Shown: piece after piece, positions 1 through 64,000 of the stretch | How positions within the stretch are numbered: position 1 is the stretch's first letter | Layout: the number at the start of each line of letters is the position of its first letter | Origin: Terriglobia bacterium | GTDB lineage: Bacteria > Acidobacteriota > Terriglobia > Bryobacterales > Bryobacteraceae | Assembly: GCA_020073145.1 (NCBI GenBank) | Contig: JAIQFS010000028.1 | Coordinates: 1-64,000 of the forward strand | DNA: 64,000 nt | Direction of reading: 5' to 3' | Program-made: the position numbers and the translations under genes | Notes under the pieces: model-generated | What the model was told of the DNA's origin: nothing | What the model saw: the letters and a program-made list of their open reading frames with translations, nothing else | Database searches by the model: none

Positions 1-159
1 GAGATCGGCGGGGTCTTCGCCGGGGATGATGAGATCGGGGACGTGGATTCCGGACGGGAGTGCCTGGAAACGAGAACCGGCCATGCCCTGTTCGGTGCGA
101 GGTCCGGGGGAGAGTTGCGAATTTCGACGATTCGCTTCGGGTAGTTGTACCGTGGCCAT
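1..159 (-). CDS. N-terminal part of an STGPRTEEGK-type protein of unknown function (cut by window edge)
   Basis: The reverse complement from an ATG at 159 stays open for 53 codons to the window edge. The peptide contains NRRNSQLSPGPRTEQG at about residues 10-25 and LIIPGEDPADL at about 43-53. This pairing (N-S-Q-x-S-x-G-P-R-T-x-x-G followed by a LPGEDPA-like segment) is the N-terminal signature of a family common in Acidobacteria and Planctomycetes, often near mobile DNA; its function is unknown. The reading frame is recognised by motif only, and the C-terminal part lies outside the window. Confidence 0.7.
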   Translation of the reverse strand, partial: MATVQLPEANRRNSQLSPGPRTEQGMAGSRFQALPSGIHVPDLIIPGEDPADL

Positions 160-318
160 ACTGTCGATTCCAGGGTAACGGACGCCGGCGCGGAGAACGG
201 GCGGTGAGCGCGGGAAGTGGTTGCAGAATAAGGGAAGACAATTCCGGAAGTTCGGTGATCGTATGACTCTGGTTTTGAGACGGCCGCCAGGGCCAAATCA
301 GCGAAAGCCCGGATTCCG

Positions 319-612
319 TTACTGCTTCTGCTCGATGGCGTAGAACTTGTCGAAGAATTCGAGCCGAGGGACGTCGATTTGCGGGCCGAACTCGACGGTG
401 TCGCCGAGGACCATGGCTTTCCCGTCATTCGACTTGGAATGGTAGGCTTCCCACTTGGGAAGGCCTTTGCCGTTGGGGTTGCCGGTGGCCACGAAGTTGG
501 CCCAGTAGGAGGTCATGACCTCGGACAGCTTCTTGTCCTGATCCGTCCAGGCCGCGCCGCGGGGATTTCCGTTCATATAGCTGATCTCCGCCGTGTGCGT
601 CGCGCCGCGCGC
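319..612 (-). pseudogene. Truncated copy of a type B carboxylesterase (C-terminal ~98 residues only)
   Basis: This stretch is nearly identical to the last ~98 codons of the intact esterase at 3509-5146, from GARGATHTAEISYMNG to the shared C-terminus FYAIEQKQ. Only scattered substitutions separate the two, for example WTDQDKK against WTDEDKK. Similarity starts exactly at the stop codon and ends near 612, so the signal peptide, oxyanion region and GESAG serine are all missing. An open frame continues upstream to 789, but that extension does not resemble the esterase and its ancestry is unrecognised. The fragment cannot be an active hydrolase; it is a recent partial duplication or recombination remnant beside a transposase wreck. 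Confidence 0.8.
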
Positions 613-792
613 ACCTTCTCTGCCCGTACGGTCGAAAAATCCGAGGCACTGATGACGGTATCCGGTGGCAAAGTACCCAGTGCTTCCGTCGAACGAGTAC
701 CCCAGACGGCTGGTGCAGTGGCAGCGAGGAGAAGACTTGCTCCTGCGATCGCCCGTGCACCAACAGTTGCCTGTGGATGGCGAATTCATAAA

Positions 793-1858
793 TCAAGCTG
801 CGATGGGAGTCTGGTACAACCCTCGGCAGTGGCTTTGCCACCGATAAGAGCCGCGATGTATAGGTACAAAACCGACTGAATCCGGTTCCGGTTCTGGTAA
901 ACGGCCCGCCAACCCAGCATGCGTGCGATAAGCATTATAGTAATGTTGGAAATTGGTAAGCTTGGTCTCCAAATCTGCTGCAGTCCAGAACAGTGTGCGG
1001 TCCAGAAGCTCGCGCCGAATCGTGCCGATCAGTCGCTCGACGAACGGATGGGATAGCGGCACATAGGGAACCGCCTTGATTTTCGGTCACTCCGAGCACT
1101 CGAAGATTGGCCTGCCACTGCTGGAATCAATACAGCGAGCCGTGATCCGAGCTCAGGTATTCGGGCAGACCGTGTCCCCGGATCGCTCGTTGGAACATGC
1201 GGCACAAGGCGGCACCGTCAACTATGCCACGGTGGACACCGAATCCGATGATCCGCCGGCTAAATTGGTCCATCACCACTAGAGAACCCAATGCGTTCTC
1301 AGCGTGGCCGACTCGCAGCGGAACAGATCGCAACTCCACAGACTATCTTTCATGTGACCGAGAAAGGTCAGCCAGGAGGGACCTGCGCCATTCGGTTTAG
1401 GCGAGTAATGATTAGCTAGGATGCGTCGAACAACGTCCTTGTCGAGTTCAACACCAAACGCCAATGCGATTTGCTGGGCGATTCGAGGACATCGCCAACC
1501 CGGCGTCGATGATTTCTCTGCCCGGCCCTTTCGGTCCTGGACCACGCGCGCACCTCGGCGAAAACAGCAAGCGATACTTTCGCTTGGTCAGCAGACGGTG
1601 AAGATTCAGGAGTGTAGAAGGCTTCAAAACGATCGTGGAACGCAGGATGCGCTCCCGGCGGATGGAGAGAGTGCACAAACCGGCGATTAGTCGATCCCGG
1701 CCACGCAGGTTAGGCGCGCGTTTACGGCCGCGATTCAGGATCAGAAGCTGATGGCGGATAAGGACAGATTCGGCGACCACGTTGCGGAACCCGCCGGGTT
1801 TTGCCGGCCGCATCAGAGTGACGATTAAATGAAGCAAAAGAACGAGGAAGTCGCGCAT
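793..1858 (-). mobile_element. Decayed integrase-core (rve) transposase gene
   Basis: Four overlapping minus-strand frames together spell one transposase. The N-terminus (start near 1858, MRDFLVLLLHLIV, then HQLLILNRGRKRAPN) lies in the frame ending at 1448. The HTH/linker (RIAQQIALAFGVELDKDVVRRIL) and the start of the core are in 1279-1545. The core (VVMDQFSRRIIGFGVHRG, YLSSDH) is in 1127-1339. The C-terminus (SHPFVERLIGTIRRELLDRTLFW to YQTPIAA) is in 793-1062. At least three frameshifts and an in-frame TGA at 1127-1129 (where an Arg codon is expected after GSLY) break it. It is a DDE integrase-type transposase of the kind found with IS3/IS481-like elements. I could not find convincing terminal inverted repeats. 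Confidence 0.85.
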
Positions 1859-2130
1859 CCCGACAATCGTAACAGGGCCCGCTAACCGGCTGATTTCACG
1901 CCAACTTTGGAATTCGCCGTCCACAGGTTCTGGGCAAAGATCCTTCAGGTATTTACCTCTCGCAAACGAGAGTGCAGGGCGCGATAATGGGCTCGTCTAT
2001 TTGTAAGAGCGTCCGGCACCTGCCGACTCGAGCATCCCTGTCTCGGCTTCCCTCCTTTCGCCGACGCTCGCAGCTTTCCGCGCTCTGTTAGCGGCGCAAT
2101 CTGAAATCACACAGCTTAGGGAGTAACGAT

Positions 2131-2598
2131 ATGAAGCGCTTAGTTGGATTGCTTTTTACGGCGGCGGTATTCGCCCTCGCGGCGGACCAGGTGCCGTTTG
2201 TCGCCGTATTCACCTCATCGATACCAGGTGGAAACTTGCCGACGTGCACTGCCCCCCTGGTCCCGGTCGAGGGTGTAGGGACGGGTCATGCGACCCATCT
2301 GGGCCTATTTACCGCAACCCAAACCCACTGCCTGAGTCTGGCGACCGGCGCATTTACGTCGGGGCACTTTATTCTGACCGGCGCTAATGGGGACGCCATT
2401 TCTGGAACGCACTCCGGGCAATTGGTCTTTACGAGCCCAGCCACGGCTGCGATAAACGGTGTCTTCGTCATTACCGGTGGAACCGGCCGATTCTCAAGCG
2501 CGAGCGGCGGCGGAGTCGCGACGGGGAATTTGGATCTCACGACCCAGGAGGTTACTGACTTCGTCATGAGAGGAACGATCTCGCGGCCGAATCACTAG
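2131..2598 (+). CDS. Secreted hypothetical protein, 155 aa
   Basis: A lipoprotein-free signal peptide (MKRLVGLLFTAAVFALAAD) precedes a mature part rich in Gly, Thr and beta-branched residues, with GHATHLGLFTATQTHCLSL and GGTGRFSSASGGG segments. This G-T-G-R-F-x-x-A-x-G pattern recurs in secreted beta-barrel-like proteins of Acidobacteria, and no enzymatic motif is visible. The ATG is preceded by AGGGAG at a normal distance. It is probably monocistronic, between the transposase remnant and an 83-residue gene. Function unknown. Confidence 0.65.
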   Translation: MKRLVGLLFTAAVFALAADQVPFVAVFTSSIPGGNLPTCTAPLVPVEGVGTGHATHLGLFTATQTHCLSLATGAFTSGHFILTGANGDAISGTHSGQLVFTSPATAAINGVFVITGGTGRFSSASGGGVATGNLDLTTQEVTDFVMRGTISRPNH

Positions 2599-2688
2599 GT
2601 TGCGCCGCTAGCGCAAGAACGGGTAACGATCCGGCTCAACCAAGGACGGAAGCGAGAGGCTGCTGAGTAACCGGAGGAGAACTGTATC

Positions 2689-2940
2689 ATGAACACGATC
2701 ATCAAAGCGGGTAATGCGAAGACGAGCGGGCACAGAGGAAAGGTCACGTTTCCGAAACCGCTCAAGGGATTGCCGTCGAAGTATGCCTTCCTTGCCACGG
2801 CAGCGAGCGCGCTGCTCGGCCAGTCCGGCGCTCACGTCATCAGTTACGATCTGGATGCCACGAATAAGAACATGAAGGCATTTGAAGTCTATACCGACGA
2901 GGAAATCGCGGACTTCTCCTGGGTTGTGGTTCAGCTCTGA
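2689..2940 (+). CDS. Small hypothetical protein, 83 aa
   Basis: The ORF opens with ATG preceded by a good GGAGGAGA ribosome-binding site. The peptide begins MNTIIKAGNAKTSGHRGK, has an alanine-rich central segment (YAFLATAASALLG) that could be a short helix, and an acidic C-terminal half. I recognise no family. The strong Shine-Dalgarno and clean start argue for a real gene; the patch is poorly conserved, so this is moderate at best. Confidence 0.45.
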   Translation: MNTIIKAGNAKTSGHRGKVTFPKPLKGLPSKYAFLATAASALLGQSGAHVISYDLDATNKNMKAFEVYTDEEIADFSWVVVQL

Positions 2941-3076
2941 AAGACTGCTCGTCGGTGAAGCCGGGAGCGCATTTCGTCACCTGTTGCGGGTCTGTGGCGC
3001 GTCTTGGGATGGATTGCAGCTTCCCAAACGACCAGAGCGCGCGAAAATGGGAGAGGCATATTGCACGGAGGAGATT

Positions 3077-3298
3077 TTGGCTGACGAAACGGCGAAGACC
3101 GTTCCGCAGGACGCGAGCAGAGTGAACATTCACGAAGAGTCGGAGGTCGAGTACTGGTGCAAGAAATTCGGCGTGACCCCCGTGCACGAACAGTGCTGCC
3201 GGCGCTCACCGGCGCTCCTGGAGGAGGCCGAAGGGATGGAACACCCAGACGTGGACCCCGCGATGTCCACTTCGACTTCCATCGGGTGGTCCAATTAA
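3077..3298 (+). pseudogene. DUF3606-type small protein with TTG start and degraded C-terminus
   Basis: A TTG at 3077 sits 5-6 bases after GGAGGAG. The first 35 residues (LADETAKTVPQDASRVNIHE then ESEVEYWCKKFGVTP) match the DUF3606 pattern: D-x-x-R-[IV]-N-x-H-E-x-x-E-V-x-x-W-x-K-K-F-G-V. The family normally continues with a second helix (E-Q-L-x-x-A-V-x-x-V-G). Here the sequence after GVTP becomes VHEQCCRRSPALLEE, which does not fit, so a small indel has probably scrambled the tail. It is 73 residues to the stop. Confidence 0.5.
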
Positions 3299-3508
3299 GT
3301 AAGAAGTTCTTGGCCGGCACGCGATTCTCCACCTGTAAACCTGCAAGGTCGGAGAGGTTTGTTAAGTTCTGACCGCCTCCCCCAGTGATTGGCGAAAAGA
3401 GACCCGCTGGTTAACTGTCAAGCGGTCTGTAGGCTCTAGGGAAAGCCAAGCCCACGCGGCACGCGTGTCCTCGTAATCGCAAGTCCGAGATGCGCCGTCT
3501 CGATTCCC

Positions 3509-5146
3509 TTACTGCTTCTGCTCGATGGCGTAGAACTTGTCGAAGAACTCGAGTCGAGGGACGTCGATTTGCGGGCCAAACTCGACGGTGTCGCCGAGGA
3601 CCATGGCTTTTCCATCATTCGACTTGGCATGGTAGGCTTCCCACTTGGGAAGGCCTTTGCCGTTGGGGTTGCCGGTGGCCACGAAGTTGGCCCAGTAGGA
3701 GGTCATGACCTCGGACAACTTCTTGTCCTCATCCGTCCAGGCCGCGCCGCGGGGATTTCCGTTCATATAGCTAATCTCCGCCGTGTGCGTCGCGCCTCGC
3801 GCTCCATTGCCCGGAGGGACGTGCGTGAAGTAATACAGGTATGCCTTCTTTCCCCTCTTGGTCTGGAGTTCGGCCCAGGTGCGCATGTGCCAGCCGACCT
3901 CATCGCGGCTGCGCGCGAGGACCGAGGCGGCGGCCTCGGCATCGTTTGAGGCGGGCCAGAGCTTGAGGAAATCCGGGGCGAGCTCGCCATAGACTCGTTT
4001 CGCGTCGCCCTGGGCTTGCTCCGCGGTGACGCCGCCGCGTTGGAAGAAAGTTCCTTCGTCGTGATTGGAGCCGATCAAAACATCGACGTCGAGCTGCTTG
4101 CCCTTCGTGTAGGTGATGGTTTGATCCTCGGGGAGGATATAACCATCCACGATGATTCCGGCTTGGACTCCCCGGAGGTTCTGGCCTAAGTCCTGGGTGG
4201 ACATCGCACGAAGCTCGGCGATCGAGTGCGTTCCAGCGGCTCTCTTGCCGGCCTCTTCCGCTTGAGCCAGCGTGCGCATCTTCGTGATGCTGAGACCCAT
4301 CCAGGCGCCGCTCTGCCCAATCGCGCGGATGAAGAGGCCCTTGGCTAGCGGAGAGGCGACGGTGTTGGCGACCATGATCGAGCCGGCGGATTCGCCGCCG
4401 ATGGTGACTTTGCGCGGATCGCCGCCGAACGCCGCGATGTTCTTCTGCACCCACTGCAAGGCGGCCAGCCAGTCCATCATGCCGTAGTTGCCGGACGTGT
4501 GGTGAGGATCTTCGGCGGTCAGGTCCGGATGCGCGAAGAAGCCGAACATGCCGAGGCGGTAATTGTAGGTGACGACGATGATGCCTTTCTTCGCCAAGGT
4601 CTCGCCGTCATACCAGGAATCCGAGCCAGAGCCGCCGGTGAAGCCGCCGCCGTAGGTCCAGACGAACACGGGCAGCTTGGCATTGGCGGCCTTGGCGGGA
4701 GTCCAAACGTTGATGTAGAGGCAGTCCTCGCTGGGGGGCGGGCCTGCCGGACCGCGTCCGGGATTGGCAGCGACGGCTGGATTGGGGTTGCCTCTGGGCG
4801 CGCCTCCGCGGGCCTGTCCACCCGGACCTTGCGCGCCTTGACCTTGTGCGCCCCGGCCCGGTCCACCGCGGCCACGGCCTCCGCCCCCTCCGGCGGTGCA
4901 AACGTTGCCGAACTGGTCCGCCATGCGAACGCCTCCCCAGTCGGGGGCCGGCTGAGGCGCTTTCCAGCGCAGATCGCCGACGGGAGGCGCGGCGTAGGGA
5001 ATGCCTTTGTAGATTCGAACGGTCGAATCGATGTTCGAGGCGCCCGCGACGGAGCCGGACTCGGTCTTAACGGGATCGGTAATCGCGGGAAGGGCCGCCG
5101 TAGCCAACAAGCAGCCGAGGGCGAGAAGAGAGAATGTCCGGTTCAC
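3509..5146 (-). CDS. Secreted type B carboxylesterase (alpha/beta hydrolase)
   Basis: This 545-residue hydrolase of the carboxylesterase/para-nitrobenzyl esterase family has a signal peptide (MNRTFSLLALGCLLATAALP) and so probably acts in the periplasm. The N-terminal GIPYA and PPVGDLRW motifs, the oxyanion loop YGGGF, the nucleophile elbow GGESAGS (Ser near residue 243), a candidate acidic residue in SNHDEGTFF and a candidate His in THTAEISYMNG are all present. An unusual Gly/Arg/Gln/Pro-rich tract sits around residues 86-138, just before SEDCLYINVWTP. The start is preceded by AAGGAGCG. A truncated copy of its 3' end lies at 319-612. The substrate cannot be told. Confidence 0.9.
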   Translation of the reverse strand: MNRTFSLLALGCLLATAALPAITDPVKTESGSVAGASNIDSTVRIYKGIPYAAPPVGDLRWKAPQPAPDWGGVRMADQFGNVCTAGGGGGRGRGGPGRGAQGQGAQGPGGQARGGAPRGNPNPAVAANPGRGPAGPPPSEDCLYINVWTPAKAANAKLPVFVWTYGGGFTGGSGSDSWYDGETLAKKGIIVVTYNYRLGMFGFFAHPDLTAEDPHHTSGNYGMMDWLAALQWVQKNIAAFGGDPRKVTIGGESAGSIMVANTVASPLAKGLFIRAIGQSGAWMGLSITKMRTLAQAEEAGKRAAGTHSIAELRAMSTQDLGQNLRGVQAGIIVDGYILPEDQTITYTKGKQLDVDVLIGSNHDEGTFFQRGGVTAEQAQGDAKRVYGELAPDFLKLWPASNDAEAAASVLARSRDEVGWHMRTWAELQTKRGKKAYLYYFTHVPPGNGARGATHTAEISYMNGNPRGAAWTDEDKKLSEVMTSYWANFVATGNPNGKGLPKWEAYHAKSNDGKAMVLGDTVEFGPQIDVPRLEFFDKFYAIEQKQ

Positions 5147-5346
5147 GAGAGCGCTCCTTAAGAAACCAGGTATTTATGAAGCTTATGTCGGGCCGGGCCA
5201 TTTCGCAAGCGGCCCGCCATCAACCGCGACGACCTACCGGCCCGGATCCCACCGATATTTGCCGTTCACGCTCTCCGTGGGCCTGGTCACTTCTCTGTGA
5301 CCGGCGTCGGTCCGCGAGGCAACCGGGCGGGCAGTTTCCATCAAAC

Positions 5347-6642
5347 CTAAGTGATCTGAACAGCCTTCAGCGCGAGGCCTCGGGCCACTGACGTGAATTC
5401 GTTCCCCGTGCGAATTCTCTGCGCGCCAAAGCGCGTTTCAAAGATGCGCCGGACTGCCGGCACGAACGACGATCCGCCAGTCAGAAAAACCATGTCCACG
5501 TCCCGGCACGATACTCCGGAAGCCTCGATGAGCGAATCCACACACGCTTCAATCCGGGCCAACTCCTCGGCGATCCATTCTTCGAACTCACCTCGTTCTA
5601 CTTCTGCTTCGATCTCGATGACTCCATCCGAGAAATGGAAGTTCGCCGCCGGATTCACGGACAGGGCGCACTTTGTCTTTTGGACGGCGCGATGAAGCTC
5701 ATATCCCAGATCTTCTCGAATCAGGTGAATCAAAGCCTCGATCTTATCCGGCTCGAAGGCTGCCGCCCGGCTGCTATTCAGCAGGTTCATCGTGCTGCCG
5801 GTTCTCAGGAACGAAAGATGATGCCAATGTTCGAGCTTGGCGTACACCCAATTCGGCACAGCCGGCAAAACTTTTTTCAGCGAGCGGGCCGAGGAGCCCC
5901 GGCCGAGCGCGGGAGAAACCAGATTCCGCACCAGTTTGGCGTCGAAAGCGTCGCCCGCAATGCCAACGCCGCTGTTGCCCAGCAGATCCTTCGGGGTGCG
6001 CCCGCGCCGCCGAAGCTCAGGTCCGACGCGCAGCAGCGAAAAATCGCTGGTACCGCCCCCGAAGTCGCCGATCAGAATTAGCTCCTCATGGTTCAGCGTC
6101 GATTCGTAATATTGCGCCGCCGCTACGGGCTCGAACTCGAATTTCACGCGAGGATAACCGGCTTCGTGAAATGCGTGCTGCAGGCGCTCCTCCGCAAAAT
6201 GGTCATCCTCGTCGTGATCGGCTCCCACAAACCGCACCGGCCGGCCCACCACAGCGGTTTCGACCTTGCCGCCAAATTGGTCTTCTACCTTCTCTCGCAG
6301 GTCCCGCAGGATTCGCGCGATCAGGGTCTCCAAGGTTATGCGCCGGCCGAATACTTCGGTGCCCTTCAAGCCCCGGCTGCTCAGATACGACTTCAAGGAT
6401 TGAACCAGGCGCCCTTTGGTATCCGCGGCAAGATACTCGTCGATGGCCGCCGGCCCGCTCCACGATTTGATCCGCGTAACGCCTTTCTCCAGGACCCGAT
6501 CGAGGTAGAGCAGCGATCGGTATGATTCCACGACTCCAGCCGACGCAGGGAATTGGGCCAGGTCCACTTTGCCCGAGGCGTTTGCCCGCGCAATCGAACT
6601 GTTGGTGGTGCCAAAGTCAATGCCTAGGGCGAGAGCGTTCAT
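5347..6642 (-). CDS. Hsp70-like ATPase domain protein (YegD-like)
   Basis: The 431-residue protein has the actin/Hsp70 nucleotide-binding fold: phosphate-1 GIDFGTTNSSIA at the N-terminus, the EPVAAA connecting segment, phosphate-2 LIGDFGGGTSDFSLL, and the adenosine motif VFLTGGSSFVPAVRRIF near the C-terminus. It ends soon after the ATPase domain, so the canonical substrate-binding and lid domains are absent, as in YegD-type proteins. It is probably cytoplasmic; client proteins are unknown. It is transcribed alone, some 200 bases from the esterase. Confidence 0.85.
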   Translation of the reverse strand: MNALALGIDFGTTNSSIARANASGKVDLAQFPASAGVVESYRSLLYLDRVLEKGVTRIKSWSGPAAIDEYLAADTKGRLVQSLKSYLSSRGLKGTEVFGRRITLETLIARILRDLREKVEDQFGGKVETAVVGRPVRFVGADHDEDDHFAEERLQHAFHEAGYPRVKFEFEPVAAAQYYESTLNHEELILIGDFGGGTSDFSLLRVGPELRRRGRTPKDLLGNSGVGIAGDAFDAKLVRNLVSPALGRGSSARSLKKVLPAVPNWVYAKLEHWHHLSFLRTGSTMNLLNSSRAAAFEPDKIEALIHLIREDLGYELHRAVQKTKCALSVNPAANFHFSDGVIEIEAEVERGEFEEWIAEELARIEACVDSLIEASGVSCRDVDMVFLTGGSSFVPAVRRIFETRFGAQRIRTGNEFTSVARGLALKAVQIT

Positions 6643-6855
6643 AGCGCGGGAAGTACACGGTCCGTGAAAGCGGTGGAGTTGCGCCCCCGCTCCACTATTC
6701 TACGGCCCGTGTTCCGGTAGCCGGCAGCGGGATACACCGAGGCGCGCGACCGCGGCGGCCTCGAGACGATGATGCCACGGGCCCGCGCCGCGCAATAATA
6801 ACCGTCGCTGGGGATGGGAACTCGCAGCGAACCGGCCGTGTGAGCGGAACGGGCG

Positions 6856-7668
6856 CTAGAAGGGGTAGCGGCCGATGGGGGAAGGGACGCCGCCGTTTTG
6901 GCCGCTGGAGGCGGGCTGGTTCACATAGACCGAGCGGGGGGGCTGGTAGTTGCCGAAGTTGAGCTCGGCTTCGCCGAAGTGGAGCGGGCGGTCGAGGACC
7001 ATCTCGACGGTCGCGCCTTTGTCCAGGACAGCGTCGGGACCGCGCGAGAGCAGGACGCCGATCATTCCGGCGGCTGCGCCGGCGGCCGCGCCGATGCCCA
7101 CGCCCAAGCCGGGATGTCCGGCACCGAGGCCTCCGATGAGGCCGCCGGCGGCGGTGCCGGAAGAGGCAGCTTCTCCGATGGTCTGGAGGTCGCCCTTCTT
7201 GTTGCCGGGGGCGGTGACTTTGCCTTCCCCGCGGTCCACCTCACTGGTGGCGGTGCCGTCGAGGCCGCTCATGCGGGCGCGGAAATCACGGGTGACGCCG
7301 TTGGGCAGAGTGAGGGAATCGAAGCGGACATAGAGCTCGCCGCGGCCTTTGACGCGGCCGGGCTTCTTGATCTGGGTCACGCTGCCGGCCACGTAGCTGC
7401 CGACGGGAACCACGATCTTGCCGTTGACGAGGATGGGGAAGACGGTTTCGAGATACACGCGGTCGCCCACGGCGGAGTGCTTGGTGCTGACGCTATTGAT
7501 CAGGGTTAACGGCAGTTTGGTGCCAATTTCGACCGTGAACTCGGGAGGAGGGGCGGCGTCAGCCTTGCGAAAGCCGGGGTCGGCGGCGGGCGGCGCGGCC
7601 GGCGCGGGCTTCTGCGCCAGTAAGCCGGCGGACAGTACGATCATTGCAACCAGAGCCCGTGCCCACAT
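6856..7668 (-). CDS. Secreted TrbI/VirB10-like glycine-zipper protein
   Basis: A signal peptide (MWARALVAMIVLSAGLLAQ) and a Pro/Ala linker precede a beta-rich domain around residues 45-140, with VEIGTKLPLTLINSVSTKHS, GDRVYLETVFPILV and VVPVGSYVAGSV. Later comes a glycine-zipper segment (GGLIGGLGAGHPGLGVGIGA, near residues 170-200). The layout resembles acidobacterial proteins annotated as TrbI/VirB10-like or outer-membrane-associated; no conjugation genes are nearby, so a conjugative role is unlikely. Start chosen at the ATG that begins the signal peptide. Confidence 0.6.
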   Translation of the reverse strand: MWARALVAMIVLSAGLLAQKPAPAAPPAADPGFRKADAAPPPEFTVEIGTKLPLTLINSVSTKHSAVGDRVYLETVFPILVNGKIVVPVGSYVAGSVTQIKKPGRVKGRGELYVRFDSLTLPNGVTRDFRARMSGLDGTATSEVDRGEGKVTAPGNKKGDLQTIGEAASSGTAAGGLIGGLGAGHPGLGVGIGAAAGAAAGMIGVLLSRGPDAVLDKGATVEMVLDRPLHFGEAELNFGNYQPPRSVYVNQPASSGQNGGVPSPIGRYPF

Positions 7669-7731
7669 CGGCGATCTCCTAGGACATTGTAGCCTATTCG
7701 TGTAACGCGGGCCGGGCCGGAGAGGTTGCGG

Positions 7732-8508
7732 TTACTGTGAGACCGCAGCCAGTTTGAGGCCGGCCAAACTGGACTGGGCGCCCACGGCGGCACGGATTTC
7801 GGGATCGGGGCCGAGGACCTCGGGCAGCCTCAGGTTGATCTGGTAAAGGCCTGCCCATCCAGGAGTTAGGCCGGCGTAGAGGATGCGATCGGGGGTGAGC
7901 ACCGAGCCCCCGATGGAAACGCGCAAATCGCTCAGGCGGGTCATCAGGCCGGCATACCAGGGGATCTCGCCCGGGTCCGGGTTGGGATGGGTGGCTCCCA
8001 GGCCATTGGCGTAGACGACGACGATTTCGCCGGGGTGGGCGGGGTTGTCGGGCAGGATGGCGGAATAGTCGGTGTGCTGGGCGAGGACGTACCCGTTGGG
8101 GTAGGCAAAGAGATGGGGGGCGACATCGACCAGGGTGATGGGCACCTCGGGTCCGGTGACGCCTTGGCGGGCCACGCGAACCATGACCTGTCCGACACTC
8201 AGGTTGCCCGGCACCAGGAAGTTGATCTGGGAAGGGCCGGCGTAGAGCAGGGGAGCGACGTAGTTGGCGACGTAGACGCGGATATCGGCGAGGGTTTGGG
8301 GCAGGGCCCCGGCGGCGGTGTTTTCGACGGTGAGGCTTTCTTCGCGCCAGGCGAGATTGGCGCCGAACAGGCTGATGTAGGAATTGGGGGCTACGGGCCC
8401 GGAGGCCAGATTGATGGCGTTGACGATGTTGGCGGCGGAATAGGACGGCGCCTGTCCGCTGGCCGAGCCCAGAGACAGGGCGGCCAGGACCAGCCATGCT
8501 CGAAACAT
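7732..8508 (-). CDS. Secreted protein made of a Solibacter C-terminal (TIGR03437-type) domain
   Basis: The frame is open to 8667, but the ATG at 8508 begins a clean signal peptide (MFRAWLVLAALSLGSASG), so I use it (258 aa). The mature part contains SAANIVNAINLASGPVAPNS, YISLFGANLAW, APLLYAGPSQINFLVPGNL, VVVYANGLGAT and YAGLTPGWAGLYQINLRLP. These are the landmark segments of the TIGR03437 domain expanded in Solibacter. That domain is normally attached to a larger secreted protein; here it stands alone. Function unknown; it is the strongest taxonomic marker in the window. Confidence 0.85.
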   Translation of the reverse strand: MFRAWLVLAALSLGSASGQAPSYSAANIVNAINLASGPVAPNSYISLFGANLAWREESLTVENTAAGALPQTLADIRVYVANYVAPLLYAGPSQINFLVPGNLSVGQVMVRVARQGVTGPEVPITLVDVAPHLFAYPNGYVLAQHTDYSAILPDNPAHPGEIVVVYANGLGATHPNPDPGEIPWYAGLMTRLSDLRVSIGGSVLTPDRILYAGLTPGWAGLYQINLRLPEVLGPDPEIRAAVGAQSSLAGLKLAAVSQ

Positions 8509-8670
8509 AGGGTTGTCCAATGGGAGTGGTGGGGGGAAGAAGGGGATTCTCTCGGGTTTTTGGGGGACGTGTGGTCCTGGCGGCCGTATGGCGAGTCCCG
8601 ACCGGGCCGCGCACGGTGCGCCCGGCGCGGGAGCCAAACGCCACGGGATCAGGCAATTACGGCGCATCTT

Positions 8671-8717
8671 GGGTGACTCGACGAGGGTGACTCGGTGACT
8701 CGTCGAGCGTGTACACT
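8671..8717 (+). promoter_or_regulatory. Inverted repeat and GTGACTCG direct repeats upstream of the ECF sigma operon
   Basis: CTCGACGAG (8677-8685) and CTCGTCGAG (8699-8707) form a perfect 9-base inverted repeat with 13 bases between. The octamer GTGACTCG occurs three times (8673, 8687, 8695). A TACACT hexamer follows at 8712-8717, about 70 bases before the sigma factor start. The arrangement looks like an operator over a promoter for the secretion operon. No good -35 partner for TACACT was found, so promoter assignment is tentative. Confidence 0.45.
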
Positions 8718-8784
8718 GGGGGTGAATCGGCTCCTGCCGTCTTTTTGAGCACGGAGCGCGTCTAGGGAACAGGGAGCCAGAGAA

Positions 8785-9357
8785 TTGATCTTTCGGGCGG
8801 TGGAAGATGCCGACCTGATCCGACAGGCTGCCCGGGGCCGCGTGGAGGCGTTCAACCTCCTAGTGTCCCGGTGGGAGAAGCGTGTCTACAATTACCTTCT
8901 CCGGATTACGGGCAACCGCGAAGACGCTCTGGACTTGACCCAGGACGCTTTTTTGAAAGCCTATCAGAACCTGCGCAAACTCGAAGATCCGGGGCGATTC
9001 GCGCCGTGGCTGTATCGCATTGCGCACAACGAGGCGTACTCGCAGTTCCGCAAACGCCGGCCGGAAAGCGGCACCGATATCGACACGCTGGAGCCGCCGG
9101 GAACCGATGGCGGGATCGTCGTGGGCGGCAGTTCGGTGTTCCCGATGGAATTGGGGCTGGCGGTGGCGGGCGCGCTGGAGCGGCTTTCGCCGGAACAGCG
9201 CGAGGCGGTGGTGCTGAAGATTTATCAGGGCTTCAAATTTGAAGAGATGGCCGAAATCCTGGCGTGTCCGGTGTCTACGGTCAAGTCCCGTCTGTACGCG
9301 GCGTTCGAACTGCTGAAGGCGGAACTGGCTCCGATTCAGTCGCGAGGTGTGTCATGA
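8785..9357 (+). CDS. ECF sigma factor heading the type II secretion operon
   Basis: This 190-residue RNA polymerase sigma-70 family protein of the ECF class shows region 2 (FNLLVSRWEKRVYNYLLRIT, EDALDLTQDAFLKAYQNL, FAPWLYRIAHNEA; residues ~20-90) and region 4 (LERLSPEQREAVVLKIYQGF, FEEMAEILACPVSTVKSRLY; ~130-180). The start is a TTG preceded by AGGGAG. Its stop overlaps the next gene's ATG (ATGA), so it is translationally coupled to its anti-sigma factor. It probably controls this operon, but the target promoters are not known. Confidence 0.9.
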   Translation: MIFRAVEDADLIRQAARGRVEAFNLLVSRWEKRVYNYLLRITGNREDALDLTQDAFLKAYQNLRKLEDPGRFAPWLYRIAHNEAYSQFRKRRPESGTDIDTLEPPGTDGGIVVGGSSVFPMELGLAVAGALERLSPEQREAVVLKIYQGFKFEEMAEILACPVSTVKSRLYAAFELLKAELAPIQSRGVS

Positions 9358-9974
9358 GTTGCTCGCCATTCGATTTGAGGGACTACGTGCTGAAGGAACT
9401 GCCGGAGGCCGAACGCAAGCAGGCGGAAGCGCACGTGAAGGGCTGCGCGGCATGCCGGGGGGAAGTGGAGCGGCTGCGGATGACGGAAGCCGCGCTGTTC
9501 TCGTTGCGGGACGAAGAGATTCCGCAGCGGATTGCCTTCGTATCGGACAAGATTTTTGAACCATCGCCGTGGCGGCGCGGGTGGGCGGCCTTCTGGGGCT
9601 CGACCGCGCGGCTGGGATTCGCGTCGGCGGCGATGCTGTCGGTGGCGTTGATCGTTTTCTCCTTGACGCGCGCGGCGGGGAACCCCGCAGTTCCCCTTAC
9701 CGCGCGCGTACTTTCGCCGGCGGCGGTGGCTCCGGCCTCGATTTCGGAGGCGGAGATGGGGCAGCGGATTCAATCGGCGGTCGACCAGGCGGTGGCGGTG
9801 AGCGCAGCGCGTTTGGAGAAGAGCTTCCAGCAACAGATTACGGAGATGCAGAAACGCAACCAGGCGAGCCTGCTGATCGCGGCCGGCGAATTGGATTGGA
9901 TGGACCGGGAGCGCCGGATGGTGGCGCGCAGCAGTTATGGTCCGCCGCTCGCCAATAGCGGAGAAGTGAAATGA
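9354..9974 (+). CDS. Membrane-bound zinc-finger anti-sigma factor
   Basis: I use the ATG at 9354, which overlaps the sigma factor stop, giving 206 residues. The N-terminus has the anti-sigma zinc motif H-x3-C-x2-C (His27, Cys31, Cys34), then a cytoplasmic linker. One membrane helix follows near residues 90-110 (GFASAAMLSVALIVFSL), then a periplasmic part with a predicted helix (AVDQAVAVSAARLEKSFQQQ). The layout is that of ZAS-type anti-sigma factors holding the ECF partner at the membrane. The longer upstream frame overlaps the sigma gene and is not used. Confidence 0.85.
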   Translation: MSCSPFDLRDYVLKELPEAERKQAEAHVKGCAACRGEVERLRMTEAALFSLRDEEIPQRIAFVSDKIFEPSPWRRGWAAFWGSTARLGFASAAMLSVALIVFSLTRAAGNPAVPLTARVLSPAAVAPASISEAEMGQRIQSAVDQAVAVSAARLEKSFQQQITEMQKRNQASLLIAAGELDWMDRERRMVARSSYGPPLANSGEVK

Positions 9975-10510
9975 GACTGTCGGTGACGGTACTGCTGCTG
10001 GCCGGGGCGGCCGTGGCGCAAGCGCCGCTGAAGCCCGCGGCCATTGTGGAGCCGGCGGTGAAGCCGGCAGTTTCGAATCAGACAATCACGCAACTGGAGC
10101 GGCGGCTGGACAACAAGATCTCGAGCACCGGCGGCACGGATCCGATGCTGCTGCTGGGGCCGGCCCGGGTGCTGTACCTGCCGGGATTCGGGGCGATCGT
10201 CACCCAGGAGGTCAGCTTGGTGGTGGCCCCCGTGATCAGCCCGTTCCAGCTGCAGATCCCGGCCGATCAGGCGGTGAAGGTGCATCAGCGGAAGCTGGAA
10301 CACGTGCCGCTGTTGAAGCAGGCCATGCGCGAGATGTGGGCGGATGCGGCCACGACGCTGGGAGCGGTGCCGGAAACCGAGCAGATGGTGCTGGCGATCC
10401 GGCTTCTGTACCAACCCTGGGAAAACACGGCCGGGCTGCCGGCGCAAGTGGTGATGCGGGGTGAGCGGAAACCGGCGCTGGCGAACAACCTGCAGATGGA
10501 AGAACAGTAA
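9971..10510 (+). CDS. Periplasmic hypothetical protein between anti-sigma factor and gspE
   Basis: The 179-residue protein starts at an ATG overlapping the anti-sigma stop (ATGA). It has a short signal peptide (MRLSVTVLLLAGAAVAQ). The mature protein contains TITQLERRLDNKI and GFGAIVTQEVSLVV, and a late Q-M-V-L-A-I-R-L-L-Y-Q segment. I do not recognise a family. Its position, coupled to both the sigma pair and the secretion ATPase, suggests a sensor or accessory of the secretion system; this is inference from context only. Confidence 0.65.
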   Translation: MRLSVTVLLLAGAAVAQAPLKPAAIVEPAVKPAVSNQTITQLERRLDNKISSTGGTDPMLLLGPARVLYLPGFGAIVTQEVSLVVAPVISPFQLQIPADQAVKVHQRKLEHVPLLKQAMREMWADAATTLGAVPETEQMVLAIRLLYQPWENTAGLPAQVVMRGERKPALANNLQMEEQ

Positions 10511-12220
10511 GTGATCCCCACCCACCCGCCGGCTCCGGAATCCGAACGCGCGGGAGCGCCGGCGGAGCCCGGGCTCCGCCATCAACGGCTGGGCGAAATC
10601 CTGATTGCGCGCCAAAAGATCGAGCCGGACGAACTGGAGCGCGCGCTCGAACTGCAGAAAGAGCGCGGCGACAAGCTGGGCAAGATCCTGGTGGACATGG
10701 GGCTGATCGCGCAGCGCGACGTGCTGGCGGCGCTCTCGGATCAACTGGGCCTGCCGCTGGTAGCGGTGGACGGTCCACCGCCGCAGGCTCCCGAAATCGA
10801 AGGGCTGACGGAGCGGTTCCTGCGGCAATGCCGGGCGTATCCGCTGGCGATGGCGGACTCGGTTCTGACGCTGGCGATGGCCGATCCGCTGGATTTCGAG
10901 ACGGTAGCGGCGGTGCGCGCGTTTTCGGGGCTGCAGATCCAGACCGTGCTGGCGGCCGAGCAAGAGATCCTGGACGCCATCGATAAGCATTACGGCGAAT
11001 CGGAACGGCATACGCTGGCGGGCGACGGGGACGATGAGCAGGCGACTGCGGATTTAGAGCATCTGCGGGACATGGCGAGCGAGGCGCCGGTGATCCGGCT
11101 GGTGAACGCCATGATCGCGGATGCGCTCGAGAAGCGGGCGAGCGACATTCACATTGAGCCGTTCGAAAAAGAATTCCGAGTGCGCTTCCGCGTGGACGGA
11201 GTGCTGTTCAGCCAGGAGACGCCGCCCCGGGAGTTGAAGGCGGCGATCATTTCGCGGTTGAAGCTGATGGCCAAGCTCAACATCGCGGAGCGGCGGCTGC
11301 CGCAGGACGGGCGCATCAAGATCAAAGTGCTGGGGCGCGAGGTGGACCTGCGCGTGTCGACGCTGCCGACGTTGTATGGCGAGAGCGTGGTGATGCGGTT
11401 GTTGGACCGGTCGGCGGGCGATTTCTTCGATTTGCGGCGCTTGGGATTCGACGACCGGATGCTGGCGCGGATGGAGCACTTCACGAGCCTGCCGCACGGC
11501 ATGTTCCTGGTGACGGGTCCAACGGGGAGCGGCAAATCGACGACGCTGTACTCGGCGCTGAAGCGGATCAACCTGCCGGACAAGAAGATCATCACCATTG
11601 AAGACCCGGTGGAGTACCAGATGGACGGGATCAACCAACTGCACGTGAATCCGCAGATCGGACTGACGTTCGCGTCGGGGCTGCGGCACATAGTGCGGCA
11701 GGATCCGGACGTGATCATGGTGGGAGAAATCCGCGATCGGGAGACGGCGGACATTGCCATCCGGGCGGCGCTGACGGGGCATCTGGTGTTTTCGACGCTG
11801 CACACCAATGACGCGCCGAGCGCGGTGACGCGGCTGACGGACATGGGGGTGGAGAACTACCTGCTGACGTCCTCGCTGGTGGCGGTGCTGGCGCAACGGC
11901 TGGTGCGAGTGATCTGCCCGCATTGCAAAGTGCCAGCCAAGCGGGCGATGACGCCAGAGGGAGACCTGGTGGCGACCTTCCGGGGCGAGGGGTGCGCGGA
12001 ATGCAACGGCCGGGGGTATACGTCGCGGGTGGGCATCTTCGAGATGATGGAGTTGAACGATGAGATCCGGCAGCGGATCATGAGCAATGAAGACGCATCG
12101 CGGCTGACGCAAGCGGCGCGGCAAAACGGGATGCGCAACCTGCGCGAAGACGGCTGGATGAAGATCCGGGACGGCGTGACCACGGTGGACGAATTGATGC
12201 GGGTGACGCAGGAGCTCTGA
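10511..12220 (+). CDS. gspE: Type II secretion ATPase GspE
   Basis: The cytoplasmic AAA+ ATPase powers pseudopilus assembly. At 569 residues it has an N-terminal MshEN/T2SSE-N domain (RLGEILIARQKIEPDELERA, LVDMGLIAQRDVLAALSDQL), the Walker A GPTGSGKST (~335-343), an Asp/His box region (HIEPFEKEFRVRFRVDG), Walker B with DPDVIMVGEIRD, a zinc tetracysteine CPHC-x-n-CAEC and the C-terminal GRGYTSRVGIFEMM. GTG start directly after the preceding TAA. A PilB role is possible, but the downstream genes are gsp-type. Confidence 0.95.
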   Translation: MIPTHPPAPESERAGAPAEPGLRHQRLGEILIARQKIEPDELERALELQKERGDKLGKILVDMGLIAQRDVLAALSDQLGLPLVAVDGPPPQAPEIEGLTERFLRQCRAYPLAMADSVLTLAMADPLDFETVAAVRAFSGLQIQTVLAAEQEILDAIDKHYGESERHTLAGDGDDEQATADLEHLRDMASEAPVIRLVNAMIADALEKRASDIHIEPFEKEFRVRFRVDGVLFSQETPPRELKAAIISRLKLMAKLNIAERRLPQDGRIKIKVLGREVDLRVSTLPTLYGESVVMRLLDRSAGDFFDLRRLGFDDRMLARMEHFTSLPHGMFLVTGPTGSGKSTTLYSALKRINLPDKKIITIEDPVEYQMDGINQLHVNPQIGLTFASGLRHIVRQDPDVIMVGEIRDRETADIAIRAALTGHLVFSTLHTNDAPSAVTRLTDMGVENYLLTSSLVAVLAQRLVRVICPHCKVPAKRAMTPEGDLVATFRGEGCAECNGRGYTSRVGIFEMMELNDEIRQRIMSNEDASRLTQAARQNGMRNLREDGWMKIRDGVTTVDELMRVTQEL

Positions 12221-12223
12221 TGA

Positions 12224-12254
12224 AGGGGCCAGGGATCAGGGGCCGGGGGCCGGC
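12224..12254 (+). repeat. GGGGCCAGGG-type low-complexity repeat between gspE and gspF
   Basis: The 37-base gspE-gspF gap is almost entirely copies of AGGGGCCAGGG/GGGGCCGGG units. The same units form a longer run at the gspG-gspH junction (13914-13953). No normal ribosome-binding site other than this purine-rich repeat precedes the gspF ATG, so the repeat may serve as one. Confidence 0.7.
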
Positions 12255-12257
12255 TGA

Positions 12258-13472
12258 ATGACGAGCACATTCTTTTTTCGGGCGGTGGCGGCGGACGGGC
12301 GGATGCGCACGGGGAGCCTGTCGGGCGACAACGAAAAGCTAATCGCGCGCGAACTGCGCAAGCAGGGGCTGACGCCGATTTACGTGGGCGTGGCGCCGAA
12401 GGGCTCATCGATTGAGATCAAGCTGCCGTCGTTCGGGAAAGGGCGGCGGCGCGACATTTTGTTTTTCACGCAGGAACTGTCGACGCTGCTCAACGCGGGA
12501 GTGCCGCTCGACCGGGCGATTTCGATCACCGGGGAGTTGACGGAGCGGGCGGAATTCCGGTTCATCGTGCTGGACGTGCTGCGCGTGCTGAAAGGCGGCA
12601 AATCGCTGGCGGACAGTCTGGCGACGCACCCGGAATACTTTTCCGACCTGTACGTGAACATGGTGCGGGCGGGGGAAGCGTCGGGAGCGCTGGCGGTGAT
12701 ATTTGAGAGGCTGGCGGAATTCGAGCGGTCGCACGACGAACTGCGGAGCTATATTGTGTCGTCGATGATCTATCCGGCGCTGCTGGCGTGCGTGGGGTTG
12801 GGATCGATCTTTATCCTTCTGAATTTCGTGGTGCCGCGATTCGCGGGGATCTTCAAAGACTCTCCGATGAAGATACCGGCGCCGACGCAGGCGATGCTGA
12901 CGGTGAGCCAGTTCGTGCAGGACTACTGGTGGATGGCCGCGACGGTGCTGGCGGTGAGCATCATCGCGTGGCGCATTTACACGCGCACGACGGCGGGGCG
13001 GCTGTGGTGGGACGGGACGCGGTTGCGGATTCCGCTGCTGGGGGATGCGCTGCTCAAGGCGGAGACGGCGCGATTTGCGCGAGCCATGGCGACGCTGGTC
13101 GCCAACACCGTGCCGCTGGTGCAATCGATCGGGATCTCGGCGGCGACGCTGGGCAACGTGACGATCATGCGGGCGCTGGCGGGGGTGGCGCTGGGAGTGA
13201 AGCGGGGGGAAGGAATCGCGGGGCCGCTGCGGCGGTCGGGCGCGTTTCCGCCGCTGGCCTCGCACCTGCTCAGCGTGGGCGAGGAAACGGGGCGGCTGGA
13301 CCAGATGTTCACGCGGATGGCGGATATTTACGAGAACGACACGCGGGCCGCGATCAAGCGGTTCACGGCGGTGTTCGAGCCGATTGTGATCCTGGTGATG
13401 GGGGTCATGGTGGGCGCGCTGATTTTGAGCATGATGCTGGCCATCACGAGCATTAACGACGCGGCGGTGTAG
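12258..13472 (+). CDS. gspF: Type II secretion inner-membrane platform protein GspF
   Basis: A 404-residue polytopic membrane protein with two tandem T2SSF domains. The first is around residues 65-190 (ILFFTQELSTLLNAGVPLDR, LADSLATHPEYFSDLYVNMV, VRAGEASGALAVIFERLAEF); the second is around 270-395 (LLKAETARFARAMATLVANT, LLSVGEETGRLDQMFTRMAD). Three membrane helices lie near 165-190, 220-240 and 370-400. It couples the GspE ATPase to pseudopilin extrusion. Confidence 0.93.
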   Translation: MTSTFFFRAVAADGRMRTGSLSGDNEKLIARELRKQGLTPIYVGVAPKGSSIEIKLPSFGKGRRRDILFFTQELSTLLNAGVPLDRAISITGELTERAEFRFIVLDVLRVLKGGKSLADSLATHPEYFSDLYVNMVRAGEASGALAVIFERLAEFERSHDELRSYIVSSMIYPALLACVGLGSIFILLNFVVPRFAGIFKDSPMKIPAPTQAMLTVSQFVQDYWWMAATVLAVSIIAWRIYTRTTAGRLWWDGTRLRIPLLGDALLKAETARFARAMATLVANTVPLVQSIGISAATLGNVTIMRALAGVALGVKRGEGIAGPLRRSGAFPPLASHLLSVGEETGRLDQMFTRMADIYENDTRAAIKRFTAVFEPIVILVMGVMVGALILSMMLAITSINDAAV

Positions 13473-13474
13473 AG

Positions 13475-13912
13475 ATGAAGCAAAGCAGACGAAGACGGAA
13501 CGGGCAAGCGGGCATCACGTTGATCGAGATGCTGGTGGTGATGACGATCATCGCCCTGTTTGTGGCGCTGGTGGCGCCCAACGTGTTGAAGCACAGCGAC
13601 ACCGCGCGGATCACGGCGGCGCGGGCGCAGATCCAGAATTTCCAGACGGCGCTGGGCACCTACAAGCTGGACACCGGGACGTTCCCGACCACGGAACAGG
13701 GGCTGCAGGCGCTGCGGATCAAGCCGGCCGAGATCACTCAATGGAACGGGCCGTACATGCCCAAGGACATCCCGAAAGATCCTTGGGGGCACGATTACAC
13801 CTACAAATATCCGGGAGACCACGGCGACGAACCCGACATCATGTGTTACGGGGCCGATGGGCAGCCGGGCGGCGACGGGCTGAATGCGGATCTGGTCAGC
13901 TGGAAGAACTAG
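13475..13912 (+). CDS. gspG: Major pseudopilin GspG
   Basis: The 145-residue pseudopilin begins with a short basic leader (MKQSRRRRNGQAG) cleaved before ITLIEMLVVMTIIALFVALV; Glu5 of the mature protein is present. The C-terminal part has the hallmarks of GspG: the GTYKLDTGTFPTTEQGLQAL helix-loop, GPYMPKDIPKDPWG and a GADGQPGGDGLNAD calcium-site loop. It starts two bases after the gspF stop. Prepilin peptidase (GspO) is not in the window. Confidence 0.95.
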   Translation: MKQSRRRRNGQAGITLIEMLVVMTIIALFVALVAPNVLKHSDTARITAARAQIQNFQTALGTYKLDTGTFPTTEQGLQALRIKPAEITQWNGPYMPKDIPKDPWGHDYTYKYPGDHGDEPDIMCYGADGQPGGDGLNADLVSWKN

Positions 13913-14405
13913 CCGGGGGCCAGGGGCCAGGGGCCGGGGGCCAGGGGGCCAGGCCGGCATCACGCTGGTGGAGATGCTGGTGGTGATGACGATTATCGGG
14001 CTGGTGGCGGGGCTCTCGTTTCCGGCGGTATCGGCTGGTGTGGATAGCGTACGGATGCGGTCGGCCACCGATTCGGTGTCGAGCATGCTGAACGGGGCGG
14101 CCAACCGGGCGGAGCGGCACCAGGTGGCGGTGGAGATTGTGATTTCTCCGAAGGAGAATCGCATTGCGCTGTATTCGAGCGAGCCGGGTTTCACGCGGGA
14201 GCTGACGATGCCGGCCGGGATCACGATGGAGGCGGTGCTGCCGCCGGAGCCGGAGGAAGAGGGGCCGCGCCATCTGCTGTTGATGCCAGGGAGCAGCGTC
14301 CCGGGCATCGGGATCCAACTGGGGAATCGTCACGGGGCGCACCGGCTGGTGCGGCTGGATCCCATGACCGGCTTTCCGCGGGTGGAAAGCGTCAATCCAC
14401 AGTGA
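13884..14405 (+). CDS. gspH: Minor pseudopilin GspH
   Basis: The mature part starts GITLVEMLVVMTIIGLVAGL with the usual Glu5 and membrane helix. Later segments are beta-rich (RHQVAVEIVISPKENRIALY) as in GspH. The only sensible start is the ATG at 13884, 29 bases inside gspG. The 25-residue leader (MRIWSAGRTSRGPGARGRGP...) is then read through the G-rich repeat, giving an unusually Gly/Arg-rich prepilin leader. Confidence 0.85.
   Translation: MRIWSAGRTSRGPGARGRGPGGQAGITLVEMLVVMTIIGLVAGLSFPAVSAGVDSVRMRSATDSVSSMLNGAANRAERHQVAVEIVISPKENRIALYSSEPGFTRELTMPAGITMEAVLPPEPEEEGPRHLLLMPGSSVPGIGIQLGNRHGAHRLVRLDPMTGFPRVESVNPQ
13914..13953 (+). repeat. GGGGCCAGGGGCC tandem repeat at the gspG-gspH junction
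   Basis: Directly after the gspG stop, about 40 bases are tandem 7-8-base units of GGGGCCA/GGGGCCG. The run lies within the reading frame of the GspH leader and codes for its RGPGARGRGPG part. The same unit occurs between gspE and gspF, which suggests a dispersed repeat rather than chance. Confidence 0.75.
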
Positions 14406-14857
14406 CGCGGGCGCGACCCAGGACGAGAGGCAGGGGCGGCTTCACGCTGCTCGAAATGATTGTGGCCACGGTGATCCTGGCGGTGGCGATCGTGGGGCTG
14501 TTGTCGGCGATTTCCGGGGCTCTGCGCAACGCGGCGCGGCTGACGGCCTATGACCGGGCGGTGCAACTGGCACGCCTGGAAATGAACGAGCTGCTGGTGG
14601 CGCCGCGTCTGCCGCGGGACACGATCCTGAGCGGCACATTCGCCCCGGATCAGACCAGCGGCGTGAACGCCGGGTGGCAGGCCCGGTTGTCGAGCTTCGA
14701 GATGCCGCCGAATCCGCAGCCCGGCGAAGTGGCGCTGGACCGCGTCGAGCTGCGCATCTGGTGGATGGCCGGCAGCGAGCGGCGCACGTTCACGCTCGAA
14801 GGGTACCGACAGCGCTTGCTGAAGCCGGAAGATCTGGCGCCGGCGGCGGGTCTATGA
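14402..14857 (+). CDS. gspI: Minor pseudopilin GspI
   Basis: Start GTG at 14402 overlaps the gspH stop (GTGA). The leader MTRARPRTRGRGG is followed by FTLLEMIVATVILAVAIVGL with mature Glu5. The 151-residue length and conserved Y-D-R-A-V-Q-L-A-R-L-E-M-N-E segment after the helix (A-x-x-L-A-x-x-x-x-N pattern) fit GspI, part of the pseudopilus tip complex with GspJ and GspK. Confidence 0.9.
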   Translation: MTRARPRTRGRGGFTLLEMIVATVILAVAIVGLLSAISGALRNAARLTAYDRAVQLARLEMNELLVAPRLPRDTILSGTFAPDQTSGVNAGWQARLSSFEMPPNPQPGEVALDRVELRIWWMAGSERRTFTLEGYRQRLLKPEDLAPAAGL

Positions 14858-15594
14858 AGAGGCGCGGCCGGTTCGAGCGAGGGGTCACGCTGCTGGAACT
14901 GATGATCGCGGTCACGCTGCTGAGCGTCCTCTCGCTCGGCATGTTCATGGCGATGCGGCTGGGGATTTCGGCGCTGACGCGGACGGATGACAAGCTGATG
15001 ACCAACCGCCGTGCGGCGGGCGCGCAACGCATTTTAATGGAAGAACTCGAAGGCCTGATGCCGGTCATGGGGATCTGCGGGGCAGCGCCGAATGGGGCTT
15101 CGGGCGGAACGCCGGATCGGCTGCCGTTCTTTCAAGGCGAGGCTGGGGTGATGCGGCTGGTCTCGACGTACTCCCTGCAAGAGAGCTGGCGGGGGCGGCC
15201 GCAAATCCTGGAGATGGCGGTGATCCCCGGGGAAAGCGCGGGGGTGCGGCTGGTGGTCAACGAAATTCAGTACGGGGGGCCGAGCAGCACAGGGAGGATC
15301 TGTACGGTCCGGCCGGGAGGCGGGCTGCCGCAATTTACGCCGGTCCAGGTGGGGCCGACATCGTTCGTGCTGGCGGACAAACTGGCGTACTGCCGTTTTT
15401 GGTACCTGACGCCGGGGGCGCGGGCGAACGACCCGAATGTGTGGCAACCGGCATGGAGGAAGCAGGCCTGGCCGCTGGGGGTGCGAGTGGAGATGGCGCC
15501 GCTGGAAGCGAACGCGTCGCAGGTGCAGACGATGACGGTGACGGCGCCGATTTACGTACATCGCAGTCCGGAGATCCAGTATGGGGACTTCTAG
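14854..15594 (+). CDS. gspJ: Minor pseudopilin GspJ
   Basis: I use the ATG at 14854 (overlapping the gspI stop) rather than the longer open frame from 14674, because MKRRGRFERG directly precedes the pilin motif VTLLELMIAVTLLSVLSLGM. The 246-residue protein has the larger beta-rich C-terminal domain expected for GspJ (RRAAGAQRILMEELEGLMPV, SFVLADKLAYCRFWYL). It overlaps the next gene by 14 bases. Confidence 0.88.
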   Translation: MKRRGRFERGVTLLELMIAVTLLSVLSLGMFMAMRLGISALTRTDDKLMTNRRAAGAQRILMEELEGLMPVMGICGAAPNGASGGTPDRLPFFQGEAGVMRLVSTYSLQESWRGRPQILEMAVIPGESAGVRLVVNEIQYGGPSSTGRICTVRPGGGLPQFTPVQVGPTSFVLADKLAYCRFWYLTPGARANDPNVWQPAWRKQAWPLGVRVEMAPLEANASQVQTMTVTAPIYVHRSPEIQYGDF

Positions 15595-16558
15595 GAGGCG
15601 GGGGGCGGGACAAGGAGGGAGCGCCCTACTGGCGGTGTTGTGGGTATCGGCGGCGCTGGCGGCGATCGCGTTTTCGATGTCCAGCACGGTGCGCGGGGAG
15701 ACGGAGCGGACCTCGACTTCGCTGGACGGGGTACGCAGCGAATATCTGGCGGCTGGGGGCATCTGGCGGGCAACGGACGAACTTCTGTGGGCGGTGCAGA
15801 ACCCCAACGGGCCGGGATTGCGCCGGGACGCGGCGGTGGCGAACTTTACATTCCCTTCGGGCGTGGTTCGGGTGGACATCGTGCCGGAGGCAGCCAAGCT
15901 GAATGTCAACATGGCGCCGCCGGAGGAGATCTACCGGCTGTTGATCGCGCTCGGCCAGGATCCGGCGCGGGCGCGCGGAATTGCGTTGGCCATCGCCGGC
16001 GCCCGGAGCCCGGCGGGGGCGGGCGCGCCGAATCTTTCGGCGACACCGTCTTTTTCGGCCCGCCACGCGTCTTTTGAAGAGGTCGAGGAACTACTGCAGG
16101 TGCCAGGCGTGACCCCTGATCTTTTTTACGGAACCTACCTTCCTTCGCCGGAAGAGAGCCAAGGCCCGCGGCTGACGCGGCGGCCGGGCCTGGAGGACTG
16201 CCTGTCGGTGTTCGGGTCGACGGACCGGATCGATGCCAACGGGGCTGCACCGGCAGTGCTGGCGGCGATCGGGCTGAGCCCGGACCTGATCAACGCGCTG
16301 GTGGAACGCCGGCGCGCGGCGCCGCTGACGCAAGGCCAACTGAGCGATTTCATGAGGGGGGGCGGAGTGGCCGGGTCACGGCTGCGGGTGGGCGGGAACT
16401 CGATTGTGACGATGAAAGCCACGGGGCGGCTGCGGCTGCAAAACGGGCAGCTTTCGGATTTACGGCGGTCGGTGGGGGCGCAAGTGAAATTCATGCCGCC
16501 GGGCTACGACTCCGCGATTCATATTCTGCGGTGGTACGACACGATCTGGAGCAATTGA
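15581..16558 (+). CDS. gspK: Pseudopilus tip protein GspK
   Basis: The 325-residue protein has a basic leader, a hydrophobic helix (SALLAVLWVSAALAAIAFSM) without the usual Glu5, as in GspK, then EYLAAGGIWRATDELL. Tandem helix-hairpin-helix-like elements follow: KLNVNMAPPEEIYRLLIALG, FEEVEELLQVPGVTPDLFYG and a later DANGAAPAVLAAIGLSPDLI. These are the expected GspK landmarks. It caps the pseudopilus. Confidence 0.88.
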   Translation: MGTSRRRGAGQGGSALLAVLWVSAALAAIAFSMSSTVRGETERTSTSLDGVRSEYLAAGGIWRATDELLWAVQNPNGPGLRRDAAVANFTFPSGVVRVDIVPEAAKLNVNMAPPEEIYRLLIALGQDPARARGIALAIAGARSPAGAGAPNLSATPSFSARHASFEEVEELLQVPGVTPDLFYGTYLPSPEESQGPRLTRRPGLEDCLSVFGSTDRIDANGAAPAVLAAIGLSPDLINALVERRRAAPLTQGQLSDFMRGGGVAGSRLRVGGNSIVTMKATGRLRLQNGQLSDLRRSVGAQVKFMPPGYDSAIHILRWYDTIWSN

Positions 16559-16566
16559 CGGGCGGC

Positions 16567-17895
16567 ATGGCCTCGACACTGACGATTCCCAACGACGTTC
16601 GCAAGCTGCTGGCATTCGGTTCCGGAATCGGGATCGAGATTGGAGCGCTGGATCTGGAAGTGGCGGCGGCGAAGGTGCGGCTGTCCCGGGTTCGGGTGCT
16701 GGGGCGGTGCACGATTGCCGATTACGGCACGCGGCCGGCGGCGGAGTGGGGCGCCGAGTACGCGCGGTTCGCGGCGTCGGCGGGGATGGGGCACCTGAGC
16801 GCGACGGTGATGCTGCCGCGGCGGGAGACGATCGTGAGGCAGATCGCGCTTCCGGGGGTGGCAGGCAAGGACAAAGAAAGCGCCATCCGGTTTCTGTTGG
16901 ACACGCTGCACCCGTACGGCGACATGGACGTATGCTGGGGCTGGTCCCCGCTGCCGAACGCGTCGGCGCTGGTGGGGATTGCGCGGCGCGAAGCCGTGGA
17001 GCGGTACGTTCAGATGTTTCAGGAGGCAGGCATTGCGGTTGCGAGCTTTACGTTTTCGGCGGCGGCAGTGCATGCAGCGATCCGGCTGAACGGAGAGGGA
17101 GCGGAAGGGCGCGCGGGGGGCTTCCTGGCGTGGAGCCGGACGCCGGCCGGCGGCGTCGAGGTGTATGGGGAGAGCGCGGCGCGGCCGGTGTTTTCGGCGG
17201 AATTCGACATGGCCCCGGAGCGCGCGGCGGTGCTGGCGCTGTCGGAACTGCGGCTGCCGCCGGAGACGATGCCGCAACGGCTGGAAGACGTGCTGCCGCG
17301 CCCGGACGTGAACCCGGTGGAAAACGACTTGTCGCGCAACGCACTGCCGTACGCCACGGCGCTGGCGGGGGCCTGCCCGAGGCTGGCTCCGGCGGCGAAC
17401 GTGCTGCCGCCGGAACAGCGGCGGGCGAGCTCGCGGACCTTGTTTCTTCCATCGATTGTGCTGGGGGTGGTATTGCTTCTGGTGGCGGGTTCGATGGCGG
17501 CGTATTCCAGCTTCGCGGACCGGCGGTATCTGGGGAAGATCCAGGCCGAGATCGCGCAGGTGGAGCCGCAGGCGCGGCGAGCCGCGGCGTTGGACCAGCA
17601 GATTGACCGTATCCGGGCGCGGGCGCGGCTGCTGCTGCAATTTCGTGGACAGACGCGGGCCGACCTGGACGCGTTGAACGAGCTGACGCACCTGCTGGAG
17701 CCGCCGGCGTGGAGCAGCTCTTTGGATCTGACGCGGGACGCGGCACGCATCAGCGGCGAAGCGCCGCAGGCAGCGCCGCTGTTGAAGCTGATCGACTCGT
17801 CGGCGCTGTTTCAGAATTCGGAGTTTCAGAGCATGCAACGGAGCGGGGCGGTGGAGTCGTTTCAGATCCGCACGAGCCGGGAGAAGCGTCCATGA
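16567..17895 (+). CDS. gspL: GspL-like inner-membrane assembly protein
   Basis: The ATG at 16567 follows gspK by eight bases (442 aa); the in-frame ATG at 16531 overlaps gspK and is less likely. The N-terminal ~290 residues have the actin-like PilM/GspL cytoplasmic domain pattern (RQIALPGVAGKDKESAIRFL, AGIAVASFTFSAAAVHAAIR). A membrane helix sits near 300-320 (LPSIVLGVVLLLVAGSMAAY), followed by a PilN/GspL-C-like ferredoxin fold with coiled coil. It binds GspE and GspM. Confidence 0.8.
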   Translation: MASTLTIPNDVRKLLAFGSGIGIEIGALDLEVAAAKVRLSRVRVLGRCTIADYGTRPAAEWGAEYARFAASAGMGHLSATVMLPRRETIVRQIALPGVAGKDKESAIRFLLDTLHPYGDMDVCWGWSPLPNASALVGIARREAVERYVQMFQEAGIAVASFTFSAAAVHAAIRLNGEGAEGRAGGFLAWSRTPAGGVEVYGESAARPVFSAEFDMAPERAAVLALSELRLPPETMPQRLEDVLPRPDVNPVENDLSRNALPYATALAGACPRLAPAANVLPPEQRRASSRTLFLPSIVLGVVLLLVAGSMAAYSSFADRRYLGKIQAEIAQVEPQARRAAALDQQIDRIRARARLLLQFRGQTRADLDALNELTHLLEPPAWSSSLDLTRDAARISGEAPQAAPLLKLIDSSALFQNSEFQSMQRSGAVESFQIRTSREKRP

Positions 17896-18476
17896 CACTG
17901 AGCGCCAAGGACCGGCGCAATTTGGGAATCGTGGCGGCGGGGGTGATTCTGATTTTCCTTCGCCTGGAGCTGCACAACGACAGTTCGGCGGCGGTGGTGA
18001 CGTCGATCGATTCGGTGCCGGTGGCGGAGCGGCGTCTGGAGCGCTTGCGGCAAATGGCGGCCACGCTTCCCGGCAAGGAAGCCGTGCTGAAGCAAGCGCA
18101 AGGGGAGTTGCAGACGCAGGAGGCCGGGATTCTGAAAGCGGACACGGCGGCGCAGGCGCAGGCGCAGCTTCTGGACACCATTCGGCAGGCGGCCAGCGCC
18201 AACGGCATTGATGCGCGCGGGGCCGATGAATTGCGAGTGCGGCCGCTGGCCAACGATTATGGCGAAGTGACGGTGGGGGAATCGTTCACGTGCGGGATCG
18301 AACAACTGGTGAACCTGCTGGCGGATCTGGCGAACCGGCCGCAGATCCTGGCCACGGAAGAAATCAATGTCAGCGGCGGCAACGATAAGGACAAGAAAGT
18401 GCAGGTGAGGCTCAGCCTGTCCGGAGTGGTTTCCCGGAAGCTGGTGCCGGAGAAAAAAGGAGTGGCGGAATTTTGA
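17892..18476 (+). CDS. gspM: GspM/PilO-like inner-membrane protein
   Basis: The ATG at 17892 overlaps the gspL stop (ATGA), giving 194 residues. A single N-terminal membrane helix (RRNLGIVAAGVILIFLRLEL) is followed by a coiled-coil stretch (AERRLERLRQMAATLPGKEA, LKQAQGELQTQEAG) and a compact domain (SFTCGIEQLVNLLADLANRP). Size, topology and position immediately after gspL fit GspM/PilO. Sequence identity with any one family is not obvious, so the call rests on architecture and order. Confidence 0.75.
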   Translation: MTLSAKDRRNLGIVAAGVILIFLRLELHNDSSAAVVTSIDSVPVAERRLERLRQMAATLPGKEAVLKQAQGELQTQEAGILKADTAAQAQAQLLDTIRQAASANGIDARGADELRVRPLANDYGEVTVGESFTCGIEQLVNLLADLANRPQILATEEINVSGGNDKDKKVQVRLSLSGVVSRKLVPEKKGVAEF

Positions 18477-19192
18477 GGCGCAAACTGCTGGCGCTGAACG
18501 CGGTATTGGGGCTGTTGACGGTGTACGCCGGCTGGCAGCTGCGGCAGTCATGGCGGGCGGGGAAGGCGCGCGAAGCCGCGGAACTGGGCCGCAAGGTGCC
18601 CGCCGCGCCGCCACCGCCGTTCACAGCCCTGCCGGGGGCGCCGCCGGTAGTGGCCGGGGGGTATGCCGATATCGCGCAGAAGACGCTGTTCGACCGGTCG
18701 CGAAACCCGACGGTAGCTGTGGAACTGCCGCCGGCACCGCCGCCGGTACCCATGCCGCCACTGCCGGCCTTCTACGGCCTGATGAATCTGGGAGACGGAC
18801 CGCTGGCGATCCTGAGTGTGGACTCGGGAGGGGAGAAGGCGGTGCATGTGGGAGAGGCGATCGGCCAATTCAAGCTGGTGGGCGTCAATACAGAAGAGAT
18901 TGCATTGGAATGGGACGGGCAAACCGTGCGGAAGCGGCTGAGCGAGCTGGCCGCGGCACAGCCGGCGCAACCGCAGTCGGCGGCGCGGACGGAGGTGGCG
19001 GCGCCGGTTGGGGCAGCGCCGCCGGTTCTGCCCACTCCCACGCGGCAAGGTCCGGGAAACGACGTGGGCAACGGGTACCGCTCCTGTGTTCCGAACGACA
19101 GCACGCCGGCGGGGGCTGTCGTGGATGGTTATCGCAAGCTGGTGACCACCACGCCATTCGGAGAGTCGTGCACCTGGGTTACAGCGAAGTAG
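18473..19192 (+). CDS. GspC-like inner-membrane protein
   Basis: Start TTG at 18473 overlaps the gspM stop. The 239-residue protein has a short N-terminal membrane helix (KLLALNAVLGLLTVYAGWQL) and a Pro-rich linker. A homology-region-like domain follows (FYGLMNLGDGPLAILSVDSG, GEAIGQFKLVGVNTEEIALE) that resembles GspC/PilP HR domains linking inner membrane and secretin. No PDZ domain is visible. The C-terminal ~60 residues (GNGYRSCVPNDSTPAGAVVD, CTWVTAK) are unusual and contain two cysteines that could pair. Confidence 0.7.
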   Translation: MRRKLLALNAVLGLLTVYAGWQLRQSWRAGKAREAAELGRKVPAAPPPPFTALPGAPPVVAGGYADIAQKTLFDRSRNPTVAVELPPAPPPVPMPPLPAFYGLMNLGDGPLAILSVDSGGEKAVHVGEAIGQFKLVGVNTEEIALEWDGQTVRKRLSELAAAQPAQPQSAARTEVAAPVGAAPPVLPTPTRQGPGNDVGNGYRSCVPNDSTPAGAVVDGYRKLVTTTPFGESCTWVTAK

Positions 19193-19221
19193 AAAAAGAC
19201 AAAAAAAGAGGATCCATTTTT

Positions 19222-19647
19222 ATGAAACTGTCGATGGTAGTGTGCAGCGCGGCGCTGGTCCTGAGCGCGGCGGAAATTCCTGCGACGAGTCCAGGCGCCA
19301 CGAAGGCGCGACCGGAGTCGGCGGCAGCGAAGGGGCTGGCGATTCCGGCGGGGGCGGTGGCCACGGGACCCTGGTCCTACCGCTATACGGATGCAGACGG
19401 CAAGGCATGGGTCTATCGACAGACGCCGTTCGGGGTGATGCGGGCGGAAGACCAACCGGCAACCCCGGCGCAGGCCGACCGGGGGATCGCGGACGTGAAA
19501 GCCAGCGAAGACGGAGATACAGTTTGGTTCGAGCGGCCGAGCGCGTTCGGAACGATGCGCTGGCAGAAGAAAAAGACGGAGCTGAACGAGATGGAGCAAG
19601 CGGTGTGGGAGCGGGAACAGGCGCGCCAGCGCAGCGGGCAGGACTAA
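19222..19647 (+). CDS. Small secreted protein between gspC and gspD
   Basis: The ATG at 19222 is preceded by AGAGGA. A signal peptide (MKLSMVVCSAALVLSAAE) leads a 141-residue product with GPWSYRYTDADGKAWVYRQT, then TPFGVMR, and WFERPSAFGTMRWQKKK near the C-terminus. The TPFG motif also occurs at the end of the preceding GspC-like protein (TTTPFGESC). Family unrecognised; location suggests an accessory periplasmic factor, perhaps pilotin-like, but it lacks a lipobox. Confidence 0.65.
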   Translation: MKLSMVVCSAALVLSAAEIPATSPGATKARPESAAAKGLAIPAGAVATGPWSYRYTDADGKAWVYRQTPFGVMRAEDQPATPAQADRGIADVKASEDGDTVWFERPSAFGTMRWQKKKTELNEMEQAVWEREQARQRSGQD

Positions 19648-19652
19648 CGCCC

Positions 19653-21944
19653 ATGCGCCACTTCTTAGCAGGCTGGATGGCGGTGGCGTGGGTAGCAGCG
19701 ACACTGCTCTCGGCGCAGATGCCGATCTCACGGCCAGTACCGCAGCCAGCAGCCCCGCAGCAGCAGCCGGCGACGCCGGCCAGGCCAGCGACCCCCAACG
19801 CGGCAGCGCCCGCACCCGGCGGCCAGACTCCAGCAGCTACTCCCAACGGCCCAGCGCCGGCGCCGCTGGCCGACAATGCCTTCATGCTACCCGGTGCGTC
19901 GCTTTCGGAGATGATCGACATTCTGGCGCGGCGGCTGAAGATCAACATCATCATCGATCCGCGGGTGAAAGGCACGGTCACGATTTACACGTATGGGGAA
20001 GTGCGGCCGGTGGATTACATGCAACTGCTGCAGACGATCCTGCGGGTCAACGGCGCCACGATGGTCCAGGTGGGGGACCTGTATCGCATCATTCCGGTGA
20101 CCCTGGTGCCGCAAATGCCGCTCGACCCGGTGGTGAACGCGGACCCGAAGACGCTGCCCGACGATGAGCGGATGATCCTCAACATGGTGTTCCTCAAGTA
20201 CGCGACGGCCAGCGAGATCGACAAGCTGATCGCGCCGTTTCTAGGGGAGAGCGCGGCGCATTCGGTGTATGAGGCAGCCAACCTGCTGATCATCCAGGAC
20301 AACAGCCGGAACATGAGGCGGACGATGGCGCTGATCGCCATGTTCGATAGCGACACGTTCGCGGGCCAGCGGGTGCGGCTGTACGATGTGACGCACAGCC
20401 GGCCATCGGACCTGGTGAAGGACCTGGACTCGGTGTTCAAGGCGTACTCGCTATCGGACAAGGGGGGGGCGGTGCGATTCATTGCGGTAGACCGCATCAA
20501 CACGCTGATCGCGGTGGCCCCCAACCCGGGAGTGTTCACGCAAGTGGAGGATTGGATCAAGAAGCTGGACGTGGCGGTGAAGGTCCCGGCGGGCGGGGTG
20601 AACAACTACGTGTACCGGCTGAGATACGGGCGGGCGGAGACGGTGGCATTGGCGATCATGGCGCTGTACACGGGCGACACGCAAGCGCTGATGGGGCTGG
20701 CGGCCGCAGCCAACGCAGGGATGATCGGCAGCGGCATGGGATATAGCGGGGCGGGGGGCATGGGATACGGCGGCATGGGATACGGGGGCGGGTACGGCGG
20801 CGGATACGGGGGCGGATATGGAGGAGGCGGATACGGGGGAGGCGGATATGGGGGAGGCGGATATGGGGGAGGCGGGTACGCCGCTCAAAACGCCGGAGGC
20901 GGGGGCGGTCCGGCGAGCTTTGCGCCGGGAGGGCAGGGAGGGGGGCCGATTACCAGCGCGGGGGGCGGAGCCAACTTAACGGGCACCTATTTAGGGAACC
21001 CCGCGAGCGGCGGGTTGCAGCAAGGCTACCGAGGCCCGCATGTGATCCCGAACCCGTTCGACAACACTCTGTTGATCCAGGGCACGCCGCAAGAATACGA
21101 GCAGATCAGCAACTTACTGGAGCAACTGGACATTGCGCCGCGGCAGGTGCTGATCGACGCCAAGATCTACGAAGTGGACCTCAGCGACGACATCGCTGGG
21201 GGCGTGGAGTCGCTGCTGCAACCGGCGGCGGCGGGCGCCGGGTCGGGGTTCTCGCGCGTGCTCACGGCGGCAGCCGGAGCGGCCGGCATCACGATGACGA
21301 CCGGGGCGCTGGTGCTGAAGAGCCACCAGTTGCTGGCGCTGTTGAATGCGTCGGAGAGCAAGCTGCGCTCGCGCGTAATTTCGTCGCCGAGCATCATTGC
21401 GACCGATAGTATTCCCGCCACCATGAACGTGGGCACGCAGGTCCCTACGTTGACCTCGCAGGCCGTGGCGGGCGGGGTGCAGGCGGGCGGCAGCTCGGTG
21501 TTTACGAATACGGTCAGCCAAGTAAGCAGCGGCACCACGCTGTCGATTCTGGCGCACGTGAATTCGAGCGGCGTGGTGACGATGGTGATCAACCAGCAGG
21601 TGAGCTCGCCGCAAGCGCCGCCGGCCAACGCGGCCATCCAATCGCCTTCCTTTTCGAATCGCTCACTGAGCACACAGATGACGGTGGAGGACGGCGACAC
21701 CGTGGCGATCGGCGGCATCATCAACGAGAACCACACCTACAGCACGGCGGGCGTGCCGTTTCTGCACCGCCTGCCGGTGGTGGGCGCGGCGTTCGGGGCC
21801 AAGAACCTGCACACGGACCGAACTGAGCTCATCATTTTCCTGACGCCGCGGGTGATCTACGACACGTCGCAAGTGGATGAGGCCACCGACGAACTGAAGA
21901 GCAATCTGAAGCACATTCAAAGGCTGATGAAGAATAGCGAATAG
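19653..21944 (+). CDS. gspD: Type II secretion outer-membrane secretin GspD
   Basis: The start at 19653 begins a signal peptide (MRHFLAGWMAVAWVAATLLS); 763 residues. After a Pro/Ala linker come N0 (MLPGASLSEMIDILARRLKI, DPRVKGTVTIYTYG), N1/N2 (RMILNMVFLKYATASEIDKL, LLIIQDNSRNMRRTMALIAM) and N3, which is split by a Gly/Tyr-rich insert at ~361-436. The secretin core then follows: RQVLIDAKIYEVDLS, SSPSIIATDSIPATMNVGTQ and DGDTVAIGGIINENHT to PLFGAKNLHTDRTELIIFLTP-like end. It forms the outer-membrane channel. It is last in the operon. Confidence 0.93.
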   Translation: MRHFLAGWMAVAWVAATLLSAQMPISRPVPQPAAPQQQPATPARPATPNAAAPAPGGQTPAATPNGPAPAPLADNAFMLPGASLSEMIDILARRLKINIIIDPRVKGTVTIYTYGEVRPVDYMQLLQTILRVNGATMVQVGDLYRIIPVTLVPQMPLDPVVNADPKTLPDDERMILNMVFLKYATASEIDKLIAPFLGESAAHSVYEAANLLIIQDNSRNMRRTMALIAMFDSDTFAGQRVRLYDVTHSRPSDLVKDLDSVFKAYSLSDKGGAVRFIAVDRINTLIAVAPNPGVFTQVEDWIKKLDVAVKVPAGGVNNYVYRLRYGRAETVALAIMALYTGDTQALMGLAAAANAGMIGSGMGYSGAGGMGYGGMGYGGGYGGGYGGGYGGGGYGGGGYGGGGYGGGGYAAQNAGGGGGPASFAPGGQGGGPITSAGGGANLTGTYLGNPASGGLQQGYRGPHVIPNPFDNTLLIQGTPQEYEQISNLLEQLDIAPRQVLIDAKIYEVDLSDDIAGGVESLLQPAAAGAGSGFSRVLTAAAGAAGITMTTGALVLKSHQLLALLNASESKLRSRVISSPSIIATDSIPATMNVGTQVPTLTSQAVAGGVQAGGSSVFTNTVSQVSSGTTLSILAHVNSSGVVTMVINQQVSSPQAPPANAAIQSPSFSNRSLSTQMTVEDGDTVAIGGIINENHTYSTAGVPFLHRLPVVGAAFGAKNLHTDRTELIIFLTPRVIYDTSQVDEATDELKSNLKHIQRLMKNSE
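20733..20880 (+). repeat. Gly/Tyr-rich tandem repeat inside gspD
   Basis: A run of near-perfect 12- and 15-base units (GGATATGGGGGAGGC and variants) codes for GYGGG and GYGGGG repeats, after a GMGYGG-type start. It lies inside the N3 domain, between ALAIMALYTGDTQALMG and the HVIPNPFDNTLLIQG strand. Tandem repeats of this kind can change copy number by slippage. Confidence 0.85.
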
Positions 21945-21955
21945 GACTGCATCCG

Positions 21956-21974
21956 CCGGCCGGGCGGCGGCCGG
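21956..21974 (+). terminator. GC-rich hairpin after the secretion operon
   Basis: CCGGCCG (21956-21962) and CGGCCGG (21968-21974) form a perfect 7-base stem with a 5-base loop, 11 bases after the gspD stop. There is no T run, so this is a weak candidate for an intrinsic terminator or a 3' stabilising hairpin. Confidence 0.35.
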
Positions 21975-21979
21975 GCCCG

Positions 21980-24106
<2,127 letters not shown>

Positions 24107-24112
24107 TTCACC

Positions 24113-25039
24113 ATCACACCCTACAGGAATACGGTTCTGATTTACAATCCCCGTGCGGGCAAACTAGGTCGCAAAGGACATGGGCCGGTGGAGCGCGCGG
24201 TGGAGATTCTGAAGCGTGACGGACATCACGTGACGGTGGCGCCGACCACCGGCCCGCGCATGGCCGGGGCGATGGCGCGGGAGTATGCCGAGCGGGGCGC
24301 AGACCTGGTGCTGGCGGTGGGCGGGGACGGCACGATCAACGAAGTGGCGGAAGGACTGGTGGGCTCGCCGGTGGCGTTGGGGATTCTGCCGGGCGGCACG
24401 GCCAACGTGCTGGCGACGGAGATGAAGCTGGGGTCGCGTCTGGAGCGGGTGGCGGCGCGGCTGGGCGCGTGCCGGCCTTGCCGGATCGCGGTGGGGCATG
24501 TCACGTGCGAGGGCGGCACGGTGTCGCGGCACTTCTTGCTGATGGCGGGGATCGGGCTGGATGCGCATGTCGTGTACCGGGTGAGCGGCCCGCTGAAAGC
24601 GGCCACGGGCAAGTTCGCTTACTGGGTAGCGGGTTGGAGCCTGCTGGGACGCCGGCTGGCGGAATTTCAGGTGGCCGTGAACGGGTTGAGCCGGACCTGT
24701 TCGTTTGCGCTGGCGAGCAAGGTCCGTAATTATGGCGGCGATTTCGAGATCGCGAAGGACGTCACGCTGTTCGACGACCGCTTCGAGGTGGTGCTGTTCG
24801 AAGGGCCGTCGACGCTGCCGTATGTAAAGTATTTCAGCGGGCTGATGCTCAACCGGCTGCGAGGCATGAAGGGCGTGACGGTGGAGCGCGCGCAGTGCCT
24901 GCGGCTGTCGTCGCCCGAGGACCAGCGCGTGTACCTGCAGATTGACGGGGAGTTTGCGGGGCACCTACCGGCCGAAATCCGGATTGTGCCGGACGCGCTG
25001 ACCCTGCTGGTGCCGCCGGAGTACGGGCGGCAGGGCTAG
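24113..25039 (+). CDS. Diacylglycerol kinase-family lipid kinase (YegS/BmrU-like), non-ATG start
   Basis: The conserved N-terminus (NTVLIYNPRAGKLGRKG) lies upstream of the first in-frame ATG/GTG/TTG (GTG at 24188). From the upstream in-frame TAA to 24188 the only start-like codon with good spacing to GGAGAG is ATC at 24113, giving 308 residues, the usual family length. The nucleotide-binding loop AVGGDGTINEVAEGL and PLGIL-like LGILPGGTANVLA segment are present. It phosphorylates a lipid such as diacylglycerol or a sphingoid base at the inner membrane. It probably forms an operon with the AraC and VOC genes. Confidence 0.85.
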   Translation: MTPYRNTVLIYNPRAGKLGRKGHGPVERAVEILKRDGHHVTVAPTTGPRMAGAMAREYAERGADLVLAVGGDGTINEVAEGLVGSPVALGILPGGTANVLATEMKLGSRLERVAARLGACRPCRIAVGHVTCEGGTVSRHFLLMAGIGLDAHVVYRVSGPLKAATGKFAYWVAGWSLLGRRLAEFQVAVNGLSRTCSFALASKVRNYGGDFEIAKDVTLFDDRFEVVLFEGPSTLPYVKYFSGLMLNRLRGMKGVTVERAQCLRLSSPEDQRVYLQIDGEFAGHLPAEIRIVPDALTLLVPPEYGRQG

Positions 25040-25053
25040 TACACTAAAAGCGG

Positions 25054-25788
25054 ATGTCGACCTATCGTGAGCGCGCCCCACACCCAGGCCTGCAGCGCTG
25101 GGTGGAATGCTGTTGGAGCGCCGATTACGCGGCGGGAGTGTCCGGTCACGCGGTCTTGCCCGACGGCTGCCTGGATATCCTGTATTCGCGGCAAGAGGGC
25201 GTGCGCGTGGTGGGCGCCATGACGGAGGAGCAACGGTTTGATTTCGCGGCGGGCGCGCGGCTGGCCGGGGTGCGGTTCCGGCCGGGGATGGCGGGGCGAT
25301 TCCTCAAGGCGTCGCCGGCCGAATTCACAGATGTCATCGTGCCGCTGGAGGAGGTATGGGGGCGGGCCGGGCGCGAGTTGGCGGGCCGGTTGGAAGAGGC
25401 TCCATCTCCGGAGGAATGGCTCGGCGTGGTGACGGAGCAGTTGCCGGAGCCGGTCGCGCTCAACCCGGTGCAGCGGGCCATCGAGGCTCTGACTGAGGCG
25501 CACGGCAACCTGGATCTGGAGTGGCTGGCCGGCCAAGCGAATCTCAGCCCGCGGCAGTTCCGGCGGCGCTGCCTGGAGGAGAGCGGGCTTACGCCGAAGC
25601 ATCTCGGCCGGGTGCTGCGGTTCCGGCGCGCGTGCGCGCTGGCGGCGAGCGGCGCTCCGGACTGGGCGGCGGTGGCGGCTGAGACCGGCTATTTCGATCA
25701 GGCCCACCTGATCCGGGATTTCCGCGGATTTACGGGGCGGACGCCGATGTCCGTTTTGTCCAATACCCAAGCCGCCGTTGCCGGGTAA
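25054..25788 (+). CDS. AraC-family transcriptional regulator
   Basis: The N-terminal domain resembles the DUF6597 group (HPGLQRWVECCWSADY, VLPDGCLDILY, RLAGVRFRPGMAG). The C-terminal HTH_18 has two helix-turn-helix units (LDLEWLAGQANLSPRQFRRR; AAVAAETGYFDQAHLIRDFR, FTGRTPMSV). It is 244 residues and starts 14 bases after the lipid kinase stop. It may respond to a small molecule and act on the adjacent glyoxalase-fold gene; that is inference from position. Confidence 0.88.
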   Translation: MSTYRERAPHPGLQRWVECCWSADYAAGVSGHAVLPDGCLDILYSRQEGVRVVGAMTEEQRFDFAAGARLAGVRFRPGMAGRFLKASPAEFTDVIVPLEEVWGRAGRELAGRLEEAPSPEEWLGVVTEQLPEPVALNPVQRAIEALTEAHGNLDLEWLAGQANLSPRQFRRRCLEESGLTPKHLGRVLRFRRACALAASGAPDWAAVAAETGYFDQAHLIRDFRGFTGRTPMSVLSNTQAAVAG

Positions 25789-25797
25789 TCTGAACTC

Positions 25798-26169
25798 ATG
25801 AGGCTGACACCTGTGCTGATTGTGGAAGAGATTGAGAAGTCGCTCCCGTTCTGGGTGGAGCGCATGGGATTCGCGAAGACGGTGGATGTGCCGGACGGCG
25901 ACCGGCTGAGTTTCGCAATCCTGGTGCGCGAAGGGGCCGAGGTGATGCTGCAGACGGTGGCGAGCGTCCGGAAGGACGAGCCGAAGTTCCTGCCCAAGCC
26001 GGGCAGCACGTCTGTTCTGTTTATCGAGGTGGATGATTTCGAGGCGACCCGGAAGCGGCTGGAGGGGTATCCCATCGCGCTGGCGGAGCGGACGACGTTC
26101 TACGGGATGAAGGAGATCGGGGTGTTCGATGCCGACGGCAACGTGGTGATCTTCGCGGCGCGGGTGTAA
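25798..26169 (+). CDS. VOC/glyoxalase-fold protein
   Basis: The 123-residue protein has the vicinal oxygen chelate fold pattern: MRLTPVLIVEEIEKSLPFWV, RMGFAKTVDVPDGD, then FIEVDDFEATRKRLEG and YGMKEIGVFDADGNVVIFA. These are the two beta-alpha-beta-beta-beta modules of glyoxalase/bleomycin-resistance/dioxygenase proteins. Substrate unknown. It follows the AraC gene by nine bases. Confidence 0.85.
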   Translation: MRLTPVLIVEEIEKSLPFWVERMGFAKTVDVPDGDRLSFAILVREGAEVMLQTVASVRKDEPKFLPKPGSTSVLFIEVDDFEATRKRLEGYPIALAERTTFYGMKEIGVFDADGNVVIFAARV

Positions 26170-26242
26170 GCGGGAGCGCCCGAGCGCCAGTCCTCGTGCC
26201 GGGGAGGGGCATCCGAATCCGATCACCGCTCGTGGCGGGCCC

Positions 26243-27853
26243 CTACACGCCCCAGCAGTAGTCTTCGACGGCTTTTTCGATGGAGCTGTCGGTTTCGGTG
26301 AGACGCATCAGTTCGAGGCGGATGGCGTCGACCAGGGCTTTCCAACTGGCTTCGATGACGTTGTCGGAGACGCCGACGGTGGACCAGCTGCGGCGGTGGT
26401 CGGACCACTCGATGAGCACGCGGACCTGGGCGGCGGTGCCTTTGCGGGAATCGAGCACGCGGACTTTGTAATCGGTGAGGCGGACGTCGCCGATCTGCGG
26501 GTAGAGCTTGGAGAGACAGGTGCGCAAGCAGAGGTGCAGGGCATTGAAAGGGCCGTGGCCTTCCGCGGTGGCGGAATGGACGCCATCCTGCGCGCGCAGG
26601 GTTACCGTGGCGGTGGTGTGGGATGCCTCAGGGCCGCCGGCGCGGGTGGTGACTTCGTAGCTGTCCACGTCGAAGAAGTGCAGGCCGGGGCGGAGGGCGT
26701 CGCGCACCAGCAGCTCGAAGGTGCCTTCGGCGGCTTCGAGCTCGTAGCCCTCGTATTCCATCTGCTTGATGCGCTCGAGCAGGTCGCGGCGCGCGTCTTC
26801 GTCGAGACGGTCCGCGAGGCCGTGCTGTTTGAGCTTGTACATGATGTTGGCGCGGCCGGAGAGATCGCTGACCAGGACGCGCTGGCGGTTGCCGACCACT
26901 TCCGGCGAAACATGCTCGTAGGTGGCGGAATCCTTGAGCACGGCGCTGACGTGGACGCCGCCCTTGTGGGCGAAGGCGCTTTTGCCGACGAAGGGCTGGT
27001 CGCTGCGCAGCGGCAGGTTGGCTAGTTCGGCGATGAACTTGCAGACGGAGGACAGGCTGGCGAGTTTATCCGGGCCGACGGTGGTGTGGCCGGCCTTCAG
27101 CTCGAGGTTGGCGATGATCGAGGCGAGATTGGCGTTGCCGCAGCGTTCGCCATAGCCATTCATGCAGCCCTGGACGTGGGTGGCTCCGGCTTCGACAGCG
27201 GCGAGGGTGTTGGCGACGGCCAGATCGGAATCGTTGTGGGTGTGGATGCCGATGATGCCGTCGAAGCGCTTGCGCACTTCCGCGACTACTTCCTCGATGC
27301 GGCTGGTGAGGGTGCCGCCGTTGGTGTCGCACAGGCAGAGCACGCCAGCGCCGCCGTGGTGCGCGGCTTCGAGGGTCTTCAGCGCGAACTCGGGATTGGC
27401 GGCGTAGCCATCGAAGAAGTGCTCGGCGTCGTAGACCACTTCCTTGCCGTGGTCCTTGAGAAACTTCACGGTTTCGGAGATCAATTTGAGATTCTCTTCG
27501 AGCGTGATGCCGAGGGCGCGCTTGACGTGGAGGTCCCAGGTCTTGCCGAAGATGCAGACGACGGGCGTGCCGGCCTCGACCAGGGCGAGGACGTTGCGGT
27601 CCTCATGCACCGGGTTCTTGGCGAAGCGGGTGGCTCCAAAAGCCGTGAGGCGGGTGTGCTTCAACTGCAATTCGCGGGCGCGGCTGAAGAACTCCTTGTC
27701 CTTGGGGTTGGAGCCGGGCCAGCCGCCTTCGACGTAGTCGATGCCGAGCTCGTCCAGTTTCTGCGTAATGATGAGCTTGTCATCCACGGAGAAAGAGACG
27801 GCCTCGCCCTGCGTGCCGTCCCGGAGAGTGGTATCGAACGTGAAGATCTTCAT
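26243..27853 (-). CDS. cimA: (R)-citramalate synthase
   Basis: This enzyme condenses pyruvate and acetyl-CoA to citramalate, the threonine-independent entry to isoleucine. The 536-residue protein begins KIFTFDTTLRDGTQGEAVSF (metal and substrate site), has the GIHTHNDSDLAVANTLAAVE and VQGCMNGYGERCGNANL motifs, and a C-terminal LeuA dimerisation/allosteric domain. The EGGWPGSNPKD motif marks the TIGR00977-type citramalate synthases rather than LeuA. It is last in the ilvB-ilvN-ilvC-cimA operon. Confidence 0.93.
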   Translation of the reverse strand: MKIFTFDTTLRDGTQGEAVSFSVDDKLIITQKLDELGIDYVEGGWPGSNPKDKEFFSRARELQLKHTRLTAFGATRFAKNPVHEDRNVLALVEAGTPVVCIFGKTWDLHVKRALGITLEENLKLISETVKFLKDHGKEVVYDAEHFFDGYAANPEFALKTLEAAHHGGAGVLCLCDTNGGTLTSRIEEVVAEVRKRFDGIIGIHTHNDSDLAVANTLAAVEAGATHVQGCMNGYGERCGNANLASIIANLELKAGHTTVGPDKLASLSSVCKFIAELANLPLRSDQPFVGKSAFAHKGGVHVSAVLKDSATYEHVSPEVVGNRQRVLVSDLSGRANIMYKLKQHGLADRLDEDARRDLLERIKQMEYEGYELEAAEGTFELLVRDALRPGLHFFDVDSYEVTTRAGGPEASHTTATVTLRAQDGVHSATAEGHGPFNALHLCLRTCLSKLYPQIGDVRLTDYKVRVLDSRKGTAAQVRVLIEWSDHRRSWSTVGVSDNVIEASWKALVDAIRLELMRLTETDSSIEKAVEDYCWGV

Positions 27854-27910
27854 AAGTTATCCAGAGGCCCCCGCCCTTACGGGCGGGGCTGAAACTGCTC
27901 GCTGAAACGG

Positions 27911-28951
27911 TTACTTCTTGGCTGCCAGTACGGTGTCTTGCGGGACGCCCACTTCCTTTTTCTTTTTGAGGAAGGTCATCATTTCGCGCAGCTCGCGGCC
28001 GACCTGCTCGATTTTGAGGTTGTGGCCTTTCTCGCGCATGGCCAGGAAATTCTTGCGGCCGGTTTTGTTTTCCTCAATCCACTGGCGGGCGAATTCGCCG
28101 GACTGGATTTCCGAAAGGATCTTCTTCATTTCGGCGCGGGTCTGGTCGTTGATGATGCGCGGGCCGCGGGTGTAGTCGCCGTACTCGGCGGTGTCGGAGA
28201 CGGAGTAGCGCATGTAGCTGAGGCCGCCTTCGTAGATGAGGTCGACGATCAGTTTGACTTCGTGGAGGCACTCGAAATACGCGATTTCGGGGGCATAGCC
28301 CGCCTCGACCAGGGTGTCGAAGCCAGCACGGATCAACTCGCTGACGCCGCCGCACAGCACCGACTGCTCGCCGAACAGGTCGCTTTCGGTTTCTTCGCGG
28401 AAATTGGTCTCGATGACGCCGGCCTTGAGGCAGCCGAGCGCCAGAGCGTAGGCCAGCGCGTTCTCGAGCGCTCTTCCGGAAGCATTTTGATGGACGGCGA
28501 CCAGCGCGGGGACGCCCACGCCTTCGACGTACAACTCACGGACGCGATGGCCGGGCGCCTTGGGCGCGATCATGGACACATCGACGTTGGCCGGAGGGGC
28601 GATCTGTTTGAAGTGAATATTGAAGCCGTGGGCAAACATCAAGGTCTTGCCGGCGGTCATGTGGGGGGCAATGTCCTTGCTGTAAATGTCGCCCTGCAGA
28701 TGGTCGTGCACCAGGACCATGACGACGTCGGCGGCTTTGGCGGCGTCGGCGGTGTTCATGACCTTGAGGCCGGAGGCTTCGGCTTTGGCCTGGGACTTAC
28801 TGCCGGGGTAGAGGCCGACGATCACGTCGACCCCCGAATCGCGCAGGTTGAGCGCGTGCGCGTGGCCCTGGCTTCCATATCCGATGATGGCGACGGTGCG
28901 CCCTTTCAAGTTGTCCAGATTTCCGTCTTTTTCGTAATAGCGTTTCGGCAT
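27911..28951 (-). CDS. ilvC: Ketol-acid reductoisomerase
   Basis: I start at the ATG at 28951, which has GGAG upstream; the frame is open to a TTG at 28963 that would absorb this site. The 346-residue class I enzyme has the Rossmann NADPH loop [19 protein letters not shown], the [11 protein letters not shown] segment, PKAPGH, and the metal-binding C-terminal knotted domain ([35 protein letters not shown]). Second common step of Ile and Val synthesis. Confidence 0.96.
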
Positions 28952-28989
28952 CTCTCGCTCCAATAAGGCTCCGGCCTAACGGCCAGGGC

Positions 28990-29532
28990 TCAATGAACTT
29001 TCTCCTCCACAGCGGCGCCGGCCTTGGTAGGCACGGGGGGCTGCAGGCGCAACTTTTTGTTTTCGAGGCCAATGGCCAGGGCACCCGAACGAGTCACTTC
29101 GATATCGCCGTAGCTGCGCATGACGTCGACGAACTCGTTGAGCTTTTCGGGATCACCGGTGACTTCGATGGCGAAGCCCTCGGTGGAGGAATCGACCACG
29201 CGGCCGGCGAAGATCTCGGCTTCTTTCAGGACGGCCTGGCGCGATTCCTGGGTGGTGCGGACCCGGACCAGAACCAATTCGCGAATCACGGCCGGGGAAT
29301 CGGTGAGGTCGGTGGCCTGCAGCACGTTGATGAGCTTATTCATCTGCTTGATGACCTGCTGGCGCAAGGCGGAATCGACCTCGACCGCGATGGTCATGCG
29401 GGACAGCTCGGGATCGAGCGTGCGGGCGACGGTGAGGCTTTCGATGTTGTAGCCGCGCTGGCTGAGCAGGCCGGTGACGCGCATGAGGGCGCCGGGCTTG
29501 TTTTCGAGCAATAAAGAAATGATTTGCAGCAT
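28990..29532 (-). CDS. ilvN: Acetolactate synthase small (regulatory) subunit
   Basis: The ATG at 29532 begins MLQIISLLLENKPGALMRVT, the ACT domain that binds valine, followed by SQRGYNIESLTVARTLDPEL. A C-terminal AHAS-regulatory domain follows (EIFAGRVVDSSTEGFAIEVT, LNEFVDVMRSYGDIEVTRSG). It is 180 residues. It starts one base after the ilvB stop, so translation is probably coupled to ilvB. Confidence 0.95.
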   Translation of the reverse strand: MLQIISLLLENKPGALMRVTGLLSQRGYNIESLTVARTLDPELSRMTIAVEVDSALRQQVIKQMNKLINVLQATDLTDSPAVIRELVLVRVRTTQESRQAVLKEAEIFAGRVVDSSTEGFAIEVTGDPEKLNEFVDVMRSYGDIEVTRSGALAIGLENKKLRLQPPVPTKAGAAVEEKVH

Positions 29533-29533
29533 G

Positions 29534-31247
29534 TTATTTCGCGGCCTCGACCACGGGTTGCGGCGGCCCGAGCACCATCTCGTTGATGGCGCCGCCGGCG
29601 GGCACCATGGGATAAACGCACTCGGCCGGAGAAACGCGAACATTGAGCAGGTACGGACCGGGCTCGTTGACGGCCGTTTCGAGCGCCTCGGCGAGTTGTG
29701 ACGGTTTGTCAATGGTGCGGCCTTTGAAGCCGTAGGCCCCGGCGAGCTTCTCGGCATCGGGGAAGCAATCGAGGGTGACGGAGCTGAGGCGGTTATTGTA
29801 GAACAGCTCCTGCCACTGGCGGACCATGCCGAGGTAGCCGTTATTCATGACGATGATTTTGACGGGCAGTCCATAGCTGGCGACGGTGGCGAGCTCGGGG
29901 ATGGACATCTGAAAGCCGCCGTCGCCGACGATGGCGAAGACGAGCTTGTCGGGGTGAGCGAATTGCGCGCCGATGGCGGCGGGGAGGCCGAAGCCCATGG
30001 AACCCAGGCCGCCGGAGTTGAGCCACAGCCGCGGCTCGCTAAACCGGATGAGCTGGGCGGCCCACATCTGGTGCTGGCCGACGTCGGAGGCGACGATGGC
30101 ACGGCCCTGGGAGAGGCGATCGATTTCGGCCATCAGGTGCTGCGGCTTGATCTCCGAATCGGAGGTGACGGGCTGCAGGGGATGCTCCTGTTTCCAGCGG
30201 CGGATCTGGTCCCACCAGGCGCGGCGGGCGGCTTCCAGCTTGGGCTCGACGGGGGTCGTGGTTTCGGCGAGCGTCTGATTCAGACGGATCAGGACGCGCT
30301 TCACGTCGCCGACGATGGGGACTTCGGGGGCGCGGATCTTGCCGATCTCCGCGGGATCGATATCGACGTGGATGACCTTGGCGTGGGGGGCGAAGGCGGC
30401 CAGGCGGCCGGTGACGCGGTCGTCGAAGCGGACGCCGAGGGCGATCAGCAGGTCGGCGTTCGACATGGCCATGTTGGCGGCGTAGCTGCCGTGCATGCCG
30501 GGCATGCTGATGAAGTTGGGGTGGGCCGACGACAGAGAGCCGAGGCCCATGAGGGTGGTGACGGCGGGGGCGCCGATGCGCTCGACGAACTCGCGGAGTT
30601 CCGGGGCCGCACCGGCGGCCACGATGCCGCCGATCGGACTGCTCGATGAGCTGGAGGGCGCGACGGATCTGTCCGGAGTGGCCTTCGGTGGGGACCTTGT
30701 AGCCCGGCAGATGGATGGCGGTCACGTGCTGGTAGTGGCCTTGGGCCTGGAAGACGTCTTTGGGAATGTCGACCAGCACGGGTCCCGGGCGGCCGCTGGA
30801 GGCGACATAGAAGGCCTCGTGGACGATCTGCGGCAGGTCTTCGAGGGTCTTGACCAGGTAGTTGTGTTTGGTGCAGGAGCGCGTGATGCCGAAGGTGTCG
30901 GCTTCCTGAAAGGCGTCGCTGCCGATGAGCTTGGTAGAGACCTGGCCGGTGATGGCGACGATGGGAATGGAATCCATCATGGCGTCGACCAGGCCGGTGG
31001 TGAGGTTGGTGGCGCCGGGGCCGGAGGTGGCGCAGCAAACGCCGACTTTGCCGGTGGCGCGGGCGTAGCCTTCGGCGGCGAAGGCGGCATTCTCCTCGTG
31101 GCGCACGAGCACGTGCCGGATGGGGTGGTCGTAGAGAACGTCATAGAGCGGCAGGGTGACGCCGCCCGGGTATCCGAACATGCAATCCACGCCTTCCCGG
31201 CTCAGACATTCGAGCAACATTCGCGCGCCGCTCATCAGCGTTGACAT
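29534..31247 (-). pseudogene. ilvB: Acetolactate synthase large subunit with a frameshift
   Basis: The N-terminal part (31247 to about 30640) has [18 protein letters not shown], the catalytic [17 protein letters not shown] and [12 protein letters not shown]. The C-terminal part (about 30637 to 29534), in another frame, has [15 protein letters not shown], the ThDP-binding GDGGFQMSIPELATVASYGL and NNGYLGMVRQWQELFY. At 30630-30645 the usual x-R-P-V-I-x-x-G-G-G stretch is missing about five residues and the frame shifts. The two halves otherwise cover a full enzyme (~570 aa). Either a real null allele or a sequence error; no other large subunit is in the window. Confidence 0.85.
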
Positions 31248-31283
31248 AGGTTCAAATCCTCACAAAAAACGTTGCACCAAACG

Positions 31284-31323
31284 AAAAAGGCCATCAGGCG
31301 GGCTGCTTACCCCGCTGATGGCC
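31284..31323 (-). terminator. Intrinsic terminator arm of the ilv attenuator
   Basis: Read on the minus strand, GGCCATCAG (31323-31315) pairs with CTGATGGCC (31297-31289). After one bulged C the stem extends by four G-C pairs, with an 8-9-base loop and five T's immediately after (complement of 31284-31288). It lies between the leader peptide and the ilvB start at 31247. Confidence 0.9.
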
Positions 31324-31357
31324 TGGGAACTCCGTTCCGGGCTGGCCTCAAGCGGGG
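31284..31357 (-). promoter_or_regulatory. Ile/Val transcription attenuator of the ilv operon (alternative hairpins)
   Basis: On the minus strand three segments can pair in two ways. Segment 2 (complement of 31344-31357; CCCCGCTTGAGGCC) contains the leader peptide stop codon. Segment 3 (31310-31323; GGCCATCAGCGGGG) can pair with segment 2 (7+4 pairs, antiterminator) or with segment 4 (31289-31302) as a terminator. A ribosome finishing the leader would cover segment 2 and favour termination; one stalled at the Ile/Val codons just upstream would leave it free and favour read-through. This is the geometry of classical amino acid attenuators. Confidence 0.85.
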
Positions 31358-31434
31358 CCGGCTACGATGACTACGATAATAATGCCTACAGGAATCGCGG
31401 ACAGGGGAAGCCGAGCTGGGGAACCGTGGACCAT
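31348..31434 (-). CDS. Attenuator leader peptide rich in Ile and Val
   Basis: The 28-codon ORF opens at ATG (31434) and ends TGA (31348). Residues 18-24 are a run of seven branched-chain residues, IIIVVIV, just four codons before the stop; Ile14 and Val16 and two Leu add to it. Three of the four Val codons in the run are GTA, which is scarce in the surrounding GC-rich genes. The run, its distance to the stop, and the terminator beyond identify it as a leader peptide sensing charged tRNA-Ile and tRNA-Val. A clear Shine-Dalgarno is not seen beyond AGAG. Confidence 0.87.
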   Translation of the reverse strand: MVHGSPARLPLSAIPVGIIIVVIVAGPA

Positions 31435-31449
31435 CGGGAACTCTGTACG

Positions 31450-31478
31450 AGTGTAGCTGACAAGTATTTCAAATGCAA
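31450..31478 (-). promoter_or_regulatory. Sigma-70-type promoter for the ilv leader and operon
   Basis: On the minus strand TTGCAT (31478-31473), a 17-base spacer and TACACT (31455-31450) form a good housekeeping promoter. The predicted start site falls some 7 bases on, about 10 bases before the leader peptide ATG at 31434, so the leader is very short upstream of the peptide, as expected for an attenuator. Confidence 0.75.
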
Positions 31479-31580
31479 GTAGAGGGCAGTATAAATTCGG
31501 TTTATGTTGGCATTTGCCGCCAGGCGGAAAGTGGAACGCCGATTGCAACTTTTCGGGAGGACCAACGAGGAGGTTTCCGG

Positions 31581-32261
31581 ATGCGGATAACGACAATGGT
31601 ATTGCTTCTCTCAGTTTCCTTGCTAGCCGCGGGCAAAGAAAAAGATGCTGCCCTCCGGCTGGATGATGCGGCGACGGTGTTCTCGGAGATTATGGCGACA
31701 CCCGACAAGGGGATTCCGCAGGATCTTCTGGAAAAAGCGCATTGCATGGTGATTGTGCCGGGGTTGAAGAAAGGCGCATTCATCGTGGGCGGCAAGTATG
31801 GGAAGGGGTTCGTGACATGCCGCAAAGACGGCGCGGCTGGATGGTCGGCGCCCGGAGCGGTGCGCGTGGAAGGCGGGAGTGTGGGCTTCCAGATCGGCGG
31901 ATCGGAAAGCGACGTGATCCTGCTGGTGATGAACGAGCGTGGCGCCCAACGGCTGTTGTCGAGCCAGTTCACGCTGGGCGGCGAAGGCGAAGTAGCGGCC
32001 GGTCCGGTGGGCCGGGATGCGACCGCACAGACCGACGCCAAGTTCACCGCTGAAATTCTTTCCTGGTCTCGATCGCGGGGCGTATTTGCCGGTCTGTCCT
32101 TACAGGGCGCCACGCTCCGGCAAGATTTGGACGATAACGAAGATCTGTACGGCAAGAAGTTGGAGAACCGGGAAATTATTGAAGGCAAGGTCCGGCCGCC
32201 GGCGGCCGCTCACCACCTTTTGGAACTGCTCGACAAATACTCGCCCAAAGAGCGAGAGTAA
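31581..32261 (+). CDS. SYLF/Ysc84-domain lipid-binding protein
   Basis: The ATG at 31581 follows GAGGAGG and begins a signal peptide (MRITTMVLLLSVSLLAAG); 226 residues. The mature part is a SYLF domain: VFSEIMATPDKGIPQDLLEK, AHCMVIVPGLKKGAFIVGGK, YGKGFVTCRKD, then GGSVGFQIGGSESDVILLVM, and RGVFAGLSLQGATLRQD. SYLF proteins bind phosphoinositides in eukaryotes; bacterial members are periplasmic with unclear roles. It diverges from the ilv operon. Confidence 0.88.
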   Translation: MRITTMVLLLSVSLLAAGKEKDAALRLDDAATVFSEIMATPDKGIPQDLLEKAHCMVIVPGLKKGAFIVGGKYGKGFVTCRKDGAAGWSAPGAVRVEGGSVGFQIGGSESDVILLVMNERGAQRLLSSQFTLGGEGEVAAGPVGRDATAQTDAKFTAEILSWSRSRGVFAGLSLQGATLRQDLDDNEDLYGKKLENREIIEGKVRPPAAAHHLLELLDKYSPKERE

Positions 32262-32294
32262 AAAGCCGAACGCCCCATTTAAGGAGATACTGCC

Positions 32295-32444
32295 ATGTTG
32301 TGGACAATTTTTGTCGTGCTGTTGATCTTGTGGGCACTGGGGATGGTGACGTCGTTCACGCTGTACGGGTACATTCACCTGCTGCTGGTCATCGCAGTGG
32401 TGGTTCTACTGATTCGGCTGATCCAAGGCAGAAGAGTCATCTGA
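32295..32444 (+). CDS. Small two-helix membrane protein (lmo0937/DUF5670 type)
   Basis: A 49-residue protein with AAGGAGAT five to six bases before ATG. It reads MLWTIFVVLLILWALGMVTS, a short GYIHL turn, LLVIAVVVLLIRLIQGR and a basic tail. The L-W-x-I-x-x-x-L-x-x-L-W-x-L-G-x-x-x-x-x-x-x-G-x-x-H-x-L-L pattern is that of the lmo0937 family. These are stress-linked tiny inner-membrane proteins of unknown role. It follows the SYLF gene by 33 bases and is probably cotranscribed with it. Confidence 0.8.
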   Translation: MLWTIFVVLLILWALGMVTSFTLYGYIHLLLVIAVVVLLIRLIQGRRVI

Positions 32445-32500
32445 CTCGGCCCGGCGCCGGGCGGCTCCGGGTTGCAGGGAGCCGCCGCGCCGGGCGAAAG

Positions 32501-32647
32501 TCAGGGCCTGCCGGTGGAGGTCTTCGGTTGGGTGTGTTCCTCTTCCCGCACAGACTTCACCCATTCATCCACTCTTCGTTGGGCCTCTTCCAGGGCCAGT
32601 CCGTAGCGCTGCTGCAGCTTGCCGATGAATGCTTCGCGCTGGCGCAC
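32501..32647 (-). pseudogene. CsbD-family C-terminal remnant
   Basis: A minus-strand frame reads VRQREAFIGKLQQRYGLALE then EAQRRVDEWVKSVREEE. This fits the second half of CsbD/YjbJ-type stress proteins (G-K-x-Q-x-R-Y-G-x-x-x-x-x-A-E-x-x-V-D-x-W). The N-terminal half is not found in any frame upstream; the next upstream in-frame codon set runs into a TAG. It is probably a truncated relic; expression from the GTG at 32647 cannot be excluded. Confidence 0.5.
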
Positions 32648-32882
32648 TCGCCGGAGGCGCGCGCAAGGATGGGAGGTGCAGGTGGTCTACCAAAGACCAA
32701 GTCGAACCGTAGCCTGATCAGGAGGTTCGTACGCAACGGCACGCGGGTCCAGGCTAGTCTCGCCGGAGAATTGTCGAAGGACAATCAATAAACTTTAATC
32801 TGGCGCGGGTCCCGCCCCAGGAAACGGGCGTTTGGCCCGCGGCGTCTTGTTGGGTGAGATCCGCACCGAAGGAAAAAACTGC

Positions 32883-33764
32883 ATGAGACTACGAGACGAA
32901 CGTGGAGCTGTACTAGCGGTTGTGGCGGCGATAGCCTGCGGGCTCCCGGCCTGGGCGCAAGGGCCGCCCTCGTTCGCGCCTGCCGAACTGGAGCGGCTGG
33001 TGTCGCCGATCGCCCTGTATCCCGATTCGCTGCTCACGGAAGTTCTGGCGGCGGCCACGTTCCCCGATCAGATTCCCGACGCGGCGCGGTGGGCCGACGA
33101 ACATCATTATCTGCGGGGGGATGAGCTGGCTCGCGCGATTGACGGGGATCGCCTGCCGTGGGATCCCAGCGTACAGGCGCTGCTGCCCTTTCCGTCGGTG
33201 CTGGAGCGGATGGCGTCGGATCTGAACTGGACGAGCGATCTGGGCAATGCCTTTCTGGCCGAGCAGCCGGAGGTGATGGACGCGGTGCAGAGGATGAGGC
33301 ACCGCGCCTGGGACTACGGGTATCTGCGGACCAGCCCGGAGGTGATTGTGCGCGACGGGCCGTTTATTGAAATCGTGCCGGCCGACCCGGCCTTTATTTG
33401 CGTGCCCGCGTACGACCCGGTCATCGTGTATGCCCGGCCGCGCCCCGGCTTCGTGGTGGGAGGGGCGATCCACTTCGGATTCGGAGTGACGATCGGGGCT
33501 GCATTCCGGCCGTGGGGTTGGGGCGTCAACCGGTTTGCGTGGAACTCACACACCGTGATCGTCAACAACGCGCCGTGGCGGCGGACCTGGGCCAACCGGC
33601 CGACGTACGTCCACCCCTACGAAGTGAGGCGTTATGCGCCGGAGCGGCGGGTGGAGAGCCACGAACTGCACGAGCGCAGCGCGCCCGAGCGGGAAGCGGC
33701 GCGGAACGGCCGGGAGCGAGTGGAAGAGCACGGGCGCGGGCGCGGCGAGGAACGGCGCCGATAG
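32883..33764 (+). CDS. Secreted DUF3300-family protein
   Basis: I start at 32883, where the signal peptide begins (MRLRDERGAVLAVVAAIACG). The DUF3300 core contains LVSPIALYPDSLLTEVLAAA, FPDQIPDAARWADEH, DPSVQALLPFPSVLERMASD and PAFICVPAYDPVIVY. A Gly/Trp-rich stretch and a highly charged Arg/Glu C-terminus (ERREAARNGRERVEEHGRGR-like, residues ~255-293) follow. Periplasmic or surface localisation is likely; function unknown. Confidence 0.85.
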   Translation: MRLRDERGAVLAVVAAIACGLPAWAQGPPSFAPAELERLVSPIALYPDSLLTEVLAAATFPDQIPDAARWADEHHYLRGDELARAIDGDRLPWDPSVQALLPFPSVLERMASDLNWTSDLGNAFLAEQPEVMDAVQRMRHRAWDYGYLRTSPEVIVRDGPFIEIVPADPAFICVPAYDPVIVYARPRPGFVVGGAIHFGFGVTIGAAFRPWGWGVNRFAWNSHTVIVNNAPWRRTWANRPTYVHPYEVRRYAPERRVESHELHERSAPEREAARNGRERVEEHGRGRGEERRR

Positions 33765-33808
33765 GAGCCGGGGGCGGGGGCAAGCGTATCGGCTGCCCCA
33801 GGGAACGG

Positions 33809-34726
33809 CTACGCCGAGCGGCTGGACTGCAGGATATCGCGGTGGTTGACCTTGGCCTTGAAGCCGGCCTTGACCAGGTTGTTGCGGATGGAGTCCGCGA
33901 TCATGACGGAGCGGTGCTGGCCGCCCGTGCAGCCGAAAGCGATGGTCAGATAGCTCTTGCCCTCGCGAATGTAGTGCGGGATCAGATAGACGAGCAGCTC
34001 GGAAATCCGGCCCATGAACTCGACGGTTTGCGGAAAGGAACGGATATAACGGGCCACGCCCGGGTTCTTGCCGGTGAGGTTCTTAAAGCGCGGGATGTAG
34101 TTCGGGTTGGGCAGGAAGCGGACGTCGAACACCAGGTCGCTATCGGCGGGCAAGCCGTAGCGATAGCCGAAGCTGGTGACATAAATGCGGATCGTGGATT
34201 CGCCGCGCTGGCCGACGAAGCGCTCACCGATGAACTCGCGCAGCTCGTGGACCGTAAACTTGGAAGTATTAATGATGAGGTCGGCGCGAGTGCGGATGGG
34301 GGCGAGGCGGGCGCGCTCGGCGCGGATGCTCTTGATGATGGAGCGGCCGCCCAGGGGATGAGGGCGGCGGGTCTCGCTGAAGCGGCGGACGAGCGCACCT
34401 TCGTCGGCTTCGAGAAAGACGAGCTGGGCGTCGACGGACTGGCGGATGCGGGAAAAAACCGCCGGAAACTGCTTGAAGCCGACGCCTTCGCGGATGTCGA
34501 CCACCAGGGCAGCGCCGCGGATGCTGGGGTTGTCGCGCGCCAGTTCGGCGAACTTGGGGATCAGCTCGACCGGCAGGTTGTCGACGGCATAGAAGCCCGA
34601 GTCCTCGAGTGCTTTCAGGACCGAGCCTTTACCGGATCCGCTGAGACCCGTAATGATCACCAGCTCCGGCTTTTGAATAGGCTCCGGCTCCGTGCTGCGG
34701 CCCGCAGCGGAGGTCTTACGCGCCAT
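33809..34726 (-). CDS. rapZ: RNase adapter / nucleotide-binding protein RapZ
   Basis: The 305-residue P-loop protein has Walker A GLSGSGKGSVLKALEDSGFY, the VDNLPVELIPKFAEL motif, FLEADEGALVRRFSETRRPH and the C-terminal FGCTGGQHRSV signature. In enterobacteria RapZ presents a small RNA to RNase E; elsewhere it senses cell-envelope precursors. It is the third gene of rpoN-hpf-rapZ, starting nine bases after hpf. Confidence 0.94.
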   Translation of the reverse strand: MARKTSAAGRSTEPEPIQKPELVIITGLSGSGKGSVLKALEDSGFYAVDNLPVELIPKFAELARDNPSIRGAALVVDIREGVGFKQFPAVFSRIRQSVDAQLVFLEADEGALVRRFSETRRPHPLGGRSIIKSIRAERARLAPIRTRADLIINTSKFTVHELREFIGERFVGQRGESTIRIYVTSFGYRYGLPADSDLVFDVRFLPNPNYIPRFKNLTGKNPGVARYIRSFPQTVEFMGRISELLVYLIPHYIREGKSYLTIAFGCTGGQHRSVMIADSIRNNLVKAGFKAKVNHRDILQSSRSA

Positions 34727-34735
34727 CGTTAAATT

Positions 34736-35272
34736 CTATCCTTCCACGAGATCGAAGTTTCCGTCGCGCCGACGAATGAGGACCGCCACGCGGTCGCTTT
34801 CGGCATCCCGATAGACCAAGTAATCTTTGCTTTTGTCCATCTCCAGGACGGCTTCCTCGAGAGTCATCGGCTTCCGCTTCTGATGGTGGTTGACGCGATA
34901 GACGCGGGCCGCCGGTTCGGGCTCGGCTTCCGGGCTGGCGGCGGGCGCGGCCTCGTCGACGGGCGGCCGGGGAGCGCGCTTGGTGTCGCGCCATTTGGTG
35001 CGCGTCTTGACGGCCTGCTTTTCCAATTTTTCCACGGCCGAGTGGATGGCCGTGAACAGGTCGCTGCTGGAGGCCAGGCCCACGAGCTGATGATTGTAGT
35101 AATTGATCGTGATTTCAACCTGGTGGGTGCGACGCTCCAGGGACAAAACCACGTGGGCCTCGCATTCCCGTCTGCCATCGAGCAGCTTCCCGACTTTGGC
35201 GAAGCGCGATTCCAGCTTTTTTAACTGGGCCGGAGCCAGTTCCACCTGCCTACCCGTGTACGTGATCTTCAT
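34736..35272 (-). CDS. hpf: Long-form ribosome hibernation promoting factor
   Basis: The ATG at 35272 has GGAGAG upstream and begins MKITYTGRQVELAPAQLKKL. The N-terminal S30AE domain (~1-100; HVVLSLERRTHQVEITINYY, DLFTAIHSAVEKLEKQ) is joined by a Pro/Ala linker to the C-terminal dimerisation domain (KPMTLEEAVLEMDKSKDYLV, RDGNFDLVE). At 178 residues it is the long form that pairs 70S ribosomes into 100S. Typical neighbour of rpoN. Confidence 0.95.
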   Translation of the reverse strand: MKITYTGRQVELAPAQLKKLESRFAKVGKLLDGRRECEAHVVLSLERRTHQVEITINYYNHQLVGLASSSDLFTAIHSAVEKLEKQAVKTRTKWRDTKRAPRPPVDEAAPAASPEAEPEPAARVYRVNHHQKRKPMTLEEAVLEMDKSKDYLVYRDAESDRVAVLIRRRDGNFDLVEG

Positions 35273-35341
35273 GGGCTCTCCAATTGGGGCAGCGGCCGAT
35301 GACACCTGCCCCACCTTCGTTATAACTCCATTTGGGGGAAA

Positions 35342-36940
35342 TCAGTCGCGCACGCGCCGCTGGTGCGTCGAGGGAATTTTCATGTCTTCGCGGTACTTGG
35401 CGACGGTACGGCGGGTGACGTTGATGCCTTCCGCCTGCAGCAGAGCGGTGATGTGTTCGTCGGTGAGCGGACGGGAGCGGTCTTCGTCCTCGATCATTTT
35501 TTTCACTTTGCGTTTGAGCAGAAGCAGGGGGGTGCCGCTGCCGGAAGGCCCTTGCACGGCCTCGGAGAAGAAATAGCGGAGTTCGAAGACGCCCTGGGGG
35601 GTGTGGGCGTATTTGCTGGCGACGGCGCGGCTGACGGTAGACGGATGAACACCGACTTCCTCAGCCACTTCTTTGATCATCATGGGCTTGAGCTGGTCGA
35701 GTCCGGAGTTGAGGAAATCGGTCTGGCGGCGGACGATGGCCTGGCAGACCTTGAGGATGGTCTGCTTGCGCTGCTCGATATTTTTCATTAACTGGATGGC
35801 GGAGGTGTAGCGCTCGCGAACGTAGTCGCGGACCTCTTTGGTGGCACCGTTGTCGCGGTCGAGCATGCGGCGGTACTGGGCGTTGAGGCGGAGCTGGGGG
35901 ACGTCGTCGTCGTTCATCTGGATGATCCAGTCGTCGCCATCCTTGGTGATGGTGACGTCGGGCTCGACCACGCGCGCGCCAGCTCCGGAATAGCGCAGAC
36001 CGGGTTGCGGGTTGAGGTGGTGGATCATGTTGACGGCGATCTCGACGTGTTCCAGGGGACGGCCGAGGAGCTTGGCAATTTCCTTAAACTGGCGCGTCTC
36101 AAGCAGCCGCAGATGGTTGGCGACGATCTGCCAGGCGACGCCACCCTTGCCGTTGAGGCTTTCGATCTGCAGCAGCATGCACTCTTGCAGGTTGGTGGCG
36201 GCGACGCCGGCGGGGTCGAGGGACTGGACGACTTTCAGGGCTTCCTGAACGTGTTCCAGTTTGTGCTCGCCGGCGGCGGTGATCTCCTCGAGCGAGGCGG
36301 AGAGGTAGCCGTCTTCATCGAGATTGCCGATGATGGATTCGGCGGCATTGCGGATTTCGTCGGAGATGAGGCTGACGCTCAGCTGGGAACGCAGGTGGTC
36401 GCCGAGCGTGACGGGAGACGACAGGAAGGTCTCAAAGGACGGTTTTTCGACGGATTCCGAGGCCGGAGTCTTGTAGCCGGGGTCGAGGTAATCGTCGAAG
36501 AACGAGCCGAAATCGATCTCGTCGAAGGGATCGGTGGCGGCGGGCGGCTCGACCAAGGGATCGGGCGGGGCGGCTTCGGCTTGAGCTTCGACAGCGGCGG
36601 TTTCCTCGGCATCGGCGAAGACGCTGCCGTTGATGGCGGACTCCGCGATGCCGCCGTCGAGAGGGTTGGATTCACCCTGGACGGAGGCATCCCGAATTTG
36701 CTGATCGGCGGGGTCGGTGACGCGCTCCGGTTCGAGCAGGGGAAGGAGCTCTTCGGGAGTGATTTCCTCGCCCTCTTCGGTGGATTCTTCAAGAACCGGA
36801 TTCTTGACGATTTCCTGGGTGATCATGTCCTTGAGTTCCAGCCGGTTCAGCTGGAGGACGGTCACCATTTGGACCAGCCCAGGGGTCAGAATCTGCTTCT
36901 GCGCAACCCGTAATTGCAGCCTCGGCGACAGTAAGCTCAT
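35342..36940 (-). CDS. rpoN: RNA polymerase sigma-54 factor
   Basis: Region I (LQLRVAQKQILTPGLVQMVT, LELKDMITQEIVKNPVLEE) interacts with enhancer-binding proteins. An acidic region II at ~50-150 and the core-binding region III follow. The HTH (VGVHPSTVSRAVASKYAHTP) and the RpoN box region (INVTRRTVAKYREDMKIPST) bind -24/-12 promoters. At 532 residues it is somewhat longer than usual because of the acidic linker. It heads rpoN-hpf-rapZ. Confidence 0.97.
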   Translation of the reverse strand: MSLLSPRLQLRVAQKQILTPGLVQMVTVLQLNRLELKDMITQEIVKNPVLEESTEEGEEITPEELLPLLEPERVTDPADQQIRDASVQGESNPLDGGIAESAINGSVFADAEETAAVEAQAEAAPPDPLVEPPAATDPFDEIDFGSFFDDYLDPGYKTPASESVEKPSFETFLSSPVTLGDHLRSQLSVSLISDEIRNAAESIIGNLDEDGYLSASLEEITAAGEHKLEHVQEALKVVQSLDPAGVAATNLQECMLLQIESLNGKGGVAWQIVANHLRLLETRQFKEIAKLLGRPLEHVEIAVNMIHHLNPQPGLRYSGAGARVVEPDVTITKDGDDWIIQMNDDDVPQLRLNAQYRRMLDRDNGATKEVRDYVRERYTSAIQLMKNIEQRKQTILKVCQAIVRRQTDFLNSGLDQLKPMMIKEVAEEVGVHPSTVSRAVASKYAHTPQGVFELRYFFSEAVQGPSGSGTPLLLLKRKVKKMIEDEDRSRPLTDEHITALLQAEGINVTRRTVAKYREDMKIPSTHQRRVRD

Positions 36941-37027
36941 CTATCCCCTATGATATCACCGGAGTTCCGCATTCCTCTTGCACGTTGGTTGCCTTTCCGG
37001 GGGGCGGGTGGGGTGTTTGGGGTGGGA

Positions 37028-38152
<1,125 letters not shown>

Positions 38153-38274
38153 TGCATTTTATTTTAGTGTAGTGGGCACAAGTCCCAGACGATTTTTTCG
38201 GGGCGGCGGTCTCCCGGAAAGACGGAACTTGGGCGTGGGCAGACTCGTAAAAGGCAACAGGGAGAACCACCATA

Positions 38275-39123
38275 ATGAAAGTTACCGGTCGCTGTGCGCT
38301 GTTGATGGGGGTTCTGGCGGCGGTTTGCCAGGGCCAATCGGAGCGGCGATTCGAGCGCACGCTCTCCGTGACCGGTCCCTTGAATCTGGAACTCAACACG
38401 GATGCGGGTGGAATCGTGGTGAGAGCGGGTGCGGCCGGGACAGTGCGGATTCGCGGGATTCTGAAGGGCCAATGGCATTTGTTCTGGGACGGCGGCACGG
38501 AGGAGCGGATGCGGCAGTTGGAAGCGCATCCGCCAATCGAGCAGAGCGGAAATACCATCCGAGTGGCGGTACGGGACAAGTCTCTGCTGCGGGGGATTTC
38601 GATGCGGCTGGAAGTGGAAGCTCCGCCGGAGACGCAGCTGCGCGCGCGAACCGACTCGGGCGGCATCGAGGTGCAGGGGATACACGGACCGGTAGACGGC
38701 CAGACCGATTCGGGGGGCATCCGGGCCTCCGAGATCGGGGGTGACGTTCGGGCGTCGACGGATTCGGGAGGGATTCACGTGCGGAGAGTGAACGGGGAAG
38801 TTCGAGCGCGGGCGGATTCGGGCGGCATCGACGCGCTGGAGGTGGGAGGCCGGGTGGATGCGCAGACGGATTCGGGAGGAATTCGGATCTCGCAGACGAA
38901 GGCGGCGGCGATTCGCGCGCGAGCCGACTCCGGCGGTGCCGATATCAGGCTGGCGCCGGCAGGCGGGTACGATATCGCAGCGCACACGGAAAGCGGCCAG
39001 GTGTCTGCGCCGAACGTCACCGCGACGGGCACGGTGTCGCGGCATGGGGTGGATGGGAAGCTGCGCGGCGGGGGACCGCTGGTGGATGTGCGGGTGGACT
39101 CGGGCAGCGTGACGATCCGCTAG
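38275..39123 (+). CDS. Secreted DUF4097-like repeat protein
   Basis: A signal peptide (MKVTGRCALLMGVLAAVCQG) precedes a DUF4097-type beta domain (RTLSVTGPLNLELNTDAGGI, GIHV-type strands). The C-terminal half is built from about six ~20-residue repeats centred on [TR]-[TA]-D-S-G-G-[IA], predicting a right-handed beta-helix or solenoid. No catalytic motif. It diverges from alr. Cell-surface or periplasmic. Confidence 0.8.
   Translation: MKVTGRCALLMGVLAAVCQGQSERRFERTLSVTGPLNLELNTDAGGIVVRAGAAGTVRIRGILKGQWHLFWDGGTEERMRQLEAHPPIEQSGNTIRVAVRDKSLLRGISMRLEVEAPPETQLRARTDSGGIEVQGIHGPVDGQTDSGGIRASEIGGDVRASTDSGGIHVRRVNGEVRARADSGGIDALEVGGRVDAQTDSGGIRISQTKAAAIRARADSGGADIRLAPAGGYDIAAHTESGQVSAPNVTATGTVSRHGVDGKLRGGGPLVDVRVDSGSVTIR
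38641..38943 (+). repeat. DSGG protein repeats in the DUF4097-like gene
   Basis: Six DSGG copies occur at an average spacing of about 20 residues: TDSGGIEVQG, TDSGGIRASE, TDSGGIHVRR, ADSGGIDALE, TDSGGIRISQ and ADSGGADIRL. At DNA level the copies are GACTCGGGCGGCATC/GATTCGGGAGGGATT variants, so they are old rather than freshly duplicated. Confidence 0.85.
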
Positions 39124-39165
39124 GAACCACACGACCGCGCCGCGCAGCGGAGTCGCCGAAGTCCT

Positions 39166-40254
39166 TCAGGAGTGGGGAGGCAACAGACCGGCCAGGAGAT
39201 TTTCGTAGGCGTCGGTGACGGCGTCCCACGAATAGTGTTCGCGGACACGACCCATGGCTTTGCGGCGCAGGGCCTCGCGGTCGGCGTCGGGCATGGCGAG
39301 GACCAGGCGCAGCTTGGCAGCGAGGTCATCGGGCTCGAAGGGAATGCCGGCATCGCCGGTCACCTCGGCATTTTCCGGAGTATTGCGGTACAACACGAGC
39401 GCGCCGCGGCCCATGGCTTCGATGAGAGCCGGATGGGTGCCGCCCACCTCGGTCGCGTGGATATAGGCGAAACAGTGGGAGCCCAACTGGCGGTATCCCT
39501 CGCCGTAGACGGCGCCGGGCATGACGACGCGCGGATCCTGAGTATCGCGCACGAGCCGGATATACTCGCGGGCATAAGGGGCATCGCCCACCAGCGCCAA
39601 CTGGAAGGGAGTCGCGACGGATTCAAAAGCCTGGCGTACTTCGAGGGCGCGGTTTTCGGGCTCCAAGCGGCTGACGTAGAGAAAATAGCGGCCCGGGTGG
39701 AGGCCGAGTTGCCGCACGCGGTCCGTGGCGTCGATGCGGCCGAGGTCGGCGCCATAAGGGATGAAGATGCCTTCCTTGGCGTAGCGCTTTCGATAGTAAT
39801 CCTGGATGGCGTGGGCGTCGGTGACCATGGCGTTCGGGAAGAGGGTAGCCAGGCGCTCCGAGAGGCGGTACCAGGTTCTGGCGAGGACATTCCACTTGGC
39901 GCGCTTGCGCTCGATGCCATCGACGTTGAGGGCGACGGGAATGCCCGACAGGCGCGGCCCCGCGGTGAAGAGGGCATTCGCGGCGTTGCAATAGAGAGCG
40001 ACGTCGGTGCGATGCGCGAGCAGGTGAAGGGTGGAGAGGAACGTATGGATCACGGTGTCGAGATACTTGTGCCGGATGGTGGGGAGATACCGAAGGCGGA
40101 CGCCGCGGAAGACGGGTTGGGCCGCGCGCTGACGGCAGTAGACGAAGACCTGGTGGCCGCGGGCGGCCAAACGGGTGGAGATCTCCTCGGCAAACGTCTC
40201 GAAACCACCGTAGTGAGCGGGAATGCCGCGCGTGCCAAGCAGGGCGATGCGCAT
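39166..40254 (-). CDS. GT4 glycosyltransferase
   Basis: The ATG at 40254 begins MRIALLGTRGIPAHYGGFET, the DUF1972-type N-terminus of rhamnosyl/galactosyl transferases; the longer open frame reads through an upstream gene and is rejected. The 362-residue protein has VDGIERKRAKW, IPYGADLGRIDATDRVRQLG, FLYVSRLEPEN and EVGGTHPALIEAMGRGALVL, the donor-sugar site with the E-x7-E pattern. Last in the polysaccharide cluster. Confidence 0.9.
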   Translation of the reverse strand: MRIALLGTRGIPAHYGGFETFAEEISTRLAARGHQVFVYCRQRAAQPVFRGVRLRYLPTIRHKYLDTVIHTFLSTLHLLAHRTDVALYCNAANALFTAGPRLSGIPVALNVDGIERKRAKWNVLARTWYRLSERLATLFPNAMVTDAHAIQDYYRKRYAKEGIFIPYGADLGRIDATDRVRQLGLHPGRYFLYVSRLEPENRALEVRQAFESVATPFQLALVGDAPYAREYIRLVRDTQDPRVVMPGAVYGEGYRQLGSHCFAYIHATEVGGTHPALIEAMGRGALVLYRNTPENAEVTGDAGIPFEPDDLAAKLRLVLAMPDADREALRRKAMGRVREHYSWDAVTDAYENLLAGLLPPHS

Positions 40255-40268
40255 CGAACCCGAGGCGC

Positions 40269-41312
40269 CTAGGTCCTGGCTGCGGCGGAACGCGAGCGCA
40301 TGAGTTTCTTGGGCGCCTGCTTGCTGACGGGAGCGTACTGGAACCAGCTGGCCATATAGGCGTCGTCCACGCGGCGGCGTGACTGGATCAGACGGCGCTT
40401 GGCGATCACCCGTTTCCAATTTCTGCCGAGGAACCAGAGCGCCTTGAGGGAGCTATGTTCCCAGAGCAGGCAGCAGGCGACGACCAAGGCGTCGCGCGAG
40501 GTAATGGAGAGGAAGTTACGCCAATAGAGATCCGGAGAAATATTCTTGATGCGCATCAGGAAGCGGTTCTTCACCGAGTGCATGTTGATTTCCGGAGGCA
40601 GGGCACGGCGATTTCCGGGCAGAACCTTGCGCACATGATAGCCCCGGGCATAGGGAGCGTAAAGGCACCGCCAGCCCATGAGTTGGGCGCGCCAGGCGAC
40701 ATCGGCGTCTTCGCGGTAGACGAAGAAATCGGAGTCGAAGAACTCGCCGTCCACGGCGATGTCCTCGATCATGGCGCGGCGATAAAGGGCCGCCGCCGCG
40801 GTGGCTCCAAAGACGAATTCGTAATTCAGGTAGTGGCCGTTATCCACTTCCTGGCTGCCGCGGTCCAGGTGGCGCAGCATGGGGTTGAAGTAAATGCCGG
40901 TGGAATCGACCACGGCCTGGGCGGGGATCTCGAAATGCGAAGACATGGTCAGCAGCTTGCCGCAAACCGTGCCGATGTGCGAATCCAACTGGCCAGCGTC
41001 CACCAAGGCCTGGACGAAATTGGAGAGCAACAAGACATCGGGATTCAGAGTCAGGACCCATTCGCCTCGGGCGAGAGCGATGGCCTGATTCTGGGCAGCC
41101 GCGAATCCGATGTTTTCCTCGTTGTAACGAATCTGACAGCGATCCTCGAAGGGTTCTAGGATGTCGAGGGTGCCGTCAGTCGACGCGTTGTCGATAACGA
41201 TGATTTCTTTGAGCGGGTATTTCTGCTCCAGCACCGATTCCAGGCAGCGTTTGATAAAACGCCCACTGTTGTATGTCACGATTGTGACCGAGACGAGCCC
41301 GTTTTGCGCCAT
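40269..41312 (-). CDS. GT2 glycosyltransferase
   Basis: The 347-residue inverting GT-A enzyme has SVTIVTYNSGRFIKRCLESV, VIDNASTDGTLDIL (nucleotide-binding aspartates), LTLNPDVLLLSNFV (DxD-like) and a late FFDSDFFVYREDADVAWRAQ (catalytic-base region). It resembles rhamnosyltransferases of O-antigen clusters. No membrane helix. The donor and acceptor cannot be told. Confidence 0.9.
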   Translation of the reverse strand: MAQNGLVSVTIVTYNSGRFIKRCLESVLEQKYPLKEIIVIDNASTDGTLDILEPFEDRCQIRYNEENIGFAAAQNQAIALARGEWVLTLNPDVLLLSNFVQALVDAGQLDSHIGTVCGKLLTMSSHFEIPAQAVVDSTGIYFNPMLRHLDRGSQEVDNGHYLNYEFVFGATAAAALYRRAMIEDIAVDGEFFDSDFFVYREDADVAWRAQLMGWRCLYAPYARGYHVRKVLPGNRRALPPEINMHSVKNRFLMRIKNISPDLYWRNFLSITSRDALVVACCLLWEHSSLKALWFLGRNWKRVIAKRRLIQSRRRVDDAYMASWFQYAPVSKQAPKKLMRSRSAAART

Positions 41313-41360
41313 GAACGAAAGAACCTGAGAACGAACTTTTCTTATGTCCCGCTACACTTA

Positions 41361-42299
41361 TTACGAACGCCAGGCCGGTGAAACTATGTCGTCCTCCCTG
41401 CCGAGGATCAAACGAAAGGCAAGTCCCACCACTTCACCAAAACCCGCCGCCGACTTCCGGTTTCGTTGCCGAGCGAATTCGATCACCACCCGGAGAAGAG
41501 ATCCCACCACGACGGCCAGACAGACTGTCCGAAATCCCAAAGGGCGGAAGTGCTTGGCGCAATACCTTAGTAGACCACGATACCAGTAAACCCGCCGCAT
41601 CTCTAGTGCCAATTTCACAATTGAATGACCGCCCGTATGTTTTGCAACGGACTGTGGCGTGTAATACCAAAGATAACCCCGATCGGCGGCACGGCGGCAA
41701 AAATCCACATCTTCAAACCAGAGAGGGCGGAACCGTTCATCGAAGCCGCCGAGCTCCTCCCAGACCGCGCGGCGAATCATGAGAAACGCCCCAGCGGGTT
41801 GATCCACGGCCTGGAGCCGGGAATAATCGAGGTCCAAGCCCCGGTACACGAGATTTGCCGGATTCCGTGGCCAGATCCGGTTGAGCAAGAGAGATTCCAA
41901 ACTGAGAACCGCGGGGGTCGGGAACTTTCTGACCATGAACCCGATCTGGGGAATCCCCTGCGGATCGAGAAGTTGGCCGCCGGCGCCGGCGGCGCGAGGC
42001 AGAGAGGATGCTTCCCGAAGCGCCTCGAGACCGGTCTGGAGCACGGCGTCCGGATTCAGAAGGAGGATGTAGGTGCAGTTCAATAGCGAAAATCCCTGGT
42101 TGACGGCGCCAGCGAAGCCGCGATTGGTGGAATTGACAATCAGGCGGACGCCGGGCCGCTCGGCCGCCTGAGGCGTGCCGTCGGTGGAAGCATTATCGAC
42201 AACGATCACATCGGCACCGGAGGCGAGTGCGGCCGTCAAGCAGGAGTCGATCACGGACACCGAATTATACGTGACGATAATGATTCCGATGTCGGACAT
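41361..42299 (-). CDS. GT2 glycosyltransferase
   Basis: The 312-residue GT-A enzyme has IGIIIVTYNSVSVIDSCLTA, VVDNASTDGTPQAAERPGVR, NPDAVLQTGLEALREASSL and EELGGFDERFRPLWFEDVDF. The C-terminal basic helices (CAKHFRPLGFRTVCLAVVVG) may associate with the membrane. Third-position GC looks lower by eye than in its neighbours, hinting at separate origin, but I did not compute it. Confidence 0.9.
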   Translation of the reverse strand: MSDIGIIIVTYNSVSVIDSCLTAALASGADVIVVDNASTDGTPQAAERPGVRLIVNSTNRGFAGAVNQGFSLLNCTYILLLNPDAVLQTGLEALREASSLPRAAGAGGQLLDPQGIPQIGFMVRKFPTPAVLSLESLLLNRIWPRNPANLVYRGLDLDYSRLQAVDQPAGAFLMIRRAVWEELGGFDERFRPLWFEDVDFCRRAADRGYLWYYTPQSVAKHTGGHSIVKLALEMRRVYWYRGLLRYCAKHFRPLGFRTVCLAVVVGSLLRVVIEFARQRNRKSAAGFGEVVGLAFRLILGREDDIVSPAWRS

Positions 42300-42302
42300 G
42301 TG

Positions 42303-43265
42303 TCACTTTGCCCCACCACTGGTGAGAAGAAAGTACAGCCGCCAGTAAGAATCAAAACCGGTCGCTTGTTGAACGTGGTAAATCGTACGCTCACAATCGG
42401 AGAGGTAGTCCGGGGGGGTGAGATCGCGGGTGTCCCGCAACTGAGCGGCGCCGCGAATCCCCTGTAGCTTTCCGCGGAGCCAAGCCAGTCCCCGTCCATG
42501 GCGCGCCGCCACCGCGCCCCAGAGCAACTGGGCGACGAGAATGGCCCACCAATGGGAGAGAGGAAAGTGCAGCGCGACGAGGTAACACTGGTTGCGAGCG
42601 AGGCGGCGCACGGTTTCGGAATGCCAGGGGCCGAGCGCGGAGCTGCCGCGATGCCAGGCGACGGCTTCCGGAACGTAGAGTCCGGTGAGGCCGCGGGCGG
42701 CACAACGGAGGCCGAATTCCACGTCTTCCAGGTAAGATTCGAAGGTCTCGTTGAGCAAACCAACGCTGTGGAAAACGTCGGCGCGGAACAGGACCGCCGT
42801 CCAGGGCGGCGACGCGATGGGGCGGCGGGCGGCGAAGGCGGGGCCATCGGCGCGGCCGTTTCCGACGCGCCAGGCGACGCCGCCGCGGCAGACGGCGTCG
42901 AAGGTGGCATCGAGAAGATTCGGCGCGCCGGAAGAAAAGATCTTGCCGGTGGCGAAGGGGGCGCCGGCGGCGGCGAGGGTAGCGAAGTAATCGGGGGCGA
43001 GTTCCACGTCGCTGTTCAAGACGGCGATCCACGGGCCGCGGCACTCCTGGATGCCGCGATTGACGGCCGCAGCAAAACCGGCGTTGCGGCCCATCGGGAT
43101 GACGCGGGCACCGCGGGAGCGGGCGAGTTCCGGGGCGCCGTCCGTCGAGCCATTATCGACCACCAGCAGTTCCGAAACGGGCAGGGTCTGGATCTCCAGG
43201 CTGTCGAGCAGACGGGCCAGCAAATCCCGGCCATTCCAGACGGGCACGACGGCGCTGAGGCTCAT
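42303..43265 (-). CDS. GT2 glycosyltransferase
   Basis: The ATG at 43265 begins MSLSAVVPVWNGRDLLARLL; the frame is open to 43469, but that part is antisense to the small gene at 43326. Motifs: LLVVDNGSTDGAPELARSRG, LNSDVELAPDYFATLAAAG (DxD-like) and FESYLEDVEFGLRCAARG. 320 residues. Its stop is three bases before the next GT2 start, so they are cotranscribed. Confidence 0.9.
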   Translation of the reverse strand: MSLSAVVPVWNGRDLLARLLDSLEIQTLPVSELLVVDNGSTDGAPELARSRGARVIPMGRNAGFAAAVNRGIQECRGPWIAVLNSDVELAPDYFATLAAAGAPFATGKIFSSGAPNLLDATFDAVCRGGVAWRVGNGRADGPAFAARRPIASPPWTAVLFRADVFHSVGLLNETFESYLEDVEFGLRCAARGLTGLYVPEAVAWHRGSSALGPWHSETVRRLARNQCYLVALHFPLSHWWAILVAQLLWGAVAARHGRGLAWLRGKLQGIRGAAQLRDTRDLTPPDYLSDCERTIYHVQQATGFDSYWRLYFLLTSGGAK

Positions 43266-43325
43266 GTTAGGCCGCGCTTGCTGGCGGGACTCGAGGCGAG
43301 AGCCGATGGCGCTGCTATGATAGGG

Positions 43326-43841
43326 ATGATGAAGCGGCTGTTGTTTGTCCTTTTTTTCCCGGGCGCGCTTGCGTTCAGCCAGGATCTTTCGGCTGTGCAC
43401 ACGGTGTACCTGTTGCCGATGGCGCACGGGCTGGACCAGTACCTGGCCAATCGCCTGACGAATGAGCATGTATACCAGGTGGTGACGGATCCGAAACGAG
43501 CGGATGCGATTTTCACGGATGGGGTTGGGAAAGCCTTTGAAGCGAAGCTGAGCGACCTGTTGCCGGACCCGGAGCCGGTCAGTGCGCCGGCCAATCCTCC
43601 GGCTAAAGACGAGGCAGCGCCCTCGGGGCCGCCTTCTCTGATCTCGGGCTCGGTGAATAAACTAACGAATCCGGACTCCACTTTTAGGCAGGCCAAAGGC
43701 ACGGTGTTCTTAGTGGATCCCAAAACGCACCAGGTGCTGTGGTCGGTATACCAGCCTCTCAAGGATTCCGGTTCCTCCCAGATGGATCGCACGGCCTCCG
43801 ACATTGTAAGCCGTCTCAAGCGGGACGTGAAGCCGAAGTAA
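43326..43841 (+). CDS. Secreted hypothetical protein on the opposite strand within the glycan cluster
   Basis: A 171-residue product with a signal peptide (MMKRLLFVLFFPGALAFSQ), then AVHTVYLLPMAHGLDQYLAN, VVTDPKRADAIFTD, and TVFLVDPKTHQVLWSVYQPL near the C-terminus. The D-P-K-R-A-D-A-I-x-T-D segment recurs in acidobacterial secreted proteins of unknown role. It interrupts the minus-strand cluster; its end overlaps the GT2-GT4 fusion by 26 bases. Confidence 0.65.
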   Translation: MMKRLLFVLFFPGALAFSQDLSAVHTVYLLPMAHGLDQYLANRLTNEHVYQVVTDPKRADAIFTDGVGKAFEAKLSDLLPDPEPVSAPANPPAKDEAAPSGPPSLISGSVNKLTNPDSTFRQAKGTVFLVDPKTHQVLWSVYQPLKDSGSSQMDRTASDIVSRLKRDVKPK

Positions 43842-46170
43842 CGGCGGCTGCGCGCTTTTCGATCACCAATTCGCGATAGCTGTCCACGAGCCGGCGGGTG
43901 ATGGCGGCCATATCCCAGTGGGCCTCCACCTCGGCGCGGGCCCGGGCGGCCATATCGGCCGCGGCTTGGGGATCGGCGAACAATGCCAGGACGCGTTCGG
44001 CGAAGGCGGCGGGGTCATCGGCCAGCGCGCAGAACTCGCCATCCTGGCGCGCGAGCCCTTCGGCGCCGACGGTGGTGGAGACCACGGGAATGCCGGCGGC
44101 GTAGGCTTCGAGCAGTTTGACCCGCACTCCCGAACCGCCCAAGATCGGACACACGAAGAGAGCGTATTGCGACAGGGGGCGGCGGACGTCGTCGACGTAA
44201 CCAAGCATTTCAAGCGAGGTGGAGGAACCGGCGTAAACGTGCGGGGGGGGAGGATCGGATCCGGCCACCACCAGTCTTGCGGCGGGTTGCCGTTCGAGGA
44301 TGAGGGGGAGGACGGAACGCACAAACCAATCGACGGCCACGCGGTTGGGGGTGTGGCGGAAGCTGCCCACGAAGAGCATGGTGAGAGGCTCGCGCCCGCA
44401 GGGGTGGAACTTGTAGCGGGATGTATCGATTCCGGCACGCAAGCCGGTGCGGAGCCGGGGCGCCAAGCCCGGCAGGAAGGAAAGCAGATAGTCGCGATTG
44501 GCAGGTGTGCAGACCTGGACTTGATCCCAGCGCGGCAGCATGCGCAGCTCATAGCGAAGCGCGCGCAGATACTCGACGCGCGCTTTTATTTCTTCGCCTG
44601 CGCCGCGCAGATGCCCCAGGCCGCGGGCGATGGACTGAAAGTAGATGTCATGCTCGAACAGCGCGGTGACGGTGCGGCGGAATCGGCCGGCGTATTGGGC
44701 CATGGCGGTGTATTCGATCTGGAGCACGTCGATGCGGCGGCGAAAGAGCTGACGATGGATGAGCCACTCCACGTCGGGGTTGGCGAACTCGCGCACGGCA
44801 TACGGCAGCAGCGAGCCTAAGCCGCCAGGGCGTTCCTTGGAGCGGACGATCCACTCGGCGGAGGCGCAGAACTCGCGGAGCTCCCGATTGTCGCGTTCCT
44901 GAGCCGGCTCGTCGAGCAGTTCCACCACGTGCACTTCGGCGAGTTTGGCCATTTCGCGTAAGGTCTGATACATGAACACGCCGCCGCCGTGGACGGGAGG
45001 ACAGATGGGATAGGGGGAAACGAATAAGACGCGAAGACGCGACGGAGACGACGCTTCGACCGGCGCGAAGCGGTCGTGATAATAGCCGCCGAGAGGCCGC
45101 AGGAAGGCCTCGGTGTCCGAGATGCAGGCGAGGCGCCGAGCGTTCCGGCGGGAACGGACGGCTTGGGGAAGCTGACGAAAGGCGCGGGCGAGGGCGGCCA
45201 GGTTCGGCCGTCCGGGGGAGTCGCCGAAGAGGACGCTGAGGAGGGCGCCGGCCCAGGCAAACGCAAAATGGGAGGAAAGGCGACGCCATTCGTGGATGTT
45301 CTTCCAGGCGAAGAGCAGGTAATTCTTCTTCAACACCGACTGGATGCGGGCTTCGCTAAAGTGCTTGCCGATGGTGCCGCGATGCTCGTGAAAGACGATG
45401 CTGCGGGGCTGGTAGAGCACCTTCCAGCCGCGCTTCCAGGCCAGATAACCGAGTTCGGTGTCTTCGAGGTAGAAGGGCTCAAGGAGGGGGTCGAAGCCGC
45501 CTAGTTCGAGAAACTTGCGGCGGTCGAAGGCGCTCGATCCGCCGCCGCCGTAAAAACAGGGGAACAGGTCATCGATTTCGGGATCGATGCGATGGCGCAC
45601 TCGCAGGCCGCCATCCTGCCACCAGCCCTGGGTGAGGCCGGTCTCCTCGCGAAGCTTGTCCGGGTCGCTGAAGAAGATCTGACAGGAGACAGCGAACACG
45701 GCGGGATCGCGGAAGGCCTGGAGCAGGGGCGGGAGAAAATCGGGATCGACGCGCATGTCGTTGTTCAACAGGACCACGACATCGTGGCGCGCGGCTTGGA
45801 ACCCTTCGTTGGAGCCGCCGCCGAAGCCGCGGTTGACCGGCAAGGGGACGACCTTGACGGAGGGGAATGCCGAATGCAAGAACTCGACGCTGCCATCGGT
45901 GGAGCCGTTGTCGACGACGATGATTTCACTTTCTGGATTGGCGGAGGTGGCGGCCACCACCGAGGGCAGGTATTTCTCCAACAGGTCTTTCCCGTTCCAA
46001 TTGGGGATCACGATGGAAGCGGCGGAAGCTCGCGGCGGGACGGGTTCCGCGGCCGCACGGCGTCGGCTGAACCAATCCGACAGGAGCAACGCGAGCGCGG
46101 CGCCCGCGATCAGGAAGGGCGACAACAACAGCAGGGGCAGCGCGCGGAGGAATCGCTTGAGGAAGGACAT
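43816..46170 (-). CDS. Two-domain GT2-GT4 glycosyltransferase fusion
   Basis: Start at 46170 (MSFLKRFLRALPLLLLSPFL, a membrane anchor); 784 residues. The first half is GT2 (SIVIPNWNGKDLLEKYLPSV, VVDNGSTDGSVEFLHSAFPS, LLNNDMRVDPDF, FYLEDTELGYLAWKRGW). The second half, from ~residue 390, is GT4 (RLRVLFVSPYPICPPVHGGG, MLFVGSFRHTPNRVAVDWFV, VCPILGGSGVRVKLLEAYAA). Two linkages may be made by one protein. It begins one base after the methyltransferase stop. Confidence 0.92.
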   Translation of the reverse strand: MSFLKRFLRALPLLLLSPFLIAGAALALLLSDWFSRRRAAAEPVPPRASAASIVIPNWNGKDLLEKYLPSVVAATSANPESEIIVVDNGSTDGSVEFLHSAFPSVKVVPLPVNRGFGGGSNEGFQAARHDVVVLLNNDMRVDPDFLPPLLQAFRDPAVFAVSCQIFFSDPDKLREETGLTQGWWQDGGLRVRHRIDPEIDDLFPCFYGGGGSSAFDRRKFLELGGFDPLLEPFYLEDTELGYLAWKRGWKVLYQPRSIVFHEHRGTIGKHFSEARIQSVLKKNYLLFAWKNIHEWRRLSSHFAFAWAGALLSVLFGDSPGRPNLAALARAFRQLPQAVRSRRNARRLACISDTEAFLRPLGGYYHDRFAPVEASSPSRLRVLFVSPYPICPPVHGGGVFMYQTLREMAKLAEVHVVELLDEPAQERDNRELREFCASAEWIVRSKERPGGLGSLLPYAVREFANPDVEWLIHRQLFRRRIDVLQIEYTAMAQYAGRFRRTVTALFEHDIYFQSIARGLGHLRGAGEEIKARVEYLRALRYELRMLPRWDQVQVCTPANRDYLLSFLPGLAPRLRTGLRAGIDTSRYKFHPCGREPLTMLFVGSFRHTPNRVAVDWFVRSVLPLILERQPAARLVVAGSDPPPPHVYAGSSTSLEMLGYVDDVRRPLSQYALFVCPILGGSGVRVKLLEAYAAGIPVVSTTVGAEGLARQDGEFCALADDPAAFAERVLALFADPQAAADMAARARAEVEAHWDMAAITRRLVDSYRELVIEKRAAAVTSASRPA

Positions 46171-46171
46171 G

Positions 46172-47398
46172 TCAGCGGGCGGAGAGATCGGGACCGAGGC
46201 CAATCTTGCGTCCCAACTTGACCCAGCCGGAGCGGCGGTAATACTCCAGCTGTTGTTGGAGGTGGAGAGTCTGGTCCGCGAGCTTCTGCAAACGGCGCGT
46301 CTGTTCTTCCAACTGGTGAGCCCAGGCGGTACGGGTTTCGAGATCCTGCTCGGTCCGGTGTAAGGCTTCAACGCCCTCTTTGAGCTGGGTGTCCAGGTCC
46401 AGGGCCCACCGCGTTCTCTCCTGGACGTCCTGTTCCAGCTCCTTCACCTTGGCCGAGTAGCCGGCGGTCACCCGGGCCAGCTCCTCCTGCAGTTCTACGA
46501 TGCGGGCGCGTCGCTCGACGAGTTCCCGGTCGAGGGTCTGAGCCCATTGATTGCCGCGTTCCAGTTCTTGTTGGACGTGCTGGTGGGCTTCCAGAAGTTG
46601 CTCGTGCTCGCGATGGAGATCGTCGAGCCATTGGTTTTTGGTCTGAAGTTCGGCGGCGAGGAGGGCGATGTGGCGTTCGCGTTCCCGGAGCAAGTTGGCC
46701 GACTGCGGAATGTAGACGAAGGTCGGGTTCCCCATCTGGGGGCGATGGGCGCAGACCGCCAGGAAGAAGTGGGATTCGTCGGGGGCGGTGCGGCCGGCAT
46801 CGACGCGGACATCGGCGGTGCGTCCGGCTTCACAGGGCTGAAACACGACACCCTCGACATGGTTTTCGAGGAAGAGGGACACATCGGGGAAGACGGCCTT
46901 CAGTTCGGAGCCAAACTCGGCAAAATCGAACTCATGGACGTGGAACGGATTGGCGCCGCTGGCGCCGCGCGACTCGGAATAATAGAGGCGGTTGGGAGTG
47001 GAGACGACGAATTGACCGCCGGGAGCGAGGAGGCGCCGCGCCTCGAGGAGCAACTGGCGCCATTCGTGGAGGTGTTCGATGACTTCGAAGGCGACCACCA
47101 GATCGAAGGAGGCATCGGGGTGAGGCAAGGCGGTGCAGGAGGCCTGTTCGAACCGGAGATTGGGCAAGGGGTAGTGAGCGCGCGCGAAATCCACGGCTTC
47201 GGCGGCAGTGTCGGCGCCCACCACGGAGGAGGCCGCGAGCGCCAGTTCCGCGGAACCGTAGCCGGCGCCGCATCCGGCGTCGAGCACGCGCTTGCCGCCG
47301 GCCAGGCGGGCGGCGAAGGTATAGCGCGCCAAGTGTTCGTTCAGCAGATCGACATCCACCTGGCCGGGGATGACACGCTCGCCGGTAAACTCAAGCAC
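46172..47398 (-). CDS. SAM-dependent methyltransferase with long C-terminal coiled coil
   Basis: Residues ~1-190 are a class I methyltransferase: FTGERVIPG, VLDAGCGAGYGSAELALAAS (SAM site), FDLVVAFEVIEHLHEWRQLL and FVVSTPNRLYYS. From ~235 to ~390 the protein is a heptad-rich coiled coil with W-A-x-x-L repeats; two pairs of Trp are spaced exactly 28 residues apart. The C-terminus is basic (WVKLGRKIGLG). It overlaps the Wzt-like gene by eight bases. The arrangement resembles WbdD-type chain terminators, but the kinase domain of WbdD is absent. Confidence 0.85.
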   Translation of the reverse strand: MLEFTGERVIPGQVDVDLLNEHLARYTFAARLAGGKRVLDAGCGAGYGSAELALAASSVVGADTAAEAVDFARAHYPLPNLRFEQASCTALPHPDASFDLVVAFEVIEHLHEWRQLLLEARRLLAPGGQFVVSTPNRLYYSESRGASGANPFHVHEFDFAEFGSELKAVFPDVSLFLENHVEGVVFQPCEAGRTADVRVDAGRTAPDESHFFLAVCAHRPQMGNPTFVYIPQSANLLRERERHIALLAAELQTKNQWLDDLHREHEQLLEAHQHVQQELERGNQWAQTLDRELVERRARIVELQEELARVTAGYSAKVKELEQDVQERTRWALDLDTQLKEGVEALHRTEQDLETRTAWAHQLEEQTRRLQKLADQTLHLQQQLEYYRRSGWVKLGRKIGLGPDLSAR

Positions 47399-48716
47399 GG
47401 GGATGCTCCACCAGCGGGGCAGCCTGGCCGCGCGGGGCGCCGAGGCGGGAGTTCACGTCCACGCGGCAGGGAATATGAATATATCCGTAGACCTCTCCTT
47501 GGGAGCGCTCCATCTGCAGAACGATGGCGTTGTCGATCCAATCGCAGACCGTGAAATCGTGCAAGGAACCGTCGGAAATTGCCGGAGAGAAGGAGAACGC
47601 GGCCGGATAGAGTTCGGGCAGGTCGGTATGAAAATCCACGGTCAGGATGTCGCCAGGACGCAGGGGCGACAGCGTGCAGTCTTCGCGCGCAGTATCAGTG
47701 CCCCAAAAATCGATGCCTAACTGGTTGCGCAGCATGAAGCCGACGATGGGGTTGGGGAGGTGGTCGTGAGCGCGTACGCTGATGCGGATCAGGATGCGCG
47801 AGCCGGGCTCGAGCCAATGCAGCGGGTAGCCCTGCTGGTTCAGCACGACGATCCCCAAGACTACGGCGCGGCCATCGCCGTAGCGGCGATCGATATTGGG
47901 GAGGTTTTCGACGGTTTCGGGTGAGGAGGCTACTGGCCCCAGTGCGGCTTCGCCGGAATGCGCGTGGCGCAGGAGGTAGCGGGAGTCCTTGGCCGTCATG
48001 GCCGCCAGATAGTCGCCGACGACCTGCTCGGGGGAGCCGAGGCCGGCCATACGTCCGTGGTCGAGCCAAAGGACGCGGTCACCCACGGCTTTGACGTCGG
48101 CCAGGGAGTGGGAGACGAACAGAATGGTGACGCCGCGGGCGCGGAGCTCGTGAACTTTGCGCATGCAGCGCTGGCGAAAGCCCAGGTCGCCGACGGCCAG
48201 GGCTTCATCGACGAGCAGGATCTCGGGATCGACATGAACGGCGATGGCGAAGGCCAGCCTGACCACCATGCCGCTGGAATAGGTGCGGACGGGCTGGTTG
48301 AGGAAGCGGCCAATTTCTGCGAAATCCTCGATATCCCGATACTTTTGGTCGATCTGGCGAGTGGTCAGTCCCAGGATGGCGCCATTGAGGTAGAGGTTAT
48401 CACGGCCGGTAAACTCAGGGTTGAAGCCTGCGCCGAGTTCGAGCAAGGCGGCGACGCGGCCGGAGACCTCGACGGCGCCCTCGGTGGGCTGCAGAATGCC
48501 GGCGACGATTTGCAGCAGAGTACTTTTGCCGGAGCCGTTCTCACCGAGGATGCAGAAGGTTTCGCCGCGCTGGACCTCGAAGGAGACGTCGCGCAGCGCC
48601 CAGAAGTCGCGATGGCGTTTCCAACGATTGAGGGAAAGAAGCTCTCCGAGACGGTCTCCGGGCGCGTCGTAGATGCCGTAGCTCTTGGAGACACTCTGGA
48701 ACTGGACGCTCTTCAC
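47391..48716 (-). CDS. wzt: Wzt-like ABC transporter ATPase for polysaccharide export
   Basis: The 441-residue protein has an ABC domain with Walker A LGENGSGKSTLLQIVAGILQ, signature TYSSGMVVRLAFAIAVH and Walker B ILLVDEALAVGD. A C-terminal ~170-residue Wzt-C carbohydrate-binding-like domain follows (RAVVLGIVVLNQQG, RILIRISVRAHDHLPNPIVG, FMLRNQLGIDFWGTD). Such C-domains recognise the terminated glycan. No Wzm permease is in the window. Confidence 0.93.
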   Translation of the reverse strand: MKSVQFQSVSKSYGIYDAPGDRLGELLSLNRWKRHRDFWALRDVSFEVQRGETFCILGENGSGKSTLLQIVAGILQPTEGAVEVSGRVAALLELGAGFNPEFTGRDNLYLNGAILGLTTRQIDQKYRDIEDFAEIGRFLNQPVRTYSSGMVVRLAFAIAVHVDPEILLVDEALAVGDLGFRQRCMRKVHELRARGVTILFVSHSLADVKAVGDRVLWLDHGRMAGLGSPEQVVGDYLAAMTAKDSRYLLRHAHSGEAALGPVASSPETVENLPNIDRRYGDGRAVVLGIVVLNQQGYPLHWLEPGSRILIRISVRAHDHLPNPIVGFMLRNQLGIDFWGTDTAREDCTLSPLRPGDILTVDFHTDLPELYPAAFSFSPAISDGSLHDFTVCDWIDNAIVLQMERSQGEVYGYIHIPCRVDVNSRLGAPRGQAAPLVEHPRA

Positions 48717-49234
48717 AAGGATCAGGAGAAAGACCAGTGTATCGGAAGTGCAGTGGAGGTTGGGGGTGGGAAGAAATCAGTGGGAAGAAATCGCAAAGGC
48801 GGCCGCCTGCCCCTCCTGTCATCGCCGAACTCGCGAGCCGGACCGACAAGCGGTATAACACCGCGGCGCCAACAGCTAAATTCCTAGGGCGCGTCAGGAC
48901 TCGCGGCCGGTCAGCCGAGGAAGCCGGTAGCCGCCTTCATAGTGGATTGGTTCTATGCACTTCCTCCTTGCAAGTGGCGCCCCCTCATCAGGGGTCACAT
49001 TACACCCTCTTCAGAGAAAAGGGTCCGGAGAACGGAAAGAACCGTTCCCAACCACAATATGCTCCCCAATTCGCGAAATGTCAAGGAGTCCGGAGATGGC
49101 GGCGCATGGGGTGACCTTCCGTCCGATGCGACGCAAGAATCCACGCTGTTTATCTTCTGGGGGGGCGGCTGATATAATCCGGAAAGCACCGCGGCCCCGG
49201 GAGTTCCCGCGGCCGACCAGGAGGTTTTGTCTTC
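48717..49234. other. 518-base intergenic region
   Basis: No credible gene. It holds the probable promoter for the gene at 49235 and a 14-base direct repeat (TGGGAAGAAATC, twice near 48768-48793). An imperfect GC palindrome (CCGCGGCCCCGGGAGTTCCC, about 49189-49208) precedes the coding start. No terminator with a T run was seen for either flank. Confidence 0.6.
49173..49178 (+). promoter_or_regulatory. Candidate -10 box (TATAAT)
   Basis: TATAAT at 49173 is a perfect -10 hexamer about 60 bases before the secreted protein at 49235. A weak TTTATC lies 18 bases upstream as a possible -35. A GC-rich palindrome lies between it and the start codon. Confidence 0.5.
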
Positions 49235-50068
49235 ATGCGATTCTTCGGCTTGATCCTGATCACTCTGGGAGTGACAGTGTGTTGGCTGGCGGTTCCCAGC
49301 GCCGCCCAGACTCCAGCCGGGCAAGCGCCGGGGGCGAGCGCGCCCTCGAACCTACCGCCTCCAGGCGGAAGCGTTCAGACCCCAGGCGCCAGGCGAGGCG
49401 GACTTCGCCCGCCGGCGGTGACGGGGCCGACGCCACGGCTACCCGACGGCAAACCGGATTTCTCGGGCGTCTGGCGTCCGGACAACAATTTTGTGGGCGA
49501 CCTGACGCGGGCACTCAAGCCGGGTGAGTCGATCTCGCTCAAGCCGGAATGGGAGAAGATTTTTAAGTCCCGCAAAGCCGGTGACGATCCGGAAGCCAAT
49601 TGCCTGCCGACGGGAGTGCCGCGGATGGCGCCTTATCCCTGGACGATTGCTCAGGCTCCGGGGCGCCTCTTCTTCATCTTCGAGGGGAACATCCACAGTT
49701 TCCGGCAGATCTTCATGGACGGTCGAAAGCACACCGAGGATCCGGACCCGACGTGGTATGGGGAATCCATCGGGCATTGGGAGGGCGACACCCTGGTGGT
49801 CGATACGGTCGGATTCAACGACAAATTCTGGTTCGATTTTGCAGGCCACCCGCATACCGAAAAACTCCACACCATCGAACGCTATACGCGGACCGATCTG
49901 GGGACGCTGGTAGACGAAGTCACCGTTGAGGATCCCGGCGCGTACACCAAACCGTTCACGATTGTCGGCAGGAATCGCCTCGACCCAAAAGGCGAGATCA
50001 TGGAGTATATCTGCCAAGAGAACAATCAGGATCCGACCCACATCACGGGTCCGGCGGCACCGCTCTAG
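49235..50068 (+). CDS. Secreted PDGKPDFSGVW-family protein
   Basis: AGGAGG precedes the ATG. Signal peptide (MRFFGLILITLGVTVCWLAV) and a Pro/Gly-rich linker lead into RLPDGKPDFSGVWRPDNNFV, CLPTGVPRMAPYPWTIAQAP, ESIGHWEGDTLVVDTVGFND, LHTIERYTRTDLGTLVDEVT and EYICQENNQDP. This is a large, uncharacterised secreted family very common in Solibacter-type acidobacteria and soil proteobacteria. 277 residues. Confidence 0.85.
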   Translation: MRFFGLILITLGVTVCWLAVPSAAQTPAGQAPGASAPSNLPPPGGSVQTPGARRGGLRPPAVTGPTPRLPDGKPDFSGVWRPDNNFVGDLTRALKPGESISLKPEWEKIFKSRKAGDDPEANCLPTGVPRMAPYPWTIAQAPGRLFFIFEGNIHSFRQIFMDGRKHTEDPDPTWYGESIGHWEGDTLVVDTVGFNDKFWFDFAGHPHTEKLHTIERYTRTDLGTLVDEVTVEDPGAYTKPFTIVGRNRLDPKGEIMEYICQENNQDPTHITGPAAPL

Positions 50069-50127
50069 ACTGAGGGAAAGCCAAGGAGTCCGGTTTTCGG
50101 GAAGCCGCCTTGGTCGTAGGGGGCCGC

Positions 50128-50355
50128 TTAGGAATTGGTCCGGTCTTTGGGACGTTTGGCCCGGCTGGCCCAGTAGTTTTTCATGCGTTTGGAAACCTCG
50201 GCGCGTTCCTTCGCACCCATCGATTTCCTGCCGCGGCGTTTTGAAGGCGTGGGCACCGGTCCCGTCGTCCCCTGGAGTTCTTCCAGTTGAGCAATGATCC
50301 GCTCCAATTGCTCCTTCCGGGCGCGTAACTCACCGATTGCCTTGTAAAGGTCCAT
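50128..50355 (-). CDS. Small basic coiled-coil protein, 75 aa
   Basis: It reads MDLYKAIGELRARKEQLERI, then IAQLEELQG, a Pro/Thr linker and a basic tail with RRGRKSMGAKERAEVSKRMK and NYWASR. The pattern of a short coiled coil plus a G-R-K-S-M-x-x-x-E-R-x-x-V-S-x-R-M-x-x-Y-W-A motif is shared by many small acidobacterial proteins, probably nucleic-acid binding. GGAGG precedes the ATG. Confidence 0.65.
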   Translation of the reverse strand: MDLYKAIGELRARKEQLERIIAQLEELQGTTGPVPTPSKRRGRKSMGAKERAEVSKRMKNYWASRAKRPKDRTNS

Positions 50356-50438
50356 GGCGCCCCTCCTCCAGTGAGGGGAAAAACCCGCGTTTTGCCAATT
50401 TTAGCATTGGCGAAGCCGGGGGGAGAATCCGAATCGCC

Positions 50439-51317
50439 CTAGTTTCCCTGTTTTTGCTGGTCCAGGATGGCGTGAAAAGCCGTCTCCTGGATGTCCAGCT
50501 CCGCTTGATAACCCGCGGGATCGATGAAGGGGTTGGAGCCCTTGCCCAGCCTGGGGTACTTTTCGGCCAAGTTGTACATTGCGGGATGCGAACCCAACGG
50601 GACATCGCACGGGAGCGCGCGCAGAATCTTGAAGCTCCGCAAGTATTCATCGGCGATCTGGGGAATCTCGGGATTGTTGACGAGCTTGAATCCGGGGTTG
50701 ACGCCGACGCTGCCGATGATCACCACGTCGTACGACTTGCCGCCGTCTTGAACCTTAAGGGTCCAGGTGGTGCAGCCGCGCGTGTGGCCAGGAGTCAGGT
50801 GGGCCACTAATATCGTGCCACCCAGGGTCACCGGGTCTCCATCGTGGAGAATGCGGTCAATGGGATGCGGCTTGTTGCCCGGCGTCATCGCGTGGAGGGC
50901 GGGAACATCCTGCTCCATGGCCATGACGCGGGCACCGGTCAGTTCCTTGACCATGGCGTCGCCCTGCATATGGTCGGCGTGAGCATGGCTTCCGAGCAGG
51001 ATCTTGACGTCGCTCCACCGGAAGCCGAGCTTCTCCACCGAAGAGCGGATGATGGGGACGGTGCGCTCGTAGTCGCTATTGATGAGGATCAGCCCGTCCG
51101 GAGTCGCAATGAGAAACGACGCCAGCGACTCAGTGCCGACGTAATACAGATTCCCGATGATCTTGTGCGGAGGAAACTGTGTGTCCTGTTGCTCCCGGGT
51201 ACCGACGTTACGCCGGAAGAGTTCTTCGAGAGTCCAGACTTTCGTGCCTTGGGCGGCCAGCGACGAAGCGCTCAAACAGCAAGCCAGGATGGCCGGAAGC
51301 AGGTGGAGGGCTCGCAT
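50439..51317 (-). CDS. Subclass B3-like metallo-beta-lactamase-fold hydrolase
   Basis: The 292-residue secreted protein (MRALHLLPAILACCLSASSL) has the zinc motif SHAHADH (His111, His113, Asp115, His116), LTPGHTRGC and GSHPAMYNLAEKYPRLGKGS (third His of the second site). NPFIDPAGYQAELD near the C-terminus is typical of B3 enzymes. Beta-lactamase activity is likely but not provable from sequence; other MBL-fold hydrolases look similar. Confidence 0.85.
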   Translation of the reverse strand: MRALHLLPAILACCLSASSLAAQGTKVWTLEELFRRNVGTREQQDTQFPPHKIIGNLYYVGTESLASFLIATPDGLILINSDYERTVPIIRSSVEKLGFRWSDVKILLGSHAHADHMQGDAMVKELTGARVMAMEQDVPALHAMTPGNKPHPIDRILHDGDPVTLGGTILVAHLTPGHTRGCTTWTLKVQDGGKSYDVVIIGSVGVNPGFKLVNNPEIPQIADEYLRSFKILRALPCDVPLGSHPAMYNLAEKYPRLGKGSNPFIDPAGYQAELDIQETAFHAILDQQKQGN

Positions 51318-51462
51318 TGTCGGTCAGCATATCACAAGGAAGCCGGGAGGATTCGAGCGGTGCGGTGGCCAGAGGTGCGGCGGCCAGCCAGGAAGACCGC
51401 GGACGGGGGACTCTGGCGCGGGGGGGCAACCCACTGGAATTCTGGTACATTGAGAAATTCCC

Positions 51463-52386
51463 ATGCGCAATGTCGTGATCATTGGTTCCGGGTGTGCTGG
51501 TAATACGGCGGCGGTGTATGCCGCGCGCGCCAATCTGAAGCCGCTGGTGGTGAGCGGCCACGAGGCCGGCGGCCAGCTTTCGTTAACCACGCTGGTGGAG
51601 AACTTTCCCGGCTTTCCGGAGGGCATCAACGGGCCGGACCTGGTCGAGAACATTAAGAAGCAGGCGGAACATTTCGGCGCGGAATATGTGCACGGTAACG
51701 TGCTCGAAGCCGACCTGTCGCAACGTCCGTTCCGGCTGAATGTGGAAGGGGAATGGACGGAAACGCGCACGGTGATTGTGGCGTCGGGGGCTTCGGCGCG
51801 TTGGCTGGGCCTGCCATCGGAACAGAAGCTGATCGGCCACGGGGTCAGCTCGTGCGCGACGTGCGACGGGTTCTTCTACCGCAACAAGAAGATCATGGTG
51901 ATTGGCGGCGGAGACTCCGCGATGGAGGAAGCGAACTTCCTGACGCGCTTTGGCCAGGAAGTCGCACTGGTCCACCGGCGGGAGGAATTCCGCGCCTCCA
52001 AGATCATGCTGGACCGGGTGCGCGCCAACCCTAAAGTCAAACTTCTCACCAATACGGTGGTGGAGGAGATCTTCGATGTATCGAAGGACTTGGTCACCGG
52101 CGCGCGTTTGCACAACGTCAAGACGGGGCAGACCTGGGACGAGCCCGTGGATGGGTTCTTCGTGGCCATTGGCCACATTCCCAATACGGCCGTGTTCCAA
52201 GGCCAGATCCTGACCGATGCGGACGGATACATCCTCTCGCAGGGCGGTGCGCGCACCAACGTGAAGGGCGTCTTTCACGCCGGCGACGTCCAGGACCGCA
52301 CGTACCGTCAGGCCATCACCGCCGCCGGAGCGGGATGCATGGCCGCCATCGAGGCCGAGCGGTTTCTGGAAGCGGAGGGACACTGA
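51463..52386 (+). CDS. trxB: Thioredoxin reductase
   Basis: The 307-residue flavoenzyme transfers electrons from NADPH to thioredoxin. FAD site IIGSGCAGNTAAVYAARANL (with Cys in place of the usual Pro), the GGQLSLTTLVENFPGFPEGI loop, the redox pair SSCATCDGFF (Cys131, Cys134), the NADPH loop IGGGDSAMEEANFLTRFGQE, and GVFHAGDVQD near the end. The following ridA is five bases downstream. Confidence 0.95.
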   Translation: MRNVVIIGSGCAGNTAAVYAARANLKPLVVSGHEAGGQLSLTTLVENFPGFPEGINGPDLVENIKKQAEHFGAEYVHGNVLEADLSQRPFRLNVEGEWTETRTVIVASGASARWLGLPSEQKLIGHGVSSCATCDGFFYRNKKIMVIGGGDSAMEEANFLTRFGQEVALVHRREEFRASKIMLDRVRANPKVKLLTNTVVEEIFDVSKDLVTGARLHNVKTGQTWDEPVDGFFVAIGHIPNTAVFQGQILTDADGYILSQGGARTNVKGVFHAGDVQDRTYRQAITAAGAGCMAAIEAERFLEAEGH

Positions 52387-52390
52387 AGCT

Positions 52391-52753
52391 ATGATCGAGC
52401 GGATTCATCCACCGGGAGCGCCGGCGCCGCGCGGGCCCTATTCGCCGGCGGTGCGGGGCGGGGACTTCATCTTCGTTTCAGGGCAGGTGCCTCCGGAACC
52501 CGGCGACATCGGGCACGAAACCCGGCAAGTGCTGAACAACCTCAAGGGCATCCTGGAAGGCTGCGGAGCGACGCTGGCGGACGTGGTCAAATGCTCCGTG
52601 TTTCTGGCCGACGGCAGAGATTTTGCCGGCATGAACGCGGTCTACGCGGAATTCTTCGGCGAGTCGAAGCCGGCGCGCAGTACGGTAGTCACCGGGTTCG
52701 CGATTCCGAACATCAAAGTAGAAATCGACGCCATCGTGTACAAGCCGCGGTAG
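52391..52753 (+). CDS. ridA: RidA-family enamine/imine deaminase
   Basis: The 120-residue protein has the RidA signatures PAPRGPYSPAVRGGDFIFVS, GQVPPEPGDIGHETRQVLNN, LKGILEGCGATLADVVKCSV, FGESKPARSTV and the C-terminal KVEIDAIVY. RidA detoxifies 2-aminoacrylate from PLP enzymes. Overall length and the catalytic Arg (ARSTV) are normal. Likely cotranscribed with trxB. Confidence 0.94.
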   Translation: MIERIHPPGAPAPRGPYSPAVRGGDFIFVSGQVPPEPGDIGHETRQVLNNLKGILEGCGATLADVVKCSVFLADGRDFAGMNAVYAEFFGESKPARSTVVTGFAIPNIKVEIDAIVYKPR

Positions 52754-52799
52754 CGTGTCCGCGGGCTGGAAGCCGGTCCCACACCTGGCGAACGGCGGG

Positions 52800-53747
52800 T
52801 CAGCCCAAACCCGGCACGCCGCCGAGGGTCTTGGCGAGCCGCACGGCACGCAGGACGGCCTGGACCACGGCTTCCCCGGCCGCGACGCCGAGAGTGTTGA
52901 TGTCGGCCTGGCGATCGCCTTGGGAAAGAGCGAAGGTGGTATCGCCGTCGAACATGGTGTTGACCGGATAAATGCTGCGAGCCACGCCGAGACTGGCCAT
53001 CTGGGCTAGTTTTTTGGTCTGAACTTTCGTCAGCCGGGCATTGGTGGCGACCACGGCCAGGGTGGTGTTGGAGCGCGCAAAGCCTCCGGCCGCGCCCCGC
53101 TTCATCTGTTCTTCGGTGTCGGCGAATTCGCGGCTGGCGGGTGTTTTGCGGGCACCGGCGACCGTTTTTCCAGTGGCGGGATCGCGCACGTCGCCAAAGG
53201 CGTTCACGGCCACCAGGCTGGCCACCAGAACTCCGTTGGGAAGGCTCACGGTGAAGGCGCCGATCCCGGATTTCATGGCCTGCTTCATGCCGAAGAGTTT
53301 TCCGACGGTGGCGCCGGTTCCGGCACCCACAGCGCCTTCGGCTACGGCCTCGGTAGTGGCGGCGGTGGCAGCGGCCTCACCCATGGCCACGGTGGGGCGG
53401 ATGTCGGGGCGGCCAATCCCGAGGTCGTACAGAATCGCGGCCGGTACAATAGGGACCTTGGCCGGTCCCGTGGCAAAGCCGACGCCTTTCTTTTCGAGGT
53501 AACGCCGCACGCCGGATGCGGCCTCCAGACCGAAGGCGCTGCCGCCCGCCAGCAGGATGCCATGAATCTGCTCGGTCACATGCAGGGGATCGAGCGTATC
53601 GATTTCCTGAGTTCCGGAGGCGGAACCGCGCACATCGACGCCGGCCACGGCTCCGGTCTCGCAGAGGATGGCGGTACAGCCGGTGATCGCCTGGTAATCG
53701 GAAACGTGCCCGACGCGAATGCCCGGAATGTCGGTAAGTCCTTTCAT
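52800..53747 (-). CDS. P1/S58-family aminopeptidase (DmpA/BapA-like)
   Basis: The ATG at 53747 begins MKGLTDIPGIRVGHVSDYQA; 315 residues. Landmarks are ILLAGGSAFGLEAASGVRRY, GIGRPDIRPTV, GAVGAGTGATVGKLFG and the autocleavage site GFARSNTTLAVVATNA, where the Ser-x-Thr would be the N-terminal nucleophile of the processed beta chain. Such enzymes cleave N-terminal D- or beta-amino acids. Confidence 0.88.
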   Translation of the reverse strand: MKGLTDIPGIRVGHVSDYQAITGCTAILCETGAVAGVDVRGSASGTQEIDTLDPLHVTEQIHGILLAGGSAFGLEAASGVRRYLEKKGVGFATGPAKVPIVPAAILYDLGIGRPDIRPTVAMGEAAATAATTEAVAEGAVGAGTGATVGKLFGMKQAMKSGIGAFTVSLPNGVLVASLVAVNAFGDVRDPATGKTVAGARKTPASREFADTEEQMKRGAAGGFARSNTTLAVVATNARLTKVQTKKLAQMASLGVARSIYPVNTMFDGDTTFALSQGDRQADINTLGVAAGEAVVQAVLRAVRLAKTLGGVPGLG

Positions 53748-53796
53748 CGCCGAATTTATAGTTGTATGGTAGCATCGGATTCGGGGACCCACCTGT

Positions 53797-54561
53797 TTGC
53801 TCGATCTGCTGAAAGGGCCTGTCATTGCGGTCCAGGAATTCTTCTTGTTGGCGGCCCGCGCCGTTCGCAATATCTTCCGCAGCCCGCATTACGGGGATGA
53901 CATTGCCCTGCAGATGGACAACATCGGGGTAGGCAGCCTCTTCATTGTGGTGCTGACCGGGCTTTTCAGCGGAGCGGTGATGGCGCTCCAAATGTCCCGC
54001 GTGCTCTCCCAGTATGGACAGTTGAGCAAGACCGGCACGGCGGTGGCGATCACCCTGGTGCGCGAACTGGGGCCGGACTTGACGGCCTTGATGGTGGCCG
54101 GGCGCAATGCCTCGGGAATGGCGAGCGAACTGGGGTCGATGAAAGTGACCGAACAGATCGACGCCATGCGGGCGTTGGGGACCGACCCGGTGCAAAAGCT
54201 GGTCACGCCGCGGCTGATCGCGACCTGTGTGATGCTACCGGTCTTGACCGTGATCGCCGATTTTGTGGGGATCTTCGCCGGCTGGGTGATTTCGTTCATA
54301 TTTCTGCATCTGCCTTCGAGGCTGTATTGGACTTCGGCATGGCGCGCGCTGGAATGGAATGACCTGACGCAGGGGCTGCTCAAGCCGCTGGTCTTCGCGG
54401 TCGTGATTTCCCTGATCGGCTGCTATTACGGCCTGAAGACGACAGGGGGCACACAGGGGGTGGGCCGCGCCACGACACAGGCTATGGTGACGGCCTCGGT
54501 GCTGATCTTCATGCTGACCTACTTCATTGCCCAGATCTTCGTCAGTCAAACCAAAATCTGA
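53797..54561 (+). CDS. mlaE: Mla-type phospholipid ABC transporter permease
   Basis: TTG start. The 254-residue membrane protein of the MlaE/YrbE family has LFIVVLTGLFSGAVMALQMS, LVRELGPDLTALMVAGRNAS (coupling motif), GMASELGSMKVTEQIDAM, and four to five later helices to MVTASVLIFMLTYFIAQIF. It transports lipids between the membranes with MlaF and MlaD, which follow immediately. Confidence 0.93.
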   Translation: MLDLLKGPVIAVQEFFLLAARAVRNIFRSPHYGDDIALQMDNIGVGSLFIVVLTGLFSGAVMALQMSRVLSQYGQLSKTGTAVAITLVRELGPDLTALMVAGRNASGMASELGSMKVTEQIDAMRALGTDPVQKLVTPRLIATCVMLPVLTVIADFVGIFAGWVISFIFLHLPSRLYWTSAWRALEWNDLTQGLLKPLVFAVVISLIGCYYGLKTTGGTQGVGRATTQAMVTASVLIFMLTYFIAQIFVSQTKI

Positions 54562-55382
54562 TGCCGGAAGCCGCCCCATCGATCCTGCGGTTTGAGAACG
54601 TGACGGTGACCTTCGAGGACGTCACCGCGCTGGATGCCGTTTCCTTCGAAGCGCGGGAAGGCGAATCGCGAGTCATTCTGGGTGCGGCGGGGAGCGGGAA
54701 GACGATTCTGCTGAAGACCGCACTGGGGCTGTTGAAACCGGACTCCGGGAAGGTCTATGTATTCGGCCGGGAGCTGACGACGCTGCGGGAAAAGGAACTC
54801 TTCGACATTCGCAGCAAGATTGGCATGCTGTTTCAGGAAAGCGCCCTGTTCGATTCGCTGACGATTGAAGAGAATGTGGCCTACCCGCTGGTGAATCAGA
54901 GGTCGATCCACTGTCCGGAGAAAGACGTGCACCCAAGGGTGGTGGAAGCGCTGGAATTCGTGGAACTGGGCGGCACGCTCGAAAAGTTTCCCAGCGAGCT
55001 ATCGGGCGGCATGCGGCGTAGGGCTGCCATCGCGCGGGCCGTGGTCACCAGTCCGCGGCTGACCCTGTACGATTCGCCTACCGCCGGCCTCGATCCGATT
55101 ACGGCCCACACCATCATGGCCCTGCTGGTGAAGGCGCGGGACGTGGCGAAGACCACCACTCTCGTCGTGACCTACCGGTATCAGGACGGGAACGTGATGG
55201 CGAATTTCCGGTACAATTCGGAACAAGAGCGGATCGAGCCGGCGCGCAACGGGGCAAGGCGGGAAGCACGGACCACGTTCATGGTGCTTCGGGAAGGCCG
55301 GCTGATCTTTGAGGGAGATCAGGATCAACTGGAGAGCTCGAAGGATCCGTACATCTCCAAATTTGTAAAGCAGCGGGAATAG
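54561..55382 (+). CDS. mlaF: Mla-type ABC ATPase with atypical Walker B and H-loop
   Basis: The 273-residue ATPase overlaps mlaE by one base (TGATG). Walker A is GAAGSGKT (41-48) and the signature is LSGGMRRRAAIARAVV (147 on). Walker B reads LTLYDSPTAGLDP, with Ser172 where the catalytic Glu is expected. The H-loop reads LVVTYRYQDG, with Tyr205 where His is expected. The partner genes and the rest of the domain are normal. It may hydrolyse ATP slowly or rely on other residues. Confidence 0.9.
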   Translation: MPEAAPSILRFENVTVTFEDVTALDAVSFEAREGESRVILGAAGSGKTILLKTALGLLKPDSGKVYVFGRELTTLREKELFDIRSKIGMLFQESALFDSLTIEENVAYPLVNQRSIHCPEKDVHPRVVEALEFVELGGTLEKFPSELSGGMRRRAAIARAVVTSPRLTLYDSPTAGLDPITAHTIMALLVKARDVAKTTTLVVTYRYQDGNVMANFRYNSEQERIEPARNGARREARTTFMVLREGRLIFEGDQDQLESSKDPYISKFVKQRE

Positions 55383-56456
55383 ATGCCGGAACGCAGCAAA
55401 ATCCGATGGGCGCAGTTGAAGGTAGGATTGGTGTCGCTGTTTGCGATCGCCATTGCGGCCACGCTGATCTTTCTGCTAACCACGAGCCAGGGCATCCTCA
55501 CCCGAAACGTGCCGTTGCGGACGTACATGGACGACGCCTCGGCCATGCAGGAAGGCACTCCCGTGCGGCTGAACGGCATCACGGTGGGCTACGTGGACAG
55601 CCTGCAACTCACCAATTCGCCCGATCCGAAGCGTGCTGTGGAATTCATCATGATGGTGGAGGACAAGCGCCTGTCGGAGATCCCGGTCGACTCGCAGACC
55701 GGAATTGCGGCGTCTAACCTGTTAGGTGACAAGTTCATTAACATCACCAAGGGACGATCGCAGCAGCACGTGAAAGCCGGCGACGAACTGGCCAGCGTGC
55801 AAGCACAGGATATTCCGCAGTTGATGGCGCAGATGGCCGGGTTGATCACCTCGCTCCAGGGGATCCTGGGCCGCGCGGACGGTCTGTTGGCGGGCGTGGA
55901 GCAGGGAAAGGGAAATCTCGGGCTGTTCATCAAGGACCGGGAGCTGTACGACCGGCTGAACGGAATCGCGGCGGAAGGGCAGAAGCTGCTGGCCGACGTG
56001 CGCACAGGCAACGGCACGCTGAGCAAGCTGATCTACGACGACTCGCTGTACCAGGAGTTCCGCAAACCCCTCAACCGCGTGGACGCGATTCTGGCCGACC
56101 TGCAAAGCGGGCAAGGGACGGCGGGCAAATTTTTGAAAGACCCGGCACTGTTCGACGAGGCGCGCGACTCGCTGACGCAGATGCGCGGCCTTTTGGCGGA
56201 CCTCAATGCGGGCAAAGGCACGGCCGGCAAGCTTCTGAAGGACGACGAATTGAACAAGAGGCTGAACGATCTGCTGGCCAAGTTCAACACCACCATCGAC
56301 AAGATCGATGCGGGACAGGGCACGATCGGCCAGCTCATGGTCAACCCGCAGCTCTACGAAGAGATCAGCGGCGCAACGCACGAATTCCAAGTCCTGGCGA
56401 AGGACATTCAGGCGAATCCGAAGAAATTTCTGCGCATCAAGCTGGGCCTGTTTTGA
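55383..56456 (+). CDS. mlaD: MCE-domain lipid-binding protein (MlaD-like)
   Basis: It starts directly after the mlaF stop. An N-terminal membrane anchor (KVGLVSLFAIAIAATLIFLL) precedes the MCE domain (MDDASAMQEGTPVRLNGITV, GYVDSL, VDSQTGIAASNLLGDKFINI). From ~residue 175 three or four ~40-residue repeats follow, each with G-x-G-T-x-x-K-x-[LI]-x-x-D and a helical LNxxxxxxDxxLADL segment, ending KKFLRIKLGLF. 357 residues. It shuttles lipid in the periplasm. Confidence 0.92.
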   Translation: MPERSKIRWAQLKVGLVSLFAIAIAATLIFLLTTSQGILTRNVPLRTYMDDASAMQEGTPVRLNGITVGYVDSLQLTNSPDPKRAVEFIMMVEDKRLSEIPVDSQTGIAASNLLGDKFINITKGRSQQHVKAGDELASVQAQDIPQLMAQMAGLITSLQGILGRADGLLAGVEQGKGNLGLFIKDRELYDRLNGIAAEGQKLLADVRTGNGTLSKLIYDDSLYQEFRKPLNRVDAILADLQSGQGTAGKFLKDPALFDEARDSLTQMRGLLADLNAGKGTAGKLLKDDELNKRLNDLLAKFNTTIDKIDAGQGTIGQLMVNPQLYEEISGATHEFQVLAKDIQANPKKFLRIKLGLF

Positions 56457-57274
56457 TCTCGCGAAAACGCCTGGTGGTGAACGCGGACGACTTCGGTTTC
56501 ACGCCGGACGTGAACGAGGGGATCGTGGAGGCGCATCGCCGGGGGATCCTCACGGCCACCACCCTGATGGCGACTGGCACGGCCTTCGACGACGCCGTGC
56601 GAAGAGCGCGCGAAGTTCCGACGCTGGATGTCGGCTGCCATCTGGTGCTGGTCGGCGGGGCCTCCCTGATCACGGGCAAACCGCTGCCGGCGACTGTCCG
56701 CGGGCTGATGGCGGCGGTAGCGAGCCGCCAGATCCGGGTGTATGAGGAGCTCCGCGCGCAGGTGGAGAGGATTGTGAAGGCGGGCCTGCGGCCCACGCAT
56801 CTGGACACCCATAAGCATACGCATCTGGCTCCGCCGGTGCTGGAAGCCGTGGCGCGGTTGGGCGAGGAGTTCGACATTCGCTGGGTACGCCGGCCGTTCG
56901 ATTTTCCCTTGGAAGCAGCTGCGCGGGGCGGAGTGCCTCTCCTGAAGCGGCTAACCAGCCGAGCGCTCCAGGTGGTCCGCCGGCGGTTTCACCGGGTGCT
57001 GGAACGCCATCGGTGCCGGACGACCGATCACTTCGCCGGATTTCAGATCACCGGGCGATTTCGCACGCGGGAATTGGTGGCACTGCTGAGCGCAATTCCG
57101 GACGGAAGCACGGAGTTGATGTGCCACCCGGGCGTGTACGGCCCGGCGCTGCGCGAGGCGCGCACGCGGCTGAAGGAGAGCCGGGAGGCGGAACTGGAAG
57201 CACTGACCGCGGGAGAGGTACGGGCGCAAGTCGAACGCCTGGAAATCGAGCTCGTGAATTACCGGCAATTGTGA
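56453..57274 (+). CDS. YdjC/ChbG/HpnK-family deacetylase
   Basis: TTG start overlaps the mlaD stop (TTGA). The 273-residue protein has LVVNADDFGFTPDVNEGIVE, HRRGILTATTLMATG, LDVGCHLVLVGG, the metal-site HLDTHKHTHLAPPVLEAVAR, and CHPGVYGP. These are the conserved sites of the YdjC carbohydrate deacetylase fold, which includes HpnK of hopanoid clusters. Coupling to the Mla genes hints at a lipid-linked substrate; no other hopanoid genes are in view. Confidence 0.88.
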   Translation: MISRKRLVVNADDFGFTPDVNEGIVEAHRRGILTATTLMATGTAFDDAVRRAREVPTLDVGCHLVLVGGASLITGKPLPATVRGLMAAVASRQIRVYEELRAQVERIVKAGLRPTHLDTHKHTHLAPPVLEAVARLGEEFDIRWVRRPFDFPLEAAARGGVPLLKRLTSRALQVVRRRFHRVLERHRCRTTDHFAGFQITGRFRTRELVALLSAIPDGSTELMCHPGVYGPALREARTRLKESREAELEALTAGEVRAQVERLEIELVNYRQL

Positions 57275-58522
57275 TCAGGGTTGCGGCGCCGCGGCGGGGG
57301 CGGATTGCTTTTCGATGAACTCCAGCTGGGACCGCACGGCGGCGGCGTCCCTGGCGTGGGGGGCGAATTTCAAATAATCGCGCATTTCGACGGCGGCCGC
57401 GACGTAATCCCTGCGCGCCTCCAGAATCAGGCCCAGCAGGCGGGAGACCTGGGGAAGGCGGTGCTGCGTATCGAGCTTCTGCGCACGGCGCGCGCTCTTC
57501 TCGGCGGCGGGCAACCGGTGCAGATTGTAATTGGCGATGGCATTCAAGAGAAACGCCTGGGGAAACCGGAACGAGTCGAGCCGGACGGCCTTGTCGCTCA
57601 CGTCGGCCAACTCCTGCCAACGTTGGGCGCTCAGATCGAGGAGCGAAATCTGAATATACGGCAGGACGTACGCGGCATCGGCCCGGATGGCGGCGTCGAA
57701 CGATTGGCGCGCGGCATCGGTCTGTCCCTGGGATCTCTGAATTCCACCCAATTCGAACCAGGCTTCGGAGTACTTCGGAAACAGGTCGACAGCCTGCTGA
57801 AAGCTGGTCTGAGCTTCCACCGACTTCCCCTTTTTTTCCAGTTCCAGCCCTTTCCGGAATGCCTTCTTTGCGCGTTTTGGGGCAGCCAGGGTGGTGGCGC
57901 TGATGGTGGTCCCCTCGGTGGGGGCTATGCGATGAAGCAAGATGGTGCCGACGTCCGGGTTGTCGAAGGATTGGCGTGTGCTGAGATCAACGCTCTGGGA
58001 CTGATATCCCGGCATCCGTGCGCGCAACTCACAGTTGAGCAGTTGTTGCGAGGTGAGACCGCCCGGAGAGGATGACGAGCCCGCCACGTCCTTGAAGTCG
58101 TCAAATCCGCTGGTGCTGGCGTCCTGCAAGGCGTCGGCACTGCGAGAGCCCAACTGGAGACTGAAGAAGCCCCTGGAGTCGGCATACCCTTCGATTCGGG
58201 GAATGCCTCCGCAGACGCGCTCGATGGCGATGTTGTGGGGCAGTTCGGAACCGTCATCCATCATCAACATGCCGCTGATGAAGAGGGGGCGCGCAAACGT
58301 GGAATCGGGGTTGGGGTTGGGCTGATTGCCCGTGGTGTTTGGGTTGATGGGGGGACTCGGCGTGGACCCGGTACCGCGCCCGCCTCCGGAAGTGCCCCCC
58401 GGAGGCGTACCGCCGCCCGAGGAGGGTGGCGCTGCCGGCCCGCCGCGCTGGGCAAATGCCGGGGCCAGCATCAGGACCGCGGCCGCCAGCGTGAAGACAC
58501 GAACGCTCAGGCTGCTTCGCAT
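57275..58522 (-). CDS. Secreted TPR protein with carboxypeptidase-regulatory-like segment
   Basis: The ATG at 58522 begins a signal peptide (MRSSLSVRVFTLAAAVLMLA); 415 residues. A Gly/Pro-rich linker is followed by FISGMLMMDDGSELPHNIAI, ERVCGGIPRIEGYADSRGFF (a beta-sandwich segment seen in many acidobacterial TPR proteins). Tetratricopeptide repeats follow (FRKGLELEKKGKSVEAQTSF, AWFELGGIQRSQGQTDAARQ, LLGLILEARRDYVAAAVEMR). It ends immediately against the deacetylase stop. Probable periplasmic scaffold. Confidence 0.85.
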   Translation of the reverse strand: MRSSLSVRVFTLAAAVLMLAPAFAQRGGPAAPPSSGGGTPPGGTSGGGRGTGSTPSPPINPNTTGNQPNPNPDSTFARPLFISGMLMMDDGSELPHNIAIERVCGGIPRIEGYADSRGFFSLQLGSRSADALQDASTSGFDDFKDVAGSSSSPGGLTSQQLLNCELRARMPGYQSQSVDLSTRQSFDNPDVGTILLHRIAPTEGTTISATTLAAPKRAKKAFRKGLELEKKGKSVEAQTSFQQAVDLFPKYSEAWFELGGIQRSQGQTDAARQSFDAAIRADAAYVLPYIQISLLDLSAQRWQELADVSDKAVRLDSFRFPQAFLLNAIANYNLHRLPAAEKSARRAQKLDTQHRLPQVSRLLGLILEARRDYVAAAVEMRDYLKFAPHARDAAAVRSQLEFIEKQSAPAAAPQP

Positions 58523-58631
58523 GTAGCCTCCACCCGTTGGCCTTAATTGTCGCACCATCCGGCTTCGGCCGTTGTTAACAAAAGGCATGGTCAGACGAAA
58601 AAAACAAAGCGCTGATAAAATGGAGCTGTCG

Positions 58632-59237
58632 ATGAAAAAGATCCTGGTTTTATCCGGCTTCTGTTTTGCCTTGATTCTCGGGGGATGCTCCGGGGAGCCC
58701 CAACCCGTAGCCAAGAAAGCCCCGCCGGAGGCGGTTACTGGGCTGACTGCACTGTTCCGGATGTACCAGGTGGCGCGGTCGTGGGCCTCGGATGCGCAAG
58801 TGCTGAAAATGACCAGCATCGATCTGACCGACGTTCCAGAAGTGCGGGGCAAGGCAGGCGCCTGGCGAGCGACGTTCACATCCGAGTCGAGAAGCGCGGC
58901 CCGGGTGTATACCTACTCTGTGGAGGAAACCGAGCCGAACCTGCATTTGGGTGTGTTTGGCGGGCAGCAGGAGAGCTGGTCCCCAGGTTCGGCCGATAAG
59001 CCTTTTGTCATCGCAGGGGTGAAGATCGATACCGACGCCGCGTACCAGACGGCCCTCACCAATGCCGCGGAGTCGGCCAAGAAGAACCCGACGCAGACGA
59101 TTTCCTTCCTTCTGGAGAAGCTGGACAAATTTACGAGTCCCAGCTGGCGGGTCATCTGGGGCGAGTCGGTGGGGACGTCCGGTCTTTCGGTCTACGTTGA
59201 CGCGAGCACCGGGGCGTACCTGGAGACGATGCACTGA
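58632..59237 (+). CDS. Putative lipoprotein
   Basis: The ATG at 58632 begins MKKILVLSGFCFALILGGCS, a lipoprotein signal with lipobox LGGC (201 aa). The mature part has FRMYQVARSWASDAQVLKMT and YTYSVEETEPNLHLGVFGGQ, then VKIDTDAAYQTALTNAAESA and VIWGESVGTSGLSVYVDAST. The last two segments resemble PepSY-like repeats. Anchored in a membrane leaflet; function unknown. GGAG lies upstream. Confidence 0.75.
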   Translation: MKKILVLSGFCFALILGGCSGEPQPVAKKAPPEAVTGLTALFRMYQVARSWASDAQVLKMTSIDLTDVPEVRGKAGAWRATFTSESRSAARVYTYSVEETEPNLHLGVFGGQQESWSPGSADKPFVIAGVKIDTDAAYQTALTNAAESAKKNPTQTISFLLEKLDKFTSPSWRVIWGESVGTSGLSVYVDASTGAYLETMH

Positions 59238-59254
59238 CGCCGGGTCTGGCGCGG

Positions 59255-59905
59255 TCAGAGCTCGTCGCGATACTGTTCTAAGGCGACCTTGACGAGTTGG
59301 GCGCGCGTTCGGACTCCTAGTTTGCCGAAGACCTGGCGTAGAGAGGCTTTCACGGCACCCTCGGAGATTTCAAGCCGGCCGGCAATCTCCCGATTGGACA
59401 AGCCTTGAAAGACGAAGCGCAGCACGGTTTTGTCGCGTTCGGTGAGCCTGGGCCGGCTGGGCGTGCGGGAGCGGTCGACGGTACGGAAGAGCGGGCCGAG
59501 GTAGGCTTTTTCGAGGCTGACCTCGCCTTGCGCGACCTGGCGGATGGTGGTGGCCAGAACCTGCGTGGAGTGATGTTTGTGCAGGATGCCGGCCACCCCG
59601 GCCTGGACGAGTTGGACGGCCTCCTGATCGCTGATTCCGGCGGTGACCACCAGGATTTGGCCCTCAAAGCCCCGACGGCGGGCGTTGATCACAAAATCGA
59701 GGGCCCGTTCCGTTCCCAAGTCGACGTCGAGGAGCACCATGGAGGCGCCACTCTTGTTGAGCAGCGCTAGTCCTTCGGTGGCCGAGGCGCATTGGCCGAC
59801 GATGTTCAGATCGGGCTCGCGCTCGATCATGCGGGCCAGGCCCTCACGGAACATGGCGTGATCGTCGATCAGCAGCAGATGAATCGTCTGGGTCGGTGCG
59901 CCCAA
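59255..59905 (-). CDS. NarL/LuxR-family response regulator
   Basis: Receiver domain ~10-125: HLLLIDDHAMFREGLARMIE, phosphoacceptor Asp in MVLLDVDLG, and the conserved Lys/Thr region around ILVVTAG. C-terminal LuxR HTH ~150-215: LTERDKTVLRFVFQGLSNRE, IAGRLEISEGAVKASLRQVF, KLGVRTRAQLVK. 216 residues. No cognate histidine kinase is nearby. It lies downstream of the amt gene on the same strand, ~110 bases away. Confidence 0.92.
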   Translation of the reverse strand: MGAPTQTIHLLLIDDHAMFREGLARMIEREPDLNIVGQCASATEGLALLNKSGASMVLLDVDLGTERALDFVINARRRGFEGQILVVTAGISDQEAVQLVQAGVAGILHKHHSTQVLATTIRQVAQGEVSLEKAYLGPLFRTVDRSRTPSRPRLTERDKTVLRFVFQGLSNREIAGRLEISEGAVKASLRQVFGKLGVRTRAQLVKVALEQYRDEL

Positions 59906-60016
59906 TTCAGATAACCTCGCAACGCCTGAAGTACCACTGTAGAACAGAGGTGTGCCCGGTGGAGGCAGGAGGTGGACCTCGGAGTGGGGCGATTTGCGGC
60001 GCCGCAGACGGTTGTC

Positions 60017-61357
60017 TCACCGCGGCAGGAACTCGTCGTTGTGGATCATGAATTCGGGATAAGCGCCGGCGCCCAGTTCGTACAGGTCCAGGCCCTGACG
60101 CTCGCCTTCGGGGGCCGCGCGCAGCGGCAAGAGGCGGTTCAAGAGCCAGTTCGCGGCGTAGGCCAGGGGGAGCACCAACCCGAGCAAAGTGGCCGCACCG
60201 ATGAGCTGGGCGAGCCACTGGCCGCTATCCCCGAGGGAAACGGCTTGCGAGAGACTCTCGGCGGTGTTGCGCACCGGAACCGGGAAGCGTCCGAGCAAAC
60301 CGACGGCCAGCACGCCCCAGAGACCGCCGAGGGCATGGACGGAAACGGCTCCGGCGGGGTCGTCGATTTTCAGCCGCAGCTCGAGATTTTCAATGGCCAG
60401 CGGAATGAGGATGCCGGCGACCATGCCAATGAGGATGGCGGCTGCCGGGGGCACGAAGGCGCAAGCCCCACTTCCGGCCGCTAATCCAGCCACCCAGCCG
60501 TTGGCGCTCAGGGAGGCATCGGGGCGGCCAAAGCGAACGCGGGTGACGACAGCTGCAGCGCCCGCGGCGGCGGCGGCGGATAGGGTGGTGTTCACCGCGA
60601 TCAGGGCGATGCGGCGCGGGTCGACCCCGCTGAACAAGAGGGCGCCGGCGGAATTGAGGCCGAGCCAGCCGACCCAAGCCATCAGACATCCGAATAGAAC
60701 AAACACGGCGTTGTGACCTGGAATGGCGGTCGGCATGCCGTCGTGGGTGAACTTGCCGCGGCGGGGGCCGAGGATCCAGGCAAGGGCCAGCGCGGTGAGC
60801 CCGCCCACGGACTGAATCACGGCGGAGCCGCCGGTGTCCACAAAACCGTGGCCGAGGCCATAGTTCACACCGAGCGCGGCCAACCAGCCGCCGCCCCAGA
60901 CGGCGTGCGCAAACAAAGGGTAAATCAAGCCGGCGAAGAGGGCTGCCGAAATGCACGCAGCGCCCAAACGCCAGCGCTCCGCGCCTGCTCCCAGCGGGAT
61001 TAGGGCGGCCAGCGCCACCGACAGCATCTGCATCCAGGCCGCCAGCGAAGCGGGCGACCCATTCCAGTCCACCCCAACCCAGAATGGGGACTGGCCTGCG
61101 AGCCAGTTCCACTCCTTGCCATGGATCCGCACCACATGGGCCGGCCCGCCGATGACCCCCTGCCAGGCGAAGCCACAGACGAAATAGGCGCCGGCGGCGA
61201 CGGAGACCACGCACAAGGTCGACATCATGACGTGGGTGGCGTTGCGCGATCGGACCAGTCCGGCGTTCATCAAGGCGAGGCCCGCGATGGCGAAGGGGAT
61301 CAGAAGAATCGAGAACAGAGCGAGGGCCGTGCCGGCGTCGGAGAGGGTGGGAGTCAC
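60017..61357 (-). CDS. amt: Ammonium transporter (Amt) with altered first pore histidine
   Basis: The 446-residue Amt family protein has eleven helices, with PLFAHAVWGGGWLAALG, LGPRRGKFTHDGMPTAIPGH, LFGCLMAWVGWLGLNSAGAL and the C-terminal LDLYELGAGAYPEF. In the pore motif DTGGSAVIQSVGG, Asp174 is conserved but Gln182 sits where the first twin histidine is expected. The second, His341 (AGAVSVHALGGLWG), is intact. The start overlaps a small upstream gene by four bases. No P-II gene (glnK) is adjacent. Confidence 0.92.
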   Translation of the reverse strand: MTPTLSDAGTALALFSILLIPFAIAGLALMNAGLVRSRNATHVMMSTLCVVSVAAGAYFVCGFAWQGVIGGPAHVVRIHGKEWNWLAGQSPFWVGVDWNGSPASLAAWMQMLSVALAALIPLGAGAERWRLGAACISAALFAGLIYPLFAHAVWGGGWLAALGVNYGLGHGFVDTGGSAVIQSVGGLTALALAWILGPRRGKFTHDGMPTAIPGHNAVFVLFGCLMAWVGWLGLNSAGALLFSGVDPRRIALIAVNTTLSAAAAAGAAAVVTRVRFGRPDASLSANGWVAGLAAGSGACAFVPPAAAILIGMVAGILIPLAIENLELRLKIDDPAGAVSVHALGGLWGVLAVGLLGRFPVPVRNTAESLSQAVSLGDSGQWLAQLIGAATLLGLVLPLAYAANWLLNRLLPLRAAPEGERQGLDLYELGAGAYPEFMIHNDEFLPR

Positions 61358-61536
61358 TGGTGCCCCCCCCCGCGCGATAGCCGGTGCTCCCGGAAAACCA
61401 GCACCAAGGCCAGGACCTCTACGCCCATGCCGGCCAGCACGAAGCTAGTCTGGGCTCCCCCGGCGTGCAGCAGGGCGATCGCGGTCAGCACCAGCAACCA
61501 ACCCGCCACCAACAGTAAAAAGCCAGCTATCTTCAT
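61354..61536 (-). CDS. Small two-helix membrane protein cotranscribed with amt
   Basis: Using the ATG at 61536, the 60-residue product is MKIAGFLLLVAGWLLVLTAI plus ALLHAGGAQTSFVLAGMGVE and VLALVLVFREHRL; two membrane helices with a short loop. Its stop overlaps the amt start (ATGA), so translation is coupled. Unrecognised family; likely an inner-membrane partner of the transporter or simply linked. Confidence 0.7.
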   Translation of the reverse strand: MKIAGFLLLVAGWLLVLTAIALLHAGGAQTSFVLAGMGVEVLALVLVFREHRLSRGGGHQ

Positions 61537-61644
61537 GAAATCGAAACCCGCTCCGGGCTCAACATAACACAATCGGACGGAAGCCCCGCGACGGTCCAAT
61601 CAATAATTTTTATCGCCCAGATAGGCAGATATGCATACAAAACG

Positions 61645-61661
61645 CTTATTTCCGTAATAAG
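61645..61661. promoter_or_regulatory. Inverted repeat in the AT-rich amt / permease divergent promoter region
   Basis: CTTATT (61645-61650) and AATAAG (61656-61661) form a perfect 6-base inverted repeat with a 5-base spacer, within an AT-rich island rare in this GC-rich window. A second palindrome-like site (TATACGTAAATA, about 61697-61708) lies further along. Candidate operator between divergent amt and APC permease genes; no clear -35/-10 pair was identified. Confidence 0.4.
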
Positions 61662-61778
61662 AATTTTCCGTTTCACTTCTGCGGGGGTTGCCGTCACTAT
61701 ACGTAAATACAGCCGGACCACGATCGTCCTGCCGTTCAGGCCTCACCGAGGCCGCATCGATCATCAAGGAGAGACTCA

Positions 61779-63587
61779 ATGGCAGAGAATTCCGCACCCC
61801 AAATGCAACCCACGTTAGGGTTGACCGGCCTCACGATGAATGCAATGGCGCTGATTGCCCCCGGCGCCTTCCTGTGGCTGACCTTTGTGGCCCAAGGCAC
61901 AGCAGGAAACACGGCGCCCGCGATGTGGATCGGCATCTTGTTCGCGGTGGCTTTATGCCTGGCCACGGCGGTCTGTTATGCCGAAATGGCGAAGCTGTAC
62001 CCAGGAACCGGGAGTTCGTATTACTTTGCCGAACAGTCCTTCCTCAACCACGCCACGGCCTGGCCGTATGCGCGTATTTCCAAGTTCATCGTCGGGTGGG
62101 GCTCCCACCTGTACTACTGGATTTATCCCGGTGTCATGGTCGGGGTCATGGGAGTCATCTGCGGCTACCTGGTCGGAACGCTGTGGCCGAGCTTTATGAG
62201 CGCTTCCAATCCGGGGCCGATGTTCATGATGCTCTGCGCCGTAATCACTTCGTTCGGTGTAGCCTACATCGCGCACCGCGGAGTGAACGGGTCGACCTCA
62301 GTCAACATTGCGATCAACATCATTCAGATCAGCGCGCTGCTGGTCTTCTCGGTAATGGCGTTGGGCTACCGCATGAATCATCCCCCGGGGACCGAGGCAT
62401 GGCAGTTTGACACATCGTCCGGAGACGCCTACACCTATGAGTTCGCGACCGAAAAGCAGACGGTGAACGGAACGACGGCCGACGTGATTTCGCGGGATGC
62501 CGCCGGTGTTCCCAAGCCCAAGCTGGATGCGGCGGGCAAGCCGGTTCCGTTCCATGTCGCCTATCCTGCGGCGGACGAAAAAGGGAACTTCCAGACGCAT
62601 CCGACCGCCAGTTCGGTGGTAGGAATCCATAACTTCGGGTGGATGTTCGTCCAGGCGACCATCGCCATTCTGATTCTGGTCGGATTCGAATCGGTCACCT
62701 CCATGGGAGGTGAGGCCAAAAACGCCAAGCGAGACATCCCCATTGCGGTCATCGTCTCGCTGCTGGTCCAGGGGGTGTTCTGTTACCTGATCGAGTACTT
62801 CGCGGCGAATTACTTCCTCAATAGCGGGTATCCGATGACGACGGCAACGGGTTCGGCGGCGCCCATCGGCGACATGATGATCGTCGTGGGCAACGCCATT
62901 CTGGGCGCCGGTCACGGACGAACGTTCATGTTGATCGAGGCGTTCACGGTGTTCCTGGCGATCATCGGGACGACGCTTTCCTGCATGAATACCGCGGCGC
63001 GCGTGACCTATGCCATGGGGAAGGATTCGGAACTGCCGGACCACCTGGGCACGCTGCACTCGGCCAACCTGACGCCGCACCGCGCCATCTGGCTGCTGGC
63101 CGCGATTTCGGCCGTGGTTGGCTGCCTGACGGTGTCCAATCTCTTCGGGGATGCCGGCGCCCTCACGGATGCGACCGTCAAAGCTTTGCCGCAAGGTTTC
63201 TGGTCGAGTGTGGGCTACATGTCACATGACGCCATGGCGGCTCTGCCCAATTCGCTGCTTACGGTGACGCTGGCCTCGAATTTCGGGACCTTCCTGCTGT
63301 ATATGCTGAGCTGCTTCACGTGCATTGTGGCCTTCCACAATCATCCGCAGTACAGCTTCATCCGGCACATGGCCATTCCCGTATTCGGGCTGCTGGCGAA
63401 CCTGGCCTGCATGGCCTTCTACCTGATCGGGCCGTTCATGGGCTTCGGAACCAAGCTGGAACCGTTCACGGCGTTAGGGGTGGCGGCCGTCTGGCTGATC
63501 TACGGCGGTATCTACTTCGTCCGGTCGAATAAAGCGACAGGACGCACGACCATTGTCTCCGCCAAGACCAAAGCGGCGATGGGCTAA
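61779..63587 (+). CDS. APC-superfamily amino acid permease
   Basis: AAGGAGAG precedes the ATG. The 602-residue permease has GLTGLTMNAMALIAPGAFLW, YAEMAKLYPGTGSSYYFAEQ (helix 2 region), VGFESVTSMGGEAKNAKRDI and TTLSCMNTAARVTYAMGKDS. An ~85-residue hydrophilic insert lies near residues 205-290. About 12 helices. Substrate unknown; GABA/glutamate- or polyamine-type relatives are possible. A strong terminator follows. Confidence 0.9.
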   Translation: MAENSAPQMQPTLGLTGLTMNAMALIAPGAFLWLTFVAQGTAGNTAPAMWIGILFAVALCLATAVCYAEMAKLYPGTGSSYYFAEQSFLNHATAWPYARISKFIVGWGSHLYYWIYPGVMVGVMGVICGYLVGTLWPSFMSASNPGPMFMMLCAVITSFGVAYIAHRGVNGSTSVNIAINIIQISALLVFSVMALGYRMNHPPGTEAWQFDTSSGDAYTYEFATEKQTVNGTTADVISRDAAGVPKPKLDAAGKPVPFHVAYPAADEKGNFQTHPTASSVVGIHNFGWMFVQATIAILILVGFESVTSMGGEAKNAKRDIPIAVIVSLLVQGVFCYLIEYFAANYFLNSGYPMTTATGSAAPIGDMMIVVGNAILGAGHGRTFMLIEAFTVFLAIIGTTLSCMNTAARVTYAMGKDSELPDHLGTLHSANLTPHRAIWLLAAISAVVGCLTVSNLFGDAGALTDATVKALPQGFWSSVGYMSHDAMAALPNSLLTVTLASNFGTFLLYMLSCFTCIVAFHNHPQYSFIRHMAIPVFGLLANLACMAFYLIGPFMGFGTKLEPFTALGVAAVWLIYGGIYFVRSNKATGRTTIVSAKTKAAMG

Positions 63588-63607
63588 GAGGCATAGACAG
63601 ACGCGAT

Positions 63608-63645
63608 CGGGCGGGCCGTAGTATATTGGCCCGCCCGCTTTTTTT
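63608..63645 (+). terminator. Intrinsic terminator after the permease gene
   Basis: CGGGCGGGCC (63608-63617) and GGCCCGCCCG (63628-63637) form a perfect 10-base stem with a 10-base loop, followed by CTTTTTTT. It is 20 bases after the permease stop and immediately before the phosphatase gene. Confidence 0.92.
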
Positions 63646-63657
63646 ATGGGAGACTCG

Positions 63658-64000
63658 ATGAGTAGCCATCGAGGGTTACTCTTCAATACCGTGGGAAGTG
63701 TTTCCGGCTTAAACCAGCCTCGGCCCGATGCCGGGCTGGACGTGGAATTCGCGCAGCTTTCCGATCCGGGTCGCATTCGTGGACACAACGAAGACTACCT
63801 CGGGCACATGGCACCAGAGACTCCGGCTCGGGCCCGCACGCACGGCTGGCTTTTCGCCGTCGCCGATGGAGTGGGAGGCCACGATAAAGGCGAGGTAGCT
63901 TCACGCACGGCGATCGACACGGTGATGGCCGGGTTCGGGGGAGCCGTGGCGGGGGAGCCGCACGCCGGCTTACTCGAGCGTCTTCTGCAGTCGGCCAACC
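63658..64000 (+). CDS. PP2C-type serine/threonine phosphatase (cut by window edge)
   Basis: From the ATG at 63658 (GGGAG upstream; a second in-frame ATG at 63646 overlaps the terminator tail) the frame is open to the edge, 114 codons. It reads FAQLSDPGRIRGHNEDYLGH, motif R-x-x-N-E-D of PP2C phosphatases, and WLFAVADGVGGHDKGEVASR, the metal-binding A-D-G-x-G-G-x-x-x-G-E-x-A-S motif. The rest lies beyond the window. Confidence 0.9.
   Translation, partial: MSSHRGLLFNTVGSVSGLNQPRPDAGLDVEFAQLSDPGRIRGHNEDYLGHMAPETPARARTHGWLFAVADGVGGHDKGEVASRTAIDTVMAGFGGAVAGEPHAGLLERLLQSAN

Follow-up and report, generated by a model that had tools for sequence, protein, structure and literature searches.

In enterobacteria, ilvB and ilvGMEDA are preceded by leader-peptide attenuators (ivbL and ilvL, respectively), in which a run of valine, isoleucine and leucine codons lies before the stop codon. 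Operons with leader-peptide attenuators, including enterobacterial ilv, have been listed (PMC1183508). The attenuators of Corynebacterium and Mycobacterium ilvBNC correspond to the ilvB-II motif (PMC10272879, PMC11857589, PMC13236596), and for both C. glutamicum and M. tuberculosis GUA has been named as a regulatory valine codon (PMC11857589, PMC13236596). The ilvB-OMG and Leptospira ilvB motifs have been reinterpreted, by comparison only, as attenuators with an upstream open reading frame (uORF), in a paper whose text does not name acidobacteria (PMC10272879). Almost none of the attenuators predicted in Acidobacteria had associated functions (PMC2965389), and leader genes are enriched at set distances in Acidobacteria, according to a paper in whose text 'ilvB' is absent (PMC4833913). 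No prior account of leader-peptide attenuation in Acidobacteria or Solibacter was found in the searchable open-access literature; for this literature, the remark in an initial interpretation of the DNA (the sequence-only reading) that leader-peptide attenuation of ilv is little described in acidobacteria holds. The ilv attenuator reported here is well supported, classical in mechanism and apparently new in this lineage.

The locus lies on the minus strand of a 64,000-nt stretch of DNA (the window) from a soil acidobacterium, where ilvB, ilvN, ilvC and cimA follow one another (Table 1). Its layout and, above all, its conservation in relatives make it very likely that a classical ribosome-mediated transcription attenuator controls these genes. 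When the minus strand was re-read, the promoter, the 28-codon leader, segments 2, 3 and 4 and the T5 run proposed by the sequence-only reading were all in place. The short leader ORF is rich in the operon's own amino acids near its stop, IIIVVIV being followed by four codons (AGPA) and then TGA. An intrinsic terminator, which covaries in the window's family (f1), stands between this ORF and the first structural gene, and a mutually exclusive antiterminator, indicated by the covariation of 2:3 and by the folding energies, covers the end of the ORF. Scans of the window with promoter and terminator consensus models called neither site at the leader, and single-sequence folding of the leader gave a non-significant MFE z-score of -0.59, with 51 of 200 shuffles equally good; neither approach is counted as evidence.

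Table 1. Features of the ilv attenuator and the genes behind it in the window
Feature	Position	Strand	Remarks
Promoter TTGCAT-17-TACACT	31450..31478	-	TTGCAT 31478-31473, TACACT 31455-31450; read directly
Leader peptide ORF	31348..31434	-	MVHGSPARLPLSAIPVGIIIVVIVAGPA; 28 codons, TGA stop
Control codons	31363..31383	-	ATT ATT ATC GTA GTC ATC GTA; codons -11 to -5 ahead of stop
Segment 2	31344..31357	-	CCCCGCTTGAGGCC; overlaps last leader codons and stop
Small hairpin within antiterminator	31326..31338	-	GGAAC-GGA-GTTCC; predicted in 2:3 fold
Segment 3	31310..31323	-	GGCCATCAGCGGGG; common to antiterminator (2:3) and terminator (3:4)
Intrinsic terminator	31284..31302	-	Segment 4 CCCGCCTGATGGCC 31302-31289, T5 31288-31284
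ilvB, acetolactate synthase large subunit	29534..31247	-	ATG at 31247; TIGR00118 split across two frames
ilvN, small subunit	28990..29530	-	NF008864 and TIGR00119 above cut-off; 5' end approximate
ilvC, ketol-acid reductoisomerase	27911..28963	-	NF004017 and TIGR00465 above cut-off
cimA, citramalate synthase (isoleucine branch)	26243..27853	-	TIGR00977 699.7 bits, cut-off 450

In the proposed mechanism, RNA polymerase would start at the TTGCAT-17-TACACT promoter and a ribosome would load at once on the 28-codon leader. A shortage of charged tRNA-Ile or tRNA-Val would stall it in codons -11 to -5 and leave segment 2 free to pair with the emerging segment 3, upon which the operon would be transcribed, presumably as far as cimA. 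With an ample supply, the ribosome at the TGA would cover segment 2, the 3:4 terminator would form and transcription would end near 31284. If the leader is not translated, termination is expected as the default, and segment 1 would hold segment 2 in many relatives. As in enterobacterial ivbL and ilvL, a short ORF with a branched-chain amino acid run and exclusive antiterminator and terminator structures precede acetolactate synthase genes. Unlike in these leaders, segment 2 extends over the final codons and the stop, the operon includes cimA, and most leader ORFs begin no further than about 13 nt from the predicted +1. By analogy, the Bryobacterales element would work like the enterobacterial leaders, which does not imply descent from them; RNA homology to them was not detectable by Rfam in the window at the gathering score or in the leader up to E 10, where irrelevant matches alone were obtained. 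The element resembles ilvB-II of Corynebacterium and Mycobacterium in having a uORF with branched-chain amino acid codons ahead of ilvB-N-C in a GC-rich host, and differs from it, as compared by description, in phylum, in the longer block of Ile, Leu and Val (ILV) codons, in the fixed GTA at codon -5 and in the presence of cimA in the operon. It also shares a branched-chain-rich uORF ahead of ilvB with the ilvB-OMG and Leptospira motifs; a match to ilvB-OMG was not reported for the window leader in the search up to E 10, the library of which may not include this motif.

In the window, the ilvB frame is broken near 30630 into ORFs at 31247-30039 and 30622-29534. Around this point (30600-30640, minus strand), an orthologue aligns over 1-206 in one frame and over 213-577 in a second one. 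The pattern resembles a loss of about 20 nt, due either to a genuine mutation or to an error of assembly. The sole other match to the window IlvB in its own genome is a 29% relative. Behind cimA, two long ORFs of 266 and 396 amino acids (24164-26226, minus strand) have no matches in Pfam and NCBIfam.

The gene ilvB was found in 60 relatives and the upstream regions were read. An ILV-rich leader ORF could be assigned in all 33 f1 ilvB upstream regions used (22 automatically and 11 by a relaxed search), and these ORFs stop just ahead of or inside the stretch that complements the terminator's 5' arm. An unsupervised scan for an ILV-rich ORF followed by a terminator was positive in 28 of the 33 regions and in none of 165 dinucleotide shuffles or 33 reverse strands. 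The promoter motif TTGCAT-(16-18)-TANNNT is present ahead of 96 of 103 family loci versus 7% of shuffles, with a spacing of exactly 17 in 83 of the 103. About a third of the leaders have an in-frame start codon at +1 or +2 and most of the remainder start no more than 13 nt from +1, as counted from predicted +1 sites by a scan that used the first in-frame start and is thus biased to short UTRs. In the window, the start is about 9 nt from the +1 predicted near 31443 and an obvious Shine-Dalgarno sequence is absent. From these distances, leaderless translation of many leader ORFs is likely. Terminators ahead of genes are common, and a short ORF with no obvious Shine-Dalgarno sequence might be incidental to a terminator that acts as a constant brake or closes another transcript; given that two families share the ILV run, the stop position, the promoter spacing and the 2:3 antiterminator, such an arrangement is most improbable.

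A covariance model, R1, was searched across 399 genomes of the class. It found one strong copy in the window's own genome (82.6 bits) and matched 96 of 101 f1 genomes, 13 of 14 genomes of a second family (f3) and 6 of 284 others, the named neighbours being Bryobacterales, Solibacteraceae, Bryobacter and Candidatus Sulfopaludibacter MAGs. The attenuator copies are mostly ahead of ilvB and in a few cases ahead of cimA, ilvA or ilvN. Two lesser matches in the window's own genome (L191 and L192) have no leader and look like chance. Among the six matches outside f1 and f3, two are real ilvB attenuators and four are without a leader. G179 (f7) and G200 (f6) carry the element, and their IlvB nests inside f1 in the IlvB tree, so that ancestral presence in these families was rejected in favour of horizontal transfer or misbinning. 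Weak matches in f11 (L187, L188 and L190) resemble ordinary terminators behind long ORFs, and L189 is likewise without an ILV leader; these were rejected as attenuators. Nearly all Bryobacterales relatives of this acidobacterium thus carry the predicted ilv leader switch. Since f1, f2 and f3 form a supported group (100/97) in the IlvB tree and the element is absent from the single genome read for each of the sister families f4 and f12, its origin most probably lies on the stem of the order. At one f12 locus (L193, in G065), a strong hairpin with T6 stands directly ahead of ilvB with no ILV leader.

In predicted folds of the window leader, 2:3 (-26.3 kcal/mol) and 3:4 (-25.1 kcal/mol) are near-equal, and when the whole leader is folded the terminator state is favoured over the antiterminator state by about 4-6 kcal/mol. 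Because the terminator wins at equilibrium, the switch must be kinetic, depending on the folding order and the ribosome position, as in known attenuators. RNAalifold on the alignment recovers 3:4 alone, since 2:3 excludes 3:4 and shifts by one base between subgroups, and a partner-swap test was therefore chosen, in which segment partners were exchanged among the 33 f1 loci (2000 swaps). Observed pairing was higher than swapped pairing for 2:3 (20.1 vs 18.4), 3:4 (30.2 vs 21.9) and 1:2 (14.7 vs 13.1), and 0 of 2000 swaps reached the observed value in each case. In f3 the test gives a signal for 3:4 alone, the observed value being reached by 39 of 2000 swaps, and is not significant for 2:3 (454 of 2000) and 1:2 (1090 of 2000). 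Striking paired changes are found in L012 (CCTGCT:AGCAGG), L024 (TTCGCCTG:CAGGCGAA) and L032 (TTCCTGCCTG:CAGGCGGGAA), and two-sided compensatory changes occur at 7 of 9 predicted pairs of the 3:4 terminator in the f1 and f3 alignment. Many relatives also have a short hairpin at the position of GGAAC-GGA-GTTCC. A 5'-side segment 1, which would form a protector hairpin (1:2) with segment 2, is clear in many relatives (GGGGTC..GGCCCC; GGAATTT:AAATTCC in L032); 1:2 has support in f1 as a set and none in f3. In the window's genus segment 1 is unconvincing, with just a weak GGCC(N8)GGCC hairpin (-5.6 kcal/mol).

The sequence-only reading had made its case depend on conservation of the Ile/Val run and the stems in relatives; both are conserved, and 2:3 and 3:4 covary in f1. 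Its view of ilv attenuation is supported by the relatives with three amendments, namely the inclusion of leucine codons, which also enter the leaders of many relatives, the weakness of segment 1 in the genus, and the kinetic nature of the switch. A ppGpp riboswitch governs ilvB in some other bacteria (PMC10272879), and this terminator might likewise answer to an RNA that binds a metabolite (riboswitch) or a tRNA (T-box), with the ORF in a secondary role. Such control is highly unlikely here: the approximately 160 nt contain just the competing stems and the ORF, it is the codons and stems that are conserved, and at Rfam gathering scores the window matches no family, aptamers and T-box cores included. 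In one f3 genus, g35 (L041, L043, L045 and L046), the leader and the 2:3 stem are retained and the U-run is eroded, which makes termination there doubtful. In L053 (f3), the leader stop is apparently lost.

The codon block of the attenuator has a sharp downstream edge. Codon -5 encodes Ile, Val or Leu in a fraction of 0.89 of 95 f1-type ilvB leaders (including a few copies from the cimA-separated clade described below and two transferred copies, L185 and L186), and codon -4 in 0.06; the fractions are 1.0 and 0 both in f3 leaders (n=17) and in cimA leaders (n=6). In 33 of 45 cases, segment 2 has its first paired base at -8 or -7. As known from work on the ribosome helicase, mRNA enters the ribosome at about +11 from the first P-site base. 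If this value applies, codon -5 in the A-site would leave exactly segment 2 free and a ribosome one codon further on would cover part of it; if a wider toeprint boundary is taken, segment 2 would be fully free for stalls up to about codon -7, not beyond. The use of GTA in the run, to which the sequence-only reading had drawn attention, is a real enrichment that reaches relatives and may, as that reading proposed, sharpen stalling: GTA accounts for 48-55% of leader Val codons versus 8% in ilvB, and ATT for 55-63% of leader Ile codons versus 20-27% in ilvB. Codon -5 is GTA in 76 of 95 f1-type and 17 of 17 f3 leaders, and ATT in 6 of 6 cimA leaders. In theory, regulatory codons are chosen for the isoacceptors that are first to lose charging (PMC1183508), a choice with which the leader codon bias is consistent; avoidance of RNA structure could contribute to the bias.

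The leader peptide itself might arrest the ribosome by sensing free Ile or Val in the tunnel instead of a shortage of charged tRNA at the codons, as its C-terminal end before the stop is conserved (GPA in f1, SPG or GPG in f3). These C-terminal codons double as segment 2, so that RNA constraint explains their conservation, and they change together with their pairing partners (to EFA, RPA or QIPA before the stop), while the remaining peptide varies freely; peptide-mediated sensing is accordingly very unlikely.

CimA serves the isoleucine branch alone, and Ile codons that follow cimA are thus a prediction of codon-level sensing. In nearly all f1 genomes with both placed, cimA belongs to the ilv operon and follows the attenuator at a distance of a few kb. 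A single clade (G012, G402, G408, G319 and G224, with G245 assigned by genus) has cimA elsewhere, with an attenuator of its own and the leaders MLTFLSIGIIIGAGITSPA, MPTLLQGEILISVAITGPA, MLLLIQGGILISLAIHGPA, MLLLIQSSLLISVAITGPA, MLLIIQGILLISVAITGPA and MNLLIIQGGILITVSIRGPA. By counted codons, these are Ile/Leu leaders (3-5 Ile, 0-1 Val), and the ilvB leaders of the clade (G012, G402, G408 and G319) are Val/Leu leaders (4-7 Val, 0-1 Ile), while ilvB leaders with cimA in the operon have on average 3.4 Ile and 4.8 Val. Of the 97 ilvB leaders for which cimA is in the operon (or not otherwise resolved), 89 have at least two Ile codons, against 0 of the 4 for which it is elsewhere. All cimA-separated genomes in the tree fall into one clade (100/100), and they therefore count as a single evolutionary event, one natural experiment; the p-values for the pattern treat these related genomes as independent. 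The connection of the Ile codons with cimA suggested earlier is borne out in this clade, where the relocated cimA is preceded by an Ile leader of its own and Ile is lost from the ilvB leader. This dependence of the leader amino acids on the downstream gene also argues against a fixed-brake terminator. In G224, the ilvB upstream region (L284) is without a recognisable leader and the cimA attenuator is retained. In genus g63 (L288 and L289), an attenuator of the same family precedes ilvA, encoding threonine deaminase, and the leaders have two Ile codons only, near the end (RRITIRFTGPA and RRIMGGISRSA before the stop). Two further copies (L174 and L175) stand ahead of small-subunit genes.

The same scan for an ILV-rich ORF and a terminator was positive at 8 of 60 ilvB or ilvN loci of other families of the phylum, against 1 on the reverse strand and 2 of 300 shuffles. 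The clearest are VIVVIVLIITVNILTGISRFG (with stop) ahead of ilvN in f42 (G595, G497 and G522), where CGGTTCGG lies opposite CCGAACCG, and, each with its stop, AIINNIAVIIIIAIISIIVRT ahead of ilvB in f24 and VGISIIVIIPPSG and FLIIGIIHTVIIPEG ahead of ilvB in f35. These leaders and the Bryobacterales element may or may not have a common ancestor. It is conceivable, though somewhat short of probable, that Acidobacteriota have phylum-wide, repeatedly retuned branched-chain amino acid attenuators, many on leaderless mRNAs; the last control codon of Bryobacterales, fixed at -5 as GTA (ATT for cimA) and lying just one ribosome reach ahead of segment 2, would then make the switch sense a single valine isoacceptor, tRNA-Val-UAC, and the cimA, ilvA and ilvN copies would be re-coded for their own end products. 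A predicted function is now assigned to an attenuator kept across an order common in soil, natural variants exist in which the leader codons track the pathway genes, and the GTA choice, the permitted place of the last control codon and the leaderless leader ORFs provide testable statements. The f42 type of attenuator ahead of ilvN (L222:1190-1400, L318 and L331) has leaders that end in LTGxxRFG before the stop. In f24 and f35 (L340, L343 and L345), Ile-rich leader ORFs and terminators are located ahead of ilvB, with a sequence unlike that of the Bryobacterales element.
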